The notes beneath the pieces are model-generated. The model saw only the letters and a program-made list of their open reading frames with translations. It was not told the DNA's origin and ran no database searches. Shown one piece after another: positions 1-64,000 of a stretch of 64,000 nucleotides of DNA (its first letter is position 1; each line of letters starts with the position of its first letter). The position numbers were made by a program, and so were the translations under genes. This DNA is from an uncultured Cryomorphaceae bacterium. Its GTDB lineage: Bacteria > Bacteroidota > Bacteroidia > Flavobacteriales > Schleiferiaceae. The DNA lies in assembly GCA_937120475.1 (NCBI GenBank), contig CAKZJV010000007.1:2310068-2374067 (forward strand). Reading direction: 5' to 3'.

Positions 1-780
1 TCCGGTGGGCATATTGGGAGCGGTAAAAGAAATAAAGGAACCTACTAGTCCCGAAAAGCCTCCGGCCAAACCGGCCAATACCATCATCATCAAAAGGTTT
101 TCGGTCCACGGGCGGGCCGTAGCGGCCGGAGTAATCAGCAATGCGGCCATCAGTACTACACCAACCGACTGAATACCAATAGATATGGCCAGTACAGTAA
201 TGGTGGATAAAATAAACTGCAAGCGTTTTACCGGTAATCCCGAGGCTTCCGCAAAGGCCGGATTAAAACTCAAAAGCTTGAACTCCTTAAAAAATAAGGC
301 GACTGTAATGAGCAGTATTAACGCTACAATACCATAGGCCAGCAAATCGTTTTGGGTCATAGCAGCGGCTTTTCCAAACAGGAATTGATCCAGCCCAGCC
401 TGGTTACCCGCTCCCGAATGCTGAATAGAGGTTAAAAGCAAAATGCCTACTCCAAAAAAAACACTGAGAACCAAGCCAATGGAAGTGTCAGGTTTCAGCT
501 TGGTGCTTTTGGAGAGGTGCTCAATCAGCAGCATGGCCAACCAACCGGATACCAAGGCACCGCTCATTAACACAAAGGGGTTTTTGGTTTGAAAAAGCAT
601 AAAGGCAATGGCGATACCCGGTAGTATGGCGTGAGCTACCGCATCACCTACCAGGGAGCGTTTGCGCAAAAAGGCAAAAGTCCCCACGGTGGCGGCACTC
701 ATCCCCAAAAAAATGGTTCCGAAGGCTACCACCCGCACGTTGGGGTCTTGAAAACTCAAAAATTCCAAAAGCTTATCCAT
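1..780 (-). CDS. Metal ABC transporter permease (ABC-3 family), C-terminus cut by window edge
   Basis: Inner-membrane channel of a Zn/Mn importer, working with the ATPase and binding protein encoded just upstream in the same direction. The 260 visible residues are mostly hydrophobic and give about seven to eight membrane segments. They include the family's SLVGDAVAHAILPG cytoplasmic loop near residue 35 and a conserved GVGILLLTSIQ stretch, which places it with TroC/ZnuB/MntB-type permeases. The ATG at 780 overlaps the ATPase stop by 8 nt, indicating translational coupling. Family members are about 270-300 residues, so only a short tail is missing. Whether a second permease follows, as in troABCD, lies outside the window. 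Substrate (Mn, Zn or Fe) cannot be fixed from this subunit. Confidence 0.9.
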   Translation of the reverse strand, partial: MDKLLEFLSFQDPNVRVVAFGTIFLGMSAATVGTFAFLRKRSLVGDAVAHAILPGIAIAFMLFQTKNPFVLMSGALVSGWLAMLLIEHLSKSTKLKPDTSIGLVLSVFFGVGILLLTSIQHSGAGNQAGLDQFLFGKAAAMTQNDLLAYGIVALILLITVALFFKEFKLLSFNPAFAEASGLPVKRLQFILSTITVLAISIGIQSVGVVLMAALLITPAATARPWTENLLMMMVLAGLAGGFSGLVGSFISFTAPNMPTG

Positions 781-1621
781 CGCCCCGTCCTTCTTTTTCC
801 TTGAATGCACTTTCGCGCAGGGGAAAGTCTTTTTTGGCAATAAGGTCGCCAATACGGGAAAGTACCGTTAAGCGGCCCCCGTAGGCCTCCTGCAAAAGAT
901 CGGATGTAAATACTTCATCTTTAGGGCCGGCTGCTACCAGGCGAGTATTCAGCAGAACGATCCAATCAAAATACTCGTAGGCTGTTTGCAGGTCGTGGTG
1001 TACGATTACCACCGTTTTTCCCTGCTCCTTCATTTCGGTAAGCAGGGCCAGGATACTTTCTTCGGTAGCGGCATCCACCCCCACAAAAGGTTCGTCCATC
1101 AGGTAAATATCGGCCTGTTGAGCCAGGCTGCGGGCAATAAAAACCCTTTGTTGCTGGCCACCCGAAAGCTGGCTGATTTGCCTGCGGGCGTATTCCAGCA
1201 TGTTAACCTTTTCCAGTGAGCGGGTAGTAATTTCACGATCAACCGTTGACATTCGCCTGAACAGATTGCTCTTCCGGTAACGCCCCATTTGTACAACCTC
1301 AAAAACACTGGCCGGAAAATCCCAATCCACACTTTCCCTTTGGGGTACATAAGAAACCCGCTCACGTACGTCATCCAGCTTTTTACCGAAGAGGTTTACG
1401 TAGCCACTGTCGGGCTCCATCAGGCCCATAATGCTTTTAAGGAGGGTGGTTTTTCCGGATCCGTTGGGGCCAACAATGCCGATCAACTGTCCTTGGGGCA
1501 ATTGAAAGTCGATGTCCCAAAGTACCGGCTTGCGGTTGTAGCTGGCGGTGAGGTTATGCACTTCCAGGGCAGGCGTATTTATCTCCATCTTCAAACTTTC
1601 AAACTTTACAACCCATCTCAT
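773..1621 (-). CDS. Metal ABC transporter ATP-binding protein (TroB/ZnuC type)
   Basis: Cytoplasmic ATPase that drives the metal importer. Seen in the 282-residue product: Walker A GPNGSGKTT at about residues 51-59, signature LSGGQQQR near 155, Walker B YLMDEPF shortly after, and the switch histidine in VIVHHDL. The length is usual for the family. The ATG at 1621 overlaps the stop of the binding-protein gene as ATGA, so this start is plausible by coupling; an internal ATG at 1588 (MEINTPALEV) gives a more typical N-terminus. It is the third gene of a four-gene leftward operon: regulator, binding protein, ATPase, permease. Confidence 0.93.
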   Translation of the reverse strand: MRWVVKFESLKMEINTPALEVHNLTASYNRKPVLWDIDFQLPQGQLIGIVGPNGSGKTTLLKSIMGLMEPDSGYVNLFGKKLDDVRERVSYVPQRESVDWDFPASVFEVVQMGRYRKSNLFRRMSTVDREITTRSLEKVNMLEYARRQISQLSGGQQQRVFIARSLAQQADIYLMDEPFVGVDAATEESILALLTEMKEQGKTVVIVHHDLQTAYEYFDWIVLLNTRLVAAGPKDEVFTSDLLQEAYGGRLTVLSRIGDLIAKKDFPLRESAFKEKEGRGDG

Positions 1622-2544
1622 TGTAGTGCTTCTACTATAGTATTAACATTGTGCCGCACCATACCGGTATAAGTGCCCTCGGGAGTTCCGGCCTCGCCCA
1701 TGGCATCTGAAAAAAGCTCACCCCCCAATTGAACCAAATGGCCCCGGCTGCGACATCCTTCCATCACCGCCTCGATGGATCTTTTGGGTACCGAACTTTC
1801 TACGAAAAGAGCTTTTATTTGTCGATCAGTGATAAAATTCACCAACTCACTGACATCCTGAAGGCCGTATTCAGCCGTGGTAGAAATACCCTGCAAGCCC
1901 CGAACCTGCATTTGATAAGCCCGTCCAAAATACTTGAAAGCATCGTGGGCGGTTATCATAACCCTTTGGCTGTCAGGAATAAGTTTGGTTTGAGAAATGC
2001 AAAAGTTGTGCAGCTCTTCCAATTCAGAGCGGTATTTCATTTCGTTTTGGGTAATGTAGTTGCGCCATTGAGGGTATTGTTCTTTAAGCTCCCGTGAAAC
2101 CCCACCCATAGCCTCAATCCATAGAGCTACATCAAACCAGATGTGTGGGTCGTAGGCACTGGCATAGTCGGTGGAGTTGATCAGGCGACCGGGGTTCAGC
2201 TTTTCGGCCGCGGCAATTACCAACTTTTGCCGTTTCAGCTTTTCAAATATTTCCCCCATTTTACCTTCCAGGTGAAGGCCGTTGTAAATCACCGCCTCAG
2301 CACGGCTCAGTAATTGAATATCTCCCTGGGTGGCCTTGTACAGGTGCGGATCAACTCCCGGGCCCATCAAAACTCTCACTTCGGCACTGTCGCCCAACAG
2401 GTGTTGGGCCATATCACCCAGCATCCCGGTAGTGCATACTATCAAGGGCAGGTTCTCATCCTGTCCGGTTGATGAGCTGATATCACCATTATTGCAGGAA
2501 ACCAATAGCCCGAGGTTAAATAGGGTAAAAAGGAGTTTTTTCAT
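1618..2544 (-). CDS. troA: Metal-binding lipoprotein of the ABC importer (TroA/ZnuA family)
   Basis: Cluster A-I solute-binding protein that captures Mn2+ or Zn2+ in the periplasm and hands it to the permease. The ATG at 2544 overlaps the regulator stop as ATGA and gives MKKLLFTLFNLGLLVSC, a lipoprotein signal with Cys in the lipobox; a start 21 nt upstream would spoil this signal. Expected metal ligands are visible: His in GVDPHLYK, His in YDPHIWFD, His in TAHDAFKYF and Asp in LFSDAMG. The third ligand is His, as I recall for TroA, where the Mn-specific PsaA has Glu. The C-terminal half (GLQGISTTAE, GGELFSDAMG, EGTYTGMV) closely resembles Treponema TroA. Specificity between Mn and Zn remains inferred. 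Confidence 0.9.
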   Translation of the reverse strand: MKKLLFTLFNLGLLVSCNNGDISSSTGQDENLPLIVCTTGMLGDMAQHLLGDSAEVRVLMGPGVDPHLYKATQGDIQLLSRAEAVIYNGLHLEGKMGEIFEKLKRQKLVIAAAEKLNPGRLINSTDYASAYDPHIWFDVALWIEAMGGVSRELKEQYPQWRNYITQNEMKYRSELEELHNFCISQTKLIPDSQRVMITAHDAFKYFGRAYQMQVRGLQGISTTAEYGLQDVSELVNFITDRQIKALFVESSVPKRSIEAVMEGCRSRGHLVQLGGELFSDAMGEAGTPEGTYTGMVRHNVNTIVEALQ

Positions 2545-3197
2545 TGCACAAAAATATTTTTGCATACCAACTGACTCAGTTGAAGTTCCTGGCCATTCAC
2601 TACAATGCGCATGGAGTGGTCAAATTCTTCTATTTCCAGGATTTCAATTCGATCGCCCAAACCAATACCTAGCTTAGCGATGTATTTAAGGAGTTCAGGG
2701 GCGGTATCCTTCACCCCCCGCACTTTTACGCTACTGCCGGGACTGCAGTTGTCGAGGGACAAATCACTGCTTTTCGGGAAAACCCCGTTGCGGTCGGGTA
2801 TGGGGTCGCCATGGGGGTCGTATTTCGGGAAGCCCAGAAATTCCTCCAACCGGTCCGTAAGTTTTCGCGACTGTATGTGTTCGAGTTGTTCCGCAATCTC
2901 ATGCACCTCATCCCAACCGAAGTTGAGCTTGTCCACCAGAAAACTTTCCCACAAGCGGTGTTTACGTACGGTGGCAATAGCCACTTTCTTACCCTCTCCG
3001 GTAAGCTCAGCGCCCTGGTATTTCTTATAATTTAAAACGCCTTTTTCCTTAAGCTTACGAAGCATTTCGGTTACGGTGCTGGGTTTGGTTTCCAGGCTTT
3101 CAGAAATCGCGTTGGTACTTACGCCCTTTTCGGAGTGTTGGGACAGGAAGTAAATGGCTTTGAGGTAATTCTCCTCGGTTAAAGTATAGTTACTCAT
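2541..3197 (-). CDS. DtxR/MntR-family metal-dependent transcriptional regulator
   Basis: Metal-sensing repressor, first gene of the importer operon. The 218 residues contain an N-terminal winged helix-turn-helix (about 5-65), a dimerisation/metal-binding domain (about 66-140) and a C-terminal FeoA/SH3-like domain (about 150-218). Aligned by eye with DtxR, the ligands are His80, Glu84, His99, Glu106 and His107. The Cys102 position of DtxR is Glu103 here, as in manganese-type MntR, and the Met10 position is Asn10. This leans toward Mn2+ sensing but is an inference. It probably represses its own operon and the divergent TonB receptor through the mirrored motif in 3203-3260. Confidence 0.93.
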   Translation of the reverse strand: MSNYTLTEENYLKAIYFLSQHSEKGVSTNAISESLETKPSTVTEMLRKLKEKGVLNYKKYQGAELTGEGKKVAIATVRKHRLWESFLVDKLNFGWDEVHEIAEQLEHIQSRKLTDRLEEFLGFPKYDPHGDPIPDRNGVFPKSSDLSLDNCSPGSSVKVRGVKDTAPELLKYIAKLGIGLGDRIEILEIEEFDHSMRIVVNGQELQLSQLVCKNIFVQ

Positions 3198-3207
3198 AGT
3201 GATGCGG

Positions 3208-3215
3208 CAAAACTA
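3208..3215 (-). promoter_or_regulatory. -7 element of the regulator/importer operon
   Basis: The minus strand reads TAGTTTTG, a full match to the Bacteroidota -7 consensus TAnnTTTG, 11 nt before the regulator ATG at 3197. No clear TTG lies 19-21 nt upstream, so the promoter may be weak or activator-dependent. Confidence 0.55.
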
Positions 3216-3224
3216 AGAATTTTT

Positions 3225-3255
3225 TTGGAGGTTGGTAAATAAAGATTTAGGTTTG
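3225..3255 (+). promoter_or_regulatory. Promoter of the TonB-dependent receptor gene
   Basis: TTG at 3225-3227, a 20-nt spacer and TAGGTTTG at 3248-3255 match the Bacteroidota housekeeping consensus TTG-N19-21-TAnnTTTG exactly. Transcription would begin near 3260, leaving a leader of only about 12 nt before the ATG at 3272. Confidence 0.75.
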
Positions 3256-3271
3256 CCGAAAAATAAATTTA

Positions 3272-5569
3272 ATGATACCGAATGGCCTGAAGCTGATTTT
3301 TCTGAACTGCGCGTTGTTTCTGCTTGCCTTACCCATGGCTCAGGCGCAAAAGGCTGAAATTAAGGGAACCGTAAGTTCACCTCAAGGCCCGGTGGTGCAA
3401 GCTAACATTGTTATTGAAAGCCGGCAGGAGGGAACCCTTAGTGATGAAAAAGGGCGATTTAACCTTCAGGTTGAAGCGGGAGAATATGAAGTTTCCGCCT
3501 TTTCCATCGGAATGACCCGGCAAAACCGGAAGGTAAATGTTCAGCCCGGGCAAACCGTGGAGCTAAACTTCTTCCTGCAAGAGGATACAGAAAGCCTCAA
3601 TGAAGTGGTGGTTAGCGGTACACTCAAAGAAGTGAGAAGGTCCGAAAGTCCAGTTCCGGTGGAGGTGTATAGTGCCCGGTTTTTCAATAAAAATCCGACT
3701 CCTAACCTGTACGAGGCGGTGCAAAATATTAATGGTGTTCGCCCACAACTCAATTGTAACGTATGCAATACCGGTGATATTCATATTAATGGCCTGGAGG
3801 GGCCCTACACCATGGTGCTGATCGATGGAATGCCGATTGTGAGTGGTTTGTCCACCGTGTACGGTTTAATGGGAATCCCCAAAGCGATGATTGAGCGGCT
3901 GGAAGTGGTAAAGGGCCCGGCTTCCTCGCTTTATGGTTCCGAAGCGGTGGGTGGGCTGATCAACGTTATTACCGTAATGCCTGATTTTGCCCCGGTTTTT
4001 TCCGTGGATGTAATGGCCAGTAGTTGGCAGGAGTACAATGCGGATATGGGATTTAAGAACCGGATTGGTAAGAATGCTTCCGTGCTTACGGGCATTAACC
4101 TTTTCAATTACACCAACCCGATTGACAATAACGGTGATAATTTTACGGATGTAACCTTACAGGAGCGGGCTTCTATTTTTCAAAAATGGGACCTTGGGCA
4201 GAATAACCGGATTTTTACTTTGGCCGGACGTTATTTTTTTGAAGACCGTTACGGAGGTGAAATGCAATGGACTCCGGAGGATCGCGGGGGTGACCAGGTG
4301 TATGGCGAAAGTATTATTACCAAAAGATGGGAGCTAACCGGACAGTATCAGCTTCCCTTCGAAGATAAGGTAATGCTTTGGGCCTCCTATAATCATCATA
4401 ACCAAAACTCCTATTATGGCAACGTGGGCTACTTTGCTGATCAGCAAATTGCCTTCACCCAATTAACCTGGGAGAAAGACCTCAACCGACACTCTCTCCT
4501 GGCGGGGGCCGCCTTTCGCTATACCTATTATGATGATAACACCCCGGCTACCTCTCAACCGGATCATACGCTGTTACCTGGCATTTTTGTCCAGGATGAA
4601 ATCTACCTGAGTGAGCGGCATAAGCTTCTGCTGGGCGCACGTTACGACTATCACTCCGATCATGGTCCTATTTTTACGCCCCGGCTGGCCCATAAGTGGA
4701 GCATGGGTAACAATAGCCAGTTACGCCTGAATGCCGGAACCGGGTTCAGGGTGGTCAACCTGTTTACCGAAGAGCATGCTGCCCTTACCGGAGCCCGTGA
4801 GGTTGTAATTGCCGAAGAGCTAAATCCCGAACGGAGCTACAACGTCAACCTCAACTACATTCAAAAATGGTATTTGGAGAAGGCTTACCTGAGCCTGGAC
4901 GGGTCGGTTTGGTACACCCATTTTTCCAACCAGATTATTCCTGATTATGATACTGACCCTAATCTGATTGTGTATGATAACCTGGATGGATACTCCGTAA
5001 GCCGGGGTGTGAGCCTGAACCTGGAAGCAGTTCTGCAATCCGGGATCAGCCTGAGGGCCGGAGCCAGTTACTTAGATGTGTTTACCGCAGAGGAGGATGA
5101 AAGTGGGAATACAGTATTCAGGAGGCCAATACTCACCGAGGAATGGACCGGAACCTGGGCTGTATCCTACAATTGGTATAAAACCAATCTTAGCTTTGAT
5201 TATACCGGTAACCTTTATGGCCCCATGCGCCTGCCTTTACTAGGCGCTCTGGACCCACGTGATGAATATTCCCCCTGGTGGAGCATACAAAACATTCAGG
5301 TAACATGGGCACCCCGCAGCCGGAACTGGGAATTGTATGGAGGCGTAAAAAACCTGCTGAACTTCACTCCTCCGGCCAATAGCATTGCCCGCGCTGGCGA
5401 TCCATTTGATAATGAAGTGGATTTTGATGCGGAAGGTAACGCGGTCAGCACGGCCAATAATCCTTATGCCCTTACTTTTGACCCTTCCTATGTGTACGCC
5501 CCTAACCAGGGTATTCGGGGTTTTTTGGGTTTTCGCTACACGTTTAAAGGCAACACCTTGCCGGATTAG
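3272..5569 (+). CDS. TonB-dependent outer-membrane receptor, probably for metal or metal-chelate uptake
   Basis: Outer-membrane gated channel powered by TonB-ExbBD. The 765 residues show a signal peptide ending in AQAQ (about 1-26), a carboxypeptidase-regulatory-like beta domain (about 28-110), a plug domain with the TonB-receptor hallmarks LIDGMPIVSG and VKGPASSLYGSEAVGGLINVI (about 120-235), and a 22-strand-type barrel to the aromatic C-terminus. The plug carries a CNVC motif at about residues 162-165, just before the ligand-facing IHINGLEGPYT loop; two close cysteines in a plug are unusual and could bind metal or form a disulfide. It lies divergent to a DtxR/MntR-type regulator and metal importer and shares their control region, which suggests a metal substrate. 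The substrate itself is not shown. Confidence 0.9.
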   Translation: MIPNGLKLIFLNCALFLLALPMAQAQKAEIKGTVSSPQGPVVQANIVIESRQEGTLSDEKGRFNLQVEAGEYEVSAFSIGMTRQNRKVNVQPGQTVELNFFLQEDTESLNEVVVSGTLKEVRRSESPVPVEVYSARFFNKNPTPNLYEAVQNINGVRPQLNCNVCNTGDIHINGLEGPYTMVLIDGMPIVSGLSTVYGLMGIPKAMIERLEVVKGPASSLYGSEAVGGLINVITVMPDFAPVFSVDVMASSWQEYNADMGFKNRIGKNASVLTGINLFNYTNPIDNNGDNFTDVTLQERASIFQKWDLGQNNRIFTLAGRYFFEDRYGGEMQWTPEDRGGDQVYGESIITKRWELTGQYQLPFEDKVMLWASYNHHNQNSYYGNVGYFADQQIAFTQLTWEKDLNRHSLLAGAAFRYTYYDDNTPATSQPDHTLLPGIFVQDEIYLSERHKLLLGARYDYHSDHGPIFTPRLAHKWSMGNNSQLRLNAGTGFRVVNLFTEEHAALTGAREVVIAEELNPERSYNVNLNYIQKWYLEKAYLSLDGSVWYTHFSNQIIPDYDTDPNLIVYDNLDGYSVSRGVSLNLEAVLQSGISLRAGASYLDVFTAEEDESGNTVFRRPILTEEWTGTWAVSYNWYKTNLSFDYTGNLYGPMRLPLLGALDPRDEYSPWWSIQNIQVTWAPRSRNWELYGGVKNLLNFTPPANSIARAGDPFDNEVDFDAEGNAVSTANNPYALTFDPSYVYAPNQGIRGFLGFRYTFKGNTLPD

Positions 5570-5681
5570 GGCGCACCCCTAAATTGTTGTTAAAACACTG
5601 ATTGATAAAGGCTTCGCCAGAACAAAATGAGATGGAACAGGGTTAAACAGGTACTATAGTATTAACCATAAAACATCTATT

Positions 5682-5846
5682 ATGCTTCGTTTAATTTTAA
5701 TTTTCCTGGTGATAGCTCTTATTGCTGCCCTTTTTGGCTTTGGAGGCTTAGCGGCCGGTGCCGCGGGAATCGCAAAGATTATTTTTTACATTTTCCTGGT
5801 GCTGCTGGTCATTTCCCTGCTGTTCAGATTGATAGGCGGGCGTTAA
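5682..5846 (+). CDS. DUF1328 / YtjA-family small membrane protein
   Basis: A 54-residue protein, [20 protein letters not shown]..., with two hydrophobic segments split by a glycine/alanine-rich turn ([12 protein letters not shown]) and ending RLIGGR. This is the size and layout of the DUF1328 (UPF0391) family of tiny inner-membrane proteins, whose role is not established; relatives in other phyla are often stress-induced. It stands alone after the receptor gene and is followed by a strong hairpin terminator at 5868-5897. The family assignment is by eye. Confidence 0.8.
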
Positions 5847-5867
5847 CTCCAAAAACAAAGTATAAAT

Positions 5868-5897
5868 AAAAAGCCCCGTTTTTGCGGGGCTTTTTAT
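5868..5897. terminator. Bidirectional Rho-independent terminator
   Basis: AAAAAGCCCCG, a loop of T residues, then CGGGGCTTTTT. The stem is GC-rich with A and T tracts on both sides, so it can end the DUF1328 transcript from the left and the small gene at 5919-6221 from the right. Confidence 0.85.
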
Positions 5898-5918
5898 TTA
5901 TGCTGATTTCAAGCTTAC

Positions 5919-6221
5919 TCAGTGGATCTTCATTTTTTGCACCATTTCGGAAGTTAGCGGATCACTATACACGCCATAAGCATCTACCATAGTTCCCTTT
6001 TTACCATCATCGGTTGAAATAGCGTAGAGAATGGACATATCATCGGGATTGGTCATGCCCTCAAAGCGGTGGAATTCGTCAATATGAAACTCGGAGGGCT
6101 TATATTTCAGGTTTTCGCTTTTACACTCGATACAATTTTTAAGTAAGTTAAAATCGAGGGTGTAACCTTGCCGGGTAAGATCGTCAATACCCTCGGAAAG
6201 GGTTTCGTACTTATTGTCCAT
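5919..6221 (-). CDS. Conserved Bacteroidota small protein of unknown function
   Basis: A 100-residue soluble protein with two cysteines in NCIECKS, a conserved-looking FHRFEGMTNPDDMSILYAIS core and VDAYGVYSDPLT near the end. I recognise this as a small protein widespread in Bacteroidota that databases sometimes label phosphoribosylpyrophosphate synthetase; it is far too short for that enzyme and lacks the PRPP-binding signature, so the label should not be used. It is single, with its own perfect -7 element upstream and a terminator downstream. The function is unknown. Confidence 0.8.
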   Translation of the reverse strand: MDNKYETLSEGIDDLTRQGYTLDFNLLKNCIECKSENLKYKPSEFHIDEFHRFEGMTNPDDMSILYAISTDDGKKGTMVDAYGVYSDPLTSEMVQKMKIH

Positions 6222-6243
6222 AATCTTGCTTTTATAGAATAAC

Positions 6244-6260
6244 CTTTGGTACCAAAGATA
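6244..6260 (-). promoter_or_regulatory. -7 element TATCTTTG overlapped by a perfect 14-bp palindrome
   Basis: The minus strand reads TATCTTTG at 6260-6253, a full match to TAnnTTTG, 31 nt before the ATG at 6221. The perfect palindrome CTTTGGTACCAAAG at 6244-6257 covers most of the element and the expected start point, a typical place for a repressor site. No regulator is identified. Confidence 0.5.
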
Positions 6261-6274
6261 GTTTTTCCGGAGGG

Positions 6275-7045
6275 CTAAAGATTAACGGGTTTAGAGTACT
6301 CTTTTAATTCCATCTGGCTACCGTCAAAAACCCCGTAGGTGTAATAGCGAATCCAGTCGCCCAGGTTGATGTAGCGCGAATTTTCGTTCAACAGCATATC
6401 AATTGGCAAATGGCGGTGACCAAAAATAAAGTAATCGTAATGTTCCTTCTCCAGCATTTCGCGCGCAAAAATAGCTAGCCACTCCTGGTCTTCTCCCAAA
6501 AAACGTGCATCAGATTCACCGGTTTGTGCCCGGCTGCTGCGACTAAAGAAGTTGGCGAGTCCTATGCCGAAGTTCGGATGAAGGCGCGCAAAAGACCACT
6601 GCATAAAGCGATTGGAAAACACCTTCTTTATGAATTTGTAACCGTGATCGCCAGGCCCCAGGCCATCCCCGTGGCCAATAAAGAATTTTTTACCGCTCCA
6701 CTCCCGCACAATGGGTTCCCGGTAAAGCTGCACCCCGGTTTCCTTGGGTAAATAATCGAAGATCCACATATCGTGATTTCCCGTAAATAAGTGGATGGGG
6801 GTTCCACTATCGGTTATTTCGGCCAGTTTACCCAGTACCCTTACAAACCCACGCGGAACCGCTCGTTTGTATTCAAACCAAAAGTCAAAAAGATCGCCTA
6901 CGATAAATATTTCGGCCGCATCCTTTTGGGCTTCTTCTAACCATTTTACAAAGAGCTTTTCACGTTCCAGGCTTTTTTCATAGCTCGGAACACCGAGGTG
7001 AAGATCGGACGCGAAGTAGATTTTTTTTCCAGCTGCCAATTGCAT
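6275..7045 (-). CDS. lpxH: UDP-2,3-diacylglucosamine diphosphatase
   Basis: Calcineurin-type metallophosphoesterase that hydrolyses UDP-2,3-diacylglucosamine to lipid X and UMP, the fourth step of lipid A synthesis, at the inner face of the inner membrane. The 256 residues hold all metal-binding motifs: SDLHLG (Asp14, His16), GDLFDFW (Asp51), TGNHD (Asn90, His91), GHGDG and FGHRH. The FDFWFEY segment is typical of LpxH rather than generic phosphoesterases. Length is normal. It is monocistronic or leads a short unit; a near-consensus -7 element TATCTTAG lies on the minus strand at 7057-7050. Confidence 0.9.
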   Translation of the reverse strand: MQLAAGKKIYFASDLHLGVPSYEKSLEREKLFVKWLEEAQKDAAEIFIVGDLFDFWFEYKRAVPRGFVRVLGKLAEITDSGTPIHLFTGNHDMWIFDYLPKETGVQLYREPIVREWSGKKFFIGHGDGLGPGDHGYKFIKKVFSNRFMQWSFARLHPNFGIGLANFFSRSSRAQTGESDARFLGEDQEWLAIFAREMLEKEHYDYFIFGHRHLPIDMLLNENSRYINLGDWIRYYTYGVFDGSQMELKEYSKPVNL

Positions 7046-7092
7046 GGCCGCTAAGATAGTCTATGGCTAAAAAAGAAGAGGGATAGGCTCGC

Positions 7093-7704
7093 TTAGAAAG
7101 CTCCCAAGGCCACTTTAAAGCCTGCGGAGCCAACGGCATTTTCCTTGAAAAAAAGACCGGAAGCATAGAACTGAAAGGCCACAAAAGGCAGCTTCCAGCC
7201 GTAGCCGACTTCCACGGGTACGCCTCCAAGGTAACGGATACTGTAGGAGCCTCTATCACACACGGTTGTGGGAATACCGTCATATTCACCTTTACGGATG
7301 ATGGAGAGTCCGGTTTTGCCATACCAGAATTTAACGTTTTTTGAATTCCAATACCCATAGTAGAAATTATAATGCGTCAAGGCGGCCGTTTTAGTGCATG
7401 GGGTAATAACATCCTCATCAATAGCGGGGTAATGATCCTGCCAGTCAAACCCAAAAAGATGGTGATCCTTGGCTATATTCAGTCCAAGGCCACCACTACC
7501 ACTGCCACGCTGGGTAAAGGTGGATGGACCCAACCTCATTTCTACCCATATTCTTAGTTCCCGATCCACCGGGCGCTCCCAGTCTTTGAGGCTATCCCGT
7601 TTAGCATAGACCTTTTCCTTTTCGGTTTGTCCCAATAAGAGCTGGGGCCATAGGCAGCCGCAAATCAAGGATATAAGGATACCGGTTATTTTTATTTTAT
7701 ACAT
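7093..7704 (-). CDS. Exported protein of unknown function, paralog of the next upstream gene
   Basis: The 203 residues begin with a signal peptide (MYKIKITGILISLICGCLW...LLLGQ, about 26 residues) and continue with alternating beta-strand-like segments rich in Tyr, Phe, Gly and Trp. The C-terminal half, with FYYGYWNSKNVKFWYGKTGLSII and a closing GFKVALGAF, parallels the neighbour's YGYIKHERTRFWYAKAGLSYL and GLKVGLGYLK. The strand pattern suggests a small outer-membrane beta barrel or lipocalin-like fold. No named family is recognised. Start of the signal peptide fixes the ATG at 7704; the upstream paralog stops 29 nt before. Confidence 0.75.
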   Translation of the reverse strand: MYKIKITGILISLICGCLWPQLLLGQTEKEKVYAKRDSLKDWERPVDRELRIWVEMRLGPSTFTQRGSGSGGLGLNIAKDHHLFGFDWQDHYPAIDEDVITPCTKTAALTHYNFYYGYWNSKNVKFWYGKTGLSIIRKGEYDGIPTTVCDRGSYSIRYLGGVPVEVGYGWKLPFVAFQFYASGLFFKENAVGSAGFKVALGAF

Positions 7705-7733
7705 AGGTGTGAGTTTTATTTGTTAAAGCAATG

Positions 7734-8282
7734 TTATTTGAGGTAACCCAATCCCACTTTAAGCCCGAGGTTCGCTGTAGTAACTGGTCCGGAAATCAAA
7801 ACGCTTCCATAGGCCTGAAAGCTGATCGCCCAAAGTTTTACACCAGCCCCTATTTCGATTGGAAGGCCAAAATGCCGAGTGGTTTCGTAGATATATTTAT
7901 CACAGCTAAACCAACCCGTTGAGGGAAGGGTATCTGAAGCGGAACTGTATAATAGATAGGACAGACCGGCTTTTGCATACCAAAAACGCGTGCGCTCATG
8001 CTTGATGTAACCGTAAAAAGCGGAAAACTGCTCCATACTGGGCTCTGGCGTATCGCAAAAAAAAAGATTGAAAGCGCCTGGGTAAAATTGGTAGTCCACA
8101 CTGTAAAGATGGGTACCCTTCGATACATTAATATCGCTGCCCACCACCCAATCGCCAAAGGAGGTAAGGCCGGTACCTAAAGTAACCCAGACCCTGATTT
8201 GGTCAGAGTCTGGGGCAGTGGTTTGCTGAGCGCAGGTAAAGGTCGGGGCAAGCCCTATTAAAAAAACATACAACTGTTTCAT
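7734..8282 (-). CDS. Exported protein of unknown function, tandem paralog
   Basis: Starting at ATG 8282 gives MKQLYVFLIGLAPTFTCAQQ, a clean signal peptide; a further upstream in-frame ATG would add 25 basic residues in front of it and is rejected. The mature part is about 160 residues of beta-type sequence ending GLKVGLGYLK, matching its downstream neighbour in layout but with low identity, so the duplication is old. The two genes are 29 nt apart and probably co-transcribed. The function is unknown. Confidence 0.72.
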   Translation of the reverse strand: MKQLYVFLIGLAPTFTCAQQTTAPDSDQIRVWVTLGTGLTSFGDWVVGSDINVSKGTHLYSVDYQFYPGAFNLFFCDTPEPSMEQFSAFYGYIKHERTRFWYAKAGLSYLLYSSASDTLPSTGWFSCDKYIYETTRHFGLPIEIGAGVKLWAISFQAYGSVLISGPVTTANLGLKVGLGYLK

Positions 8283-8378
8283 AGTGAGAGCAAACCTCGC
8301 CTTTGTACAACACAGAGTAAAACGCATTTTTGATATTGCCGGAGAGGGTATTTGCAAAAAATCCCAAAACAGAAAACT

Positions 8379-8440
8379 CCCGGGCTTTTACCCGGGCTGT
8401 GGAAGCATTTTTAGCTACAAAAAAGCCTTCGGTCTAAAAA
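8379..8440. other. Hairpin-forming leader within the 8283-8508 gap
   Basis: The 226-nt stretch between the paralog pair and sodA has no gene. It contains CCCGGG-CTTTTA-CCCGGG at 8379-8396, a short GC hairpin, and a 7-bp inverted repeat TTTTTAG/CTAAAAA at 8408-8414 and 8434-8440. No T-tract of terminator type follows the first hairpin. They may structure the leader of the exported pair. Confidence 0.35.
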
Positions 8441-8456
8441 TCAGGCATTAATCCAT

Positions 8457-8483
8457 AAAAAAATCCTGCACAGGGCAGGATTT
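8457..8483 (-). terminator. Rho-independent terminator of sodA
   Basis: On the minus strand AAATCCTGC and GCAGGATTT form a 9-bp stem with a short loop, followed by a run of seven T residues. It lies 26 nt after the sodA stop. Confidence 0.85.
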
Positions 8484-8508
8484 CTCGGGTAAAATTATTT
8501 TCGAAATT

Positions 8509-9117
8509 CTATTTAGCGGCTTGGTAGCGCTTACTAACCTCATCCCAGTTAATTACGTTGAAAAAGGCCGATACATAGTCGGGCCTGCGATTTTGATATT
8601 TAAGATAATAAGCATGCTCCCAAACATCCAGGCCTAAAATAGGAGTTCCTTTTACTTCGGCTATATCCATTAGAGGATTATCCTGGTTGGGTGATGAAGT
8701 TACCTGTAGCTTACCGTCCTTATTTACAATCAACCAGGCCCAGCCGGAACCGAAACGGGTTTTAGCGGCATTTGAAAACTCGTCTTTAAAACTTTCAAAG
8801 GAGCCGAAGGCATCATTAATAGCACTGGCCAGTTCCCCGGAAGGTTCACCACCACCGTTGGGGCTCATTACCGTCCAAAATAGGCTGTGGTTGTAGTAGC
8901 CTCCACCATTGTTGCGAATACCCGCCCCATGCTGCGAAACGTTTTTCAAAATATCTTCAATGCTGGCATTTTCATTCGGTGTGCCTGCCAGCGCATCGTT
9001 TAGTTTGGAGGTATAGCCTGCGTGATGCTTATCATGATGAATTTCCATGGTTTGAGCATCTATGTGTGGTTCTAAAGCATTTTTAGGATAAGGTAGATCG
9101 GGAAGTTGAAAAGCCAT
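8509..9117 (-). CDS. sodA: Superoxide dismutase, manganese type by sequence
   Basis: Cytoplasmic enzyme converting superoxide to O2 and H2O2. The 202 residues show the four metal ligands His27 (MEIHHDKHH), His77 (YYNHSLFW), Asp164 and His168 ([11 protein letters not shown]). The GGG before YYNHSLFW and Gln145 in SPNQDNPLM correspond to the positions that usually mark Mn or cambialistic enzymes; Fe-type enzymes place the second-sphere Gln in the first domain. This matches the Mn/Zn importer and MntR-like regulator 5 kb away. Length is normal. It has its own promoter at 9163-9191 and a terminator. Confidence 0.92.
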
Positions 9118-9162
9118 AGTTTAGATTTTTATTAAAATTAATTGTCAATAGTGCAGAGCTAA

Positions 9163-9191
9163 CAAAGCTACTCAGAATAGGTTTAGATCAA
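9163..9191 (-). promoter_or_regulatory. sodA promoter
   Basis: The minus strand reads TTG at 9191-9189, 18 nt of spacer, then TAGCTTTG at 9170-9163, a perfect TAnnTTTG. Predicted leader to the ATG at 9117 is about 40 nt. Confidence 0.65.
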
Positions 9192-9246
9192 AGCAAGGGC
9201 TAAATGATGCAATTGAAAGTACTTATGAAAATTAACAGGCTTTACC

Positions 9247-12200
9247 GTGAGAAGGTCACAGGCTGAGTTTACTCTATACACCGCATCAGCCGGGGCCGGA
9301 AAAACTTACAACCTGGTGTTTAAGGTGCTCAGGCTTTGCCTGGCTCATCCCCGAAGCTCGGTTTTTCGCAGCATACTCGCCATTACCTTTACCAATAAGG
9401 CGGCTGCTGAGATGAAAGGCCGGGTCATTCAAACCCTGGAGGCTTTTACCCGGGAGGATGTGGACCCGAAGAATCGTCCGCAGTTTGACCAGTTATGTAA
9501 CGAATTAGGCCTTACCGAAGAAGAGCTGAAAACGCGCAGTTATGAACTGTTGCGAACCATACTTCATCACTATTCGGCTTTTTCCATTTCTACCATCGAC
9601 CGGTTTACCAACCGCCTGATACGCACCTTTGCTCAGGACCTCAAGCTAAGTGGCCATTATGAGGTAGAATTGGATTCGGAACTTATTTTGAGTGAAGCTA
9701 TTGATGCTATGCTTTCGGATCTTGAGGAAGATTCAGCTATGGCGGAAGTACTCATCGAGTTTCTAAATGCCCAGTTGGAGGAGGGTAAATCTCCCCGTGC
9801 AGAGTATCGTTTGCTGGAAATAGGCTTTACCCTTTTTGAAGAAAATGCAATTGTCCCACTAGCTCTTCTTAAAGAGCTAGAATCCAGGGATTTTATTAAA
9901 ATACAACAAAAACTTTTAGAGCGAAACCGCCAGTGGGAACAGCAAGCCGTTCAAAAGGTAAAATCAATACTTCATGTAATCGACCATAACCATATTGATT
10001 ATGATTTATTTAGCGGTGGATACTTGCCTAAATATTTAATGGGGGTTGTAGAAAATCCGGAGTTGGCATTTCCCAACGCTACTGTGCAAAAGCAATTGTT
10101 GGGTGAAAAGAGTTTTTACGCCAGGAATAAAGCTGCGATAGCTGCCCCGCAAATAGACCCTGTGGCACCTCAAATAATGCAGCAAGGTGAAGAGCTTTTG
10201 CAGTTTATCAGCGATCATGCGGCAGAATATGAACTTTCTAAGTTGATATTGCGGAATATTTTCAGCCTGGCGGTGGTTGCCAGCATTAAAAAGTACCTGG
10301 ACCAACTTAAAAAAGAGAGTAACCGATTGCCGATCGGGGAATTCAACCAATTGATCAGCAACCACCTGCAAGATCAACCGGCCGCATTTTTATACGAACG
10401 CATCGGTGAGCGTTACCGCCATTATTTTGTGGATGAATTTCAAGATACCTCGCGCTTGCAGTGGTATAACCTGCTACCATTGGCTAATAATACTATGGCT
10501 CAGAATGGGTCGGTTATGCTGGTAGGTGATGCCAAGCAGTCCATTTATCGGTGGCGCGGGGGGGAGGTAGAGCAGTTTTTAGATTTAAGCAACGACCGGG
10601 ATAGCAGTAATAAAGTCAGGCAAGGTGAAAAAACACAGGCTCTTTACGAAAGGAAAACGGTACTGCTTAATGATAACTGGCGCAGTAAGAGTGAGATAGT
10701 GAATTTTAACAACCTGTTTTTTGAACAGGTGGTGGCTATAGAAGACCAATCAGGCTACAAGGTTGGCAACCCGTTACACCGGGAACTTTTCGGGCAAGCG
10801 AAGCAGGGCATAAAGGCCGGAAAGGGAGGTTACGTGAGTCTGCAAATTTTACCTGCTGCCGAAAATGAAGAAGAATATGTGCAGAGACAAGCGCAGGCGG
10901 TAGTAATGAAGGTGGAGGAAGCTCGGGAGGATGGTTTTGAGTTGCGTGATATTTGCATCCTTAGCCGCAGTAAAAAATACAATGGCGCTCTTTCTGAAGT
11001 GCTGTCAGCCAACAATATAGGCGTGGTTAGTTCCGACAGTCTTTTGCTGGGCCGATCGGAAAAAGTAAAGGTGCTCATGGCTTTTTTAAAGCTGGCGTTA
11101 AGGCCGGATGATCAATGGGCCCGGGTTTATTTTCTGGAGTGGTATTGGGCGACAAATCAGGAAAGTTTGCCCGAACAGGAACCGTATGCGTTTATTCAAA
11201 GGTGGGTGGGTGAAAAAATAGAATCCTGGCGGGAATTCCTAATAAGCAGTTGGAAGGATTTTAATTGGGATCAGTTTCTCAACCTCTCACTGGTAAATAA
11301 GCTGCTGTTGAGTATAGAGGGACTGGGTTTTAACCTGCAACGCGAACCTTTCCTACAGGGCCTCATGGATCATGCGCTTGATTTTGAGGATAACAAAGAA
11401 GAAGGCGAGGCCGGTTTTTTACGGTGGTGGGAAATGAAAGGCGAGACCATATCCATAGAAATGCCGGAAGAGCTGAATGCGGTTCGCCTCATGACTATCC
11501 ATAAGGCCAAAGGGTTGGAGTTTCCGGTGCTTATTCTGGCTTTTGCCGATTGGCTGGCTTTTCGGGAGCCCCGGCCGTCCAGTGCCTGGATGGCCCTGCC
11601 GCAGGAAAGGTTTTTTGACTTACCGGTGGCGCGCCTGGGGCTAAACGGTATGGAGAGTAAAAACGGTGTTCGTGATTTACCCGGAATGCAAGAATACATT
11701 GGTATATATCAGAAAAATCGCGAAGATGTAGCCCTGGATAATCTCAACTTACTTTATGTAGCCCTTACGCGTGCTGAAGAAAGATTGCACATACTGGGAA
11801 ATTATCGCAAGCGGGGTGATAGTGAAAGAATAACCGCTTACCTTTCTTATTTTATTGATAAGCAGGGTGATGGGGTCGATGAGTGGACCGCTGGAAACAG
11901 AACATCAAAGGGCCGTTCAGATAGTGCCCCCACCTCAGAACCTTCTTTTCACCCGTATCAATCCGTGTCCTGGCAGCAACGGTTGGAGGTGGTAATTGAT
12001 TCACCCAAAAACTGGGAAGCAGGCGAAAAGGCCCATACCCAGTGGGGTAAAAAAGTGCACTCCCTGTTGGCATTGGTCAATACAGCGGACGATTTAGGCC
12101 CGGCCCTGAACAAATTGGAGAGTCGTGGCTATATTTTGTCCTCCGAAAAAGGCAGGCTGAAAGACCTGGGTGAAGCGGTGGTCAACCATCCCGAGCTGAA

Positions 12201-12456
12201 GCATTACTTCGGTAAGGACTATCGAATACTGAACGAAGCTGAAATATTGCTTCCGGGAAGCAAAGCCCTGCGCCCGGACCGTTTGGCGGTGGAAGAAGGC
12301 CGGGTTCACATTATAGACTATAAAACCGGCCAAGCCTCTGCCTCACATCAACAACAGGTAAACCATTATGCAGAAATTATGGAGCAGCAGGGATTGGTGG
12401 TGGGTGATAAAACATTGGTTTATCTCAATGAACCACTGCAAGTCGTAAAGTGGTAA
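9247..12456 (+). CDS. UvrD/RecB-like helicase with C-terminal PD-(D/E)XK nuclease (AddA-like)
   Basis: Superfamily 1A DNA helicase-nuclease for processing double-strand breaks before recombination. The 1069 residues carry Walker A ASAGAGKT (about 14-21), ITFTNKAAAEM (Ia), Walker B DEFQDTS (about 396), GDAKQSIYRWRGG (III), NWRSKSEI (IV), MTIHKAKGLEFP (V, about 749), LYVALTRAEERL (VI, about 836), and RPDRLAV...DYKTG near 1010-1028, the RecB-family nuclease core. This order is that of AddA or RecB, and the size is close to AddA. The start is GTG. The usual partner AddB/RexB is not adjacent and could lie elsewhere. The kbl gene follows by 33 nt. Confidence 0.88.
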   Translation: MRRSQAEFTLYTASAGAGKTYNLVFKVLRLCLAHPRSSVFRSILAITFTNKAAAEMKGRVIQTLEAFTREDVDPKNRPQFDQLCNELGLTEEELKTRSYELLRTILHHYSAFSISTIDRFTNRLIRTFAQDLKLSGHYEVELDSELILSEAIDAMLSDLEEDSAMAEVLIEFLNAQLEEGKSPRAEYRLLEIGFTLFEENAIVPLALLKELESRDFIKIQQKLLERNRQWEQQAVQKVKSILHVIDHNHIDYDLFSGGYLPKYLMGVVENPELAFPNATVQKQLLGEKSFYARNKAAIAAPQIDPVAPQIMQQGEELLQFISDHAAEYELSKLILRNIFSLAVVASIKKYLDQLKKESNRLPIGEFNQLISNHLQDQPAAFLYERIGERYRHYFVDEFQDTSRLQWYNLLPLANNTMAQNGSVMLVGDAKQSIYRWRGGEVEQFLDLSNDRDSSNKVRQGEKTQALYERKTVLLNDNWRSKSEIVNFNNLFFEQVVAIEDQSGYKVGNPLHRELFGQAKQGIKAGKGGYVSLQILPAAENEEEYVQRQAQAVVMKVEEAREDGFELRDICILSRSKKYNGALSEVLSANNIGVVSSDSLLLGRSEKVKVLMAFLKLALRPDDQWARVYFLEWYWATNQESLPEQEPYAFIQRWVGEKIESWREFLISSWKDFNWDQFLNLSLVNKLLLSIEGLGFNLQREPFLQGLMDHALDFEDNKEEGEAGFLRWWEMKGETISIEMPEELNAVRLMTIHKAKGLEFPVLILAFADWLAFREPRPSSAWMALPQERFFDLPVARLGLNGMESKNGVRDLPGMQEYIGIYQKNREDVALDNLNLLYVALTRAEERLHILGNYRKRGDSERITAYLSYFIDKQGDGVDEWTAGNRTSKGRSDSAPTSEPSFHPYQSVSWQQRLEVVIDSPKNWEAGEKAHTQWGKKVHSLLALVNTADDLGPALNKLESRGYILSSEKGRLKDLGEAVVNHPELKHYFGKDYRILNEAEILLPGSKALRPDRLAVEEGRVHIIDYKTGQASASHQQQVNHYAEIMEQQGLVVGDKTLVYLNEPLQVVKW

Positions 12457-12457
12457 C

Positions 12458-12465
12458 TATATTTG
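12458..12465 (+). promoter_or_regulatory. -7 element of kbl
   Basis: TATATTTG matches TAnnTTTG in full, just after the helicase stop and 24 nt before the kbl ATG at 12490. It argues that kbl has its own transcript and that the TTG at 12463 inside the element is not the start codon. Confidence 0.55.
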
Positions 12466-12489
12466 CGGAACACCACTAAATTCAAGAAA

Positions 12490-13680
12490 ATGTACGGCAA
12501 ACTCCAGCAACATTTACAAAACGAAATCCACGAAATACAAGAGTCCGGCCTCTTCAAAAAAGAGCGTATCATAATCGGTGAACAAGGCGCTGAAATCCAG
12601 GTAAGCGGAGGCCAGAAGGTTTTAAACTTTTGTGCTAATAATTACCTGGGCCTGTCTTCACACCCCAAAGTGGTGGAGGCTGCCAAGAAAACCCTGGACA
12701 CACATGGGTTTGGCATGTCATCCGTCCGTTTTATTTGCGGAACCCAGGATATTCACAAAGAGCTGGAACAAAAGATTGCCGATTTCCTGGGCACGGAAGA
12801 TACCATTCTCTATGCAGCCGCCTTCGATGCCAACGGGGGGGTATTTGAACCGTTGCTTACCGGTGAAGATGCTATCATCTCTGATTCACTCAATCACGCT
12901 TCCATAATTGATGGAGTGCGCTTGTGCAAAGCGCAACGCTTCCGTTATGAGAATAACAATATGGAAGACCTGGAAGAAAAGCTGAAAGAAGCACAAAGCG
13001 CCAGTCGTTTCCGCATTATCGTAACGGATGGTGTGTTTTCTATGGACGGGTATGTGGCTCAGCTGGACAAAATTTGCGACCTGGCCGAAAAATACGATGC
13101 GCTGGTAATGGTAGATGAATGTCACGCCACTGGCTTTATTGGTAAAACCGGACGGGGAACCCATGAACTGAAGGGTGTGATGGGGCGTGTGGATATTATT
13201 ACCGGTACCCTCGGTAAGGCTCTTGGCGGTGCCATGGGGGGCTTCACCAGCGGTCGCAAGGAGATTGTTGAAATGTTGCGTCAACGCTCCCGCCCTTATC
13301 TGTTTTCCAATTCTTTGGCACCGGCTATAGTGGGCGCTTCCATAGCTGTTTTCGATCTATTGAGTGAGAGTACCCACCTTCGGGATAAGCTGGAGGAGAA
13401 TATCACTTACTTCAAAGAAAATATTAAGAAAGCCGGTTTTGATATTAAAGATGGCGACTCGGCCATAGTTCCCATCATGCTTTATGATGCGGCATTATCC
13501 CAAAAGTTTGCCGACCGGCTGCTGGAGGAAGGCATATACGTAATCGGTTTCTTTTACCCGGTTGTACCTAGAGGTCAGGCAAGAATACGCGTGCAGCTTT
13601 CGGCTGCCCATGAGCAGGAGCATTTGGATCGTGCCATCGAGGCCTTCACCAAAGTGGGAAAAGAGCTGGAAGTAATTTGA
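12490..13680 (+). CDS. kbl: Glycine C-acetyltransferase (2-amino-3-ketobutyrate CoA ligase)
   Basis: PLP-dependent alpha-oxoamine synthase that joins glycine and acetyl-CoA, or cleaves 2-amino-3-ketobutyrate in threonine breakdown. The 396-residue product (start [13 protein letters not shown]) matches the usual length of about 397. Visible signatures: [23 protein letters not shown], and [14 protein letters not shown] containing the PLP lysine near residue 244. An in-frame TTG 27 nt upstream sits in the -7 element and is not used. Threonine dehydrogenase (tdh), its normal partner, is not in the window. Other alpha-oxoamine synthases such as BioF or serine palmitoyltransferase are less likely given the close match to Kbl. 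Confidence 0.92.
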
Positions 13681-13702
13681 CCGGGCTCATAATTAACGAT
13701 TC

Positions 13703-13864
13703 ATGTTAAGTAAAACGGCACTAATTTTTTTAGGGATTATAGCAGGTTTACTGTTGATAGTTGCCATCGTGGTTAAGGCTAATATCTTCACCATTATTTC
13801 CCTGATTTTATCTGCTGCAACGATCACAGCTCTGTATTTGAGAAAGAAAAAAGAGGATAGGTAA
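13703..13864 (+). CDS. Small membrane protein, unknown function
   Basis: A 53-residue ORF beginning MLSKTALIFLGIIAGLLLIV with two hydrophobic segments (about 5-24 and 27-45) and a basic, charged C-terminal tail ALYLRKKKEDR, predicting both ends in the cytoplasm. It begins 22 nt after kbl and could be read through from it. No family recognised. Length, clean start and membrane logic support it, but no homology can be shown here. Confidence 0.5.
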   Translation: MLSKTALIFLGIIAGLLLIVAIVVKANIFTIISLILSAATITALYLRKKKEDR

Positions 13865-13873
13865 GGTCCTGAG

Positions 13874-13906
13874 TTGGGTGATGGTACGTCACAGTTTTTA
13901 CCTTTA
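13874..13906 (+). promoter_or_regulatory. Putative promoter of the 2OG-Fe(II) oxygenase gene
   Basis: TTG at 13874-13876 and TACCTTTA at 13899-13906 (7 of 8 to TAnnTTTG) with a 22-nt spacer. The implied start near 13913 makes the GTG at 13930, not the TTG at 13909, the likely translation start. Confidence 0.4.
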
Positions 13907-13929
13907 TTTTGTGCGTAAAATTAAAGAGC

Positions 13930-14559
13930 GTGCAGGAAGCCCACACCAATGGATTAAACGCAGAAAGGGTAGCCGATGCTCTGGCAAATCAAGGCTTTGC
14001 GGTGATAGACCATTTTACCAGGCCAGCGGAGGTTCAGGCTTTACATAAGGCTATTGCGCACCATCGTGAGGAAGACAGTTTCCGAAAAGCCGGAATAGGG
14101 AATGCCCATCTTTTTCAAGTAGATAAGGAGGTTCGTGGTGATTACATCAAATGGATATCACCAAAAGAAGCCTTACCCGCCACACTAAATTTTTTGCAAC
14201 GCATCGAGGAGCTGATGGATGGGCTTAGTAAAGCCTTATTCTTGAGCCTTAAGGATTACGAGTGTCATTTTGCGATATACCCGCCCGGCACTTTTTATGA
14301 AAAACACCTCGATCAGTTTAAATCCACCAACAACCGTAAAATTTCCTTTGCCCTTTACCTCAACCAGTCGTGGCGTCCGGGTGATGGTGGTGAGTTACGC
14401 CTTCACCTGGATGAGATAGTGGATGTGGAGCCTTTGGCGGGGAGACTTGCCTTGTTCCGAAGCGACACGGTTGAGCATGAGGTGCTCACTACCAATAGTA
14501 ATCGGTACAGCATTACCGGCTGGATGCGTGACCGTCCCCTGGGCTTATCCTTATATTAA
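13930..14559 (+). CDS. 2-oxoglutarate/Fe(II)-dependent oxygenase (SM-20/prolyl hydroxylase-like)
   Basis: Double-stranded beta-helix dioxygenase that uses Fe(II), O2 and 2-oxoglutarate to hydroxylate a protein or small substrate. The Fe ligands are seen as the HxD in FYEKHLDQF and the distal His in DTVEHEVL; the 2OG-binding Arg is in NRYSITGWMRD. The sequence around it (ISFALYLNQSWRPGDGGELRLH) is typical of the SM-20/EGL-9-like group, whose bacterial members often hydroxylate proteins. About 209 residues, normal for the group. The start is uncertain: GTG 13930 or TTG 13909. It lies just before the polyamine operon but shows no clear link to it. Confidence 0.85.
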   Translation: MQEAHTNGLNAERVADALANQGFAVIDHFTRPAEVQALHKAIAHHREEDSFRKAGIGNAHLFQVDKEVRGDYIKWISPKEALPATLNFLQRIEELMDGLSKALFLSLKDYECHFAIYPPGTFYEKHLDQFKSTNNRKISFALYLNQSWRPGDGGELRLHLDEIVDVEPLAGRLALFRSDTVEHEVLTTNSNRYSITGWMRDRPLGLSLY

Positions 14560-14592
14560 AATGAAGTAAACCCCATACTTTTTGTTCATTAT

Positions 14593-14615
14593 TGTGATCT
14601 AAGTCACTTACTTTG
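14593..14615 (+). promoter_or_regulatory. CRP-like palindrome abutting a -7-like element before the polyamine operon
   Basis: TGTGA-TCTAAG-TCACT at 14593-14608 fits the CRP/FNR-type half-site pair TGTGA-N6-TCACA at 9 of 10 positions. It is directly followed by TTACTTTG, which resembles TAnnTTTG with a one-base-shorter gap. A Crp/Fnr-family regulator is encoded at 61995-62669, but no direct link is shown. Confidence 0.45.
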
Positions 14616-14666
14616 CGTTGTAAAAGCGCATCCGACTGCAACGGATGTGGTAAAATTTTGCTAAGC

Positions 14667-16061
14667 ATGAGAAATAAGTATATCGACCTGATCGACCAAA
14701 CCTTTGAATGGCCTCAGAAGGAGTTCGGTTTGGACGAAGACAAAACCCTGCTGTGGAACGGGGTGTATCTGATGGATATCATCAAACAATACGGTACCCC
14801 CCTGAAGGTTACCTACCTCCCTAAAATCAGCCAGCAGATACAGCGGGCCAAGCGCATGTTCAACGTGGCTATGGCCAAGGTGGGCTATGAGGCCGAATAC
14901 CATTACTGTTACTGCACCAAGAGTTCGCATTTCTCTTTTGTGCTGGATGAGGCTCTTAAAAATGGCATTCACATTGAAACCTCGGGAGCTTTTGACATTA
15001 ACCTGGTGGAGGCCCTTTTTGAGGAAGGAAAAATATCCAAAAACCAATTTATTGTGTGCAACGGTTTTAAGCGCGAAACCTATGTAGAGAATATTGCACG
15101 CCTTATCAATGATGGTTTTGAGAACGTTATCCCGGTGGTGGATAATAAGAACGAGATGGAGTTGTTTGACCAGTTTATTAAGGAACCAACTAAAATAGGT
15201 ATTCGTATTGCCGCGGAAGAGGAGCCGAAGTTTGAGTTCTACACTTCCCGTTTGGGGATTGGCTACAAGGATATTGTGCCCTTTTACAAAGAGAAGATCA
15301 AGGAGAACAATAAGTTCGAACTGAAAATGCTTCACTTCTTTATCAATACCGGTATTAATGATACGGCCTATTACTGGAGCGAGCTTTTGAAGTGTGTGAA
15401 CGTGTACATTGAACTCAAAAAGATATGCCCCGCGTTGGACAGCCTTAATATTGGGGGTGGGTTTCCGGTAAAAAACAGCTTATCCTTTAGCTATGATTAC
15501 GATTATATGGCCGAAGAAATTATTGCCCAGATCAAACAGATCTGCAATAGCAAGGGTGTAAAGGAGCCTCATATTTTTACGGAGTTCGGCTCTTTTACAG
15601 TGGGCGAAAGCGGAGCTACCTTCTTCTCCATTGTGGATCAGAAAAAACAGAACGACCGGGAGAACTGGAATATGATTGATGGGTCTTTTATGACGGCCTT
15701 GCCGGATGCATGGGCCATTAGCAAACGGTTTATACTCCTGGCGGTGAATCGCTGGGAAAAATCCTATGAGCGTGTTTTACTAGGTGGGCTTACCTGCGAT
15801 AGTGATGATTATTACAACAGCGAGCAGCACGCCAATGCCATTTACCTGCCTAAGTTTGATGTTGAAGAGAAGCAGGTGGTGGGTTTTTTCCATACCGGAG
15901 CCTACCAGGAAAGTATTGGTGGCTACGGAGGCATTCAGCATTGCCTTACCCCGGCTCCCAAGCACGTGGTAATTGAACGCGATGAAAACGGGGAAATACG
16001 CACCCGGCTGTTTGCAAAGGAGCAGAGCTACAAAAGCATGCTGAAAATTTTAGGGTATTAA
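14667..16061 (+). CDS. speA: Arginine decarboxylase, PLP fold III (biosynthetic, Bacteroidota type)
   Basis: Converts arginine to agmatine, the entry to polyamines. The 464-residue protein (ATG 14667, MRNKYIDLIDQTFEWP) has the alanine-racemase-like PLP barrel with the PLP lysine in YCTKSSHFSF, a GGGFPVKNSLSF phosphate-binding glycine segment and a C-terminal beta domain with GGLTCDSDDYY and FHTGAYQES. An upstream TTG at 14613 would lie on the -7-like element and is rejected. The family is shared with diaminopimelate and carboxynorspermidine decarboxylases; the neighbouring deoxyhypusine-synthase-like gene and the agmatinase at 23319 favour arginine. It is shorter than E. coli SpeA, as usual in Bacteroidota. 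Confidence 0.82.
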   Translation: MRNKYIDLIDQTFEWPQKEFGLDEDKTLLWNGVYLMDIIKQYGTPLKVTYLPKISQQIQRAKRMFNVAMAKVGYEAEYHYCYCTKSSHFSFVLDEALKNGIHIETSGAFDINLVEALFEEGKISKNQFIVCNGFKRETYVENIARLINDGFENVIPVVDNKNEMELFDQFIKEPTKIGIRIAAEEEPKFEFYTSRLGIGYKDIVPFYKEKIKENNKFELKMLHFFINTGINDTAYYWSELLKCVNVYIELKKICPALDSLNIGGGFPVKNSLSFSYDYDYMAEEIIAQIKQICNSKGVKEPHIFTEFGSFTVGESGATFFSIVDQKKQNDRENWNMIDGSFMTALPDAWAISKRFILLAVNRWEKSYERVLLGGLTCDSDDYYNSEQHANAIYLPKFDVEEKQVVGFFHTGAYQESIGGYGGIQHCLTPAPKHVVIERDENGEIRTRLFAKEQSYKSMLKILGY

Positions 16062-16113
16062 TTAAAATTCAATTGGTTTTTAATTTCAATTTTAAAACCT
16101 TGCACTAACAAGT

Positions 16114-17091
16114 ATGAAAGAACGCAACACCATATCCCGCTTTATTGAGGAAAACTACCTTCACTTCAACGCTGCCGCACTGATGGATGCGGCCAAAGGT
16201 TATGAAAAACACCTGGAGGAAGGAGGAAAAATGATGATTACCCTGGCTGGTGCCATGAGTACCGCAGAGCTGGGGAAAACCCTGGCAGAAATGATCCGCC
16301 AGGATAAAGTGCAGATCATCTCCTGCACCGGGGCCAACCTGGAAGAGGATATAATGAACCTGGTAGCACATAATTCCTATAAGAGGGTGCCAAATTACCG
16401 TGATCTAAGCCCGCAGGAAGAGCGTGAACTGCTGGACGGAGGCTTTAACCGGGTTACCGATACCTGCATACCGGAGGAGGAAGCTTTCAGGCGGTTGCAA
16501 CAGCACATTCACAAAATTTGGAAAGAGGCTGATGCTAAAGGCGAGCGATACCTGCCGCACGAGTATATGTACAAAATGTTGCTGAGTGGTGACCTGGAGC
16601 AGTACTATGAAATAGACCCCAAAAACAGTTGGATGCTGGCCGCGGCAGAAAAGAACCTGCCCATTATTTGCCCGGGTTGGGAAGACAGTACCATGGGTAA
16701 CATTTTTGCCTCGTATTGCCTTAAAGGCGAATTAAAGCCTACCACCATGAAAAGCGGTATTGAATACATGACCTGGCTGGCGGATTGGTACGTAGAGAAT
16801 TCCAAAGGCAAGGGTGTGGGCTTTTTCCAGATAGGCGGAGGTATAGCGGGGGATTTTCCTATTTGTGTGGTGCCGATGCTTTACCAGGACCTGGAAATGG
16901 AAGACATTCCCTTTTGGAGTTACTTCTGCCAGATATCCGACTCTACCACCAGTTACGGATCTTATTCCGGAGCGGTGCCCAATGAAAAAATTACCTGGGG
17001 CAAGCTGGATATAGATACCCCAAAATTTATTGTGGAATCCGATGCTACTATTGTAGCACCATTGATATTTGCCTGGCTTTTGAATTACTAA
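16114..17091 (+). CDS. Deoxyhypusine-synthase-like enzyme (bacterial polyamine aminobutyl/aminopropyl transferase)
   Basis: NAD-dependent enzyme of the deoxyhypusine synthase family. Bacteria lack eIF5A, and studied bacterial members act on small polyamines, for example as homospermidine synthase. The 325 residues show LAGAMSTAELG, SCTGANLEED, DTCIPEEEAF, GGGIAGDFP (NAD site) and NEKITWGKLD, where the Lys of WGK aligns with the catalytic Lys of the human enzyme (Lys329). It begins 52 nt after speA and is followed 22 nt later by a small acidic protein gene; all three probably form one transcript ended at 17452-17481. The actual donor and acceptor are not known from sequence. Confidence 0.85.
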   Translation: MKERNTISRFIEENYLHFNAAALMDAAKGYEKHLEEGGKMMITLAGAMSTAELGKTLAEMIRQDKVQIISCTGANLEEDIMNLVAHNSYKRVPNYRDLSPQEERELLDGGFNRVTDTCIPEEEAFRRLQQHIHKIWKEADAKGERYLPHEYMYKMLLSGDLEQYYEIDPKNSWMLAAAEKNLPIICPGWEDSTMGNIFASYCLKGELKPTTMKSGIEYMTWLADWYVENSKGKGVGFFQIGGGIAGDFPICVVPMLYQDLEMEDIPFWSYFCQISDSTTSYGSYSGAVPNEKITWGKLDIDTPKFIVESDATIVAPLIFAWLLNY

Positions 17092-17113
17092 ACACCAAAT
17101 AATATACACAAGA

Positions 17114-17425
17114 ATGAAACCGTTGAAAAGCGCTGACAAAAAGAGAGTTATCGTTGATTATAAAAACGTTACTCCGCAAATCCTTAATCTTTTCTCAGAC
17201 CGCTATCCGTACGGTTACGAAGATGAGGACATCATAAAATTCAAAAATGCCAAGGGTGAAATGGTGAGAGCGGTTCCTTTTGAAACAGATGACACCAAAT
17301 ACCTGGTGAAAGTAAGCGTGGAGATGGATGCAAAAATCGAAGCCTTTCTTGATGATGAAGAGGACGACACACCTATTTCAGAGGAAGGAAGCATAGAAGC
17401 CCCCTCCGAAGAAGATGAGGATTAA
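17114..17425 (+). CDS. Small acidic conserved protein, unknown function
   Basis: A 103-residue soluble protein with a basic N-terminus (MKPLKSADKKRV), a folded-looking middle (YKNVTPQILNLFSDRYPYGY, VPFETDDTKYLVKVS) and a strongly acidic tail rich in Asp and Glu. It is the last gene of the polyamine operon. I recognise similar short proteins from other Bacteroidota but no function. The acidic tail could bind polyamines or simply keep the protein soluble; this is speculation. Confidence 0.78.
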   Translation: MKPLKSADKKRVIVDYKNVTPQILNLFSDRYPYGYEDEDIIKFKNAKGEMVRAVPFETDDTKYLVKVSVEMDAKIEAFLDDEEDDTPISEEGSIEAPSEEDED

Positions 17426-17451
17426 ACCCCCGGTACGTATTAAGAAAGCAT

Positions 17452-17481
17452 AAAAAAAGCCTCCCAATGGAGGCTTTTTTT
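17452..17481. terminator. Bidirectional Rho-independent terminator
   Basis: A7-GCCTCC-CAAT-GGAGGC-T7, a 6-bp GC-rich stem with A and T tracts extending it on both sides. It ends the polyamine operon from the left and msrA from the right. Confidence 0.9.
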
Positions 17482-17497
17482 GGTATCAACAAGAGGA

Positions 17498-18067
17498 TTA
17501 AAATCTTTTCGTGTAAGCGTGGCAATAGGGAGTGCCCCCGGTTTTATTGTAGTAATCCTGGTGCTTATCGTCACGTTCCTTGTAAAACTCGGTAGCCTCG
17601 GTAATCTCCGTAGCAATGTCATAGCCCTTGCCCTCCAGCTCTTTCACCAGCTTTTCGGTAATCTTCTTCTGTTCATCATTCAGGTAAAAAACAGCTGAGC
17701 GGTATTGCTCACCAATATCGGGGCCCTGGCGATTTACCTGGGTGGGGTCGTGAGTTTCAAAAAACAAACGGGCAAGCGTTTCGTAATCGGTTTTTTCCGG
17801 GTCGTAAACCACTTCCACGGTTTCAGCATGGCCGGTAGTGCCCGTGCAAACCTGACGGTAGGTGGGGTTTTCTACGTGACCACCGCAGTAACCCACCGTT
17901 GTAGAAATTACACCATCGGCTTGTTGCATATAATATTCTGTTCCCCAGTAACAACCGGAGGCAAAGAGTGCGCGTTCCATAGTCTTTTGTTTATTTCCCT
18001 TGTTTTGGGCGTTTAATGATAAAATCGTGATTAAAACAACGCCAAATCCTAAAATGATCTTTTTCAT
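17498..18067 (-). CDS. msrA: Exported peptide-methionine (S)-S-oxide reductase
   Basis: Reduces methionine-S-sulfoxide in oxidised proteins. The 189 residues carry an N-terminal signal peptide (MKKIILGFGVVLITILSLNAQ) and then the MsrA core with catalytic Cys in SGCYWGTEYYMQ, TVGYCGGHVENPTY, TGHAETVEVVYDP and FFETHDPT. The motif is GCYW where GCFW is commoner. A signal peptide implies it works in the periplasm or outside, as for envelope Msr systems; cytoplasmic MsrA starts near the GCFW motif. A second methionine, MERALFASGC, could give a cytoplasmic form. No msrB is adjacent. Confidence 0.92.
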   Translation of the reverse strand: MKKIILGFGVVLITILSLNAQNKGNKQKTMERALFASGCYWGTEYYMQQADGVISTTVGYCGGHVENPTYRQVCTGTTGHAETVEVVYDPEKTDYETLARLFFETHDPTQVNRQGPDIGEQYRSAVFYLNDEQKKITEKLVKELEGKGYDIATEITEATEFYKERDDKHQDYYNKTGGTPYCHAYTKRF

Positions 18068-18142
18068 ACCAATGTTTTAAATACATACGCAATATGTACA
18101 CCATTTGATCACAAAAGGGTCACTTGAGCGACAGAGCGAAAT

Positions 18143-19144
18143 TTAAAGAGCCGCTTTTTGGTAAAACCTATGGTACAACAGTTCTGCGATTTGCACGGCA
18201 TTGGTGGCGGCTCCTTTGCGGAGGTTGTCGGCTACTATCCAGCAGTTAAGCGTGTTCACCTGGCTAAGGTCCCTACGGATGCGGCCCACAAAAACATCAT
18301 CCTTGCCCCGGGCAAATAGTGGCATGGGGTAGTTGTTCATTTCATTCTGGTCGCGAAGCACTAAACCGGGAGTGTCAGCAAGTAATTTACGTACATCCGT
18401 GGTGTTGAACTCCTTTGCAAACTCAATGTTCACACTTTCGGAGTGGCCACCCATAACCGGTACTCTTACCGCGGTGGCGGTAACCTGAACACGATCATCA
18501 CCCAGTATTTTCTTGGTTTCGTGGGTAAGCTTCATTTCCTCTTTGGTGTAACCGTTTTCCAAAAAAACATCACAATGGGGAATACAGTTTTGATCGATGG
18601 GGTAGGGATAAGCCATTTCCCCTTTTTCACCGGCCCGCTCGTTATTCATTTGGTTCAGAGCTTTAACACCGGTTCCGGTTACACTTTGGTAGGTGCTAAC
18701 TACTACGCGCTTTATACCATACTTCTCATGTAGCGGTTTTAATACCATCACCAACTGTATGGTGGAACAGTTGGGGTTGGCAATGATCTTGTCATCTTCG
18801 GTAAGCAGGTGTCCGTTTATTTCAGGAACCACCAGCTTTTTGTCCGCATCCATTCGCCAGGCCGAGGAATTATCGATAACCGTGGTGCCTGCTGCGGCAA
18901 AGCGCGGTGCATGATCCAGTGAGGTTTGCCCACCGGCCGAAAACAAAGCGATATCAGGTTGGGCCGCAATAGCATCGTCCATAGAAACCACCGGGTATTC
19001 CGTATCCTTAAACTTTACAGACTGGCCAATGGATTTTTCAGAAGCTACTAAAATAATCTCATCAATAGGTAATTGGCGTTCTTCCATTACCTTTAACATT
19101 TCCTGTCCCACCATACCGGTGGCACCCACCAAAGCAATACGCAT
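18143..19144 (-). CDS. asd: Aspartate-semialdehyde dehydrogenase
   Basis: NADPH-dependent reduction of aspartyl phosphate to the semialdehyde, for lysine/diaminopimelate, threonine and methionine synthesis. Starting at ATG 19144 gives MRIALVGATGMVGQEML with the nucleotide-binding GATGMVG at the very N-terminus, as usual; an upstream start adding 17 residues is rejected. The active-site Cys is in NPNCSTIQLV, with downstream VSTYQSVTGTG and the catalytic-type VPVMGGHSESV. The 333 residues are normal. It is transcribed alone from the -7 element at 19193-19200, divergent from the giant surface protein. Confidence 0.93.
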   Translation of the reverse strand: MRIALVGATGMVGQEMLKVMEERQLPIDEIILVASEKSIGQSVKFKDTEYPVVSMDDAIAAQPDIALFSAGGQTSLDHAPRFAAAGTTVIDNSSAWRMDADKKLVVPEINGHLLTEDDKIIANPNCSTIQLVMVLKPLHEKYGIKRVVVSTYQSVTGTGVKALNQMNNERAGEKGEMAYPYPIDQNCIPHCDVFLENGYTKEEMKLTHETKKILGDDRVQVTATAVRVPVMGGHSESVNIEFAKEFNTTDVRKLLADTPGLVLRDQNEMNNYPMPLFARGKDDVFVGRIRRDLSQVNTLNCWIVADNLRKGAATNAVQIAELLYHRFYQKAAL

Positions 19145-19192
19145 AATTTCTAAATTTAATTTGAGCTTAATACCCCGAATAAAAACAATCTG

Positions 19193-19200
19193 CAAATTTA
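19193..19200 (-). promoter_or_regulatory. -7 element of asd
   Basis: The minus strand reads TAAATTTG, a full match to TAnnTTTG, giving a leader of about 43 nt to the ATG at 19144. No clear -33 TTG is seen. Confidence 0.5.
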
Positions 19201-19216
19201 CTGTTTAAAGTTCCTC

Positions 19217-22200
19217 ATGCGCTTCTTTCTCCTCCTATCCCTGTTTGCTCCATTAACCCTGTTTGCGCAGCTCTCACTCAACGATAATTTTGCGGATGGA
19301 GATTTTACCAACAACCCGCAATGGTCGGGAAATACTGCGGATTTTGAGGTGTTGAACGGTGAGTTACACCTGAATAACACGAGTGCTACTGCGGATGATA
19401 CTTCCTACTTAAGTACCCCCAGTACCATTTTAAGTAACGGTAGCTGGCAATTTTACTATCGTTTTGAGCAAAATCCCAGCAGCAGTAATTACGGCAGAGT
19501 ATATGTAGCCAGTGACCAGGGTAACCTTAGTGGCCCGCTCAATGGTTATTATGTGGATTTTGGACAATCAGGCGACAAACTGAGGTTGCGGAGGCAAAGC
19601 GGTAATACATCCACCACCATTACCGAGTCGTCCGGGCCGTTACTCAACACCTCCACCGTTGAAGTAAGGGTGCAGGTAACCCGTGATGCCGGTGGACTAT
19701 GGACATTGATGGCCGATACCGGCTCGGTAATTAATCCACCGACCACCATTGGTACTCCCACCACCGATGTTACGCATAGCAATAGTTCCTTTTTTGGGGT
19801 TTACTGCCGGTACACCGTAACCCGTGCCTCTGCCTTTTATTTTGATGATTTTAATTGTGCTGGTCAGCCGAACCTGGATGTTACCCCGCCTGCGCTGGAC
19901 ACCATTTTGGTTTTGACCGCCAACTCACTCCGGCTCGATTTTAATGAACGGCTGGATGCAGTAAGTGCCCAACAAACCACTCGTTATTCGGTGAGCAACG
20001 GTATAGGGCCACCTTCCAGTGCCGTTTTAGGGGGTACTGATTTTAACGAAGTGACCCTGACCTTCACCAACCCATTCTCCAATGCTACTAACTACAGCCT
20101 GAGCTGCAATAGTATTGAGGACACTGCCGGTAATGCCGCCAACCTGCAAAAAAGCTTTACTGTAAACGATGAGCCCGCCAGCATAGTAGCTGTACGCGTT
20201 GTTTCGCCCACGGTTATTAGCATAAATTTTTCCGAGGCGGTAAACGCCCTTTTTGCCGCTAATACTGCTAATTTTCAGGTGGATAATGGTGTGGGTGCGC
20301 CTGCTTCAACTGCACAGCCTGCTCCCAGCCGGGTAGAACTTCAGTTTGCGTCTGCCCTGCAGTCGGGTATTAACTACCGCTTATCGGTTCAAAACATCGA
20401 GGACGGTTTTGGCAGTATCTCTACCGACACCGCTTTTTTCAGCGTTGGTGCCATTAACATTTTTGATGATTTCAGTGACGGAGATTTTACCAATAACCCG
20501 GGCTGGCAGGGCGATGCGGCCGACTTTGAAGTGGATGCAAACCATCAGTTACACTTAAACTCCCCCGTAGCAGGAACCTCATACCTCTCTACGGCCAGCC
20601 GTATTGCTCAAAATGCGCAGTGGCAGTTTTATGTAAAAATGGACTTTGCTACCTCAAGCTCCAACTTTGCCAGGGTTTACCTGATGAGCCGCGATAGTAA
20701 TCTGAACGATTCCACCACCCGGGGCTATTATGTACTGTTGGGAGGCACCAATGATGAGATTGCAATTTTCCGTCAGGAAGGAAACAGTAAATCGGCAGTT
20801 CTGAGAAGTGCCCCTAAAGTTTTGGATACCGATCCGGTAGAATTGCTGGTGCGGATACAAAGAGATGCACAAGGCACCTTTACCCTGGAGGCTGATACTA
20901 CCCTTTCCGGGAACTTTTTCACCGTGGGTTCAGCTACGGATTCCACTTTCCTTTCATCCGAATATTTTGGCGTGTACTGCGAATACACCTCTACGCGGGC
21001 GGACCGGTTTTACTTCGATGATTTTAAGCTTTCGGGTGACCCTTTTATCGACAGCATTGCACCGGCACCGGACTCTGTATTTGTAGAAAGAGTGGACCGT
21101 TTGCAACTTTTCTTTACGGAAGATGTAACGCTGCCCGGAGCGGAGAACGAGGCCAATTACACCATTGTAGGTTTGGGAACGGCCAGCCAGGCTACACGTG
21201 ATTCTCAAAACCCCGCCCTTGTGAACCTGGAATTCCCGGTGGACCTCGCTCCGGGAGTACTTTACCGCCTTAATGTGGATAACGTAGCGGATGCGGCCGG
21301 AAACAGTGCGGCCGGAAGTATCGAGTTCCAAATTGATGACGCTGCTCCAAGGCTTGAGGAAATCAACGTATTGAACAGCACCACCCTGGAGTTGGTGTTC
21401 CGTGAAGATGTTCTGCGATCCACCGCTGAAGAGGAGTCCAACTACTTTGTTTCCAACGGGCAAGGCCAACCGATGGTGGCGCAGGTCGATCCGGGTGACG
21501 ATGCCCGGGTGCAATTGGTGTTTGCAAACCCCTTCCAGGACAGGATTACCTACAGCCTGCAAGTAGCGGACATTGAAGACGACTTTGGCAATACCCTGGA
21601 CACCAATGCCAATTTCACCTTTTTCATCCCTGAAGCGGGTTCGGTGGTTATCAATGAAATTATGGCTGATCCTGTCCCCAGGGTTGGAGTGCCCCCAAAT
21701 GCTTTGCCGGAGCGGGAATACCTCGAACTGTACAACCGGGAGAGTATCCCGGTAAATATCAAGGGTTGGATTTTACAATTGGGAACCAGCCAGGAGGTAC
21801 TGCCCTTTTACGAAATGCCAGCCCAGGGCTTTGTGCTTATTACCGGGGAAGACGGGGTAAACGAGTTTGATCCTTCCATACCAGTGCTGGGGCTGGATAT
21901 CTCCTCCACCGTTCTGACCAATAGTGGTAAGGAGCTTACCCTTTTCTCAAAAGAAGGTTTGCAAATATCTACGGTTTCCTATACCGATGCGTGGTACGCT
22001 GACCCCGACAAGGATGACGGGGGGTGGTCACTGGAGCAAATAGATCCCGATAACCGTTGCGGGGGAGAATCCAACTGGGCGGCTTCCCAAAACCCGATAG
22101 GCGGAAGCCCGGGCCGTGAAAACAGTCTCTTAGGAAGTAATCCTGATACCACCAGACCTGCCTTTGAGCGTATAGCTGTATTGGGGGATAGCCTCATCCG

Positions 22201-23284
22201 GCTCTCTTTTTCCGAAAGGGTAAATGAACTTTTACTGGCCGATGAAAGCAACTACCGGATACAGCCACCCCTGGAAATTTCACTGGCCGACCCACAAGGT
22301 CCGGCTTTTAGCAGCAGCTTGCTTTATTTTAATGAGCCCATTAATCCCGAAGTGATTTACCGGCTTTCTTTGGTAGATTACCCGGAAGATTGCAATAACA
22401 ACCGGATGCGGGAAGATACCCTGCTCTTCACTATTCCCTCCGTGCCGCAACCGGGCGATATATTGATCAATGAACTGTTGTTCAATCCACCAACAGGAGG
22501 CAGCGACTTTGTGGAAATCTATAATAACTCGGATCGCCTTTTTGACTTGCAATATTTACGCCTGGGCCACGTGGACCCACTACAAAAGACGTTTATAGAT
22601 TCCCGGATAATTACCGAAGAAAGCTATCTCTTGGAACCAGGTCGCTACCTCGCGCTTACCGGTGACCGGGATTTTGTGCTGGATTATTACAAGCCACGCA
22701 TTCCTGAAAATGTGGTGGAGGTTGACGGACTTCCTTCCATGAATGATGATGAAGGGAGTATGGCTATTGCAACTTCAGCACTGGAACTTATTGATTTTTA
22801 TGAGTATGATGAAGACCACCACCTGGCTCTTATTGATCCCGAAGGCGTAAGCCTGGAAAGGCAAAGTTTTGAGGGGCCTTCCAATGATCCCGGTAATTGG
22901 CAGAGTGCCGCCTCTACAGTGGGTTTTGCTACGCCCGGTTATTTGAATAGCCAGAGAGTAATACCCGATTTCTCTGCCCGTTTAGGGGTTAACCCTAAAG
23001 TGTTTTCACCCAACCAGGATGGGTATAACGATGAGGTTAGCCTCACCTACAACTTTGAATCACCCAATAACATTTTGAGTGTAAGCATATGGAGCTCAAC
23101 CGGTCAAAAGCTGAAAACCTTGCTGAACAACCAAAATGTAGGCCGCCAGGGCTTTGTGCAATGGGATGGCACAGACGATTCCGGGAACCTCATGAACACC
23201 GGTATTTACATAGTAGTATTCGATTATTTTAACACCGAAGGTGCCCACCGGGTAGAAAAGCAAAGCTGTGTGCTAAGTTTGTAG
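19217..23284 (+). CDS. Large modular secreted protein with Ig-like and lamin-tail domains and type IX C-terminus
   Basis: A 1355-residue exported protein with signal peptide MRFFLLLSLFAPLTLFAQ. Order of parts: a beta module beginning DNFADGDFTNNPQW (about 22-215); two SbsA/Big_5-like Ig repeats (about 222-405); a second copy of the module, DDFSDGDFTNNPGW (about 415-605); two more Ig repeats (about 612-800); a lamin-tail domain with VVINEIMADP (about 808-960); another Ig repeat (about 977-1070); a second lamin-tail unit with ILINELLFNPP (about 1078-1240); and a C-terminal FSPNQDGYNDEVSL domain like FlgD/type B sorting domains (about 1260-1355). It probably is secreted by the type IX system and attached at the surface. 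No catalytic residues seen. Confidence 0.85.
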   Translation: MRFFLLLSLFAPLTLFAQLSLNDNFADGDFTNNPQWSGNTADFEVLNGELHLNNTSATADDTSYLSTPSTILSNGSWQFYYRFEQNPSSSNYGRVYVASDQGNLSGPLNGYYVDFGQSGDKLRLRRQSGNTSTTITESSGPLLNTSTVEVRVQVTRDAGGLWTLMADTGSVINPPTTIGTPTTDVTHSNSSFFGVYCRYTVTRASAFYFDDFNCAGQPNLDVTPPALDTILVLTANSLRLDFNERLDAVSAQQTTRYSVSNGIGPPSSAVLGGTDFNEVTLTFTNPFSNATNYSLSCNSIEDTAGNAANLQKSFTVNDEPASIVAVRVVSPTVISINFSEAVNALFAANTANFQVDNGVGAPASTAQPAPSRVELQFASALQSGINYRLSVQNIEDGFGSISTDTAFFSVGAINIFDDFSDGDFTNNPGWQGDAADFEVDANHQLHLNSPVAGTSYLSTASRIAQNAQWQFYVKMDFATSSSNFARVYLMSRDSNLNDSTTRGYYVLLGGTNDEIAIFRQEGNSKSAVLRSAPKVLDTDPVELLVRIQRDAQGTFTLEADTTLSGNFFTVGSATDSTFLSSEYFGVYCEYTSTRADRFYFDDFKLSGDPFIDSIAPAPDSVFVERVDRLQLFFTEDVTLPGAENEANYTIVGLGTASQATRDSQNPALVNLEFPVDLAPGVLYRLNVDNVADAAGNSAAGSIEFQIDDAAPRLEEINVLNSTTLELVFREDVLRSTAEEESNYFVSNGQGQPMVAQVDPGDDARVQLVFANPFQDRITYSLQVADIEDDFGNTLDTNANFTFFIPEAGSVVINEIMADPVPRVGVPPNALPEREYLELYNRESIPVNIKGWILQLGTSQEVLPFYEMPAQGFVLITGEDGVNEFDPSIPVLGLDISSTVLTNSGKELTLFSKEGLQISTVSYTDAWYADPDKDDGGWSLEQIDPDNRCGGESNWAASQNPIGGSPGRENSLLGSNPDTTRPAFERIAVLGDSLIRLSFSERVNELLLADESNYRIQPPLEISLADPQGPAFSSSLLYFNEPINPEVIYRLSLVDYPEDCNNNRMREDTLLFTIPSVPQPGDILINELLFNPPTGGSDFVEIYNNSDRLFDLQYLRLGHVDPLQKTFIDSRIITEESYLLEPGRYLALTGDRDFVLDYYKPRIPENVVEVDGLPSMNDDEGSMAIATSALELIDFYEYDEDHHLALIDPEGVSLERQSFEGPSNDPGNWQSAASTVGFATPGYLNSQRVIPDFSARLGVNPKVFSPNQDGYNDEVSLTYNFESPNNILSVSIWSSTGQKLKTLLNNQNVGRQGFVQWDGTDDSGNLMNTGIYIVVFDYFNTEGAHRVEKQSCVLSL

Positions 23285-23318
23285 TAGGCTTACTTTCTCC
23301 TAAACCCTATTGAGTAGT

Positions 23319-24344
23319 ATGATTGACAAAGAACAGAAAATAGCTGCCTTCGACCCTAACGGAGTAGCTACCAACACTAACCTTTTTGGATTGCCATTTA
23401 CCTATGGTGAATCGGAAACCGTAGTATTGCCCGTGCCCTGGGAGGTAACCGTATCCTACCAATCCGGTACGGCCAACGGGCCACAGGCTATTAAGGAGGC
23501 CTCCCTTCAGGTGGATCTTTTCGACCCGCTTTTAAAAGACGCCTGGCAAAGAGGAATTTACATGTTGGAGGTAAGCCCTGAGCTTCGCGAAAAAAGCAAT
23601 GCACTGCGCCTGAAAAGTGAACGTTACCTGGAGAATTTGGAAACGACACCGGATCAGGCCATCCTGCAGGAGATTAATGCGGGGTGCGGGGAAATGGTAC
23701 AATGGGTGGAGGAATCAGCCCTGCAGGTTTTAAATGAAGGCAAACGCCTGGCTTTGTTGGGGGGCGACCATAGTACACCCCTGGGTTTCATAAAGGCACT
23801 GGCTCAAAAGCATACCTCTTTTGGCATATTGCAGATTGATGCTCATGCCGATTTACGTGAAGCTTACGAAGGCTTTACCTACTCCCATGCCTCCATTATG
23901 TACAATGCGTTGGCGGTGAAAAACGTTGAAAAGATTGTGCAGGTAGGCATCCGTGATTATTGCGAAGCTGAAAATGACCTGATGCAGAATAACGACCGCG
24001 TTCAGGCCTATTTTGACCGGGATATAAAAAACAAGGCTTATCAAGGCCACTCCTGGCACAAACAATGTCAAAGCATAATAGAAAGCCTGCCGGAAAAGGT
24101 ATATCTCAGTTTTGATATTGATGGCCTGGACCCCAAACTTTGTCCGAATACCGGGACACCGGTGGCCGGTGGCCTTGAAATGAGTGAAGTGCTATACCTG
24201 CTGGAAGAATTGGTAAAAAGCGGGCGTACTATTATAGGCCTTGATCTCAATGAAGTAGCACCGGGAGCTGACGAGTGGGATGCTAACGTAGGAGCCCGGC
24301 TTTTGTATAAATTATGTAACCTGATGACCCTTTCACACCAATGA
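23319..24344 (+). CDS. speB: Agmatinase-family ureohydrolase
   Basis: Binuclear Mn enzyme that most likely hydrolyses agmatine to putrescine and urea. The 341 residues (ATG 23319; a TTG 9 nt upstream is also in frame) show the three Mn-binding motifs GGDHSTPLG, QIDAHADLRE with SHAS after it, and SFDIDGLDPK. It follows the giant surface-protein gene by 34 nt and lies 6 kb from speA; in other Bacteroidota I recall these genes adjacent to the deoxyhypusine-synthase-like gene. Formimidoylglutamase or arginase remain possible, but the speA context favours agmatine. The stop overlaps a small ORF as ATGA. Confidence 0.82.
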   Translation: MIDKEQKIAAFDPNGVATNTNLFGLPFTYGESETVVLPVPWEVTVSYQSGTANGPQAIKEASLQVDLFDPLLKDAWQRGIYMLEVSPELREKSNALRLKSERYLENLETTPDQAILQEINAGCGEMVQWVEESALQVLNEGKRLALLGGDHSTPLGFIKALAQKHTSFGILQIDAHADLREAYEGFTYSHASIMYNALAVKNVEKIVQVGIRDYCEAENDLMQNNDRVQAYFDRDIKNKAYQGHSWHKQCQSIIESLPEKVYLSFDIDGLDPKLCPNTGTPVAGGLEMSEVLYLLEELVKSGRTIIGLDLNEVAPGADEWDANVGARLLYKLCNLMTLSHQ

Positions 24345-24475
24345 ACCAAAAGTTTGAAATTGAAATAAAGGAACATAAAGTGGAATTTGTACTGGATCTT
24401 TTAAAGAACATGCCCTTTGTTACCGTTACACCACTAACTACTAAAACCGAAAAAACCCCGGAAAGCCAGGGCTAA
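24341..24475 (+). CDS. Small ORF translationally coupled to the agmatinase gene
   Basis: Encodes 44 residues, MNQKFEIEIKEHKVEFVLDL..., one amphipathic helix flanked by a short beta-like MPFVTVTPL and a polar tail. The ATG overlaps the agmatinase stop as ATGA. The pattern resembles short Bacteroidota antitoxin-like peptides, but no toxin gene follows, so that idea is not supported. It may be a small regulator or only a chance ORF. Confidence 0.45.
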   Translation: MNQKFEIEIKEHKVEFVLDLLKNMPFVTVTPLTTKTEKTPESQG

Positions 24476-24483
24476 ACGGGGTT
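24450..24483 (-). terminator. Terminator of the lipoprotein gene at 24505-25326
   Basis: On the minus strand AACCCCG and CGGGGTT form a 7-bp stem around a 16-nt loop, followed by a run of T. It lies 21 nt after the lipoprotein stop and inside the small ORF on the other strand. Confidence 0.6.
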
Positions 24484-24504
24484 CTGAATTACTTCAATTA
24501 GAGA

Positions 24505-25326
24505 TTAGCGCAGCAGAAAAGTGCTGGTGTTGCCATTTATGCTCAGGGTAGCCTGGCGGTCGCAATCACCGTTTCCATAATCAATAGTACGGGTACTGAA
24601 GGTAGGTCCGCTTATTTCAAGAGTACCCGAAACAATGTTGCTGCAACTGGATTCAATGCGGAGTCCCTTGGTGATAGTAGTAGTAAAAGCTACACCACTA
24701 GCGGTAGTGCCCGATGCCGTACCGGTAATGCTCAGTACATTATTGGCAGCATTAAAATCACCAAAACCCTCAACCCAGTTTCGCTGGCGCGTACTGTTCC
24801 AGGTAATGACTTTTCCATCAGGCCGTGTAATGGTGAGTTCCGCGGTTAAATCCGAGTAGGGTTGGTCGTTGGAATTCAAACCTTGGTAGGTCACGGTTTT
24901 AGTACCGTTAATTTCCCAATCGTTCACCGCATAACCGTTAGAAGTAATGGTGTACACGGAACCCGGATCGAAAGGCCTTTTCTCAAAACGCACAACCAAT
25001 ATTCCCCTGCGCATTCTAAAATCATGGCCCTGGCAATTCTGGGAGCCAAAGTCAATGGTGAGGATATGTTGTGTTCCGGTAGAATCATAAGTTACCGTTG
25101 CACATTTACCGTAAACGGATTGAATAGTGGAAGTTTTGGCATCCAAATCTCCTTCGATACCCATCACCGCCATGTTTTCGATATCCTCATCCATGTTAAA
25201 ACTGGCAGCTACTTCCTGGGCCACATCGGTAGAGTCGGCTTGTACATCGTCCTCATCCTTATTACAGGATGACGTAACAAACAGTAGGGCCAATAAAGGC
25301 ATTGCGACAATTTTTAAATTCTTCAT
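24505..25326 (-). CDS. Putative lipoprotein, unknown function
   Basis: The ATG at 25326 gives MKNLKIVAMPLLALLFVTSSC, a lipoprotein signal, followed by an acidic linker NKDEDDVQ. The remaining 240 residues are rich in Thr, Ser, Asn and beta-type segments (FGSQNCQGHDFRMRRG, TYQGLNSNDQPYSDLTAELT), with pairs of cysteines (KCATVTY, SQNCQGH, SSCSNIV, NGDCDR) that may form disulfides. It looks like a surface or periplasmic beta-sandwich protein. No family is recognised. It is monocistronic, with its own terminator. Confidence 0.75.
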   Translation of the reverse strand: MKNLKIVAMPLLALLFVTSSCNKDEDDVQADSTDVAQEVAASFNMDEDIENMAVMGIEGDLDAKTSTIQSVYGKCATVTYDSTGTQHILTIDFGSQNCQGHDFRMRRGILVVRFEKRPFDPGSVYTITSNGYAVNDWEINGTKTVTYQGLNSNDQPYSDLTAELTITRPDGKVITWNSTRQRNWVEGFGDFNAANNVLSITGTASGTTASGVAFTTTITKGLRIESSCSNIVSGTLEISGPTFSTRTIDYGNGDCDRQATLSINGNTSTFLLR

Positions 25327-25484
25327 AACGTCCATTTTTAAAACTACATTTAGATTAACAACTTTATACCCAAAAGCATTTTAGAGCTAATAAGATTCTG
25401 ATAGGCAGTTGTTTATAAGTCATTTCGTGAAACGGATCAGGTTTGCGTATATTTCATTTTGAAAATCAAACCTTTCAAAAACGT

Positions 25485-26210
25485 ATGCCTCTCTACTCTA
25501 CTTCACCCGATAAAATACTTTTTCTGGATATTGAGACTGTCAGTGCGCGCTCAGGGTTTAATGAACTGGATAAAAATTGGCAGGAACTGTGGGAACAAAA
25601 GACGCGCTTTATGCGAGGGGAGGAAGACAGCCCCGAAGAGTTTTACGGTAAACGAGCCGCTATAATGGCTGAGTTTGGGAAGATAATCTGCATTTCTTGT
25701 GGTTTTTTCTCCAGCCGTGAGGGTCAGCGAAAGTTCCGGGTTAAATCTTTTTTTGGGGACGATGAAGCGCAACTGCTTCGTGATTTTGCGGGTTTGCTCA
25801 ATACCCATTTCCAAAAAGAGTATTTGCTTTGCGCCCATAATGGAAAGGAGTTTGACTTCCCCTACATTGCCCGCAGAATGGTGGTGCATGGCATACGGTT
25901 ACCCGATTTGCTGAATACCAGTGGACTGAAACCCTGGGAGGTACGCCACCTGGATACCATGGAAATGTGGAAGTTTGGCGACTATAAACATTTTACCAGT
26001 GTAAAACTACTGGCGGCCTTATTCAATATTCCTACGCCCAAAGACGATATAGATGGCAGCATGGTTGGAGAAGTGTATTGGAAGAACAATGACCTGGAGC
26101 GCATAGTGAACTATTGCCAAAAAGATGCGGTAACGGTAGCGCGCCTCTTTTTAAAAATGGAGATGCGGGAAGCTTTAAAGGATGATGACATCATAATCAG
26201 CAATGAGTGA
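25485..26210 (+). CDS. Predicted DEDD-family 3'-5' exonuclease (PolB-like)
   Basis: Ribonuclease-H-fold nuclease resembling the proofreading domain of family B DNA polymerases, here stand-alone. The 241 residues starting MPLYSTSPDKILFLD show the metal-binding acids in FLDIETV (ExoI), HNGKEFDFPYIARRM (ExoII) and NYCQKDAVTVARLF (ExoIII, with Tyr before Cys-Gln-Lys-Asp). An upstream TTG at 25443 is less likely because of the better ATG. Its end overlaps the following ABC transporter gene by 8 nt, implying coupled translation, although the two functions have no obvious link. Its biological role is not established. Confidence 0.85.
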   Translation: MPLYSTSPDKILFLDIETVSARSGFNELDKNWQELWEQKTRFMRGEEDSPEEFYGKRAAIMAEFGKIICISCGFFSSREGQRKFRVKSFFGDDEAQLLRDFAGLLNTHFQKEYLLCAHNGKEFDFPYIARRMVVHGIRLPDLLNTSGLKPWEVRHLDTMEMWKFGDYKHFTSVKLLAALFNIPTPKDDIDGSMVGEVYWKNNDLERIVNYCQKDAVTVARLFLKMEMREALKDDDIIISNE

Positions 26211-27867
26211 AAGTTTACTGCAGGTAAAAGGGCTGCGGATTAGCAGTGACCAGAGTGTCTTGGTGAACGGGCTGAATTTCGATTTATCGAAAGGCCAAAC
26301 CCTGGGAATTGTGGGAGAGTCCGGTTCCGGGAAGTCGCTCACCAGCCTGGCCATAATGGGATTGCTAGCCCCCGGTTTAAAGGTGGAGGGCTCAATAGTA
26401 TTTAATGGTACCGAGCTTTTAAAGCTTTCTAAAGATCAATACCTCGAATTTCGAGGTAACAAGATTTCCATGATCTTCCAGGAGCCCATGACGGCCTTGA
26501 ATCCTTCCATGCGCTGCGGCCGGCAGGTAGCCGAAATACTGGAACAACACAGCAGGTTATCCGCCCGGCAAATAAAAGCGGAAGTCCTGGAACTTTTCAA
26601 GAAGGTGCAGTTACCCCGGCCCGAGCAAATAATGAACAGTTTCCCACACCAGATCAGCGGGGGCCAAAAGCAAAGGGTAATGATTGCTATGGCGGTGGCT
26701 TGTAAACCGCAACTCCTTATTGCTGATGAACCCACTACCGCACTGGATGTAACGGTGCAGGCTGATATTCTTGAGCTTTTGGACAGGCTTAAGAAAGAGT
26801 ATGGCATGGCCATGATCTTTATTACCCATGATTTGGGCGTGGTGAAGCAGGTGGCCGATGAGGTGATGGTAATGTATAAAGGTGAGCAACTGGAAACGGC
26901 CGGGGCGGATAAAATTTTCAATCATCCAGAACACCCCTATACCAAAGGATTACTGGCCTGCCGGCCTACCGCTGAAACCAATTACAGGCGATTGCCCCTG
27001 GTTTCCGATTTCACCAAGAATAATAACTGGCAAGGCGAAGTGGTGACCAAACCAGAACGGGAAGCTGAGGCGGAAGAGCTCCAAAAGCAAAACCCACTGT
27101 TGGAGATCCGGCATTTGGACAAGTGGTTTAGCAGTTCCGCTTTTTTGGGCTCTACCCATACCGTTAAAGCCGTTAAGGATGTAAGCTTCAGTATATATCC
27201 CGGAGAAACATTAGGGCTGGTAGGTGAATCCGGTTGTGGAAAAACTACCCTTGGCCGGGTGTTATGCGGTTTGGAAAAACCCACGGCCGGTGAGGTTTTT
27301 TACCGGGGTCGTGATCTCAGTAACCTATCAGCCAGGGAGTGGAGGAAGTTGCACCGCGAAATACAAATCATTTTCCAGGACCCCTTTTCTTCACTCAACC
27401 CGCGCATTTCGGTAGGTAAAGCCCTTTTAGAAGTGATACAAAGGCACCGTAAAAAAACGCGGAGCGAGGCGCGTACGGAAGTGATCCGCTTGTTGGAAAA
27501 AACCGGCCTTAATGCCAGCCAATACGACCGCTACCCGCATGAGTTTTCCGGTGGCCAGCGGCAACGGATCGGTATTGCCAGAGCCCTGGCCCTGAACCCT
27601 GATTTTATTGTTTGCGATGAGTCGGTAAGTGCTTTGGATGTATCGGTTCAGGCGCAAATCATAAACCTGCTAAACGATTTGAAAGAAGAGTTTGGTTTCA
27701 CCTACCTCTTTGTTTCTCATGATCTTGCGGTGGTAAAATACATCAGTAACCGCATAATGGTGATGCAAAATGGCGAAATTGTAGAAAGCGGGCAGGCGGA
27801 TCGCCTCTATGAAAATCCACAAACAGCTTACACTCAAAAGCTCATTGCTTCCGTACCTAAGGCTTAG
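26203..27867 (+). CDS. Fused double-ATPase of a peptide/oligopeptide ABC importer (YejF/DppDF-like)
   Basis: Cytoplasmic energy-coupling subunit with two complete nucleotide-binding domains in 554 residues. Domain 1: GESGSGKSLTSLA (about 35-47), QISGGQKQRVMIAMA (about 150), LLIADEPTTALD. Domain 2: GESGCGKTTLGRV (about 342-354), EFSGGQRQRIGIARA (about 445), FIVCDESVSALD. Each domain is followed by the oligopeptide-type tail (EHPYTKGLL and NPQTAYTQKLIASVP). This is the DppD-DppF fusion seen in YejF and GsiA. No permease or binding protein gene is adjacent, so those must be elsewhere; the substrate is unknown. Confidence 0.9.
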   Translation: MSESLLQVKGLRISSDQSVLVNGLNFDLSKGQTLGIVGESGSGKSLTSLAIMGLLAPGLKVEGSIVFNGTELLKLSKDQYLEFRGNKISMIFQEPMTALNPSMRCGRQVAEILEQHSRLSARQIKAEVLELFKKVQLPRPEQIMNSFPHQISGGQKQRVMIAMAVACKPQLLIADEPTTALDVTVQADILELLDRLKKEYGMAMIFITHDLGVVKQVADEVMVMYKGEQLETAGADKIFNHPEHPYTKGLLACRPTAETNYRRLPLVSDFTKNNNWQGEVVTKPEREAEAEELQKQNPLLEIRHLDKWFSSSAFLGSTHTVKAVKDVSFSIYPGETLGLVGESGCGKTTLGRVLCGLEKPTAGEVFYRGRDLSNLSAREWRKLHREIQIIFQDPFSSLNPRISVGKALLEVIQRHRKKTRSEARTEVIRLLEKTGLNASQYDRYPHEFSGGQRQRIGIARALALNPDFIVCDESVSALDVSVQAQIINLLNDLKEEFGFTYLFVSHDLAVVKYISNRIMVMQNGEIVESGQADRLYENPQTAYTQKLIASVPKA

Positions 27868-27870
27868 TGC

Positions 27871-29217
27871 CTAGTCATCCTCATTAAGCTTGGCGGCATC
27901 GTAATCCGGTGGGTCCAGGTACTGGTCGTAGTTGTCCACGAAATGATCGATGAGGAACTGTTTCCAGAAAAGCTCTTTGGACATACTATCGTAATGAATA
28001 ATGGAGCTCTTGTATTGCTTGGTATAAAACACCGAAAGAAAGCAAAGAGCGAAAGCTACCGTTAATACCGGAAACTTCACCAAAGGAGGAGCCTTGAGCA
28101 ACTTCTCAAATACAGCCGCAAAAGCAAAACCCAACAAGGGAAGGAAATCGATCATGGGGCGTGCACCAAACCCTCCACCATACCACCACGACCACCAACT
28201 GAAGGTAACCCAGAGTGCAATGAACAAGGTAACGGCCGAAGCTATGGCAAAAAGGCGGTTTTTAAACCAAAGGAAGCCAAAACCAATACCCGCAAACACC
28301 AATACCGGACTGTAAATCACCCAACCCTTTCGGTAGCTGAACAAGCCCTTCCAAATCTCCGGATCGGAAAAGAAGAACCCTTCATCAGTGTAGGTGTACA
28401 CCAGCCATTTCCCCGCCATATAATGCCAGTAAAATAATTGAGGAGATATAACCAACAGCCCGGCCAGTATTGCAATAAGTAAATTGGGAAGATGGGCCGT
28501 CCAGCGCGAGCCTTCATATTTGATAAAGAGAATTATAGGGAAGAGCAAAATAATGGCATCGGTGGGGCGGATTAAGGTTAACAACCCACTAAAGGCCCCG
28601 ATGAGAAAAGCTTTTAACAAGGACTTTTTATCAAAATACCGGAAAGTGAGATACAGTATTAGGCTGGCCAGGAAAAAGTTATAGGCATGCGCCATGGGCT
28701 CTTTAAGGGAATAGTAAAGCAGGTTGGTACCCAAAAAAGTGGCGATGAGTGTAATGGCCACAGCTCCATCTTTAAAGAAGCGCAAGAGAAGCTTTCGTAA
28801 AAACCAAAGTCCGGCTAAGGCAAACAAACTGGTGGACAACAATAAGCCAATACGATAGGGTAGAGAAAAACCATTGGCTTCATAGTGGGGTGAAGCAAGG
28901 CTATAAAGGTGAGCCAGAAAGAAGGACGGGCTATACAGGTAGGCCAGCCCGCAGGTCATTTTCACAAATTTGCGCCCCTCGTCATCTTCATGAAGGGCAA
29001 AATGTTTGAGGCCCTCCCATGCTTTTACGCTCTCGTCTTTTTCAAGGCCGGGATCCTGGTAAATAAAAGTAAGGGGCAGGTAAGAATAGTACAGTGAAAT
29101 ATCCCAACTGATAATCCGCTCGTCATTCCAAAAGCGGAAGTGCGCTGAAAGTGCTAAAAGCAGGGCAACCAGCAACCAGAAAACCCGCAGGCTCCATTTA
29201 TGAGAGCTCTTCTTCAT
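27871..29217 (-). CDS. Polytopic membrane protein, glycosyltransferase-C-like
   Basis: A 448-residue integral membrane protein with about ten to eleven hydrophobic segments, beginning with a signal anchor after MKKSSHKWSLR. The first periplasmic loop has WDISLYYSYLPLTFIY, with acidic residues soon after the first helix, as in GT-C enzymes that use polyprenyl-linked sugars. Later loops are rich in Trp and Tyr (WWSWWYGGGFGARPMIDFLP). It may be a PMT/ArnT-like glycosyltransferase, but no decisive motif is seen. It directly follows scoB (TAAATG junction) at the end of the operon; its relation to ketone-body metabolism is obscure. Confidence 0.7.
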   Translation of the reverse strand: MKKSSHKWSLRVFWLLVALLLALSAHFRFWNDERIISWDISLYYSYLPLTFIYQDPGLEKDESVKAWEGLKHFALHEDDEGRKFVKMTCGLAYLYSPSFFLAHLYSLASPHYEANGFSLPYRIGLLLSTSLFALAGLWFLRKLLLRFFKDGAVAITLIATFLGTNLLYYSLKEPMAHAYNFFLASLILYLTFRYFDKKSLLKAFLIGAFSGLLTLIRPTDAIILLFPIILFIKYEGSRWTAHLPNLLIAILAGLLVISPQLFYWHYMAGKWLVYTYTDEGFFFSDPEIWKGLFSYRKGWVIYSPVLVFAGIGFGFLWFKNRLFAIASAVTLFIALWVTFSWWSWWYGGGFGARPMIDFLPLLGFAFAAVFEKLLKAPPLVKFPVLTVAFALCFLSVFYTKQYKSSIIHYDSMSKELFWKQFLIDHFVDNYDQYLDPPDYDAAKLNEDD

Positions 29218-29874
29218 TTACAGGTCCATAACCGGAACGTCACCTTCTATAACCAGGGTACCCTCGGTGGCCTGCTGAACATCTTCAATACTAACCCCGG
29301 GTGCCAGTTCGCGCAATACAAAAGCGCCATCGCGAATGTCCATAACCGCCAGGTTGGTAACCACCTTTTTTACGCAGCGCACACCGGTTAGGGGCAGGGT
29401 ACATTTTTTAAGCAGTTTGGATTCTCCCTCGCGGTTGGTGTGCATCATGGCCACAATAATATTATCAGCAGAGGCGACCAGGTCCATGGCCCCACCCATG
29501 CCTTTTACCATTTTACCGGGTATTTTCCAATTGGCGATGTCGCCTTGCTCCGAAACTTCCATGGCTCCGAGTACCGTCATATCCACGTGTTGCCCGCGGA
29601 TCATGGCAAAGCTATTGGCCGAATCAAAAAAAGCGGCTCCGGGAAGGGAAGTGATGGTTTGTTTTCCTGCGTTAATCAGGTCGGCATCCACCTCCGCTTC
29701 GGTAGGGAAGGGGCCCATGCCCAGTATGCCGTTCTCCGATTGGAACTCCACGGAAATACCTTCCGGAATGTAATTGGCAACGAGGGTGGGAATGCCGATA
29801 CCCAGGTTTACGTAATAACCATCTTCCAGTTCTTTGGCGATGCGTTGGGCTATCCCGTTTTTATCCAGTGGCAT
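29218..29874 (-). CDS. scoB: 3-oxoacid CoA-transferase subunit B
   Basis: With subunit A, transfers CoA between succinyl-CoA and acetoacetate. The 218 residues have GIGIPTLVANYIP and the catalytic Glu in EFQSENGILGMGP, the glutamate that forms the acyl-CoA thioester, plus TVLGAMEVSEQGDIANW. Length is normal for a separate B subunit. It is 47 nt after scoA and touches the next gene. Confidence 0.92.
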   Translation of the reverse strand: MPLDKNGIAQRIAKELEDGYYVNLGIGIPTLVANYIPEGISVEFQSENGILGMGPFPTEAEVDADLINAGKQTITSLPGAAFFDSANSFAMIRGQHVDMTVLGAMEVSEQGDIANWKIPGKMVKGMGGAMDLVASADNIIVAMMHTNREGESKLLKKCTLPLTGVRCVKKVVTNLAVMDIRDGAFVLRELAPGVSIEDVQQATEGTLVIEGDVPVMDL

Positions 29875-29921
29875 AATACGTCTTTTAATTTCTAGTGAAT
29901 GGTTTTCAAAAGTATTGGGGC

Positions 29922-30623
29922 TTATCCGGCTTGTCGTACGGTACGTTGCTCGATTCTTTTTTCGTAGGCCTTGCCTTCAAAAATGCGTTGTACAAATATA
30001 CCCGGGGTATGGATGAAGTTAGGGTCCAGCTCACCGGCCGGAACCAGCTCTTCCACCTCGGCCACCGTTATTTTTCCGGCCATAGCCATCATGGGGTTAA
30101 AATTGCGGGCGGTACCCTTAAAAATCAGGTTTCCGGCCTCATCGCCCTTCCAGGCTTTTACAAAGGCAAAGTCCGCCTCAAAGGCATGCTCCAGTATGTG
30201 TGGTTTTCCTTTAAACCAGCGTACTTCCTTGCCCAAGGCTACCTCGGTACCATAACCGGCCGGGGTATAAAAGGCCGGAATACCGGCACCGGCAGCGCGG
30301 CAACGTTCGGCCAGGGTTCCTTGCGGAATAAGTTCCACTTCCAGCTCACCGCTGAGCATCAGTTTTTCAAACAAATCGTTTTCCCCCACGTAGGAGGAAA
30401 TCATCTTTTTGATCTGCTGGGTTTGAAGCAGCAACCCCAGCCCAAAGTCATCTACTCCGGCATTATTGGAAATGCAGGTAAGTCCTTTAACTCCGGTTTC
30501 GCGAATAGCCGCTATAGAGTTTTCCGGGATTCCACAAAGGCCGAACCCACCCAGCATAAGGGTCATGTTGTCCTTAAGTCCTGTTACGGCAGTTTCGGCA
30601 TCCTTTACAACTTTCCTGATCAT
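29922..30623 (-). CDS. scoA: 3-oxoacid CoA-transferase subunit A
   Basis: Alpha subunit of succinyl-CoA:3-ketoacid CoA transferase. The 233 residues show the CoA-transferase family I signature [29 protein letters not shown], and [14 protein letters not shown] with [23 protein letters not shown]. It lies 19 nt after the PBP1A gene and starts the scoAB pair inside the operon. Confidence 0.92.
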
Positions 30624-30642
30624 GGTTTTGCGGATATTTTAT

Positions 30643-32940
30643 TTAGTAATCAAATTCGGTATTCGAGGGAATCTCCGGAATTTCCTCTTCTTCGGGAGAA
30701 GCTTTATCGTTACAATACAAATCTACCGACAACGGGTTTTCCGGTTTTTCAAAATCACTTTTGCTGATCTGCAGCTTTTCATCGGCATACAGCTTTTTCA
30801 TGTATAAAGCCCATACCGGCAGGGCTACGGTAGCCCCCTGGCCGTAGGCCGTGCTGCCGAAGTGGGCGGCACGATCTTCACAACCGCTCCAAACCCCGGT
30901 GATGAGGTTGGGTACTACCCCCATAAACCAGCCGTCCGAATTGTTTTGGGTGGTTCCCGTTTTACCCGCTATGGGATTGGTAAACTGGTAAGGAGCCCCG
31001 GTTACGGCATAGTTCAAATGACTGTAATTAGAGCCGGTCCGCAAGCGGGTTCCGGTACCACCCCGGGTAACACCTTTTAACAAGTCTAAAACCACGTAAG
31101 CATCTTCTTCACTCATCACCTCGTTGGAACGGGGAATAAATTCCTGTAATACCACCCCGTTGCGATCTTCAATACGGGTGATCATAATCGGCTCGTTAAA
31201 AACCCCTTTATTGGCAAAAGTGGTGTAGGAACCTACCATATCATACACGGAAATGTCCACCGTTCCCAGGGCTATGGCGGGCTGTACATCAAAATCATCT
31301 TTAATACCCATTTCACGGATAAGGCGGATTACCGGCTCAGGGCCCACCTGTTTCATCAGGTAGGTGGTTACGGTGTTGATACTGTTGGCCAGGGCATTTT
31401 TGAGGGTGTACACCCCACCGTATTCATGATCGGAATTTTCCGGGCACCAGTCCTTTAAAAGACCAAACTTTCCCGCTTCAATACAGGTAAGTACGTTAGG
31501 AACCTCAAAGCAGGGTGAATAGTGTTTTTGTTTAATAGCCGTGGCATATACAAAGGGTTTGAAGGTTGAACCTACCTGCCGCTTTCCTTGCTTTACGTGA
31601 TCGTATTTAAAGTGTTCGTAATTGATACCGCCCACCCAGGCCTTGATAAAGCCGGTTTTGGGCTCTACCGACATCATACCACACTGGTAAAAGTGCTTGT
31701 AATACCGTATGGAATCCATGGGGGTCATTACGGTATCGATGTCACCATCCCACGAAAATATTTTCATTGGGGTGGGCGTGTTGAAGGCTATATCAATGGA
31801 ATCCTCAGGGATACCCGCCCGCTCCATATTCTTGTACCTTTGCGAGCGGAGCTTGGCCCGTTCCATCAAGCGGTCAATTTCCTCCTGGCTTACCGAGTGA
31901 AAAGGCGCGTATTTACGTCCTTTTTCCTTTTCAAAAAACAGGCCCTGCAGGTTACTCATGTGCTCCTTAACCGCCTCTTCCGCATACTTCTGCATACGGT
32001 AGTCAATGGTAGTATAAATCTTTAACCCATCCGTATAAATATTGTACTTGGAGCCATCCGGTTTGGGGTTTTCCTGTATCCACTCCTTCATGAAGGCCCG
32101 AAGCTGTTCCCTGAAATAAGGGGCTAATCCCTGAAGGTGGCTTTCGCGCTTAAAGTCGAGTTGGATGGGGCGCACTTTCAGCGTATCATACTCCTCCTCC
32201 GAAAGCATATCGTTGCGCATCATTTGCCGATAGACCACGTTCCTGCGTTCTTGCATACGCTCAGCATCCCTTACCGGGTTAAACCAGGAAGGGTTTTTGG
32301 CCATACCTACTAACACGGCTGCCTGTTCCAGGGTAAGGCTATCAGGGGTGGTGTTGAAGTAAATGGATGAGGCTGAATTAATACCGACCGCCTGGTACAA
32401 AAAGTCAAACTGGTTGAAATACATGGCTATGATCTCCTGCTTGGTGTATTGCCTTTCCAGGCGCACGGCAATTACCCATTCCTTGAATTTTTGCTTTACC
32501 CTTTCAAAAATGTTACTGGCGGGTTTATGAAACAGCTGCTTGGCTAACTGTTGGGTGATGGTACTTCCTCCCCCTGCTCCACCCAGGCGGGCGATGGCCC
32601 TGGCAAGGGCTTCAAAGTCTACCCCGCTATGCTCGTAATAGCGTTCATCTTCCGTAGCAATAAGGGCGTTGATAAGGTGGGGCGATAATTCTTCGTAATC
32701 GGCATGCGTACGGTTGTCCAGGTAAAACTTTCCCAGAACTTCGTTATCACTGGTAATAATCTGGCTGGCGAGGTTGCTTTTGGGGTTTTCAATTTCCTCG
32801 AAAGAAGGCAGAGGCCCGAAGGCTCCCCAGGAAGCCAGCAGCAGGCAAAACACTATGAAACCGAGCCCTGATAGAATCAGTATCCAGAACCACTTTACAT
32901 AGCGGGTAAAATCGTTATCAACTTTCTTTTTACGAGCCAT
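30643..32940 (-). CDS. Bifunctional penicillin-binding protein 1A (transglycosylase/transpeptidase)
   Basis: Class A PBP that polymerises and cross-links peptidoglycan. The 765 residues have a cytoplasmic basic start (MARKKKVDND), one transmembrane anchor (about 16-40), a GT51 domain with EDERYYEHSG (about 97-106, catalytic Glu) and GGSTITQQLAKQLF (about 124), then the transpeptidase with SxxK in GSTFKPF (about 457), SxN in NSINTV (about 520) and KTGTTQ (about 660). The C-terminal tail is short and acidic. It starts 1 nt after the gldH stop and is co-transcribed. Confidence 0.93.
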   Translation of the reverse strand: MARKKKVDNDFTRYVKWFWILILSGLGFIVFCLLLASWGAFGPLPSFEEIENPKSNLASQIITSDNEVLGKFYLDNRTHADYEELSPHLINALIATEDERYYEHSGVDFEALARAIARLGGAGGGSTITQQLAKQLFHKPASNIFERVKQKFKEWVIAVRLERQYTKQEIIAMYFNQFDFLYQAVGINSASSIYFNTTPDSLTLEQAAVLVGMAKNPSWFNPVRDAERMQERRNVVYRQMMRNDMLSEEEYDTLKVRPIQLDFKRESHLQGLAPYFREQLRAFMKEWIQENPKPDGSKYNIYTDGLKIYTTIDYRMQKYAEEAVKEHMSNLQGLFFEKEKGRKYAPFHSVSQEEIDRLMERAKLRSQRYKNMERAGIPEDSIDIAFNTPTPMKIFSWDGDIDTVMTPMDSIRYYKHFYQCGMMSVEPKTGFIKAWVGGINYEHFKYDHVKQGKRQVGSTFKPFVYATAIKQKHYSPCFEVPNVLTCIEAGKFGLLKDWCPENSDHEYGGVYTLKNALANSINTVTTYLMKQVGPEPVIRLIREMGIKDDFDVQPAIALGTVDISVYDMVGSYTTFANKGVFNEPIMITRIEDRNGVVLQEFIPRSNEVMSEEDAYVVLDLLKGVTRGGTGTRLRTGSNYSHLNYAVTGAPYQFTNPIAGKTGTTQNNSDGWFMGVVPNLITGVWSGCEDRAAHFGSTAYGQGATVALPVWALYMKKLYADEKLQISKSDFEKPENPLSVDLYCNDKASPEEEEIPEIPSNTEFDY

Positions 32941-32941
32941 T

Positions 32942-33427
32942 TTATTCAGCCTCCTCTGATGAGTTTTTAAATATAGTTAATCCAACGTCTTCAACACCCG
33001 GAAGTACCTCTTGGCGCATCGCCTGTTGAACCGTAAAAATGTAACGCCCGGGTTTTCTGAAATGCAGGGCACGCGGACTATAGGGCCAGTGGTGGGTTTT
33101 TAATTCTCCCAACCCATCACCCAGCCATTTTCCGTACGGGTCGGCAATGGGATATTGTACAGTATCCCTGAATTCCACGCCACGTGAGCTGCGTATTTCG
33201 CGGAAGAGGTAAATGTTGCTGTAGGGATAATCGCTGTTGTTGCGCAGGTTCAGTTGAATCAGCAGGCCTTCGGAAGTATCTTTTACCGGAACATCGAAGG
33301 TAACAATACTATCAGCCTGCCACCCACTTTCGGGAATGGCCACGTAGGCTTCGTAAACCGGCTTTTCGCCACAACCCCCAAGGGTTATAAACAGTACCGG
33401 TAATAGTATAAGAATTTTAGCTTTCAC
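32942..33427 (-). CDS. gldH: Gliding motility lipoprotein GldH
   Basis: Lipoprotein needed for gliding in Flavobacterium. A GTG at 33427 gives VKAKILILLPVLFITLGGC, a proper lipoprotein signal and lipobox, in about 161 residues; the ATG at 33508 would put 27 charged residues before the signal and overlap ricT by 92 nt. Family-type features: YEAYVAIPESGWQADSIVTF, YPYSNIYLFREI and the AHHWPY-like THHWPYSPRALHFRKPGRY near the end. It overlaps ricT by 11 nt and adjoins the PBP1A gene, an order I recall from other Bacteroidota. Presence does not prove gliding; many non-gliders keep it. Confidence 0.85.
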   Translation of the reverse strand: MKAKILILLPVLFITLGGCGEKPVYEAYVAIPESGWQADSIVTFDVPVKDTSEGLLIQLNLRNNSDYPYSNIYLFREIRSSRGVEFRDTVQYPIADPYGKWLGDGLGELKTHHWPYSPRALHFRKPGRYIFTVQQAMRQEVLPGVEDVGLTIFKNSSEEAE

Positions 33428-34580
33428 CTTTGCCAGTCCCACTTCTATTGCCTTTTTTTCTTCTTTTTTGCGGACGTTTCTTCCTGCGTTTTTTGTTTTT
33501 ATGGTCAAAGCGGGAAACGCTATCCTGGCCTACCACATTTTCATAATTGGGAGTGGTGCTTGGAAGCTCTTCCACCATTTCTTCCAGCGAGTCCGGCTTT
33601 TTGCCTTGCTGGTTCATGCTCATAATTTCCTTGACCGTATTCAGTGAAAGCGCAATCCAGTCCACGTTACTTGCATCGTAGGCGTACCATAGCTTTCGCC
33701 TGAAAATATCCATCTTTTGAAACGTAGCTTCTCCCTTTTGGGTTTGTAACTTTTCCTGCGTATCCGGGAAGTCCTTCAGTGCTTCCAGGTAGGTGTCCAG
33801 TTCATAATTGAGGCAACACTTGAGCTTGCCGCACTGCCCGGCCAGTTTTTGAGGATTTAAGGATAGCTGCTGATAGCGTGCAGCAGCGGTATTTACCGAA
33901 CGAAAATCAGTTAACCAGGTGGTGCAACATAACTCCCGTCCGCAAGAACCAATACCTCCAACACGACCAGCTTCCTGGCGTGTTCCAATCTGTCGCATTT
34001 CTATCCTTATCCTGAATTCGGAGGCCAGAATTTTAATAAGTTCCCGGAAGTCCACCCGGTCATCAGCCGTATAATAGAAGGTGGCCTTGGTATTGTCACC
34101 CTGGTATTCCACATCGCTCACCTTCATCATCAGCTTGAGGTCCTGCGCAATTTGGCGGGTGCGCAGCATGGTGTTTTCCTCTTTTTCACGGGCCTGTTCC
34201 CAGGTATCGATGTCCTTTTGATTGGCTTTGCGGTATAGTTTCTTTTGATCTTTAGAATCGGGTTTTTCACCTTTTTTCTTCATCTGGAAGCGAACCAACT
34301 CACCGCTTAGTGAAACACTTCCAATATCATGGCCGGGATTGCCCTCTACAGCCACCAGATCGCCCATTTGCAGGGCTATATTGTTCACATTCTTATAAAA
34401 CTCCTTTCGGCCATTCTTAAAACGAACTTCTACAAAGTCGAAAGCCTGCTGGCCGGCCGGTAATTCCATGTCTGATAACCAATCAAAAACGGTAAGCTTG
34501 TCGCAACCGTTAACACCGCAAGAACCATTGCTCTTGCAACCTTTTGGGAGCCCGTTAGTACTACAACTATTGCATCCCAT
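33417..34580 (-). CDS. ricT: PSP1-domain protein RicT/YaaT
   Basis: Cytoplasmic regulatory protein; in Bacillus, RicT forms an Fe-S complex that tunes RNase Y processing, and its role in Bacteroidota is not established. The 387 residues start with a Cys-rich segment (MGCNSCSTNGLPKGC, then SCGVNGCD) and carry the PSP1 core with IGSCGRELCCTTWL and CGKLKCCLNYELD, giving the cysteine ladder of the family, and end in a Lys/Arg-rich tail (KKRRKKRPQKRRKKG). It heads the six-gene operon to 27871 and has a perfect -7 element upstream. Confidence 0.9.
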   Translation of the reverse strand: MGCNSCSTNGLPKGCKSNGSCGVNGCDKLTVFDWLSDMELPAGQQAFDFVEVRFKNGRKEFYKNVNNIALQMGDLVAVEGNPGHDIGSVSLSGELVRFQMKKKGEKPDSKDQKKLYRKANQKDIDTWEQAREKEENTMLRTRQIAQDLKLMMKVSDVEYQGDNTKATFYYTADDRVDFRELIKILASEFRIRIEMRQIGTRQEAGRVGGIGSCGRELCCTTWLTDFRSVNTAAARYQQLSLNPQKLAGQCGKLKCCLNYELDTYLEALKDFPDTQEKLQTQKGEATFQKMDIFRRKLWYAYDASNVDWIALSLNTVKEIMSMNQQGKKPDSLEEMVEELPSTTPNYENVVGQDSVSRFDHKNKKRRKKRPQKRRKKGNRSGTGKGES

Positions 34581-34637
34581 TTATTTCGGTTTTTATCTAA
34601 AACATGAATTGGCACGGTAAATTGTGCCCTTCCGGGG

Positions 34638-34645
34638 CAAATATA
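34638..34645 (-). promoter_or_regulatory. -7 element of the ricT-gldH-PBP operon
   Basis: The minus strand reads TATATTTG, a full match to TAnnTTTG, giving a leader of about 50 nt before the ATG at 34580. The -33 element is not clear. Confidence 0.5.
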
Positions 34646-34666
34646 TCAATTCAATTCAGGAGAAAG

Positions 34667-34698
34667 TTGTACCGAAAAATCATTTTTGGATAGCTTTA
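34667..34698 (+). promoter_or_regulatory. Promoter of porZ-recO
   Basis: TTG at 34667-34669, a 21-nt spacer and TAGCTTTA at 34691-34698 (7 of 8 to TAnnTTTG). The implied start near 34705 fits the ATG at 34726 and lies upstream of the TTG at 34717. Confidence 0.5.
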
Positions 34699-34725
34699 GC
34701 GTTTCTTTACCACTAATTGCATTTT

Positions 34726-37071
34726 ATGAACAGATTTACAAGCTTGTTGCTGGTATTTTTGCTGATTATGAGTTACTCACGGGCCCAAACGGCTGACCGG
34801 ATTGGCGTATGGGTGGATCACCTTCCTTACGGTGCGGGAGTGGATATAGTAAAGAAAGGAGAAGAATTATACTGTGGGGTAGAACAGGGGTTGTTTATAC
34901 TGAACACCCGCGATCGCGATATCCAAAGGCTTTCCAAACTCAATGGCTTAAGTGATGTGAATGTAACCGCCCTGGCCTTAAGTGAAAGTACGGGTGAGGT
35001 AATCGTTGGTTATGAAAACGCCAATATTGATCTTCTCAATGGTGGTGAAATCGTTAACATTCCGGATATATCCCTTTCGGCCAATTATCCGGGTCTGCGC
35101 ACGATCAATCATCTTTTTCCCTATGAAAACCTGGTGTATATATCCACCGACTTTGGGATTGTGGTGCTGGACCTCAACCAGCGCATTATCAAGGAAACGT
35201 ACATCATCGGTGAAAACGGGCAGAACCTGCGCGTAAACCAGGTTACCATAAACCCCAATACCAACCGTATTTATGCCGCTACCGAACTGGGAGTGTACAG
35301 TGCTTCCCGCGAAAGTGCCCTGCAATTTTTTGCCAACTGGCAAAGGGATTCTCAAATAAGGAGGCGGGCCAAGCACATTACCTTTTTTGCCAATACCATA
35401 TACGTTAACCAGGAATTTACCAGCTCCACTCCATTGGACTCTGTTTTTTACCTGGAAAATGACACCTGGAATTATGCCCAGGGAATTGATCGTAGTGCCT
35501 ATGATTATATGAATGAAAGCGAAGGTTTGCTGGTAATGTGCAATACCTTCAGTGCCCAGGCCTTTTTCAGGCAGGGTGACCAACATTCTTTAAAATACAA
35601 CATCAACTTCGCCACCTTGGAACTTGAACCGGAAGAGTATGACCCTACCGCGGCCGTGGCCGGTGACGATGGCTCCAATGTGTTTTGGTCGTTGGACGAT
35701 GCACGGGGTCTTTATCTCCACTTTAATCAATACAATGAAAACATATTGCCCAATTCGCCCAATTCCAGAAAGGCCTACACCATGCATCATAACGGAGACC
35801 GGCTTTTTGTGGCCCCGGGGGAAATTAATGACATATGGGCCGGGCAATTCGATAACTCCGGATTTTACATACTGGAAGTAGAAAACTTCATCTGGAATAA
35901 CTTCCAATCCACCACCGATCTTGGCGACCTCAAAGATATTTTGGCCGTGATCAGCGACCCCAATGACAATCGCCATTACTTCATCAGTGCCTATGACAGT
36001 ACCATTGTGGAATTGAGAGACGATCAGGTCGTCCGCTTCATTAACCGGAACACGGTGGGGGAAGACAATTTCCCGGGGATAAATGGCAGTAGTAAACACC
36101 GGGTAGGTGATTTTGCCAACGGTGTGGATGGTGATATATGGTTCACCAATTCACTTACCGACCGTCCCCTGGGTGTAATACGTGCCGATGGTTCTGTAGA
36201 GTCGTTTGGACTGGGATCAGCGGTGAGCAGTTCTACGGCCATTAAGGATATTATGTACACCAGCGAAGACCAGATTTGGATACAAACACGTACGGCCGGT
36301 ATTGTTATAGCCAAGTTTGATGGTAGTCGCATTCAAACCCAAAAGATGCAATCCAGCGAAAACCTGGGTAACCTGCCCACCGAAACGGTGCTGAGCTTTG
36401 TGGAGGACAAGGACGGTGAGGTGTGGATAGGTACCAATGAAGGGGTGGCCGTTTTGTACAGCCCCCAAAACCTGTTTGAACCCAACCGCAATTACGATGC
36501 CCAGCGAATTATTATTGATGATGACGGTGACGGGTTGGGTGATCCCTTCTTAGGGGGTGAACAGGTGAATGATATTGAAGTGGATGGCTCCAACAAAAAG
36601 TGGTTTGCCACTTCCAGCAGCGGAGTGTTTTATACCTCGGACGATGGTCGCGAGGAGATCTACCACTTCACCAAGGAAAACAGCCCCTTGTTGAGTAATA
36701 ATGTTATCGATATCGAAATTGACGATCAAACCGGTATGGTATATTTCGCTACCGACCAGGGAATTGTTTCCTTCCAGGGTGTGGCCACCGAAGGTTCTGA
36801 TTTTAATGAAGATGTTTTTGCCTACCCCAATCCGGTTGAGCCGGGTTATGAAGGACCGATACTGATCCGGGGCCTGGTTACCAACGCCCAGGTAAAAATT
36901 ACCGATGTGGAAGGAAATATTGTATTTGAAACGGTGGCTGACGGTGGACAGGCCATTTGGAGCGGACGCAATTTTGACGGAAAAAGGGTAAAAACCGGGG
37001 TCTATTTGGCTTATGTAACCAATGATTTAGGCACCTCTACCGCAATCACTAAAATACTGATTGTTAATTAA
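34726..37071 (+). CDS. porZ: Type IX secretion system protein PorZ
   Basis: Surface component of the type IX secretion attachment complex, where PorZ helps the sortase PorU modify cargo. The 781 residues have a signal peptide (MNRFTSLLLVFLLIMSYSRAQ), the family's WVDHLPYGAGVDIVKKGEELYC opening, two beta-propeller regions of the two-component-regulator propeller type (about 30-690; repeats such as GVEQGLFIL and IGTNEGVAVL), and a C-terminal Ig-like type IX sorting-type domain from AYPNPVEPGYEGP (about 700). It lies directly before recO (TAAATG junction), the arrangement I recall for porZ. An upstream TTG start is less likely than the ATG at 34726. Confidence 0.85.
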   Translation: MNRFTSLLLVFLLIMSYSRAQTADRIGVWVDHLPYGAGVDIVKKGEELYCGVEQGLFILNTRDRDIQRLSKLNGLSDVNVTALALSESTGEVIVGYENANIDLLNGGEIVNIPDISLSANYPGLRTINHLFPYENLVYISTDFGIVVLDLNQRIIKETYIIGENGQNLRVNQVTINPNTNRIYAATELGVYSASRESALQFFANWQRDSQIRRRAKHITFFANTIYVNQEFTSSTPLDSVFYLENDTWNYAQGIDRSAYDYMNESEGLLVMCNTFSAQAFFRQGDQHSLKYNINFATLELEPEEYDPTAAVAGDDGSNVFWSLDDARGLYLHFNQYNENILPNSPNSRKAYTMHHNGDRLFVAPGEINDIWAGQFDNSGFYILEVENFIWNNFQSTTDLGDLKDILAVISDPNDNRHYFISAYDSTIVELRDDQVVRFINRNTVGEDNFPGINGSSKHRVGDFANGVDGDIWFTNSLTDRPLGVIRADGSVESFGLGSAVSSSTAIKDIMYTSEDQIWIQTRTAGIVIAKFDGSRIQTQKMQSSENLGNLPTETVLSFVEDKDGEVWIGTNEGVAVLYSPQNLFEPNRNYDAQRIIIDDDGDGLGDPFLGGEQVNDIEVDGSNKKWFATSSSGVFYTSDDGREEIYHFTKENSPLLSNNVIDIEIDDQTGMVYFATDQGIVSFQGVATEGSDFNEDVFAYPNPVEPGYEGPILIRGLVTNAQVKITDVEGNIVFETVADGGQAIWSGRNFDGKRVKTGVYLAYVTNDLGTSTAITKILIVN

Positions 37072-37791
37072 ATGCTAGCTAAGACCGCTGCCATAGTACT
37101 GGGCTCGGTAAAGTATGGCGACAGCAGTGTAATCCTCAAAACCTATTCCCGTGAATATGGTGTTATCAGCTTTATTGCCGGTGGTGTACGTGGCAAAAAG
37201 GGGAATGTGCGCAGTGCGGTAGTGCAGGTACTCAACCAACTGGAAATTGTTTTTTACCCCAACTCCAGGGGAGAATTAAAGCGCATTAAGGAAGTATCCG
37301 TCCCCAAGGCTTATCAAAACCTTATGTTCGACCCTTTCAGGAACTGTATCAGCATGTTTCTGGCGGAGTCACTTACACACTTCATCCGGGAAGAAGAGGC
37401 CAACCACCCACTGTATGAGTACCTCTCCAACTCGCTTTTTTTGCTCGATAAACTGGAAAGTGGTGTGGCCAATTTCCACTTAGTATTCCTGTACCGCTTA
37501 AGCTCTTACTTAGGGTTTGAGTTGGGAAACTCGCGGGCACTGCCCTATTTCGATCTGCTGGCGGGTAGTTATGAGGCCTATGAACCTCCGCATGTACACG
37601 TGCTTAAGGGCGAAGTGCTGGAGCATTGGAAAAAACTGGCCGAAACCTCTTTGCACGATCTGCAGGAACTAAAGCTGAATGGAAACCAGCGCTTGAAAAT
37701 GCTGGAAGCGATGCTAACCTACTACCGCCTGCACTTGCGCGACTTCGGTGAATTAAGATCGCTGGATGTTTTGCACGCGGTATTGCACTAA
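37072..37791 (+). CDS. recO: DNA repair protein RecO
   Basis: Recombination mediator that helps load RecA on SSB-coated DNA in the RecFOR pathway. The 239 residues have the N-terminal OB fold (TAAIVLGSVKYGDSSVILKTYSREYGVISFIAGG) and an alpha-helical C-terminal half with NFHLVFLYRLSSYLGFEL. The Cys4 zinc site of many RecO proteins is not evident, as in other Bacteroidota. The ATG follows the porZ stop with no gap; the stop overlaps the convergent DUF4837 gene by 4 nt. Confidence 0.9.
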   Translation: MLAKTAAIVLGSVKYGDSSVILKTYSREYGVISFIAGGVRGKKGNVRSAVVQVLNQLEIVFYPNSRGELKRIKEVSVPKAYQNLMFDPFRNCISMFLAESLTHFIREEEANHPLYEYLSNSLFLLDKLESGVANFHLVFLYRLSSYLGFELGNSRALPYFDLLAGSYEAYEPPHVHVLKGEVLEHWKKLAETSLHDLQELKLNGNQRLKMLEAMLTYYRLHLRDFGELRSLDVLHAVLH

Positions 37792-38771
37792 GACTTTATG
37801 CTCAGGGTTTTGAGAATAGCCTCCAGTTCCAGCACAAAATTCCGCTTTTTGGTTTCAGGAGAAAAAATGAAGCCATCCAAAAATATTACCTGGTTATTGG
37901 CTTCATCATATACCGTGTAATTAATAAAGGGGCCTCCCTTAAAATCGTTTTTGGTGCGCCATAAGCCACGGGTTTCTATGGCAAATTGATCGGCTATCTG
38001 TGTATTTACGATGGTGGGAGCTATTAAGTCTTCGGTAACCATATAAGCACCTTCCCGCTCACTTTGAACGTGCAAGGCGGTAAGGCTATCCCTAAGTGGA
38101 ATAATTTCGGTTCCCAGGCCTAACCTCTCATTGGTCATTGGCTGGAAATAAATGATGATCCCCTGGTCCGTCTTGAGCGTTTTATTCCACATTACCATCA
38201 GGTTTTCCTGTTGCACCTCCACCTCAAAGGAAGTGGGGATAGCCATAGAAACATTGTGTTGTTCAAGCAGCGGCAGGTTTTTGTGCACCTTGGCACTTAA
38301 ACGCTTTTGCAGTATATCTACTTCCAGTTCTTTGAAGGCCTTGTACATTTCCTCGCTGCGGGCGCGCACCAGCTCACTCAAGGCTCTTTCGTCTTCGGCA
38401 GCCAGGTTAAAAACGATTTGCGGCTCTGCCCATAAGTCTTCCTGTTTTGTAAAACCGAATTCCGCTTTTTCCAGTACTACAATATTTCGGGCACGCTGCA
38501 ACAGAGTGTTGAACTTATCCGGTTCAATTTGACGAACGGTAAATTCCGGTTCGGGCTGCGGCAGGCCGGGTTGAGGGGAGCTGAAAGTTTTTCGCAGTTC
38601 ATCGCCTGCCACCGTTTGCCATAGCGATTCTTTAGCCACCACGATGAGGTCCAGGCGACCGCCATTACTATCCGGCAAAGTGTCTTTAAAAACCCGCGAG
38701 CCGGTGGTGTTATCACCATTACAGGCTACCAGTAAAAAGGCAAAAAGGAAAAGGAGGTTACGCAACTGCAT
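37788..38771 (-). CDS. DUF4837-family lipoprotein
   Basis: A 327-residue lipoprotein with signal MQLRNLLFLFAFLLVAC. The middle and end (RLDLIVVAKESLWQ, PTSFEVEVQQENLMVMW, TRGLWRTKNDFKGGPFINY, VFLDGFIFSPETKKRNF) match the DUF4837 family, found in Bacteroidota and of unknown role. It begins at a TGATG junction with the lytic transglycosylase stop, so the two are translated together, hinting at a cell-wall connection. Confidence 0.85.
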   Translation of the reverse strand: MQLRNLLFLFAFLLVACNGDNTTGSRVFKDTLPDSNGGRLDLIVVAKESLWQTVAGDELRKTFSSPQPGLPQPEPEFTVRQIEPDKFNTLLQRARNIVVLEKAEFGFTKQEDLWAEPQIVFNLAAEDERALSELVRARSEEMYKAFKELEVDILQKRLSAKVHKNLPLLEQHNVSMAIPTSFEVEVQQENLMVMWNKTLKTDQGIIIYFQPMTNERLGLGTEIIPLRDSLTALHVQSEREGAYMVTEDLIAPTIVNTQIADQFAIETRGLWRTKNDFKGGPFINYTVYDEANNQVIFLDGFIFSPETKKRNFVLELEAILKTLSIKS

Positions 38772-40312
38772 CAGGTTTTAGAAAAGATTTTGATCGTCAT
38801 GCCTGCTTTGAGGCCTTTAGCACTTTTTATGCTGTTCCAATCCATGATATTTTGGGCACTTATACCCGGGTAACTCTTGGCTATGCTGTAAAAGGAATCT
38901 CCGCTGCGCACGCGATAAGTTACGTATTTGCGGCCATCGCTGGCGGTTTTGGGGGATAAGGTAGCGGGTTTAGCTGAGGCGGAGGCGTTGCGCGGCATTT
39001 TGCGGGGGTAAATGGTCAGCTTTTGGCCTACGTGTATGGTGTTCCCCCTCAAACCATTCCAACGCCTGATACTGGATACGGAAACCCCGTATTTCTCAGC
39101 AATTAGCCCCAAAACCTCACCGCGCTTCACGCGATGGGTAAACTTGTCGCTGATTTCCACATAATCCGGTGTTTCGGTTTTTTGCTGCTCAAAGTCTTTT
39201 TGGGCCAGGGTATAAATAGAATCTTCATTGGCCACAAAAAGCCCCATTTTGGAGGCAGGCAGCACCAGGGTATAATAGTCCGATTCGTTTTTAGGAATAA
39301 TTTTATAGCGGTAGGCCGGATTCAAAAACTGCAATTCCTCTTCAGAGATACCCACCAGGTCCTGTATTTGCTTGAAACTTAATTGCTCTTTAATGGCGAT
39401 GGTATCCGTTTGAAAGTAGGAGGTCTTTATTTCCGATGGAAAAATGTGATGATCCTGGGCGTGGTTCATAATGTAATTCACCGCAATAAAGGCCGGAACA
39501 TAACCCTGTGTTTCACGGGGCAGGTAAGGGCGTATTTCCCAATAAGTTTGTTTGCCTCCCGACCTGCGAATGGCGCGGCTTACATTACCGGGGCCGGAAT
39601 TATAAGCGGCCAGGGCAAGATTCCAATCGCCAAAAATGCCATACAACTGGGAAAGATACTGGCAGGCGGCTTCGGTAGATTTAATCGGGTCGCAACGCTC
39701 ATCAATATAGCTGGAAACCTTAAGGCCATTTAGTTTTCCGGTACTGAACATAAACTGCCAAAGACCGGTAGCTCCCACCCTTGAGCGAGCCAATGGGTTA
39801 AGGGCTGACTCTACAATGGCGAGGTATTTTATTTCAAGAGGCAGGTTAAAGCGGTCCAGGGTTTCCTCGAACAGGGGAAAGTAGTATTCCGCCAGGCCGA
39901 GCATACGGCTTACCTGTTCCCTGCGGTGTTTACTATAAACATCGATGTAACGCCTTACATCGGGATTGTAATCGAGTTTAAAGGGGGTAGCGTTATTGAG
40001 AGCAGCTATGCGCTGTTGGTAAATAGTATCGTGAAAATCAGGTAGGGTATAGGTTTCGCGGGTGTCTTCGGTATCCAAAAACTCTTCCGTGGATTCGAGG
40101 TTTTCATTGCTACCGAAAAAGCTGAAGTTCATCAAACTATCCAGCCGCATTACAAAAGGGTCATCGGTAAGGTTAATAGCAGCGAGGTCTATCGGCTTTA
40201 CCTTTTTAATGGTATCGTTTTCCGGTCCGGTGGGTTGAAATGAGGCCTGAGCTGTGAAGTGAAACAATCCTAAAACACATCCCAAACCATAACAAGCTTT
40301 CTTCATCATCAT
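38771..40312 (-). CDS. mltD: Membrane-bound lytic murein transglycosylase with two LysM domains (MltD-like)
   Basis: Cleaves glycan strands of peptidoglycan. It has a signal peptide (about 1-24), an SLT family 1 domain (about 130-290) with the catalytic Glu in AIVESALNPLARSRVGATGLWQF and the typical AAYNSGPGNVSRAI motif, and two LysM repeats (about 385-430, HRVKRGEVLGLIAEKYGVS, and about 460-510, YRVRSGDSFYSIAKSYPG). Three consecutive ATGs at 40312, 40309 and 40306 are all possible; a GTG at 40336 would lie at the predicted transcription start and is unlikely. It has a good promoter at 40344-40373. Confidence 0.88.
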   Translation of the reverse strand: MMMKKACYGLGCVLGLFHFTAQASFQPTGPENDTIKKVKPIDLAAINLTDDPFVMRLDSLMNFSFFGSNENLESTEEFLDTEDTRETYTLPDFHDTIYQQRIAALNNATPFKLDYNPDVRRYIDVYSKHRREQVSRMLGLAEYYFPLFEETLDRFNLPLEIKYLAIVESALNPLARSRVGATGLWQFMFSTGKLNGLKVSSYIDERCDPIKSTEAACQYLSQLYGIFGDWNLALAAYNSGPGNVSRAIRRSGGKQTYWEIRPYLPRETQGYVPAFIAVNYIMNHAQDHHIFPSEIKTSYFQTDTIAIKEQLSFKQIQDLVGISEEELQFLNPAYRYKIIPKNESDYYTLVLPASKMGLFVANEDSIYTLAQKDFEQQKTETPDYVEISDKFTHRVKRGEVLGLIAEKYGVSVSSIRRWNGLRGNTIHVGQKLTIYPRKMPRNASASAKPATLSPKTASDGRKYVTYRVRSGDSFYSIAKSYPGISAQNIMDWNSIKSAKGLKAGMTIKIFSKT

Positions 40313-40343
40313 TTCTTTCGGTTTTTGGTATCTCACAAATTGA

Positions 40344-40373
40344 AAAATATAATCTTGTAATAATTTACTGCAA
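40344..40373 (-). promoter_or_regulatory. Promoter of the lytic transglycosylase-DUF4837 pair
   Basis: The minus strand reads TTG at 40373-40371, a 19-nt spacer and TATATTTT at 40351-40344 (7 of 8 to TAnnTTTG). The leader to the ATGs at 40312-40306 is about 26-32 nt. Confidence 0.55.
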
Positions 40374-40388
40374 GACTCTATTTATCAA

Positions 40389-41810
40389 CTAATTATTGTT
40401 CATTAACCGTGCCGAAAATTCCAGCAGGTTTTTTTCTTCCCAGGATCTGCCCATCAGCTGAATACCAAAGGGCAGTCCATTGCTGTGTTCTCCCAGCGGC
40501 AATGAAACGGCCGGGTTACCACTAATATTGGCCTGTACGGTAAAAATATCCTCCAGGTACATAACGGTAGGGTCAAGTTGCTCCTTGCCCATTTCAAAGG
40601 CCGTGTGCGGTGAAGTAGGTGAAAGGATAAAATCGTAATCCTTCAATATTTTATTGGTTTCATCCTGTACAAGCCTGCGGGTTTTTTGCGCTTTGCCGTA
40701 ATAAGCATCGTAGTAACCACTGCTCAATACAAAAGTGCCCAGCAATATTCTCCGTTTCACCTCCTTGCCGAAGCCTTCGGTACGCGATTTTTTATAGGTT
40801 GATTCCAGGTCACTGGCTTCGGTGCTCCTGTGTCCGTAATGAATGCCGTCATAACGGGCCAGGTTGGAGGAAGCTTCGGCTGTAGTAAGAATATAATACA
40901 CGGGAACCATTACATCCAACCAGGGGAAACTCACCCCTTCTACCGTGTGGCCCTCGGCTTTAAGCTTTTCAATAATGGCCTGGGTGCGCTCCCTGATCTC
41001 CGGATCCAGGCTTTTGTTCACCAAAGCGTCCTTAATAAAGGCTATTCGTTTGAGTGGCTCTTCACCGGATGAGAAATCACTGGCCTCAATATCCCGGCTG
41101 GAAACGGTACTGTCGTATTCATCCGGGCCCGCCATTACTTCATAAACACGGGCGGCATCTTCCACACTATTGGTAAAGGGACCGATTTGATCAAAAGAGG
41201 AGGCAAAGGCAATTAAACCGTGGCGGGAAACGCGCCCGTAGGTGGGCTTAAAGCCCACTACCCCGCAAAAGCTGGCGGGTTGGCGAATGGAGCCACCGGT
41301 ATCGCTGCCCAGGGCTACGTGGCATAAACCGGCTGCTACCGCAGCTGCACTACCACCCGATGAGCCTCCGCTAACCTTACTGTTATCGCGGGGATTCTTT
41401 ACCGGTCCGAGGGCTGAAAATTCATTGGAAGAGCCCATAGCAAACTCATCACAATTCAAGCGGCCTATGATAATGGCATCTTCAGCGAGCAGCCTTTCCA
41501 CAACGGTTGAGGAGTAAAGGGAGGTAAAGCCTTCCAGTATTTTGCTGGAAGCCGAAACGTTGTGCCCCTTAAAACAGATGTTGTCTTTAATCCCCAGTAT
41601 CATACCGGCCAGCTTACCGGCCGAGCCTCTCCGGATTTTTTGGTCGATCACCGTGGCACGGCTGCGGGCATCGTGGGCAAAAACTTCCAAAAAGGCATTC
41701 AAATGCTCATTGTCCTCAATGCGCTTCAGGTGTTCTTCTACCAGGGTGCTGCAACTGAGGCTACCCTCCGATAGTTTTTTCTGAACTTCGGTAAGCTTTT
41801 TAAAATCCAT
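40389..41810 (-). CDS. gatA: Asp-tRNA(Asn)/Glu-tRNA(Gln) amidotransferase subunit A
   Basis: Glutaminase-type amidase subunit that releases ammonia for amidation of misacylated tRNA. The 473 residues have the amidase-signature triad at Lys75 (GIKDNI), Ser150 (VSGGSSGGSAAA) and Ser174 (TGGSIRQPA), with spacing as in characterised GatA. It is the last gene of the envelope operon, 28 nt after tatA. gatB and gatC are not in the window. Confidence 0.93.
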   Translation of the reverse strand: MDFKKLTEVQKKLSEGSLSCSTLVEEHLKRIEDNEHLNAFLEVFAHDARSRATVIDQKIRRGSAGKLAGMILGIKDNICFKGHNVSASSKILEGFTSLYSSTVVERLLAEDAIIIGRLNCDEFAMGSSNEFSALGPVKNPRDNSKVSGGSSGGSAAAVAAGLCHVALGSDTGGSIRQPASFCGVVGFKPTYGRVSRHGLIAFASSFDQIGPFTNSVEDAARVYEVMAGPDEYDSTVSSRDIEASDFSSGEEPLKRIAFIKDALVNKSLDPEIRERTQAIIEKLKAEGHTVEGVSFPWLDVMVPVYYILTTAEASSNLARYDGIHYGHRSTEASDLESTYKKSRTEGFGKEVKRRILLGTFVLSSGYYDAYYGKAQKTRRLVQDETNKILKDYDFILSPTSPHTAFEMGKEQLDPTVMYLEDIFTVQANISGNPAVSLPLGEHSNGLPFGIQLMGRSWEEKNLLEFSARLMNNN

Positions 41811-41838
41811 TTAAGGTGGGGGATTTTGGGGAGCAGAA

Positions 41839-42030
41839 TTACTTGTTAGAGCTCTCGGACTTCGCTTTCTCCTCTTCTTTCACGGCATCTTTAAATTCCT
41901 TGACGCCACTTCCCAAACCTCGCATTAACTCAGGGATCTTGCGGCCACCAAACAACAAAAGCAGTGCTACAATAATGAGCACGATCTGCGGCCATCCGAT
42001 CATCCCTAAAAAAACCATCGCAAAACTCAT
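41839..42030 (-). CDS. tatA: Sec-independent translocase protein TatA/E
   Basis: Pore-forming small subunit of the twin-arginine translocase. The 63 residues show a short transmembrane helix (IVLIIVALLLLFGGRKIPEL), the invariant FGGRKIPE hinge, an amphipathic helix (MRGLGSGVKEFKDAVKEE) and a charged tail. It sits between the EnvC-like gene and gatA, 48 and 28 nt away. tatC is not in the window. Confidence 0.9.
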   Translation of the reverse strand: MSFAMVFLGMIGWPQIVLIIVALLLLFGGRKIPELMRGLGSGVKEFKDAVKEEEKAKSESSNK

Positions 42031-42078
42031 AATCCGTACGTTTTTAAAAGAGCAGCAAAGGTATGAATTTAAAGCGTA

Positions 42079-43443
42079 CTACTTGCCAGCCAGCCAGGGT
42101 AGTGGGTCAACTACCTCCAGCTCTTTCCAAAGCTCAAAGTGCAGCACCGTTTTACCTTCCATCTCATTGTAAAAAACCGAACCTATTTCCTGCTGGCTTT
42201 TCACCATATCGCCTTGTTTTACATACACTTCCGAGAGGTTATTATAAACGGTAAAGTAGTTACCGTGGCGAATGAAAACGGCCAGCGCGGCACCGGGAGT
42301 GCGAATTACACGACTTACTTCACCGTCAAAAGTAGCACGGGCCTTACTGCCCTTTTCGGTGGCAATGTCAATACCGTTGTTATTGATAATTACACTTTTG
42401 GCGATGGGGTGGCGCTGCGGCCCGAATTTAGACACCACCAATCCACGCTCCACCGGCCAGGGCAGGCGACTTTTGTTGGCACTGAAACTAGCCGCCAGAC
42501 GGGTAGCCTCGGGGGTAAGGCTGTAGGCGGGAACATTGGCTTCTTCTACCGGCTTGTTGGCGGCTGCCAACTCCTTCTTTTTGTTGGTGATCAACCCTTT
42601 GAGGGCATCGTTGGAGGTGCGGTTGGTAAAGTCTTTTCCGCTGATCAGGCCTACCTGCTTAGCTTCGTCTTCAATCTGCCTGCGTATGGCCTGTTCCCGG
42701 GCCCTGCGTATTTCGGCCGCAATAATGCGCTGTATCTCATTTTCCAGCTTTTTGGCCTCGGCTTGTTTTTGCTTGAGCTCTTCGGTAATCTCCTTTTCTT
42801 TCAATTGCAGGTCAGCCACCGCTTGTTCCTGGGCCAGTTTTTCGGTTTCCAGGGTAGATTTTTCCTTTTCCATTTGGCCTTTCAATGCCGCTTTTCGACT
42901 TTTCTGACGGTTGAGCTCGGCAATTTTTTCATTGAGCTCACTTTGGCGTTTCTTCACTTCTTCCACCTGCCTGCGCCTGAATTCGGAATACTGCTTTAAA
43001 TATTCCAGCCTGCGCAGGGCTTGGCTAAAATCACGGGAAGAAAGCAGGAACATCAGGCGGCTGTATTTATTCTGGCTTTTGTAGGCCTGGCGGATCATTT
43101 TGGCATAATCCTCTTTCAGTTTTTCCACTCTTTTCTGGAGGGTATCCACTTCGGTGTCCAGCTTTTGGATGTCCTTGTCCATAATTTCCAGCTCCCGGTC
43201 GATAGTGCGGATAAGGTCCTGGCGGAGTTTTAATTTCTGCTCAAAGGTTTCCAGTGCACTCAGTGAGGAGTTCTGGCTTTTGCGGGTTTCGGAAAGGATT
43301 TTATTGGCCAGTTCAATTTCATCCTGCAGCCGGACCTTAAGCTGCTGGAGCTTTTCCTTGCGGTTGCCTCCCTGGGCAAAAGCCTCCGATAAACTGGCCA
43401 GGCCCAGTAGTACAATAAAAATGAGCTTAACGCATCTGGGCAT
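42079..43443 (-). CDS. EnvC-like murein hydrolase activator (degenerate LytM/M23)
   Basis: Periplasmic coiled-coil protein that activates cell-separation amidases. The 454 residues have a signal peptide ending SEAFAQ, a long coiled coil (about 25-260, many Glu/Lys/Gln heptads) and a C-terminal LytM domain (about 330-450). The zinc-site residues are mostly lost: the usual HxGxDI is NNNGIDI and the usual YAHL is YNNL, while HFELW is kept. This matches non-catalytic activators such as EnvC rather than an active endopeptidase. It overlaps the DUF4292 gene by 17 nt. Confidence 0.88.
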   Translation of the reverse strand: MPRCVKLIFIVLLGLASLSEAFAQGGNRKEKLQQLKVRLQDEIELANKILSETRKSQNSSLSALETFEQKLKLRQDLIRTIDRELEIMDKDIQKLDTEVDTLQKRVEKLKEDYAKMIRQAYKSQNKYSRLMFLLSSRDFSQALRRLEYLKQYSEFRRRQVEEVKKRQSELNEKIAELNRQKSRKAALKGQMEKEKSTLETEKLAQEQAVADLQLKEKEITEELKQKQAEAKKLENEIQRIIAAEIRRAREQAIRRQIEDEAKQVGLISGKDFTNRTSNDALKGLITNKKKELAAANKPVEEANVPAYSLTPEATRLAASFSANKSRLPWPVERGLVVSKFGPQRHPIAKSVIINNNGIDIATEKGSKARATFDGEVSRVIRTPGAALAVFIRHGNYFTVYNNLSEVYVKQGDMVKSQQEIGSVFYNEMEGKTVLHFELWKELEVVDPLPWLAGK

Positions 43444-44218
43444 AATCTCCGGGAATAGAAAATGGATAATTCAGGTTTTGGTCTTTCTCCACATTGCGTA
43501 TCTCCAAATCCAGCTTAATGGATTGCTTTTCCGTATAACGGATACCAATCTTTTCAGGATATAACAGTTCGCCCTGCGGCTTTACCTCAAGGAAACGCAA
43601 TTCGTAAACCCGGTTACGACCGGGCTCTTCCAGCTTTTGTAGAGCGGGTTTAAAAAAGACCGGGTCCAGGGTAATTTCATGAAATTTGGAACGGGGCGTA
43701 GCCTGTATGTTTTCCGTATTGCCCGGAATGTGATCCGCCAAAAGGTAGTAACCCGGCTGGTAATAGGTTTCAAAATCATCACTAACCACAAAGGCAATAT
43801 TGGCACCTAAGATGGCCTGGATAATATCAAAACCAAACTCCATATTCAAACGCTTTTGCAAGTGCGAAAGCGGGCCGGTAAAATATTCCTTCTGAAGGCG
43901 ATTGATAAAGGCCACACTATCCCCGTAAAGTACGGCCCGGGCCGCTTTGATTCCCAGTATGGGGTCGGCAATATCCACCCATATCAGGCTGTCGCGAATA
44001 AGGCGGATTTGAAAACGGAAGCCCTGGGAGGTGCTGGCATCTTCAAAATGGCCGTTTCCACGAATTTCGAGAGTCCTGAATTTGTTTTGGGCCAGCTCGT
44101 ATTTTTCGCGGAGTTTTTTATCGCTGAGACGGGGAGGTGCCCCTTCGGGAATATTTTTTGTACCAGCGCACGAGGCCAATAACAGCACTATTACAAGATA
44201 ACCGATGCCCCTTTTCAT
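43427..44218 (-). CDS. DUF4292-family lipoprotein
   Basis: A 263-residue lipoprotein with signal MKRGIGYLVIVLLLASC. The body (GNGHFEDASTSQGFRFQIRLIRDSLIWVDIADPILGIKAARAVL and later LDPVFFKPALQKLE) has the layout of DUF4292, a Bacteroidota family with a LolA/LolB-like lipid-binding fold suggested by its beta pattern; that last point is inference. It overlaps the TPR gene as ATGA and the EnvC-like gene by 17 nt, a gene order conserved in the phylum as far as I recall. Confidence 0.85.
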   Translation of the reverse strand: MKRGIGYLVIVLLLASCAGTKNIPEGAPPRLSDKKLREKYELAQNKFRTLEIRGNGHFEDASTSQGFRFQIRLIRDSLIWVDIADPILGIKAARAVLYGDSVAFINRLQKEYFTGPLSHLQKRLNMEFGFDIIQAILGANIAFVVSDDFETYYQPGYYLLADHIPGNTENIQATPRSKFHEITLDPVFFKPALQKLEEPGRNRVYELRFLEVKPQGELLYPEKIGIRYTEKQSIKLDLEIRNVEKDQNLNYPFSIPGDYAQMR

Positions 44219-45981
44219 GGAGTGGCGAGTTTATTGATCTTACCATCAATGGCATCACTGGTATCCCCCAAAGTTTTCGCTTTTTGGTAGGCCTCCAGGG
44301 CTTTTTCCTTTTGTCCGTTTTTCAACAAGATATCCCCGTAGTGCTCCATCACTTCTCCAAACCGGTCGCCACCCAGGCTCAGGGCTTTTTCCATTTTTTC
44401 AAGGGCCTCTTTATACTCACCCCGTTGATAATGTACCCACGCCCAGGTATCTAAAAAGGTAGCGTTGTTGGGGGCCAGTGTATTGCTTTTTTGAGTCATT
44501 TCCAAAGCCTTATCCAGCTTTTCGCCCCGTACCGAAAGGTAGTAGGCGTAGTTATTAAGAGCGGTGGGGTTGTTACCGTTCAGGCTCAGGGCCTTGTCAA
44601 AGTAGCCATCGCTCTTATTGTGGAGCTCCAGCTTGTGATAAACATCGGCCAACTGGGTATAAAACTGTTCCTTGAGACGTGGATTGCCGATTACGTAATT
44701 CAGCCCCTCCTCCAGGTAATAGGTGGCTTCGTCATAATCTTCGGTAAGGTTGAAGCCTACCCCGGCAAAAAAGTAAGGCAGTGGTTGGTTGGGGAATAGC
44801 TCTACTGCTTTGGGCGCATCTTCGGCCAGGCTCTTGAACTGTTCCAACTGGGCTTCCAGCAGTAGTATCTGCTCCCATATTTCAAATTTATTGCCGCCTT
44901 CCAGCGAAACGGCTTTTTGGTAGGCCTCCAGGGCCTCCTTACTGCGGCCGTCACGGTTCAGGAAATCACCGTAAACTGCGTAGGCTTTAGGGTTTTCAGG
45001 ATTGGTACGTATTACATCCTCCAACATGATGAAGGCCTCCTTCCGGAGGGTGGTGTCTTTTTCCGAAACGTTGTAGAGGGATAGGAGCACCGGCACCTTT
45101 TTGTCGATATCGAGGTAGGGGCTGGCCATAGCTTTTTTGAGGTGAAAAACCGACTTTTCAAACTTCCCGGTTTGACGGTAATATTCGGCCAGGTCTAAAT
45201 GCGGACGGGGATCTTCCGGAGCAATTTCCAGCATTTTTTGGTAAATGTCATAGGCTTTATCCTCAAAGCCATTGATCTGGTACATCTGCCCCAAGGTGCC
45301 GTAATAATCCAGCTCACGTGGAAAAGCCTCAATCAGCTTTTCAATTTCCCGGGCGGCACCGTCCAGGTCGCCCATTTCCAGGTAAATCTGTTTTTTCTGG
45401 TCGGTGATCATTTCATTAAGGCCAACCAGTTCTTCCAGTTTGTTGAGTTCACCGATGGCCTTTTTGGGTTCTTCATTATTGAGATGGGCCACGGCCAGTT
45501 CGTAACGGTAATCGGGGTTATCCGGTACCTTGTTAACCAATTGCTGAAAGATAGCCACCTCCTTTTCAGGCATGTCGAACTCTCGGTACACCGAAGCCAG
45601 TAAAATCATGAACCACTTATTGTCAGGCGCCAATTCTACCGCGCGTTCAGCGTAAAAGAGAGCATTTTCCTGTTCACCGCTTTCGGCATAAAGGCGGGCC
45701 AGTTCATAACAAACGGTGGCGTTGGAGGCACTCATACGGTAAAGCTGGTCGTAAATTTCAAGGGCCTCCTTTAAATTGCCGAGGTTCTTTTCTTTTTCGG
45801 CCAGGAAAAACAGCTCATTGAACTTGCGCTGCTGCTTTTGAGAGAGAGTAGGTTCCGTATCGCTTTCCGTGTCATCCTGGGCAAGGGCGGGAGTACCCAG
45901 AACCAACACCAGGAGCAACAGGCTCAAAAGCTTACTCCATCCTGCTGTAATCGCCAATACTAACCGTTGTGAATTTGCCAT
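44215..45981 (-). CDS. Exported tetratricopeptide-repeat protein
   Basis: About 588 residues: a signal peptide (ending LGTPALAQ) and some 12-14 TPR units running to the end, for example AVELAPDNKWFMILLASVYREF, MLEIAPEDPRPHLDLAEYYRQ and ALSLNGNNPTALNNYAYYLSVRG. TPR arrays bind partner proteins; this one probably scaffolds an envelope complex. The start is uncertain: ATG 45981 overlaps the nucleotidyltransferase by 50 nt, and a TTG around residue 19 from there would also keep the signal. The function is unknown beyond protein binding. Confidence 0.85.
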   Translation of the reverse strand: MANSQRLVLAITAGWSKLLSLLLLVLVLGTPALAQDDTESDTEPTLSQKQQRKFNELFFLAEKEKNLGNLKEALEIYDQLYRMSASNATVCYELARLYAESGEQENALFYAERAVELAPDNKWFMILLASVYREFDMPEKEVAIFQQLVNKVPDNPDYRYELAVAHLNNEEPKKAIGELNKLEELVGLNEMITDQKKQIYLEMGDLDGAAREIEKLIEAFPRELDYYGTLGQMYQINGFEDKAYDIYQKMLEIAPEDPRPHLDLAEYYRQTGKFEKSVFHLKKAMASPYLDIDKKVPVLLSLYNVSEKDTTLRKEAFIMLEDVIRTNPENPKAYAVYGDFLNRDGRSKEALEAYQKAVSLEGGNKFEIWEQILLLEAQLEQFKSLAEDAPKAVELFPNQPLPYFFAGVGFNLTEDYDEATYYLEEGLNYVIGNPRLKEQFYTQLADVYHKLELHNKSDGYFDKALSLNGNNPTALNNYAYYLSVRGEKLDKALEMTQKSNTLAPNNATFLDTWAWVHYQRGEYKEALEKMEKALSLGGDRFGEVMEHYGDILLKNGQKEKALEAYQKAKTLGDTSDAIDGKINKLATP

Positions 45982-46936
45982 TAAAATGTGCTTTGTTGCC
46001 AATCATGGAGTTGGTAAGGGTGGCATCTGATATGTGGCTGTCGTTTTGAACGATGGCGTTATCGATGGTGCTGTTCACCACCTCAGTGTTCACTCCTATA
46101 CTTACCCGTGGGCCAATTTTGCTGTTGCGTATTACCGCTCCTGCAGCAATGTAACAAGGTGCAATAATCTCAGAGTTCTCAATGGTGGCTTCGGGGCTCA
46201 CCAGGTCCTCCTCTTTTTCTACAAAACCCAGTATCCGGCCGTTGGTTTCCACGGTAACGTCTTTATTTCCGCAATCCATCCATTCATTAACCGTGCCGGA
46301 GGTAAAGCGGGAACCCTTGTTTTTCATGTTTTCCAGGGCATTGGTCAATTGAAACTCTCCTTTGTCGCGAATATTGTTGTCCAGCAGGTATTGAAGTTCA
46401 TCGCGCAAAAAGTCGCCATCCTTAAAATAGTAGATGCCGATAATCGCTTCATCGGAAACGAATTCCTTGGGCTTTTCCACAAAATCGGTAATGGTGCCGC
46501 TGGCATCTTTTTTCACTACCCCGAAAGCGCTGGGGTCTTCCACCTTTTTGGTCCAGATTACACCATCGGCATCGCTGTCCAATGTAAAATCGGCCCGGAA
46601 AAGCGTATCGGCAAAAGCCACTACCAGCTTACCGGATAGCGAAGGTTTGGCACACATGATGGCGTGGGCCGTGCCAAGGGGTTCGTCCTGGTAGTAAATG
46701 CTTCCTTTAGCGCCCAGGCCTTCGGCCACCTTTTTAAGATTCTCTTCGGTTTCCTTTCCAAAATCCCCGATAATGAAGGCGATTTCTTCCACTTTATCAT
46801 CACAAACCTTGACGATATCTTCCACCAGCCTTTGTACAATGGGCTTACCAGCAATGGGAATAAGGGGTTTGGGAACGGTTAAGGTGTGGGGCCTGAGGCG
46901 GCTGCCGCGCCCAGCCATGGGAACAATAATTTTCAT
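45932..46936 (-). CDS. Sugar-1-phosphate nucleotidyltransferase with left-handed beta-helix tail
   Basis: Makes an NDP-sugar from an NTP and a sugar 1-phosphate. The 334 residues have the N-terminal Rossmann-like domain with the signature MAGRGSRLRPHTLTVPKPLIPIAGKP (quoted motif core GRGSRLRP...KPLIPI), DEPLGTAHAI, FADTLF and VEKP, and a C-terminal set of hexapeptide-type repeats (SEIIAPCYIAAGAVIRNSKI, about 240-330). Substrate sugar and nucleotide are not determined; glucose-1-phosphate thymidylyl/uridylyl or mannose-1-phosphate guanylyl activity is possible. It is 75 nt after dut in the envelope operon. Confidence 0.85.
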   Translation of the reverse strand: MKIIVPMAGRGSRLRPHTLTVPKPLIPIAGKPIVQRLVEDIVKVCDDKVEEIAFIIGDFGKETEENLKKVAEGLGAKGSIYYQDEPLGTAHAIMCAKPSLSGKLVVAFADTLFRADFTLDSDADGVIWTKKVEDPSAFGVVKKDASGTITDFVEKPKEFVSDEAIIGIYYFKDGDFLRDELQYLLDNNIRDKGEFQLTNALENMKNKGSRFTSGTVNEWMDCGNKDVTVETNGRILGFVEKEEDLVSPEATIENSEIIAPCYIAAGAVIRNSKIGPRVSIGVNTEVVNSTIDNAIVQNDSHISDATLTNSMIGNKAHFNGKFTTVSIGDYSRME

Positions 46937-47011
46937 GGATTTATCTTGAGAAGTTTTTGGTTATGCTACGCCTGACAAAAATAAGCGGACTGCTTGAAAA
47001 ACAAAGGATTC

Positions 47012-47458
47012 TTACCGATTACCTGTGCTTCCGAAACCACCTTCCCCGCGTTTACTGTCTTCCAGGTCATGAACAGGCATCCAACTTACGTTTTCGTGGC
47101 GCGCCACTACCAGTTGGGCAATGCGGTCACCGGGAGCAACTTCCACCGCTTCATTAGATAGGTTTACCAGTATTACTCCTATTTCTCCGCGGTAATCGGC
47201 ATCAATGGTGCCGGGGCTGTTTAAAACGCTCAAGCCCTGCTTCAGGGCTAAACCGCTGCGCGGCCTTACCTGGGCTTCAAAGCCAGCTGGTAATTCCATA
47301 AAAATACCGGTGGGTATGAGTTTGCGCTCTAACGAACCCAGCTTAACGGGTTCTTCCAGTTTGGCGTAAAGGTCCATACCGGCCGAAAGATCGGTTTTGT
47401 AGGAGGGTAGTGGGTGTGGCGATTGGTTCACCACTTTAACTTTAAGGTGATTGATCAT
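47012..47458 (-). CDS. dut: Deoxyuridine 5'-triphosphate nucleotidohydrolase
   Basis: Trimeric dUTPase that hydrolyses dUTP to dUMP, keeping uracil out of DNA. The 148 residues hold the five motifs: [35 protein letters not shown] and [10 protein letters not shown]. The ATG overlaps the flippase stop as ATGA. A housekeeping enzyme inside an envelope operon; such mixing is common in Bacteroidota. Confidence 0.95.
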
Positions 47459-48918
47459 TTTTTAAAGGCTTTTAAAAGTGTTTTTCCGTTAGCAAACCAT
47501 GCAAAAGTAAGGTAGGCCAAAAAGCATAGGGTGGAAGGTAGCAACTGCGAATCAAAAACGTAGAAACTGAGCCCGGCCAATAGTAGAGCTACCCCCAGGT
47601 TTAGAGCAATGGATTGAACAGGGTAATCGGTACGGTCGTGTTTTTGGTTGAGGTAATAGGAGTACAGCGTCATGGAGCCGTAACTGATGAGCGTGGACCA
47701 GGCCGCTCCCAAATAACCGTAGCGCGGCACCAGTAAAAAGTTACTCACGATGGTGAAGAAAAGCCCCATGAAGGTAATGTAAACACCCATACGGGTAAGG
47801 CTTTTGATTTTGTACCAGATATTGAGGTTAAAATTAATGCCCAACAATAAGTTAGCAAATAGTAATATGGGAACTATGGTTAGTCCTTCCCAGTATTTTT
47901 CATCAATAAAGCGGGTTTGTTTAATTATTTCCAGAAAGCATACCAGCCCCACAAAAATAAAGGCCTGAATAGCTACAAAATAGCGCAATACTTTACTCAT
48001 TTTTTCCTTAAAATTGCCTTCCCCTGAAAAGAAAAAAGGCTCGGCCGCAAAACGGAACGCCTGGATAAAGAGCATCATGAAGGTGGCAATTTTGATGTTG
48101 GCACCAAAAATTCCCAGGGCCTCGAAATTTTCACCCTCCGGCAACAGGTATTTCAAAAACTGACGGTTAGCCATTTCATTGGCAATACCCGCCAGGCCAC
48201 CGATTACCAGGGGTGTAGAGTAAGGTATCAGCTCCCGGAAAAGAGTGCTGTTCAACGACCAGTTGATGCGCAGGAATTCCGGCAGAAACATGAGCATGAG
48301 CAAACCGTTACCAATCAGGTTGGCAATGAAAATATAGGCTACCCCCCAATCCGGTTTATAAACCGTATTAATAAAGGCAGGAGCTATATTATTCTCCAGC
48401 ATATAGGGGAATAGCCAGAAAAACAGCACGTTGAGTATAACGATAGAGCCGGTGGTGGAAATACGGATCACCACAAATTTTATCGGCCGGTTTTCAGCGC
48501 GTAGCTTGGCAAAGGGTACAGCCGCCATCGCCTCTGAAGCCACAATCAGAGCTCCCCAAAGTACAAACTCAGGGTTTAGCGAATACTGTAAGAAATCGGC
48601 CAGGGGGGTTAAAAACAGGTAAACCAGCACCACAAAGGGAATGCTTAAAATACTGGTAAAACCGGTGGTGGCACTAAAAACTTCGCGGTGGGTAAAGCGC
48701 TTGTCGCTGTAAAACCGGAAAAAGGCCGTTTCCATTCCAAAAGTGAGGATCACCATCAGGAAGGCGATCATGGAATAGATATCCGTATTCTGCCCGTACT
48801 CCTCTTTAGGAAGGGCAGAGGTGTGCAGGGGTGTAAGTACAAAGTTGAGCAACCGCCCCAGGATACTGCTCAGCCCGTAAATGGCGGTTTGTGACGCTAA
48901 TTTTTTGAGCGATGACAA
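47455..48918 (-). CDS. Polysaccharide flippase (Wzx/MATE-like)
   Basis: A 487-residue integral membrane protein with about 12-14 helices, of the MOP superfamily (Polysacc_synt). The N-terminus [22 protein letters not shown], with Gly-Arg after the first helix, and [23 protein letters not shown] are typical. It should flip lipid-linked oligosaccharides across the inner membrane; the lipid II flippase role (MurJ/Amj-like) is less likely. The start is TTG at 48918 (MSSLKK), the only near option. It leads the eight-gene operon down to gatA; a weak -7 element TACCTTTA is on the minus strand at 48950-48943. Confidence 0.87.
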
Positions 48919-49024
48919 AGGCTCTGAAATTTGGGATAAAGGTAGGAACGTCTTTTACAACTGTTCTATTGAGTGGGAATAGTTCTCAACGTAGTAATTA
49001 AACTTTTCAACCCCGGCCAAATGT

Positions 49025-49032
49025 TATCTTTG
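49025..49032 (+). promoter_or_regulatory. -7 element of the M28 peptidase-gpsA unit
   Basis: TATCTTTG matches TAnnTTTG in full; the predicted start near 49038 leaves about 20 nt to the ATG at 49059. No clear -33 TTG at the expected distance. Confidence 0.5.
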
Positions 49033-49058
49033 GCCCTCGCAGTAATACAAAAAAGAAA

Positions 49059-50750
49059 ATGTTAAGAATTACCTCCTTATTTACTTTGCTACTGGTTTCG
49101 GTTTGGTGCCACGCCCAGGAGGGCTGTATAGAACTTGCGGAAGGCTCCGCCAACCGTGTAGCGGAACATATACTATACCTGGCCTCAGATGACCTGGAAG
49201 GACGGGAGCCCGGTACCGATGGAGCAATACTGGCCAGCCGCTATATTTTTGAACGCTTTGAAGAATACGGACTGGAGCCCGTGATGGACGGGGTGTACTA
49301 TCAACCCTTTGAAATTACCACCCGCATCCGTTTTCCGGAAGTGCCCGAAAACCGTTTGGTGTACCGTAAAAAGTCCTACACCATTCCGGCAGATTACTTT
49401 CCCCTGGCCTATTCGGTGGGCAGTGGCCGGGTAAAGGGTGAAACCATAGATCTCGGTTACGGCATTAGTGCCTCAGAAAAAGAGTGGGATGACTATGCAG
49501 AACAGGACCCGAAAGAGTTGAAAGGGAAAATTTTTGTGATGGATATTTCCTCCCCGGACGGCATACATCCCCACTCGGAATACCTGAAGTACCACGATTT
49601 GGGTGTACGGGTGGACCAGGCGGCTGAGTACGGTGCAGCCGGGGTGATCTTCGTCAACCTGGGAGAAGGTGCCAATGATCCCAACGCGGAATACCGCAAA
49701 TTGAAAAGCCGCCATATACCGGTAGTGTTTGTGCAAAACCGCGACCTGGCCAAAAAACTCAAAAAGGGCAAAGAGGTGGAGATTAGCGTGCTTTTGGAAG
49801 AAGAAAAGATAACGGCCCGCAACGTAATGGGCTACGTTAACAACGATGCCAGCCATACCATCATTATCGGGGCGCATTACGATCACCTGGGCTACGGAGG
49901 CTCCTCTTCCCTATACCGGGGCGGTGAGCCCGAAATCCACAACGGGGCCGATGATAATGCCAGTGGTACGGCCGGTTTGCTGGAGCTGGCTTATAACCTG
50001 AGCCAGCGGAAATCGGAATTTACCGACCATAATTACCTTTTTATCGCCTTTAGCGGGGAAGAAATGGGCTTGCTGGGGTCATCGTACTACGTAAAAAACC
50101 AGGCGATACCCCGCGAAAATGTGGCCTGTATGCTTAACATGGATATGATAGGCCGCCTGGAGGAAAACCGCCTGGCCGTAAGCGGTGTGGGCACCTCACC
50201 CATTTGGGAGGATGTCTTGCTCAACGGTAAGTGTGGCAACGTGCAACTGAAAACTTCCGAAAGTGGTATCGGGCCATCGGACCATACCAGCTTTTATTAC
50301 CAGGAAATACCGGTACTGCATTTTTTTACCGGTACCCATTCCGATTATCACAAGCCTACGGACGACTTCGAAAAGATCAATATTGACGGAGAGGTGCAGG
50401 TGCTCTCCCTGATCATTAACGTAATTAACCGCCTGGGCGAAAGCGGTCCGCCCGACTTTACCCCTACCAAGGAAGAGACCATGGCCGCTCCGCGCTTTAC
50501 GGTTACCCTGGGGGTAATGCCCGATTATATGTTTGAGGGCAGCGGCATGCGCATTGACGGGGTTACCGAAGGTAAACCTGCCTCCAAAGCCGGAATGCAG
50601 GCCGGTGATGTGGTTATTCGCATGGGCGAGTTTAAAGTAGAGGATATGATGAGCTACATGCGCGCGCTGGGCAGTTTTAAAAAGGGCGATAAAACCGAAG
50701 TTACCTTTAAGCGGGGCGAAGAGGAAAGAACCGCAACGGTGCAATTTTAA
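49059..50750 (+). CDS. Exported M28-family zinc peptidase with PA and PDZ domains
   Basis: Di-zinc aminopeptidase acting in the periplasm or outside. The 563 residues have a signal peptide ending CHAQ, a protease-associated domain (about 120-250, with KIFVMDISSPDG and YGAAGVIFVNLG), the M28 core with ligands in GAHYDHLG (about 272), NGADDNASGTAG, SGEEMGLLG, NMDMIGRL and GTHSDYHKPTDD, and a C-terminal PDZ domain (about 470-560, ITRVTEGKPASKAGMQAGDVV-like VTEGKPASKAGMQAGD). Substrate unknown. gpsA follows by 16 nt. Confidence 0.9.
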   Translation: MLRITSLFTLLLVSVWCHAQEGCIELAEGSANRVAEHILYLASDDLEGREPGTDGAILASRYIFERFEEYGLEPVMDGVYYQPFEITTRIRFPEVPENRLVYRKKSYTIPADYFPLAYSVGSGRVKGETIDLGYGISASEKEWDDYAEQDPKELKGKIFVMDISSPDGIHPHSEYLKYHDLGVRVDQAAEYGAAGVIFVNLGEGANDPNAEYRKLKSRHIPVVFVQNRDLAKKLKKGKEVEISVLLEEEKITARNVMGYVNNDASHTIIIGAHYDHLGYGGSSSLYRGGEPEIHNGADDNASGTAGLLELAYNLSQRKSEFTDHNYLFIAFSGEEMGLLGSSYYVKNQAIPRENVACMLNMDMIGRLEENRLAVSGVGTSPIWEDVLLNGKCGNVQLKTSESGIGPSDHTSFYYQEIPVLHFFTGTHSDYHKPTDDFEKINIDGEVQVLSLIINVINRLGESGPPDFTPTKEETMAAPRFTVTLGVMPDYMFEGSGMRIDGVTEGKPASKAGMQAGDVVIRMGEFKVEDMMSYMRALGSFKKGDKTEVTFKRGEEERTATVQF

Positions 50751-50766
50751 TCCAAAACCAAAAGCT

Positions 50767-51750
50767 ATGAATATAGCCGTAGTAGGCGGAGGAAGCTGGG
50801 CTACAGCCATTGTAAAAATACTGACCGAAAACAATGATTACGTAGGTTGGTGGATGCGCAATGAAGAAAGTGTGGAACACGTAAAGCGCTATCACAACAA
50901 CCCCAATTACCTGAGCTCGGTGGAATTGATGACGGAAAAAATCGATATCTCCACCGACCTGGACCACATCGTGGAGCAGGCCGATTACCTGATATTTGCC
51001 GTGCCCTCCGCTTTTTTAAAAAACGCTTTGAAGTCTTTATCCAAACCCCTGGCAGACAAAAAAATATTCAGTGCCATTAAGGGTATAGTGCCCGATGAAA
51101 ACCTGATTGTGGGTGAGTTTTTCAACCAGTTGTACCAGGTGCCCCTGCAAAATATAGGGGTCATAACCGGGCCCTGCCATGCCGAGGAGGTGGCCCTGGA
51201 ACGCCTTTCGTACATTACTGTAGCCAGCGACAATGAGGTTATTGCCCGTGAGTTGGCCACCCGCATGCAGTGTGACTTCATTAAAACCACCATTTCCGAT
51301 GATATATACGGAACCGAGTATGCGGCTGTATTGAAGAATATTTACGCCCTGGCGGCCGGTATTTGCCACGGCCTGGGTTATGGTGACAACTTTCAGGCGG
51401 TGCTGGTGAGCAATGCCATTCGTGAAATGAAACGCTTTATAAAAGCCGTTCATCCCATAAAGAGAGACATCAACGATTCGGCCTATTTAGGCGACCTGCT
51501 GGTAACGGCCTACTCACAGTTTAGCCGCAACCGTATGTTCGGTAATATGATCGGTAAAGGCTACACTATACGCTCCGCTATGCTCGAAATGAATATGGTG
51601 GCGGAGGGCTACTATGCGGCCCGCCTTATTCGGGAGGTGCGCAAGGCCTATGACATAAAAATGCCCATAGCCCATGCGGTGTACAAGGTGCTTTACGATA
51701 ATCGCCCGCCTAAAAAGGTAATGAAAAAGCTGGCCGAAAAGCTGGACTGA
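50767..51750 (+). CDS. gpsA: NAD(P)H-dependent glycerol-3-phosphate dehydrogenase
   Basis: Makes sn-glycerol-3-phosphate from dihydroxyacetone phosphate for phospholipid synthesis. The 327 residues have the nucleotide fold VVGGGSWATAIVKIL, YLIFAVPSAFL, GPCHAEEVALE and the substrate/catalytic region AVLKNIYALAAGICHGLGYGDN, with the catalytic Lys in LKN. GPCHAEE replaces the commoner GPSFA-E. Probably co-transcribed with the M28 peptidase; its stop faces the next gene with 2 nt between. Confidence 0.93.
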   Translation: MNIAVVGGGSWATAIVKILTENNDYVGWWMRNEESVEHVKRYHNNPNYLSSVELMTEKIDISTDLDHIVEQADYLIFAVPSAFLKNALKSLSKPLADKKIFSAIKGIVPDENLIVGEFFNQLYQVPLQNIGVITGPCHAEEVALERLSYITVASDNEVIARELATRMQCDFIKTTISDDIYGTEYAAVLKNIYALAAGICHGLGYGDNFQAVLVSNAIREMKRFIKAVHPIKRDINDSAYLGDLLVTAYSQFSRNRMFGNMIGKGYTIRSAMLEMNMVAEGYYAARLIREVRKAYDIKMPIAHAVYKVLYDNRPPKKVMKKLAEKLD

Positions 51751-51752
51751 TA

Positions 51753-52484
51753 TTACTGTACCGTACCCACGGCCGACTTGAAGGAAGCGGTGTTATTGGA
51801 TACATCGGTTACGGTAACAATCAGTTGATAATCGATGCCCGGAGGGTAACCGGTATTGTCGCTTGTAAAAGTTTTGTCTTCCACCTTTTTCACCGTGCCG
51901 TTGAGGTCGCCTACTTGGTAACTGTCCAACAGTTGAAAAGGCTCTCCGTCTGAGTCTAGCCAGAATAATTCGGCCTTGAAACTTTTAAGCCCCAGGTCAT
52001 CGGTCATTTCAAAAGCCGCGCGTATGTCTTTATTGGGCCCCCTTTCGGCATTGGGGGTAAAAAAGAAAAAGCCCACCTCGGGCCCCTGCAGGTCCAGCAC
52101 GGTAAAATTTTCCTCTTTTTCACTTTGGTTGCCGGAAGCATCAGTGGCTCTGATGTAAATGGTATTTTGCCCGGTATTGTTAAAACCACCGTCAATTTTA
52201 GCGTTAAAGCCCAACTCCTCTTCGGTATTTTTAAGCGTGTCGATGTAGTTGGAATAATAAGGCTGGCTTTCACCGGCTTTGGTGAGCGTGATATAAACGT
52301 TGGCCAGGCTTACACTGGCCTTTAGTTTAAGCGCAACGGGCAGCGTATTGCTGTAATCCACCGTGGCTACCGGGGCCATAATTTCAATTTCAGGACCAAC
52401 GGGCTGAGGGTTGCCCGGATCATCCTTTTTATCACAGGCACTGAAGAGGTAAACGGATAAGAGGGCAACAAAAATTTTCTTCAT
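51753..52484 (-). CDS. Ig-like lipoprotein, unknown function
   Basis: A 243-residue lipoprotein with signal MKKIFVALLSVYLFSAC and an acidic linker DKKDDPGNPQP. Two beta-sandwich stretches follow, each with the pattern of bacterial Ig/cadherin-like domains (IYIRATDASGNQSEKEE and IDYQLIVTVTDVSNNTAS). It is like the DUF4625-type lipoproteins of Bacteroidota, but I am not sure of that family. Transcribed divergently from the deiodinase-like gene. Confidence 0.75.
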   Translation of the reverse strand: MKKIFVALLSVYLFSACDKKDDPGNPQPVGPEIEIMAPVATVDYSNTLPVALKLKASVSLANVYITLTKAGESQPYYSNYIDTLKNTEEELGFNAKIDGGFNNTGQNTIYIRATDASGNQSEKEENFTVLDLQGPEVGFFFFTPNAERGPNKDIRAAFEMTDDLGLKSFKAELFWLDSDGEPFQLLDSYQVGDLNGTVKKVEDKTFTSDNTGYPPGIDYQLIVTVTDVSNNTASFKSAVGTVQ

Positions 52485-52508
52485 AAATGGAGCTTAAAGG
52501 GCTATGTG

Positions 52509-52516
52509 CAAATATA
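52509..52516 (-). promoter_or_regulatory. -7 element of the Ig-like lipoprotein gene
   Basis: The minus strand reads TATATTTG, a full match to TAnnTTTG, 24 nt before the ATG at 52484. Confidence 0.5.
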
Positions 52517-52554
52517 GCAAAGCCCTTATTCAACGTAGCTGAGTAGATAACCAG

Positions 52555-52562
52555 TATCTTTC
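52555..52562 (+). promoter_or_regulatory. Putative -7 element of the deiodinase-like gene
   Basis: TATCTTTC, 7 of 8 to TAnnTTTG, 20 nt before the ATG at 52583. No -33 element is clear. Confidence 0.35.
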
Positions 52563-52582
52563 GCAGTAAATAAACCGGAAAA

Positions 52583-53245
52583 ATGACCCAAGATTCTTCT
52601 GCTTTTATGCCCTACCGCCCCCTGCGGGTAAATGCACCGGAAAAGGAGGCCCTGAGTTTTTACCAACGTATGGATCAGCGCAGGTCGGTCCGCGACTTTT
52701 CCGACCGGGAAGTGTCGCGCGAGGTGATCGAAAACCTGATCCGTACCGCTTCATCAGCACCCAGCGGAGCTCATAAGCAACCCTGGACTTTTGTAGCGGT
52801 GTCGCAGCCCGCAGTGAAAAAACAAATCAGGGAAGCCGCTGAAAAAGAAGAGTACGAATTTTACCACGGTCGCGCTACCGAGGAATGGTTGCAGGATCTT
52901 AAACCCATCGGTACCGATTGGCACAAACCTTTTTTGGAGATAGCCCCCTGGCTGATTGTGGTCTTTAAAAAGTCGTACAACAACGAGGGGCATGGTAAAA
53001 GCAAAAACTACTACGTACAGGAATCCGTAGGTATTGCCTGTGGTTTTTTAATTGCGGCCATACACCAGGCCGGTTTGGTAACCTTAACCCATACGCCCAG
53101 CCCCATGAATTTTTTGGGGGACATCCTGAAACGGCCGGATAATGAAAAACCCTTTTTGCTGCTGCCGGTGGGCTACCCCGCCAGTGGTGCACAGGTGCCC
53201 CGCCTGCAACGTAAAACCCTGGATGAGGTGAGTGTTTTTATTTAG
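52583..53245 (+). CDS. Iodotyrosine-deiodinase-like flavoprotein (nitroreductase superfamily)
   Basis: FMN-dependent homodimeric enzyme that most likely removes halogen reductively from halotyrosines. The 220 residues follow human IYD along almost the whole length: RRSVRDFS (FMN phosphate), RTASSAPSGAHKQPWTF, SVGIACGFLIAAIHQAGLVTLTHTP, and LLLPVGYPASGAQVP near the end. The three residues that hold the zwitterion of the substrate in IYD (human Glu157, Tyr161, Lys182) align with Glu90, Tyr94 and Lys115, with identical spacing. Generic nitroreductases lack this active-site lid. A Bacteroidota IYD (Haliscomenobacter) is known. Comparison was from memory; a plain nitroreductase is the alternative. 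Confidence 0.8.
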   Translation: MTQDSSAFMPYRPLRVNAPEKEALSFYQRMDQRRSVRDFSDREVSREVIENLIRTASSAPSGAHKQPWTFVAVSQPAVKKQIREAAEKEEYEFYHGRATEEWLQDLKPIGTDWHKPFLEIAPWLIVVFKKSYNNEGHGKSKNYYVQESVGIACGFLIAAIHQAGLVTLTHTPSPMNFLGDILKRPDNEKPFLLLPVGYPASGAQVPRLQRKTLDEVSVFI

Positions 53246-53300
53246 GTTTATTAGAAGAGAAGTACGGATTTAAGTATTCTTTAAGAGGGTGGGCCTGTGC

Positions 53301-53522
53301 TCAATCTTCGATATCGGTAAGCTCATATAAGGGTACCTCCAAAGCTTCGGCTATGATATGCAATACATAGATTGACGAGTTGATCTTTCCCAGTTCAATG
53401 CGTCCCATCCAGGTACGTTCGCGATCGCACCTCCTGGCAAGTTCTGCCTGACTTATTCCGCGTTCGGTTCTAAGCTCCCTAATACGATCGCCTATTTTGA
53501 TGAGAAGTACCTCTTTATTCAT
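53301..53522 (-). CDS. Small XRE-family helix-turn-helix regulator
   Basis: A 73-residue DNA-binding protein that is almost only a Cro/CI-type five-helix domain: IGDRIRELRTERGISQAELARRCDRERTWMGRIELGKINSS, with recognition helix around RERTWMGRIE. The tail VPLYELTDIED is usual for stand-alone XRE proteins. No toxin or prophage gene is next to it. A near-consensus -7 element and a short inverted repeat just upstream suggest autoregulation. Confidence 0.88.
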   Translation of the reverse strand: MNKEVLLIKIGDRIRELRTERGISQAELARRCDRERTWMGRIELGKINSSIYVLHIIAEALEVPLYELTDIED

Positions 53523-53524
53523 GC

Positions 53525-53563
53525 CTCTTGTTACGAGGCAACAAGCTGGAAATTATAAACTTA
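53525..53563 (-). promoter_or_regulatory. Promoter region and inverted repeat before the XRE gene
   Basis: The minus strand reads TAAGTTTA at 53563-53556 (7 of 8 to TAnnTTTG). Between it and the ATG lies CTTGTT-ACGAGGC-AACAAG at 53525-53543, a 6-bp inverted repeat suitable as an autoregulatory operator. Confidence 0.4.
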
Positions 53564-53717
53564 CGATGTGTAATCAGATACGTTTACATTTTATTCGTGT
53601 AAATATTGTCTGATATGATTCAATCACCTTTACATTTTTTTAATATAAAATAGGATAGAATTTTTTAGGTTTAATGAAATTTATTATTTATCGTTGCATA
53701 GGTTAATTAGTAAAAAG

Positions 53718-53768
53718 AGGGGCAGAGTAGTAGAGTAAAGCCCCTGTAAGCAGGTTAACAGGGGCTTT
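53718..53768 (+). terminator. Strong hairpin with a competing upstream pairing (terminator or attenuator-like)
   Basis: AAAGCCCCTGT (53737-53747) and ACAGGGGCTTT (53758-53768) form an 11-bp perfect stem with a 10-nt loop, followed by TCTTCTCCTT. AGGGGC at 53718-53723 can instead pair with GCCCCT at 53740-53745, which would prevent the downstream stem. This is the layout of an attenuator, 146 nt before the type IX cargo gene. The downstream T-tract is imperfect. Confidence 0.45.
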
Positions 53769-53913
53769 CTTCTCCTTAACAAGAAAAGTATAGACTACCT
53801 CTTAAACCTTATTACTTTAAGTTTTCATGGGAGGAAAACAAAAAGCTATTACGGTCACGGCATTAAGCGGTGGCTTTAATGTTTGTTGTTTTTTAATTTA
53901 ATAAAAGAATCTC

Positions 53914-56601
53914 ATGAAAAACGGTTACTATCGGGCGTTTGCCGCCCTTACTTTATGGGCATTAAGTTTTAACCTTCCGGCTCAGAATTGCAGTTACAAC
54001 CCCACCCCTTTGGTTATTTCCGGTAATACTAACTGGAATACCGACCGGAAAATCACTTCCGATGTCGTCATCCAGGGCGGGGCCACCCTTACCCTTACCG
54101 CCAAACTCGAAATGCTGCCCGATGGCAAAATATTGATTAAGCCCAATGGCAAACTTAAAATCAATGCAGGCGGCCACATTACCAGTACAGCCGGTTGCAC
54201 CAACTCCTGGAAAGGCATTGAGATTGAAGGCAACCGCAACCAGGGGCAAATCAATTTTTTCCAGGGAAAACTGGATATAAGCGGAGGGAAGCTCTCCAAC
54301 GCCTGCCGCGCCATCCTCAACACCGTTACCCTTACCGGTGGAGGCTACGACTGGCATAAAACCGGGGGCATGATTGAGGCCGAAGACGCCACCTTTGAGA
54401 ACAACGCCCGCGATGTAACCCTGCTCACCTATCATAACGTGGCCGGGGGTAATGAGCTGAATTACCAGGCCCGCTTTACCAATTGCGATTTTTTGCGCAA
54501 CAACAACTACGTAAACCCGGCCCACCCCAACTCCCATGTGGCCCTGCTGGACGTGGTAGGCCCCGTTTTTGAAGGTTGCCACTTTATCAACACCCGCGAC
54601 CGCGATACCAATGCAGACCGTACCGCCATCGGGGCCACCAACGCCATTGCCAATTTTGTTCAGTCCACACAACGCAGGGGGCGTTTTGAAAATTACGACC
54701 GGGGTATCTTCATGTCCGGGGCCAGCCGCCCCGATAAGGAAGTACACATTTACGAAAACGACTTTGACCGCAACACCATCGGTATTGAACTGATCGGGTG
54801 CAGCAATTTCAAAATCACCTCCAACACCTTTGAGATGAAAAAAGGCCATTGGTGGAACTCCGTAACCAGTAGCCAGGAACCCTGGCAGTACGGTATATAC
54901 CTCGATGCCAGTTACGACTTCAGGATAATGGCCAATTACTTTACCAACGTAAGCAGCGGCAGCCCCATACTCGGGCAAACGGCCGTAGCCGTAACCGATG
55001 GCATGGGTTTTACCAACCGCCTGTACAAAAATGAAGTAGATGAGCTGGTGGGAGGCTTTGGCTCCTTTTCCTCCAACCGCAACGCCTCCGGTACCGATGG
55101 CCTTTTGATCGGGTGTAATGAATTTGACCTGCGGCCCCTGGGTACCGGTGATGTGGGCGTTATGGGTGCCTTTACCGGCTCCATCCCCCAGAATGAGTTG
55201 GGTGTAGCCAAACACCAGGGGCCCTTTGTTGTGTCTCAAAAGGATTACAGCAAAATGGCCAACAACCTGCACACCCCCGGCCCGGGTTCCAACTGGTACA
55301 CCTTCAATACCGTCAGTCAATCCTACTACTATCATTCCAATATGGAACCCCGCTGCATACCCGGCTACAGCGGCAAGCCTTTGAATTTGGAACCTCAAAC
55401 CGTTCCTTACGACCGTGATCAGTGGTGCCCCGGCCCCAATCCCGCCCTGCAAGCGGGCGATGTGAACACCACCCTGGCCGGGCTGGACGTGGAAGACCAG
55501 GGCTGGGGAGGCGAATGGGCCTTATTTTACCAGCTCATCGACAACGGCAGTACCCCCGCCCTGGAAGCCCAGATACTGGCAGCCGGGCAACCCGATTACC
55601 AAAACCTCTATCTCGACCTCATGGATCTATCCCCCTACGTATCCATTGAAAACCTGCTGAACCTTTTACAACTGCCCAACTTCCCGGAACTGGCCATCCG
55701 CAATATTTTGGTGGCCAACCCCCACGGGGCGCGTGACCCGGAGGTGATGGAAGCCGTCTATAACCACCAGCCCCCCTTTGCCACGACCACCATACAGGAT
55801 ATTGAACAAGGCAGCCACACGCTAACCTCTTACGATGTGCAAACCGCCAAAATATCCGCCCACAACTACCAACGTCACGAACTGGTGGACCGGCTAACCA
55901 CCTATTATGCCGAAGAAGGTAACGCCATGAATGAGATTACCCAACTGCTGGAAGACCGGGACGAGTTATTGTACCACTACGCCCTGGTGGATATGGAACT
56001 ACAGGCCGGGCTGCTCAGTGAAGCCCAAAGCCACCTGAACGCCATAGCCAGCACCGCTTTTATGGAAGGCAGTGATGCCGACCGCCACCAGGCCATGTTG
56101 GGCTATTATGCAGTAGTGACCGCCTGTTTGGAAGACGGCCGCCTGCTGACCCAACTCAACGGGGAAGAAATCAGCGACCTGCAAGCCATGTCCGGCTACG
56201 GCCCCTCCGACTTTCCCCTGGTACGTGCCAAAGCCCTTTCGCTGCTATGGCTCAACGGGGTAGCAGCCGTACACCAAAAACCCTCCCCCGACCAGGCCAA
56301 AACGCTGCCGGATTACGGAGTACGCCCCGCACGGCCTACCGCTCAGGTACAAGCCTACCCCAACCCGGCTACCGATCATTTGATTGTGCAGTGGGACTGG
56401 TTTAATATGGGTTTAACCCAAAGCATAGAAATAGAACTGTACAATACGGACGGGCGCAAGGTGTTCAGCCTGACGGAAGCCGACTACGCCCGCAATACCG
56501 CTGTACTGCGTTTACAAGACCACAAGCCCGGTTCCTACATCCTGCGTATGAAAAGCGGGGAGGATGTGCTATATTCGGAAACGGTGCTGGTAAATCGTTA
56601 A
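53914..56601 (+). CDS. Secreted beta-helix protein with type IX sorting domain
   Basis: An 895-residue exported protein: signal peptide (MKNGYYRAFAALTLWALSFNLPAQ), a right-handed parallel beta-helix region (about 30-470) with Asn-rich turns such as ATFENNARDVTLL and NDFDRNTIGIELIGCSNFKITSNTF, a helical alpha/alpha region (about 520-800, with AQILAAGQPDYQNLYLDLM), and a type A sorting domain at the end (VQAYPNPATDHLIVQW to SYILRMKSGE...ETVLVNR, about 815-895). The DNA is much richer in GC at third positions than its upstream spacer. Beta-helix cargo often binds or cuts polysaccharide, but no catalytic set is seen. It heads a cluster of similar cargo genes. Confidence 0.85.
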   Translation: MKNGYYRAFAALTLWALSFNLPAQNCSYNPTPLVISGNTNWNTDRKITSDVVIQGGATLTLTAKLEMLPDGKILIKPNGKLKINAGGHITSTAGCTNSWKGIEIEGNRNQGQINFFQGKLDISGGKLSNACRAILNTVTLTGGGYDWHKTGGMIEAEDATFENNARDVTLLTYHNVAGGNELNYQARFTNCDFLRNNNYVNPAHPNSHVALLDVVGPVFEGCHFINTRDRDTNADRTAIGATNAIANFVQSTQRRGRFENYDRGIFMSGASRPDKEVHIYENDFDRNTIGIELIGCSNFKITSNTFEMKKGHWWNSVTSSQEPWQYGIYLDASYDFRIMANYFTNVSSGSPILGQTAVAVTDGMGFTNRLYKNEVDELVGGFGSFSSNRNASGTDGLLIGCNEFDLRPLGTGDVGVMGAFTGSIPQNELGVAKHQGPFVVSQKDYSKMANNLHTPGPGSNWYTFNTVSQSYYYHSNMEPRCIPGYSGKPLNLEPQTVPYDRDQWCPGPNPALQAGDVNTTLAGLDVEDQGWGGEWALFYQLIDNGSTPALEAQILAAGQPDYQNLYLDLMDLSPYVSIENLLNLLQLPNFPELAIRNILVANPHGARDPEVMEAVYNHQPPFATTTIQDIEQGSHTLTSYDVQTAKISAHNYQRHELVDRLTTYYAEEGNAMNEITQLLEDRDELLYHYALVDMELQAGLLSEAQSHLNAIASTAFMEGSDADRHQAMLGYYAVVTACLEDGRLLTQLNGEEISDLQAMSGYGPSDFPLVRAKALSLLWLNGVAAVHQKPSPDQAKTLPDYGVRPARPTAQVQAYPNPATDHLIVQWDWFNMGLTQSIEIELYNTDGRKVFSLTEADYARNTAVLRLQDHKPGSYILRMKSGEDVLYSETVLVNR

Positions 56602-56616
56602 TTTGTAGAATGGTAA

Positions 56617-56657
56617 AGTTATGAGTTGAGAGTTTAACCTACTTTCAACTCATAACT
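56617..56657. repeat. 17-bp inverted repeat (hairpin) after the beta-helix gene
   Basis: AGTTATGAGTTGAGAGT (56617-56633) and ACTTTCAACTCATAACT (56641-56657) pair over 17 bp with one G-U pair and a 7-nt loop. It is AT-rich and lacks a T-tract, so it may be an imperfect terminator, a transcript stabiliser or a small repeat element. Confidence 0.6.
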
Positions 56658-56677
56658 CTTCACTAAATCACTAAGCT

Positions 56678-58150
56678 CTGAAACAGGCTCTAACATACCT
56701 ACTAATTGCTCTAGGACTACTGGCCCAGGGGCAAACCCGTTTTAACCGCATTCATAGCCTGGGTGGTAGCCAGTCCGAATTACTGGTATTGGATTCGGGT
56801 TACGTTACGATGGTAAGCGAGGACCAGCAACTGAAGGATTTGATGGTGCGCGAATACGATCTACAGGGCAATATGGTGGATTCGGTGCATTACAATTATA
56901 ACAATGAAACCGTTTTTACCACTGGTAGTTGTCTGTTTTCAGTATTGAAAAATCGCTTTATCGCGGGGTTTTCCATCAATAATTCCGTAAGATTCCTGAA
57001 ATTCAAAAGGAATTGGGATACGGTAAGTTCCGGTTTCTATCAGGTGGACACCTTTTACACCATCGTACATTCACTGCATAAAGACAGTGATTCTACTTTT
57101 GTCGCAAATGGCTGGTTTTACAACGAGGTTTCCAAGCGTTCCAACCTTTTTTTGACCCGCTTCGATACCGCTTTTAACCCGCTGTGGGAACAACGTTATT
57201 ACGATAGTACAAACGTTGCCTACGGTGGTTTTTTTGATGGGTACGTGATTCCCACCCAAAAGGGCTTTATGATGGGCATTCAGGGCTTTTACGCCAGTAA
57301 CAACCCGATTAAAGGGTTTATTATTGGTACCGATTCCCTGGGCAATGAATTGTGGCGCAAAGAGTTCAGCAACAAAAAAGGCATTGGCCTGGTACAGATG
57401 GCGGCCCGCACGGACGGCCAGTACCTCTTTATAGCCCCGGAAATACTGGACACCAATTACCGGTCTTTTGACCGGCCCTCGCGGCTGAGGTTTGGGGTTA
57501 TTGATGCGGATGGTCAAATAACCGTGGATAAGCGGATTGGCCCGATTCTGGACAATATGGGCACCTCGGCCTTTACTAAAACTTTGGACGGTAATTTTGT
57601 AACCGGTGGCTATACGTACGTTGACCCCGGCCAGGATGTGTCCTATTTATTCAAGTTTTCACCCGATGGGGACAGCATCTGGCACCGGAACTACTGGCAC
57701 GGTTACCCGGAAGCCTTTAATATGCTTTATACGGCCCGCGCCACCGCTGACTCTGGTCTGGTAATTACTGGAAGCCACCTGGATGTTGAACGCAGATACT
57801 CCCCTTTAAATAGCGCAAACTACACCTGGCTTTTAAAGCTCGATCAATACGGCTGTGATACAGCCGGTTGTCATCAAATCGGTTTACCGGAAACGGAGTT
57901 TTCACAAATCCCGCTTAAAGTTTATCCCAACCCGGCCCGTGAGCAGTTTACCATTGCGTGGCCGGAAACCCAGGAATCCGTACAACTAAAAATTTTCAAT
58001 ACCACCGGCCAACCGGTGTATGAAGAAGAGTTAAAGGAAGTGCTGGAAAAAACCATCGATACCCGCCAATGGCCAGCCGGTATGTACCACCTGCAAATCA
58101 ACAGCGGCAGAGCGCAACAATCCAGGGCCATCCTCATTGAAAAGGGCTAA
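56678..58150 (+). CDS. Type IX cargo protein, tandem copy 1, CTG start inferred
   Basis: About 490 residues. The frame is open back to a TAA at 56672, leaving only GCT and CTG before the sequence KQALTYLLIALGLLAQGQT, a clear signal peptide; thus CTG 56678 is the only sensible initiation codon. The first ordinary start (TTG 56789) would lose the signal. The body has beta-propeller-like repeats with Asp-Ser-Gly and phrases such as GTDSLGNELWRKEF and FSPDGDSIWHRNYW, and ends in a type A sorting domain from LKVYPNPAREQFTIAW. Its neighbour at 58208 is a close paralog: both ends and the centre are nearly identical, while about residues 85-175 differ. Ligand unknown. Confidence 0.78.
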   Translation: MKQALTYLLIALGLLAQGQTRFNRIHSLGGSQSELLVLDSGYVTMVSEDQQLKDLMVREYDLQGNMVDSVHYNYNNETVFTTGSCLFSVLKNRFIAGFSINNSVRFLKFKRNWDTVSSGFYQVDTFYTIVHSLHKDSDSTFVANGWFYNEVSKRSNLFLTRFDTAFNPLWEQRYYDSTNVAYGGFFDGYVIPTQKGFMMGIQGFYASNNPIKGFIIGTDSLGNELWRKEFSNKKGIGLVQMAARTDGQYLFIAPEILDTNYRSFDRPSRLRFGVIDADGQITVDKRIGPILDNMGTSAFTKTLDGNFVTGGYTYVDPGQDVSYLFKFSPDGDSIWHRNYWHGYPEAFNMLYTARATADSGLVITGSHLDVERRYSPLNSANYTWLLKLDQYGCDTAGCHQIGLPETEFSQIPLKVYPNPAREQFTIAWPETQESVQLKIFNTTGQPVYEEELKEVLEKTIDTRQWPAGMYHLQINSGRAQQSRAILIEKG

Positions 58151-58232
58151 GGTTGAAACGTATTGGCACCAGATACCAAAAACTAAGGACTAGAAACTCC
58201 AAAAACTCTGAAACAAAAACTCACATACTTAC
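58141..58232 (+). repeat. Inter-copy spacer repeat, unit A
   Basis: The 92 nt spanning the end of copy 1, the spacer and the first codons of copy 2 recur with a few substitutions and a 1-nt deletion at 59680-59770. It marks the boundary of a tandem duplication whose unit is gene plus spacer. Confidence 0.85.
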
Positions 58233-59689
58233 TCCTGCTTTTTGGGCTTATCGCCCAGGGGCAAACCCGTTTTAACCGCATTCATAGCCTGGGTGGCAGC
58301 CAGTCGGAATTACTGGTATTGGATTCGGGTTACGTTACGATGGTAAGCGAGGACCAGCAACTGAAGGATTTGATGGTGCGCGAATACGATCTACAGGGCA
58401 ATATGGTGGATTCAGTGCATTACGATTATAGCAATGAGACCGTTTTTACCACGGGGAGTTGTCTGTTCAAGCAAAAAAAATCCCCTCATTTTATCGCGGC
58501 ATTTTCCATTGACCGCCCCATTCATTTTGTGAAGTTCAACCGGCAGTGGGACACCGTGCAAAGCCTTTCCCTGCGTTTACTTTCTTCCTCCTCCACCAGT
58601 GTTTACTCCCTCTACCAGGACAGTGATTCTACCTTTGTGGCCTGCGGGCGTTACGATGAGCTGAATAACAAACGTTCAAATTTATACCTCCTTAAACTGG
58701 ACACCGCCTTTAACGTGCTTTGGGAGAAACGCTATTACGATAGCACAAACGTTACCTACGGTGGTTTTTTCGATGGGTACGTGATTCCCACCCAAAGGGG
58801 CTTTATGCTGGGCATTCAGGGCTTTTACGCCAGTAACAACCCGATTAAAGGATTTATTATTGGTACCGATTCCCTGGGTAATGAGTTGTGGCGAAAAGAG
58901 TTCAGCAACAAAAAAGGCATTGGCCTGGTACAGATGGCGGCCCGCACGGACGGCCAGTACCTCTTTATAGCCCCGGAAATACTGGACACCAATTTCCGGT
59001 CTTTTGACCGGCCCATGCAACTGAGGTTTGGGGTTATTGATGCGGACGGTCAAATAACCGTGGACAAGCGGATTGGCCCGATTCTGGACAATATGGGCAA
59101 CTCGGTTTTTACACAAACTTTGGACGGTAATTTTGTAACCGGGGGTTATACGTACGTTGACCCCGGTAAAAATGTGTCTTACCTTTTTAAATTCTCCCCT
59201 GACGGAGACAGCATCTGGCACCGGAACTACTGGTACGGTTACCCGGAAGCCTTTAATATGCTTTACACGGCCCGCGCCACCGCTGACTCTGGTTTAGTAC
59301 TCACCGGATATCATTCCGATTTGGAATATAGACATTCACCACTAAATTCTACGGCTAGTTACACCTGGCTTTTAAAGCTCGATCAACACGGCTGTGATAC
59401 GGCCGGTTGTCATCAAATCGGTTTGCCGGAAACGAAGCTTTCACAAATCCCGCTTAAAGTTTATCCCAACCCGGCCCGTGAGCAGTTTACCATTGCGTGG
59501 CCGGAAACACAGGAGTCCATACAACTAAAAATTTTCAATACCACCGGCCAACTGGTGTATGAAGAAGAGTTAAAGGAAGTGCTGGAAAAACGTATTTCGG
59601 TTCAAGGGTGGCCAACCGGTATATACTACCTTCAAATCAACAGCGGCAGAGCGCAACAATCCAGGGCCATCCTCATTGAAAAGGGCTAA
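58208..59689 (+). CDS. Type IX cargo protein, tandem copy 2, CTG start inferred
   Basis: About 493 residues, paralog of the gene at 56678. CTG 58208 precedes KQKLTYLLLLFGLIAQGQT, again a signal peptide with no ATG, GTG or TTG between the in-frame TAA at 58184 and the mature part; the first normal start is TTG 58319. The protein shares TRFNRIHSLGGSQSELL, the GGFFDGYVIPTQ region and the type A sorting domain (YPNPAREQF to QSRAILIEKG) with copy 1. Residues about 85-175 diverge (QKKSPHFIAAFSIDRPIHF here against SVLKNRFIAGFSINNSVRF). Identical start context in both copies argues against a sequencing error. Function unknown. Confidence 0.78.
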   Translation: MKQKLTYLLLLFGLIAQGQTRFNRIHSLGGSQSELLVLDSGYVTMVSEDQQLKDLMVREYDLQGNMVDSVHYDYSNETVFTTGSCLFKQKKSPHFIAAFSIDRPIHFVKFNRQWDTVQSLSLRLLSSSSTSVYSLYQDSDSTFVACGRYDELNNKRSNLYLLKLDTAFNVLWEKRYYDSTNVTYGGFFDGYVIPTQRGFMLGIQGFYASNNPIKGFIIGTDSLGNELWRKEFSNKKGIGLVQMAARTDGQYLFIAPEILDTNFRSFDRPMQLRFGVIDADGQITVDKRIGPILDNMGNSVFTQTLDGNFVTGGYTYVDPGKNVSYLFKFSPDGDSIWHRNYWYGYPEAFNMLYTARATADSGLVLTGYHSDLEYRHSPLNSTASYTWLLKLDQHGCDTAGCHQIGLPETKLSQIPLKVYPNPAREQFTIAWPETQESIQLKIFNTTGQLVYEEELKEVLEKRISVQGWPTGIYYLQINSGRAQQSRAILIEKG

Positions 59690-59770
59690 GGTTGAAACGT
59701 ATTGGCACCAGATACCAAAAACTAAAGACTAGAAACTCCAAAAGCTCTGAAACAAAACTCACATACTTAC
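59680..59770 (+). repeat. Inter-copy spacer repeat, unit B
   Basis: Second copy of the 58141-58232 sequence, following tandem copy 2 and leading into the collapsed third copy. It differs by few bases, including loss of one A in the run after CTGAAACA. Confidence 0.85.
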
Positions 59771-59870
59771 ACAGCAAAAAACCATTGATACCCGCCAATG
59801 GCCAGTCGGGGTTTACCATCTCCAGGTAGGTGAATGGCCGCAAAAATTCCAAACCTTGATTATCGAATAA
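59747..59870 (+). pseudogene. Collapsed third copy of the tandem cargo gene
   Basis: The first about 24 nt after CTG 59747 match the signal-peptide start of copies 1 and 2 (with one A lost, shifting frame). The sequence then jumps to the final codons of the gene: read in frame from about 59776 it gives KTIDTRQWPVGVYHLQV, as at the end of copy 1 (KTIDTRQWPAGMYHLQI), and closes TLIIE-stop at 59868-59870. About 1.4 kb of the body has been deleted. The 3' part is nearer to copy 1 than to copy 2 (RISVQGWPTGIYYLQI). Confidence 0.8.
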
Positions 59871-59909
59871 AACCAGCCAGCTCCCTTTTAAGCCATCCTA
59901 AACAGGTCC

Positions 59910-59917
59910 TATATTTG
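59910..59917 (+). promoter_or_regulatory. -7 element of the WG-repeat gene
   Basis: TATATTTG matches TAnnTTTG in full and gives a leader of about 22 nt to the ATG at 59945. It supports that start over the upstream in-frame ATG at 59834, which lies in the pseudogene. Confidence 0.6.
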
Positions 59918-59944
59918 TTAGGAAGAGGTAAATCTTTCGATCGT

Positions 59945-61957
59945 ATGCGCCTTACTTTATTTTTCCTGCTGCTCTTTTCTATTGGTCTTCCGGCTCAAAA
60001 TCAATCGGTAAACCTGGTTTTGGGCGACAGCAGTTGGTTGGCCACAAAAGGCGAATGGCCCAATGCTTTGGCCCTTGAAAAAGAAAGGATAACCACCCAC
60101 TTGAACTACGTTATCAAACGCTTGAAAAAGAGCGCAGTCGCGGATTCATTGACAGCGCAACGCTCGCATATGATCGCTTTATTGGAGCAATATGCAGAAC
60201 AACAGCAATTTCCTTCCAACCGGGCTTTCCCTGATGAAAGGAGACCCTGTTTTATAGATGAAAACGGAAATATTTGTGCAGTAGGCTATTTAGTGCAGCA
60301 AACGGCCGGTGCGGATGAGGCCAGGCGGATCAACCGGAAATACCAGCATGAGTATATCCGCAACATGAAGGATGAAGGATTATTGGCCTGGCAGAAAAAC
60401 TCAGGTTTAAGCCTTCGCGAACTGGAAATGATACAGCCAGCCTATGGCTCACCCGGCCCTGCAAGAAAGACCGAAGTTTTTCAGGATTCAGCCAGTGGTA
60501 AATGGGGAGTGCGGGATATCCGAACCGGAAAGGTGACCACCAAAGCCCAATACGATGAGGTACGCCTGGGCCTTACCTACGGAGGTATGGGAATGGCCAG
60601 GAAAGGAAAATTGTGGGGCCTTATCAATGAAAAGGGACGGGCGAAAAGCCGCTTTAAATACCAGCAAATGGCCGGAGGCGGGGCTATGGACAGGTATATA
60701 GTGGGCATAAAAGATAGCCTGATTACTATTTTTAATGATAATGGTAAGCGCCTGAACCGCAGAGGCATTACCCAGGTAGGTCAGTATAACGCGCCTTATT
60801 TTTTCGTAAAGGGCAAGGGGGGATGGGGGGTGCTTCATGAAAAAGGGAAGTTCCTGATTCCCACCCAATACGTAGAGGTAGATTACCACTATGGCTATTT
60901 TAAAATCAAAACCCTAAATGGATATGGGTTATTAGATGCGAAAGGTAAGCCCTTGATACCGGCCGAATACGAGCAATTAAAACCCATGCAAAGGTACTGG
61001 GTGGCTCAGCGGGGAGGCGAAAACTACTTATACAATCGCCAGGGTGAATTGAGTGAGCTGAGAGGTATTGAAGCATTGGTGCCTTATAGCAAGGGTGGAC
61101 TTTTAGCCAGGGTGGGAAACAAGTATGGTTTACTGCGCTCGGTGTTTAAATGGGCGATTGAACCTGATTACGATACCATATACCCCGCTATTGACCATCA
61201 TGTGGTAGAGAAAAACGGACTTAAGGGCTATTATTTCAGTGGCAATTCCCGTTTGATACTGGACGTAAAGTATAAGTACATAGGCCCTTCGGGCAAAAGC
61301 TTCGTGGTACAAAATGCGGAGGGGAAAATGGGCGTAAAGGATGAAAATGGTGATGATGTACTACCAGTAGTGCACGATACCGTTTTACGCCTGGTTTCCA
61401 ACCGAAGCGGTGGTAATTACTATTGCTACGGTGTGGCGGACCGGGGAGCCTGGTCGGTTTATTCCTCAACTGGCAAACTTATCTCAACGGAAATTTACGA
61501 TCATGCCCGGGTAATAAACCGCCATTTGTTTACCCTCCGTAAGCAGGGTCAATATTACCTGGCGTATTACTATCACGACACCTTAACGGTTTTTAGGGAA
61601 CACCCTTTTGATTCACTCATTACCGTTTATTCCCATGGTATGGACCTGTTTGTTTACCGAAAGGACGGCAAATACGGCTTTGTAAAAATGCAGAGCGGCT
61701 ATAACACACCAAGGTATGCCACAGAAGCCATTTTTGATGAGTGGCTTGATCTTCCGGGGAGCTCCTCCTATGTGGTAAAGCAGGGTAATCAATATGGCCT
61801 GGTGGGGTATAATGGGGAGCTGCTGGTGCCAGTACGTTTTTCAGATTATCGTATTCCCAAATCCGGTGGTGCCGGTGGTCGCCTACAACTGCTTTTGCAA
61901 GATGCAAGCGGATGGTACCGTGTTTATAGGGATGGCCGCCTGGAGCTGCTGGAATAG
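59945..61957 (+). CDS. Exported WG-repeat protein
   Basis: About 670 residues from ATG 59945, with signal peptide MRLTLFFLLLFSIGLPAQ. An N-terminal region (about 19-160) contains FIDENGNICAVGYLVQQTAG, a conserved stretch seen in other exported Bacteroidota proteins. From about 185 to the end there are nine or so WG-type repeats: GKWGVRD, KLWGLINEKG, GGWGVLHEKG, NGYGLLDAKGKPLIP, NKYGLLRS, GKMGVKDENG, GKYGFVK, NQYGLVGYNGELLVP, each followed by a beta-strand with Tyr-Asp or Phe-Asp. Such repeats form propeller-like surfaces for binding. It has no sorting domain, so it is probably periplasmic. The ligand is unknown. Confidence 0.85.
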   Translation: MRLTLFFLLLFSIGLPAQNQSVNLVLGDSSWLATKGEWPNALALEKERITTHLNYVIKRLKKSAVADSLTAQRSHMIALLEQYAEQQQFPSNRAFPDERRPCFIDENGNICAVGYLVQQTAGADEARRINRKYQHEYIRNMKDEGLLAWQKNSGLSLRELEMIQPAYGSPGPARKTEVFQDSASGKWGVRDIRTGKVTTKAQYDEVRLGLTYGGMGMARKGKLWGLINEKGRAKSRFKYQQMAGGGAMDRYIVGIKDSLITIFNDNGKRLNRRGITQVGQYNAPYFFVKGKGGWGVLHEKGKFLIPTQYVEVDYHYGYFKIKTLNGYGLLDAKGKPLIPAEYEQLKPMQRYWVAQRGGENYLYNRQGELSELRGIEALVPYSKGGLLARVGNKYGLLRSVFKWAIEPDYDTIYPAIDHHVVEKNGLKGYYFSGNSRLILDVKYKYIGPSGKSFVVQNAEGKMGVKDENGDDVLPVVHDTVLRLVSNRSGGNYYCYGVADRGAWSVYSSTGKLISTEIYDHARVINRHLFTLRKQGQYYLAYYYHDTLTVFREHPFDSLITVYSHGMDLFVYRKDGKYGFVKMQSGYNTPRYATEAIFDEWLDLPGSSSYVVKQGNQYGLVGYNGELLVPVRFSDYRIPKSGGAGGRLQLLLQDASGWYRVYRDGRLELLE

Positions 61958-61994
61958 GACTTTAATCCAGGGGCTTTATAAACAGCTGGTGCTC

Positions 61995-62669
61995 TTAAAG
62001 CATTTCAGGTTTTTTAACGGTAATCGTTCTGCGGTCAAAGTCAATAAGCCCCTCATCGCGCAACTCGTTAAGAGTAGTGGTAACCGTTTGGCGTGAGGTA
62101 CCGATGAGGTTGGCAATGTTTTTATGGGTGTAAAAGTGCTCCACCACCAGGTAGTCGCCTTTTTTCGTGCCTTTTTCGGTAATCAGTTCACGGATAAAAT
62201 CCAGCAGCCGCGAACGAACGTCCTTAAACACCAGGTTATCGATTCTGCGCTCCATTTTTCGAATGCGGGTACCGATCCATTTGTAAATCTTGAAACTGAA
62301 GTCACGGTTGTCCTTCATCAGGTCGTGCACCTGCTCTATTTTCACCGGGCAAACGGTAGTTTCATTTTCCATGGCCTCGGCAATCTCGCTGCGTTTGTCT
62401 TCGCCCAGCAAGGCCAGCTCACCGAACATTTCGCCCCGGCCTAAAATGGCTTTTACCACCTCGTCCCCCTCTTCGGAGTAATTGAGGATGCGCACCTTAC
62501 CCTTGGCAATGAGGTACATGGTATTGGCGGAATCTTCGGTAAAGTAAATGGTTTCCCCCTTGCGGTACGTTTTAAAATGCCCCTCTGTCAGGCCGAAGTC
62601 CTCCAGCTTGTGGGGGCACATTACGTTAAAGAGGTTTACATCATTAAAATACCAAAGTTGATCTTTCAT
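61995..62669 (-). CDS. Crp/Fnr-family transcriptional regulator
   Basis: A 224-residue regulator with an N-terminal cyclic-nucleotide-binding-type domain (about 20-130: TYRKGETIYFTEDSANTMYLIAKGKVRIL, GRGEMFGELALLG) and a C-terminal Crp-type winged HTH (about 150-222) with recognition helix in IGTSRQTVTTTLNEL. The SRQTV motif keeps the Arg that reads G in TGTGA-type sites. The effector is unclear: the phosphate-binding GELALLG is present, but no Fnr cysteine cluster. It lies 12 nt after the patatin-type gene and may share its transcript. Confidence 0.9.
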   Translation of the reverse strand: MKDQLWYFNDVNLFNVMCPHKLEDFGLTEGHFKTYRKGETIYFTEDSANTMYLIAKGKVRILNYSEEGDEVVKAILGRGEMFGELALLGEDKRSEIAEAMENETTVCPVKIEQVHDLMKDNRDFSFKIYKWIGTRIRKMERRIDNLVFKDVRSRLLDFIRELITEKGTKKGDYLVVEHFYTHKNIANLIGTSRQTVTTTLNELRDEGLIDFDRRTITVKKPEML

Positions 62670-62681
62670 GTGCAGGGTGCC

Positions 62682-64000
62682 TTAAAACCAAAATCCCAGA
62701 CTAATGTAGGTATAAATATCACTATGGTTGGTACTGCCCATCAGGTTAACCTCCAAAGGTCCTAAGGGGCTGTTGTAGCAATAACCGATACTGTAACCAT
62801 CCAATATAATGTCCGACCCAAAGAGCTCGTCAAAAGAACTTTCCAGTTTACCCACATTACCCCTGAGCAGCACGTAATTATCCTTGAAAACCTCCAGGTG
62901 AACGTCACCCCGTACCACCAGGGCATTGCGGCCTATGAGCTCCATAAAGCGGTAGCCCACAAAGGGGTAAATGTAGTTTATGTAGTTGCGGCCCATGCTA
63001 CCCAAAAAAATGTTGTAGGGGTAATCGGTATCGGGCCCCAGGGTGGTAGCTCCGAAAACATTGGCAATCAGGGTGAGCTGGGGTAGCAGGGGAATGACCT
63101 GGCTGTAGTTTACATCGATTACCGAGGATGGTTCAAAAAAACGACTGAGGTTATCATGCCGCGCAATGATGCGGCCCTGGGCCGAGAACTTAAACCCACG
63201 GGTGGGGAAATTGGCGCGGTTGTACGAATCGAAATCGATGAAGCCGTAGTAGTTGATGTAATCGGCATTGATGTCCACCTCATCCAGCACATCCAGGTCC
63301 TGCGAGAGGTCGATACCCTCCAGTTGCACGCCCCCGCCTATGGCGTACGCATCGTACAGGGTGGATTGAAAGAAGATATCACTGGAGTAATCCAGGTAAA
63401 TAAGCTGATTGGTAGGCCTACGGTTTTGGTAAATACGTGTTTCAAAACGGTGGGCCCGTAACTTGAAACCCAGGGTGGGTAACACACCGCGATCTACAAA
63501 GTAATTGAGCCACACCCGGGGGTTGTCACCCACCGCGAGGTCGAAACTCAGGCGTGAGTTCTTGAAGAAAAGGTTCCTGCGGGTGTAATTGGCCAACAGG
63601 GCGGTTTTAAAATCATCATCGTAATGCAGCCCCAGGCGAAACTGGCTGAGGGAGGGGTTTTCACGCACATTGATATTGAGCACATAGCCCGTATCCTGTG
63701 GCGTAAGCGTATAATCCACCGTTTGAAAGTACTTGGAGCCGTATAAACGGTCAATGCCCTTATCCAGCCGGGAAAGGCTGCAGTGCTCACCATCCTCAAT
63801 ACGTAGCTTACTGAGAATGTATTCGTTGGTGGAGTTGGTGTTTCCGTTAATCTGCACCCGCGTTACATAAAAGCTTTGCAGGGGTACCGCATCGTATTCA
63901 GAGCGGTTCAGGGGTTTGGCTTTTTTAAGGGCGGCCAGTGCCCGCAGACCGTCCAGTTTTTCGCGGGCCGCTTTTTCACCGGCTGCTACAATGGTATCGA
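62682..64000 (-). CDS. Patatin-like phospholipase with POTRA and BamA-type barrel (PlpD-like), N-terminus beyond window
   Basis: The visible 438 residues are the C-terminal part of an outer-membrane protein open to the window edge. First comes an Ala-rich helix (DTIVAAGEKAAREKLDGLRAL), the end of a patatin domain in this family, then a POTRA-like unit (VTRVQINGNTNSTNEYILS, LDKGIDRLYGSKYFQTVDYTL), then a 16-strand Omp85-type barrel ending in GFWF. In full-length relatives the N-terminal patatin domain has a Ser-Asp lipase dyad, which is outside the window. A GTG at 63857 has been mistaken for a start in automatic calls; the frame continues upstream without a break. Confidence 0.83.
   Translation of the reverse strand, partial: DTIVAAGEKAAREKLDGLRALAALKKAKPLNRSEYDAVPLQSFYVTRVQINGNTNSTNEYILSKLRIEDGEHCSLSRLDKGIDRLYGSKYFQTVDYTLTPQDTGYVLNINVRENPSLSQFRLGLHYDDDFKTALLANYTRRNLFFKNSRLSFDLAVGDNPRVWLNYFVDRGVLPTLGFKLRAHRFETRIYQNRRPTNQLIYLDYSSDIFFQSTLYDAYAIGGGVQLEGIDLSQDLDVLDEVDINADYINYYGFIDFDSYNRANFPTRGFKFSAQGRIIARHDNLSRFFEPSSVIDVNYSQVIPLLPQLTLIANVFGATTLGPDTDYPYNIFLGSMGRNYINYIYPFVGYRFMELIGRNALVVRGDVHLEVFKDNYVLLRGNVGKLESSFDELFGSDIILDGYSIGYCYNSPLGPLEVNLMGSTNHSDIYTYISLGFWF

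Follow-up and report, generated by a model that had tools for sequence, protein, structure and literature searches.

Among genes described as having non-canonical starts, infC begins with ATT in E. coli and with ATC in Streptomyces and is autoregulated by its product, IF3 (PMC5472188). The same source describes sigR of Streptomyces, whose GTC start is repressed by IF3. Among bacterial starts 0.024% are CUG, which in E. coli yields 0.86% of the AUG output (both quoted in PMC11497404), and start switches to CUG were counted at 2 of 61,358 ancestral AUG and 1 of 5,080 ancestral GUG codons (PMC5622118). In Flavobacterium johnsoniae, initiation is described as relying on mRNA structure and upstream bases such as A at -3, not on Shine-Dalgarno pairing (PMC6847099). 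Here, two tandem genes for predicted secreted proteins from an uncultured Cryomorphaceae bacterium very probably begin with CTG, which, from comparison of the sequences, appears to be the only plausible start of both ORFs. The genes lie in a 64,000-nt stretch of DNA (the window), inside a 3.04 Mb contig of a genome of 3.65 Mb in nine contigs. The features of the locus, in window coordinates, are as follows.

53914-56601, + strand: upstream beta-helix type IX cargo gene with an ATG start, syntenic in the same-genus genome G002 (56.6% identity)
56611-56665, + strand: hairpin with a long stem, after the upstream gene and ahead of copy 1 (-24.1 kcal/mol, z -4.9, 0/200 shuffles)
56678-58150, + strand: copy 1, a type IX cargo gene of 490 aa and a stop when translated from CTG
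56678-56680, + strand: CTG proposed as the start of copy 1, with one codon separating it from an in-frame TAA; the ortholog (L068) has GTG at the matching place
56678-56731, + strand: predicted signal peptide of copy 1, LKQALTYLLIALGLLAQG, with the hydrophobic core placed by window and the cleavage place by eye
56789-56791, + strand: first usual start codon of copy 1, TTG, behind the signal peptide
58151-58207, + strand: spacer between copies 1 and 2, 55/57 bases equal to 59690-59746
58208-59689, + strand: copy 2, a type IX cargo gene of 493 aa and a stop when translated from CTG
58208-58210, + strand: proposed CTG start of copy 2, read from the sequence
58208-58261, + strand: predicted signal peptide of copy 2, LKQKLTYLLLLFGLIAQG, placed in the same two ways
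58319-58321, + strand: first usual start codon of copy 2, TTG, read from the sequence
59690-59746, + strand: spacer after copy 2, a repeat of 58151-58207
59747-59870, + strand: third-copy remnant, with CTG, 13 residues before the frame breaks, and the final 32 tail residues in another frame

The initial annotation had reported that in both copies the interval from the upstream stop to the signal peptide is free of ATG, GTG and TTG, that the next usual start is a TTG whose use removes the signal, and that CTG occupies the same place in both copies and in the collapsed third, and each of these observations is borne out. The tandem ORFs (56675-58150 and 58187-59689) open with TAA GCT CTG AAA CAG GCT CTA ACA TAC in copy 1 (CTG at 56678) and with TAA GGA CTA GAA ACT CCA AAA ACT CTG AAA CAA AAA CTC ACA TAC in copy 2 (CTG at 58208), and from the upstream stop to the conserved N-terminus both are devoid of usual starts, as is the case for genes with non-canonical starts. 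The earliest usual codon in both full genes is a TTG, codon 38 counted from CTG, 111 nt 3' of each CTG and past the signal peptide (56789 and 58319). In the remnant, the CTG at 59747 opens the translation LKQNSHTYTAKNH, which then meets a stop. That the start codons are errors of sequencing or assembly, conceivable at any single site taken alone, is the least probable of all the readings weighed here and very remote, since CTG recurs in both full copies and in a remnant, with differing surroundings, inside the long contig, and again at infC and at a transporter gene; the earlier claim that no single read error is involved stands. A dispersed repeat at the start sites was also considered and rejected: the spacer matches nothing but its own two places.

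Both proteins carry the C-terminal sorting domain of type IX secretion system (T9SS) type A cargo, scoring above cut-off with Por_Secre_tail (PF18962; 59.1 and 60.9 bits against 27, E 5.3e-16 and 1.5e-16 for copies 1 and 2) and with TIGR04183 (48.3 and 46.1 bits against 23). Read from CTG, each also has an N-terminal Sec signal peptide by hydrophobic core and window score, the calls being made with a hydrophobicity window, not a trained predictor. GldL, the component of the type IX machinery that was searched for, is encoded in the genome (TIGR03513, 194.5 bits against 68.3). By sorting domain, signal peptide and GldL, both copies are T9SS type A cargo, with export predicted. Tail aside, the protein bodies matched no family in Pfam or NCBIfam, and in a PDB sequence search the tail region alone matched, weakly (best E 0.0061). 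AlphaFold2 models of both copies were set aside (mean pLDDT 32.1).

The lack of a usual start ahead of the signal peptide is confined to these two genes among the 140 Por_Secre_tail matches of the genome, some of which share an ORF. The starts of 138 ORFs were located, 132 of them with a hydrophobic core and 6 further ORFs below the hydrophobic-core threshold used. The script marked 7 ORFs, in 5 of which reading the N-termini by eye showed ATG or GTG ahead of the true signal peptide. By coding signal ahead of the first usual start, the twins rank 1 and 5 among 979 coding-like ORFs drawn from 1,264,000 bases of the genome (about 35%). CTG initiation as a widespread habit of the genome was rejected, with 4 of the 979 ORFs accepted (both copies, infC and the transporter gene); because the screen requires coding signal before the first usual start, it passes over CTG genes that have an ATG close by. 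Three other top-ranked candidates were not accepted as CTG genes. L081:15136-15696 (- strand) is frameshifted, its signal peptide lying just upstream in another frame, through either a frame break or an error in the sequence. The other two, L297:17899 and L284:18116, are low-scoring ORFs and probably shadows.

A search of 99 relatives and 88 family genomes found one close ortholog, at locus L068 of G002, with 56-57% identity and placed behind the same upstream gene. Six of the 88 family genomes had a match at 1e-60, G002 alone being close (57%), and a contig scan with copy 2 gave six pattern matches and no relative. The initial annotation had proposed looking for an ATG aligned to CTG in orthologs; G002 has GTG there instead (TAA AGA GTG AAA CAG AAA CCC ACA TAC), separated from the in-frame TAA by one codon, as is the CTG of copy 1. 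A tree of 14 proteins places the G002 ortholog as the sister of copies 1 and 2 (support 96/95). Near the aligned start, ATG is found in 10 of the tree's 12 homologs and GTG alone in the other 2 (G002 and one of G001), so CTG does not characterize the family and would instead be a local switch, from GTG or an unspecified NTG. The record of how the codon changed is thin, coming from a single close ortholog.

The alignment of copy 1 with copy 2 covers 1470 bases, of which 240 differ, distributed 72/46/122 over the three codon positions, and the length gap of 9 nt consists of three one-codon gaps, in-frame indels that are partly a product of the protein-guided alignment. The differences correspond to dN 0.116, dS 0.489 and dN/dS 0.235 (bootstrap 0.185-0.306), so that purifying selection is seen on the reading frames of both copies. 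When the same number of changes was placed randomly in 2000 neutral simulations, every run contained a stop (mean 7.7; observed 0) and at least 137 residues were altered in each (observed 81). Divergence over 56678-59689 is mosaic: near-identical blocks adjoin others whose silent sites are saturated. The copies have thus exchanged DNA, as in gene conversion, which complicates dN/dS. By its density of changes, the 5' end directly behind CTG is an older block of divergence: the first 15 codons hold 17 base differences, 6 of the 11 changed codons being silent, and CTG has therefore been retained in two diverging lineages. The earlier proposal that CTG is older than the duplications is upheld for the present divergence of the copies.

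It is very unlikely that a usual start was lost ahead of the duplication, leaving two silent genes that are no longer translated. The weakness of CUG in E. coli and the decay of the third copy into a remnant would fit such a history, yet the low dN/dS and frames still intact after 240 differences largely refute it, the ortholog has GTG, and infC, which is expected to be essential, has CTG too. The ATG-to-CTG form of silencing offered in the initial annotation is thus disfavoured, whereas its suggestion that CTG is the likely start gains support from the missing usual start, from the GTG of the ortholog and from selection that includes the stretch before TTG. Its other proposal, a naturally low level of translation, is plausible. 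In this stretch, differences fall 6/2/11 by codon position between the copies and 14/10/20 and 12/8/18 to the ortholog, and by this pattern it is also coding-like and under purifying selection. The same stretch bears on initiation at the inner TTG, a usual start codon in frame in both copies (56789, 58319), which would yield a product without signal peptide and rates below silencing. The 36 codons preceding the TTG evolve as coding and retain a hydrophobic core and an AQGQ-type cleavage region. A type IX cargo protein that lacks a Sec signal has no exit from the cytoplasm, and the product from TTG would be unable to leave it.

A changed initiator tRNA was examined as a source of CUG decoding and rejected: among 39 tRNAs read from 40 Rfam matches there are three Met(cat), one of them having the G-C stem of an initiator, besides a single ordinary Leu(cag). 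The initiator is ordinary in look, its anticodon stem having three G-C pairs, and CUG would therefore be read with a first-position mismatch. Compared with 282 ATG starts, local RNA folding at CTG is average in copy 1 and weaker than usual in copy 2; the base at -3 is G in copy 1 and A in copy 2. The base at -2 is C at every CTG start seen (copies, remnant, infC and transporter), against 64 of the 282 ATG starts, the twin copies not being independent of each other in this respect (56673-56677, 58203-58207). A hairpin also precedes the ortholog GTG (L068:5529-5608; z -4.3, 0/200 shuffles), at the same place as the one before copy 1 and with unrelated sequence; no such hairpin was found upstream of copy 2. 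The arm sequence at copy 1 occurs twice only, as its own two arms. Because they have no T-run, these hairpins are not usual terminators. It is scarcely credible, and less probable again than a start at the inner TTG, that the start is supplied in some other way, either by C-to-U editing of CUG to UUG or by a frameshift out of an upstream frame. Editing would bring back a usual codon, and nothing direct favours either route; no upstream ORF feeds the frame within the 150 bases examined, and the sequences upstream of copies 1 and 2 differ.

The infC gene of this genome (L225:1189-1764, G000:C7) reads TAA AAG AAA GAA ACT CTG GCT AAA AGA and has no usual start before codon 57; its start codon appears, from the sequence, to be CTG. 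The gene was found in 58 of 60 relatives, and all 30 loci taken were read. In 19 genomes of the same family the codon is CTG in 15 (4 of which, G023, G024, G026 and G034, also have TTG or GTG between CTG and the IF3 body), ATT then CTG in 2 and ATG in 2, while 11 genomes of other families of the order have ATA, ATC or ATT (10) or ATG (1). AC(A/T) stands immediately 5' of the CTG in 15/15 family genomes. Among the named infC matches listed, of which the best 80 were kept, the first near-cognate codon in frame, which is not a proven start, is ATA in 70, CTG in 3 and ATT in 2, with a usual codon in 5; the closest among these 80 come from Owenweeksia and Cryomorphaceae-type metagenome bins of the order Flavobacteriales. 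In the queuosine-precursor transporter gene (TIGR00697; L285:14425-15108), CTG is the only start ahead of the first hydrophobic stretch. At 30 loci of 31 matching genomes, the position is mostly TTG in the nearest relatives, including G002, G018, G023, G005 and G020. The papers listed by literature searches on CTG starts, infC and type IX secretion showed neither a CTG-started infC nor a CTG-started type IX cargo gene.

As infC too apparently starts with CTG, the twins look like working genes, probably weakly translated, rather than silenced ones. We consider it likely that both are working type IX cargo genes starting at CTG with a first-position mismatch, with probably low output and probably restrained by IF3. 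On the evolutionary evidence, ribosomes would start at the CTG of both copies, the ordinary initiator tRNA reading CUG despite the mismatch, and output would be low but useful. By analogy with infC and sigR, IF3 probably restrains this initiation. A wider and doubtful extension is a small IF3-controlled CUG regulon, in which infC would set its own level via CUG, and the cargo twins, the queuosine-precursor transporter and perhaps other genes would follow IF3 activity; if true, the output of secreted surface proteins would be coupled to the condition of the translation apparatus. The infC result opens the question of CUG and IF3 to direct testing.

Gene callers limited to ATG, GTG and TTG would let the twins begin only at the inner TTG, dropping the signal peptide, and exported proteins would be misfiled as cytoplasmic; such misannotation of starts applies to infC too. 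If CTG works here, the locus offers natural, selected CUG starts in a phylum without Shine-Dalgarno use, on which the handling of this codon by the ribosome and IF3 could be studied.

In their signal peptide and C-terminal tail (PF18962, TIGR04183) the twins resemble other T9SS type A cargo, but of the tail-bearing ORFs read in the genome they alone were found to lack a usual start ahead of the signal peptide. The rare switches to CUG counted in PMC5622118 are matched in kind, with GTG in the sister species and CTG here; those switches were counted in close genome triplets, whereas the CTG of the twins has outlasted a duplication and ~0.5 silent changes per site. Like sigR, the twins are non-housekeeping genes with a very rare start, although the codon of sigR is GTC, not CTG, and its control by IF3 is proven, while a hold of IF3 on the twins is suggested by analogy. 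The sigR gene also has a strong Shine-Dalgarno sequence and the twins none, as expected for Bacteroidota from what PMC6847099 describes. The infC kind shares with them the missing usual start, the near-cognate codon and its conservation in the lineage, and in this genome infC itself apparently has CTG; it differs in being a housekeeping gene with autoregulation proven in E. coli, whereas the twins are secreted surface proteins known from sequence. The twins thus belong with the known non-canonical starts (infC ATT, sigR GTC), to which they would add a duplicated, selected CTG pair in secreted cargo, together with an apparent CTG start of infC across a family.
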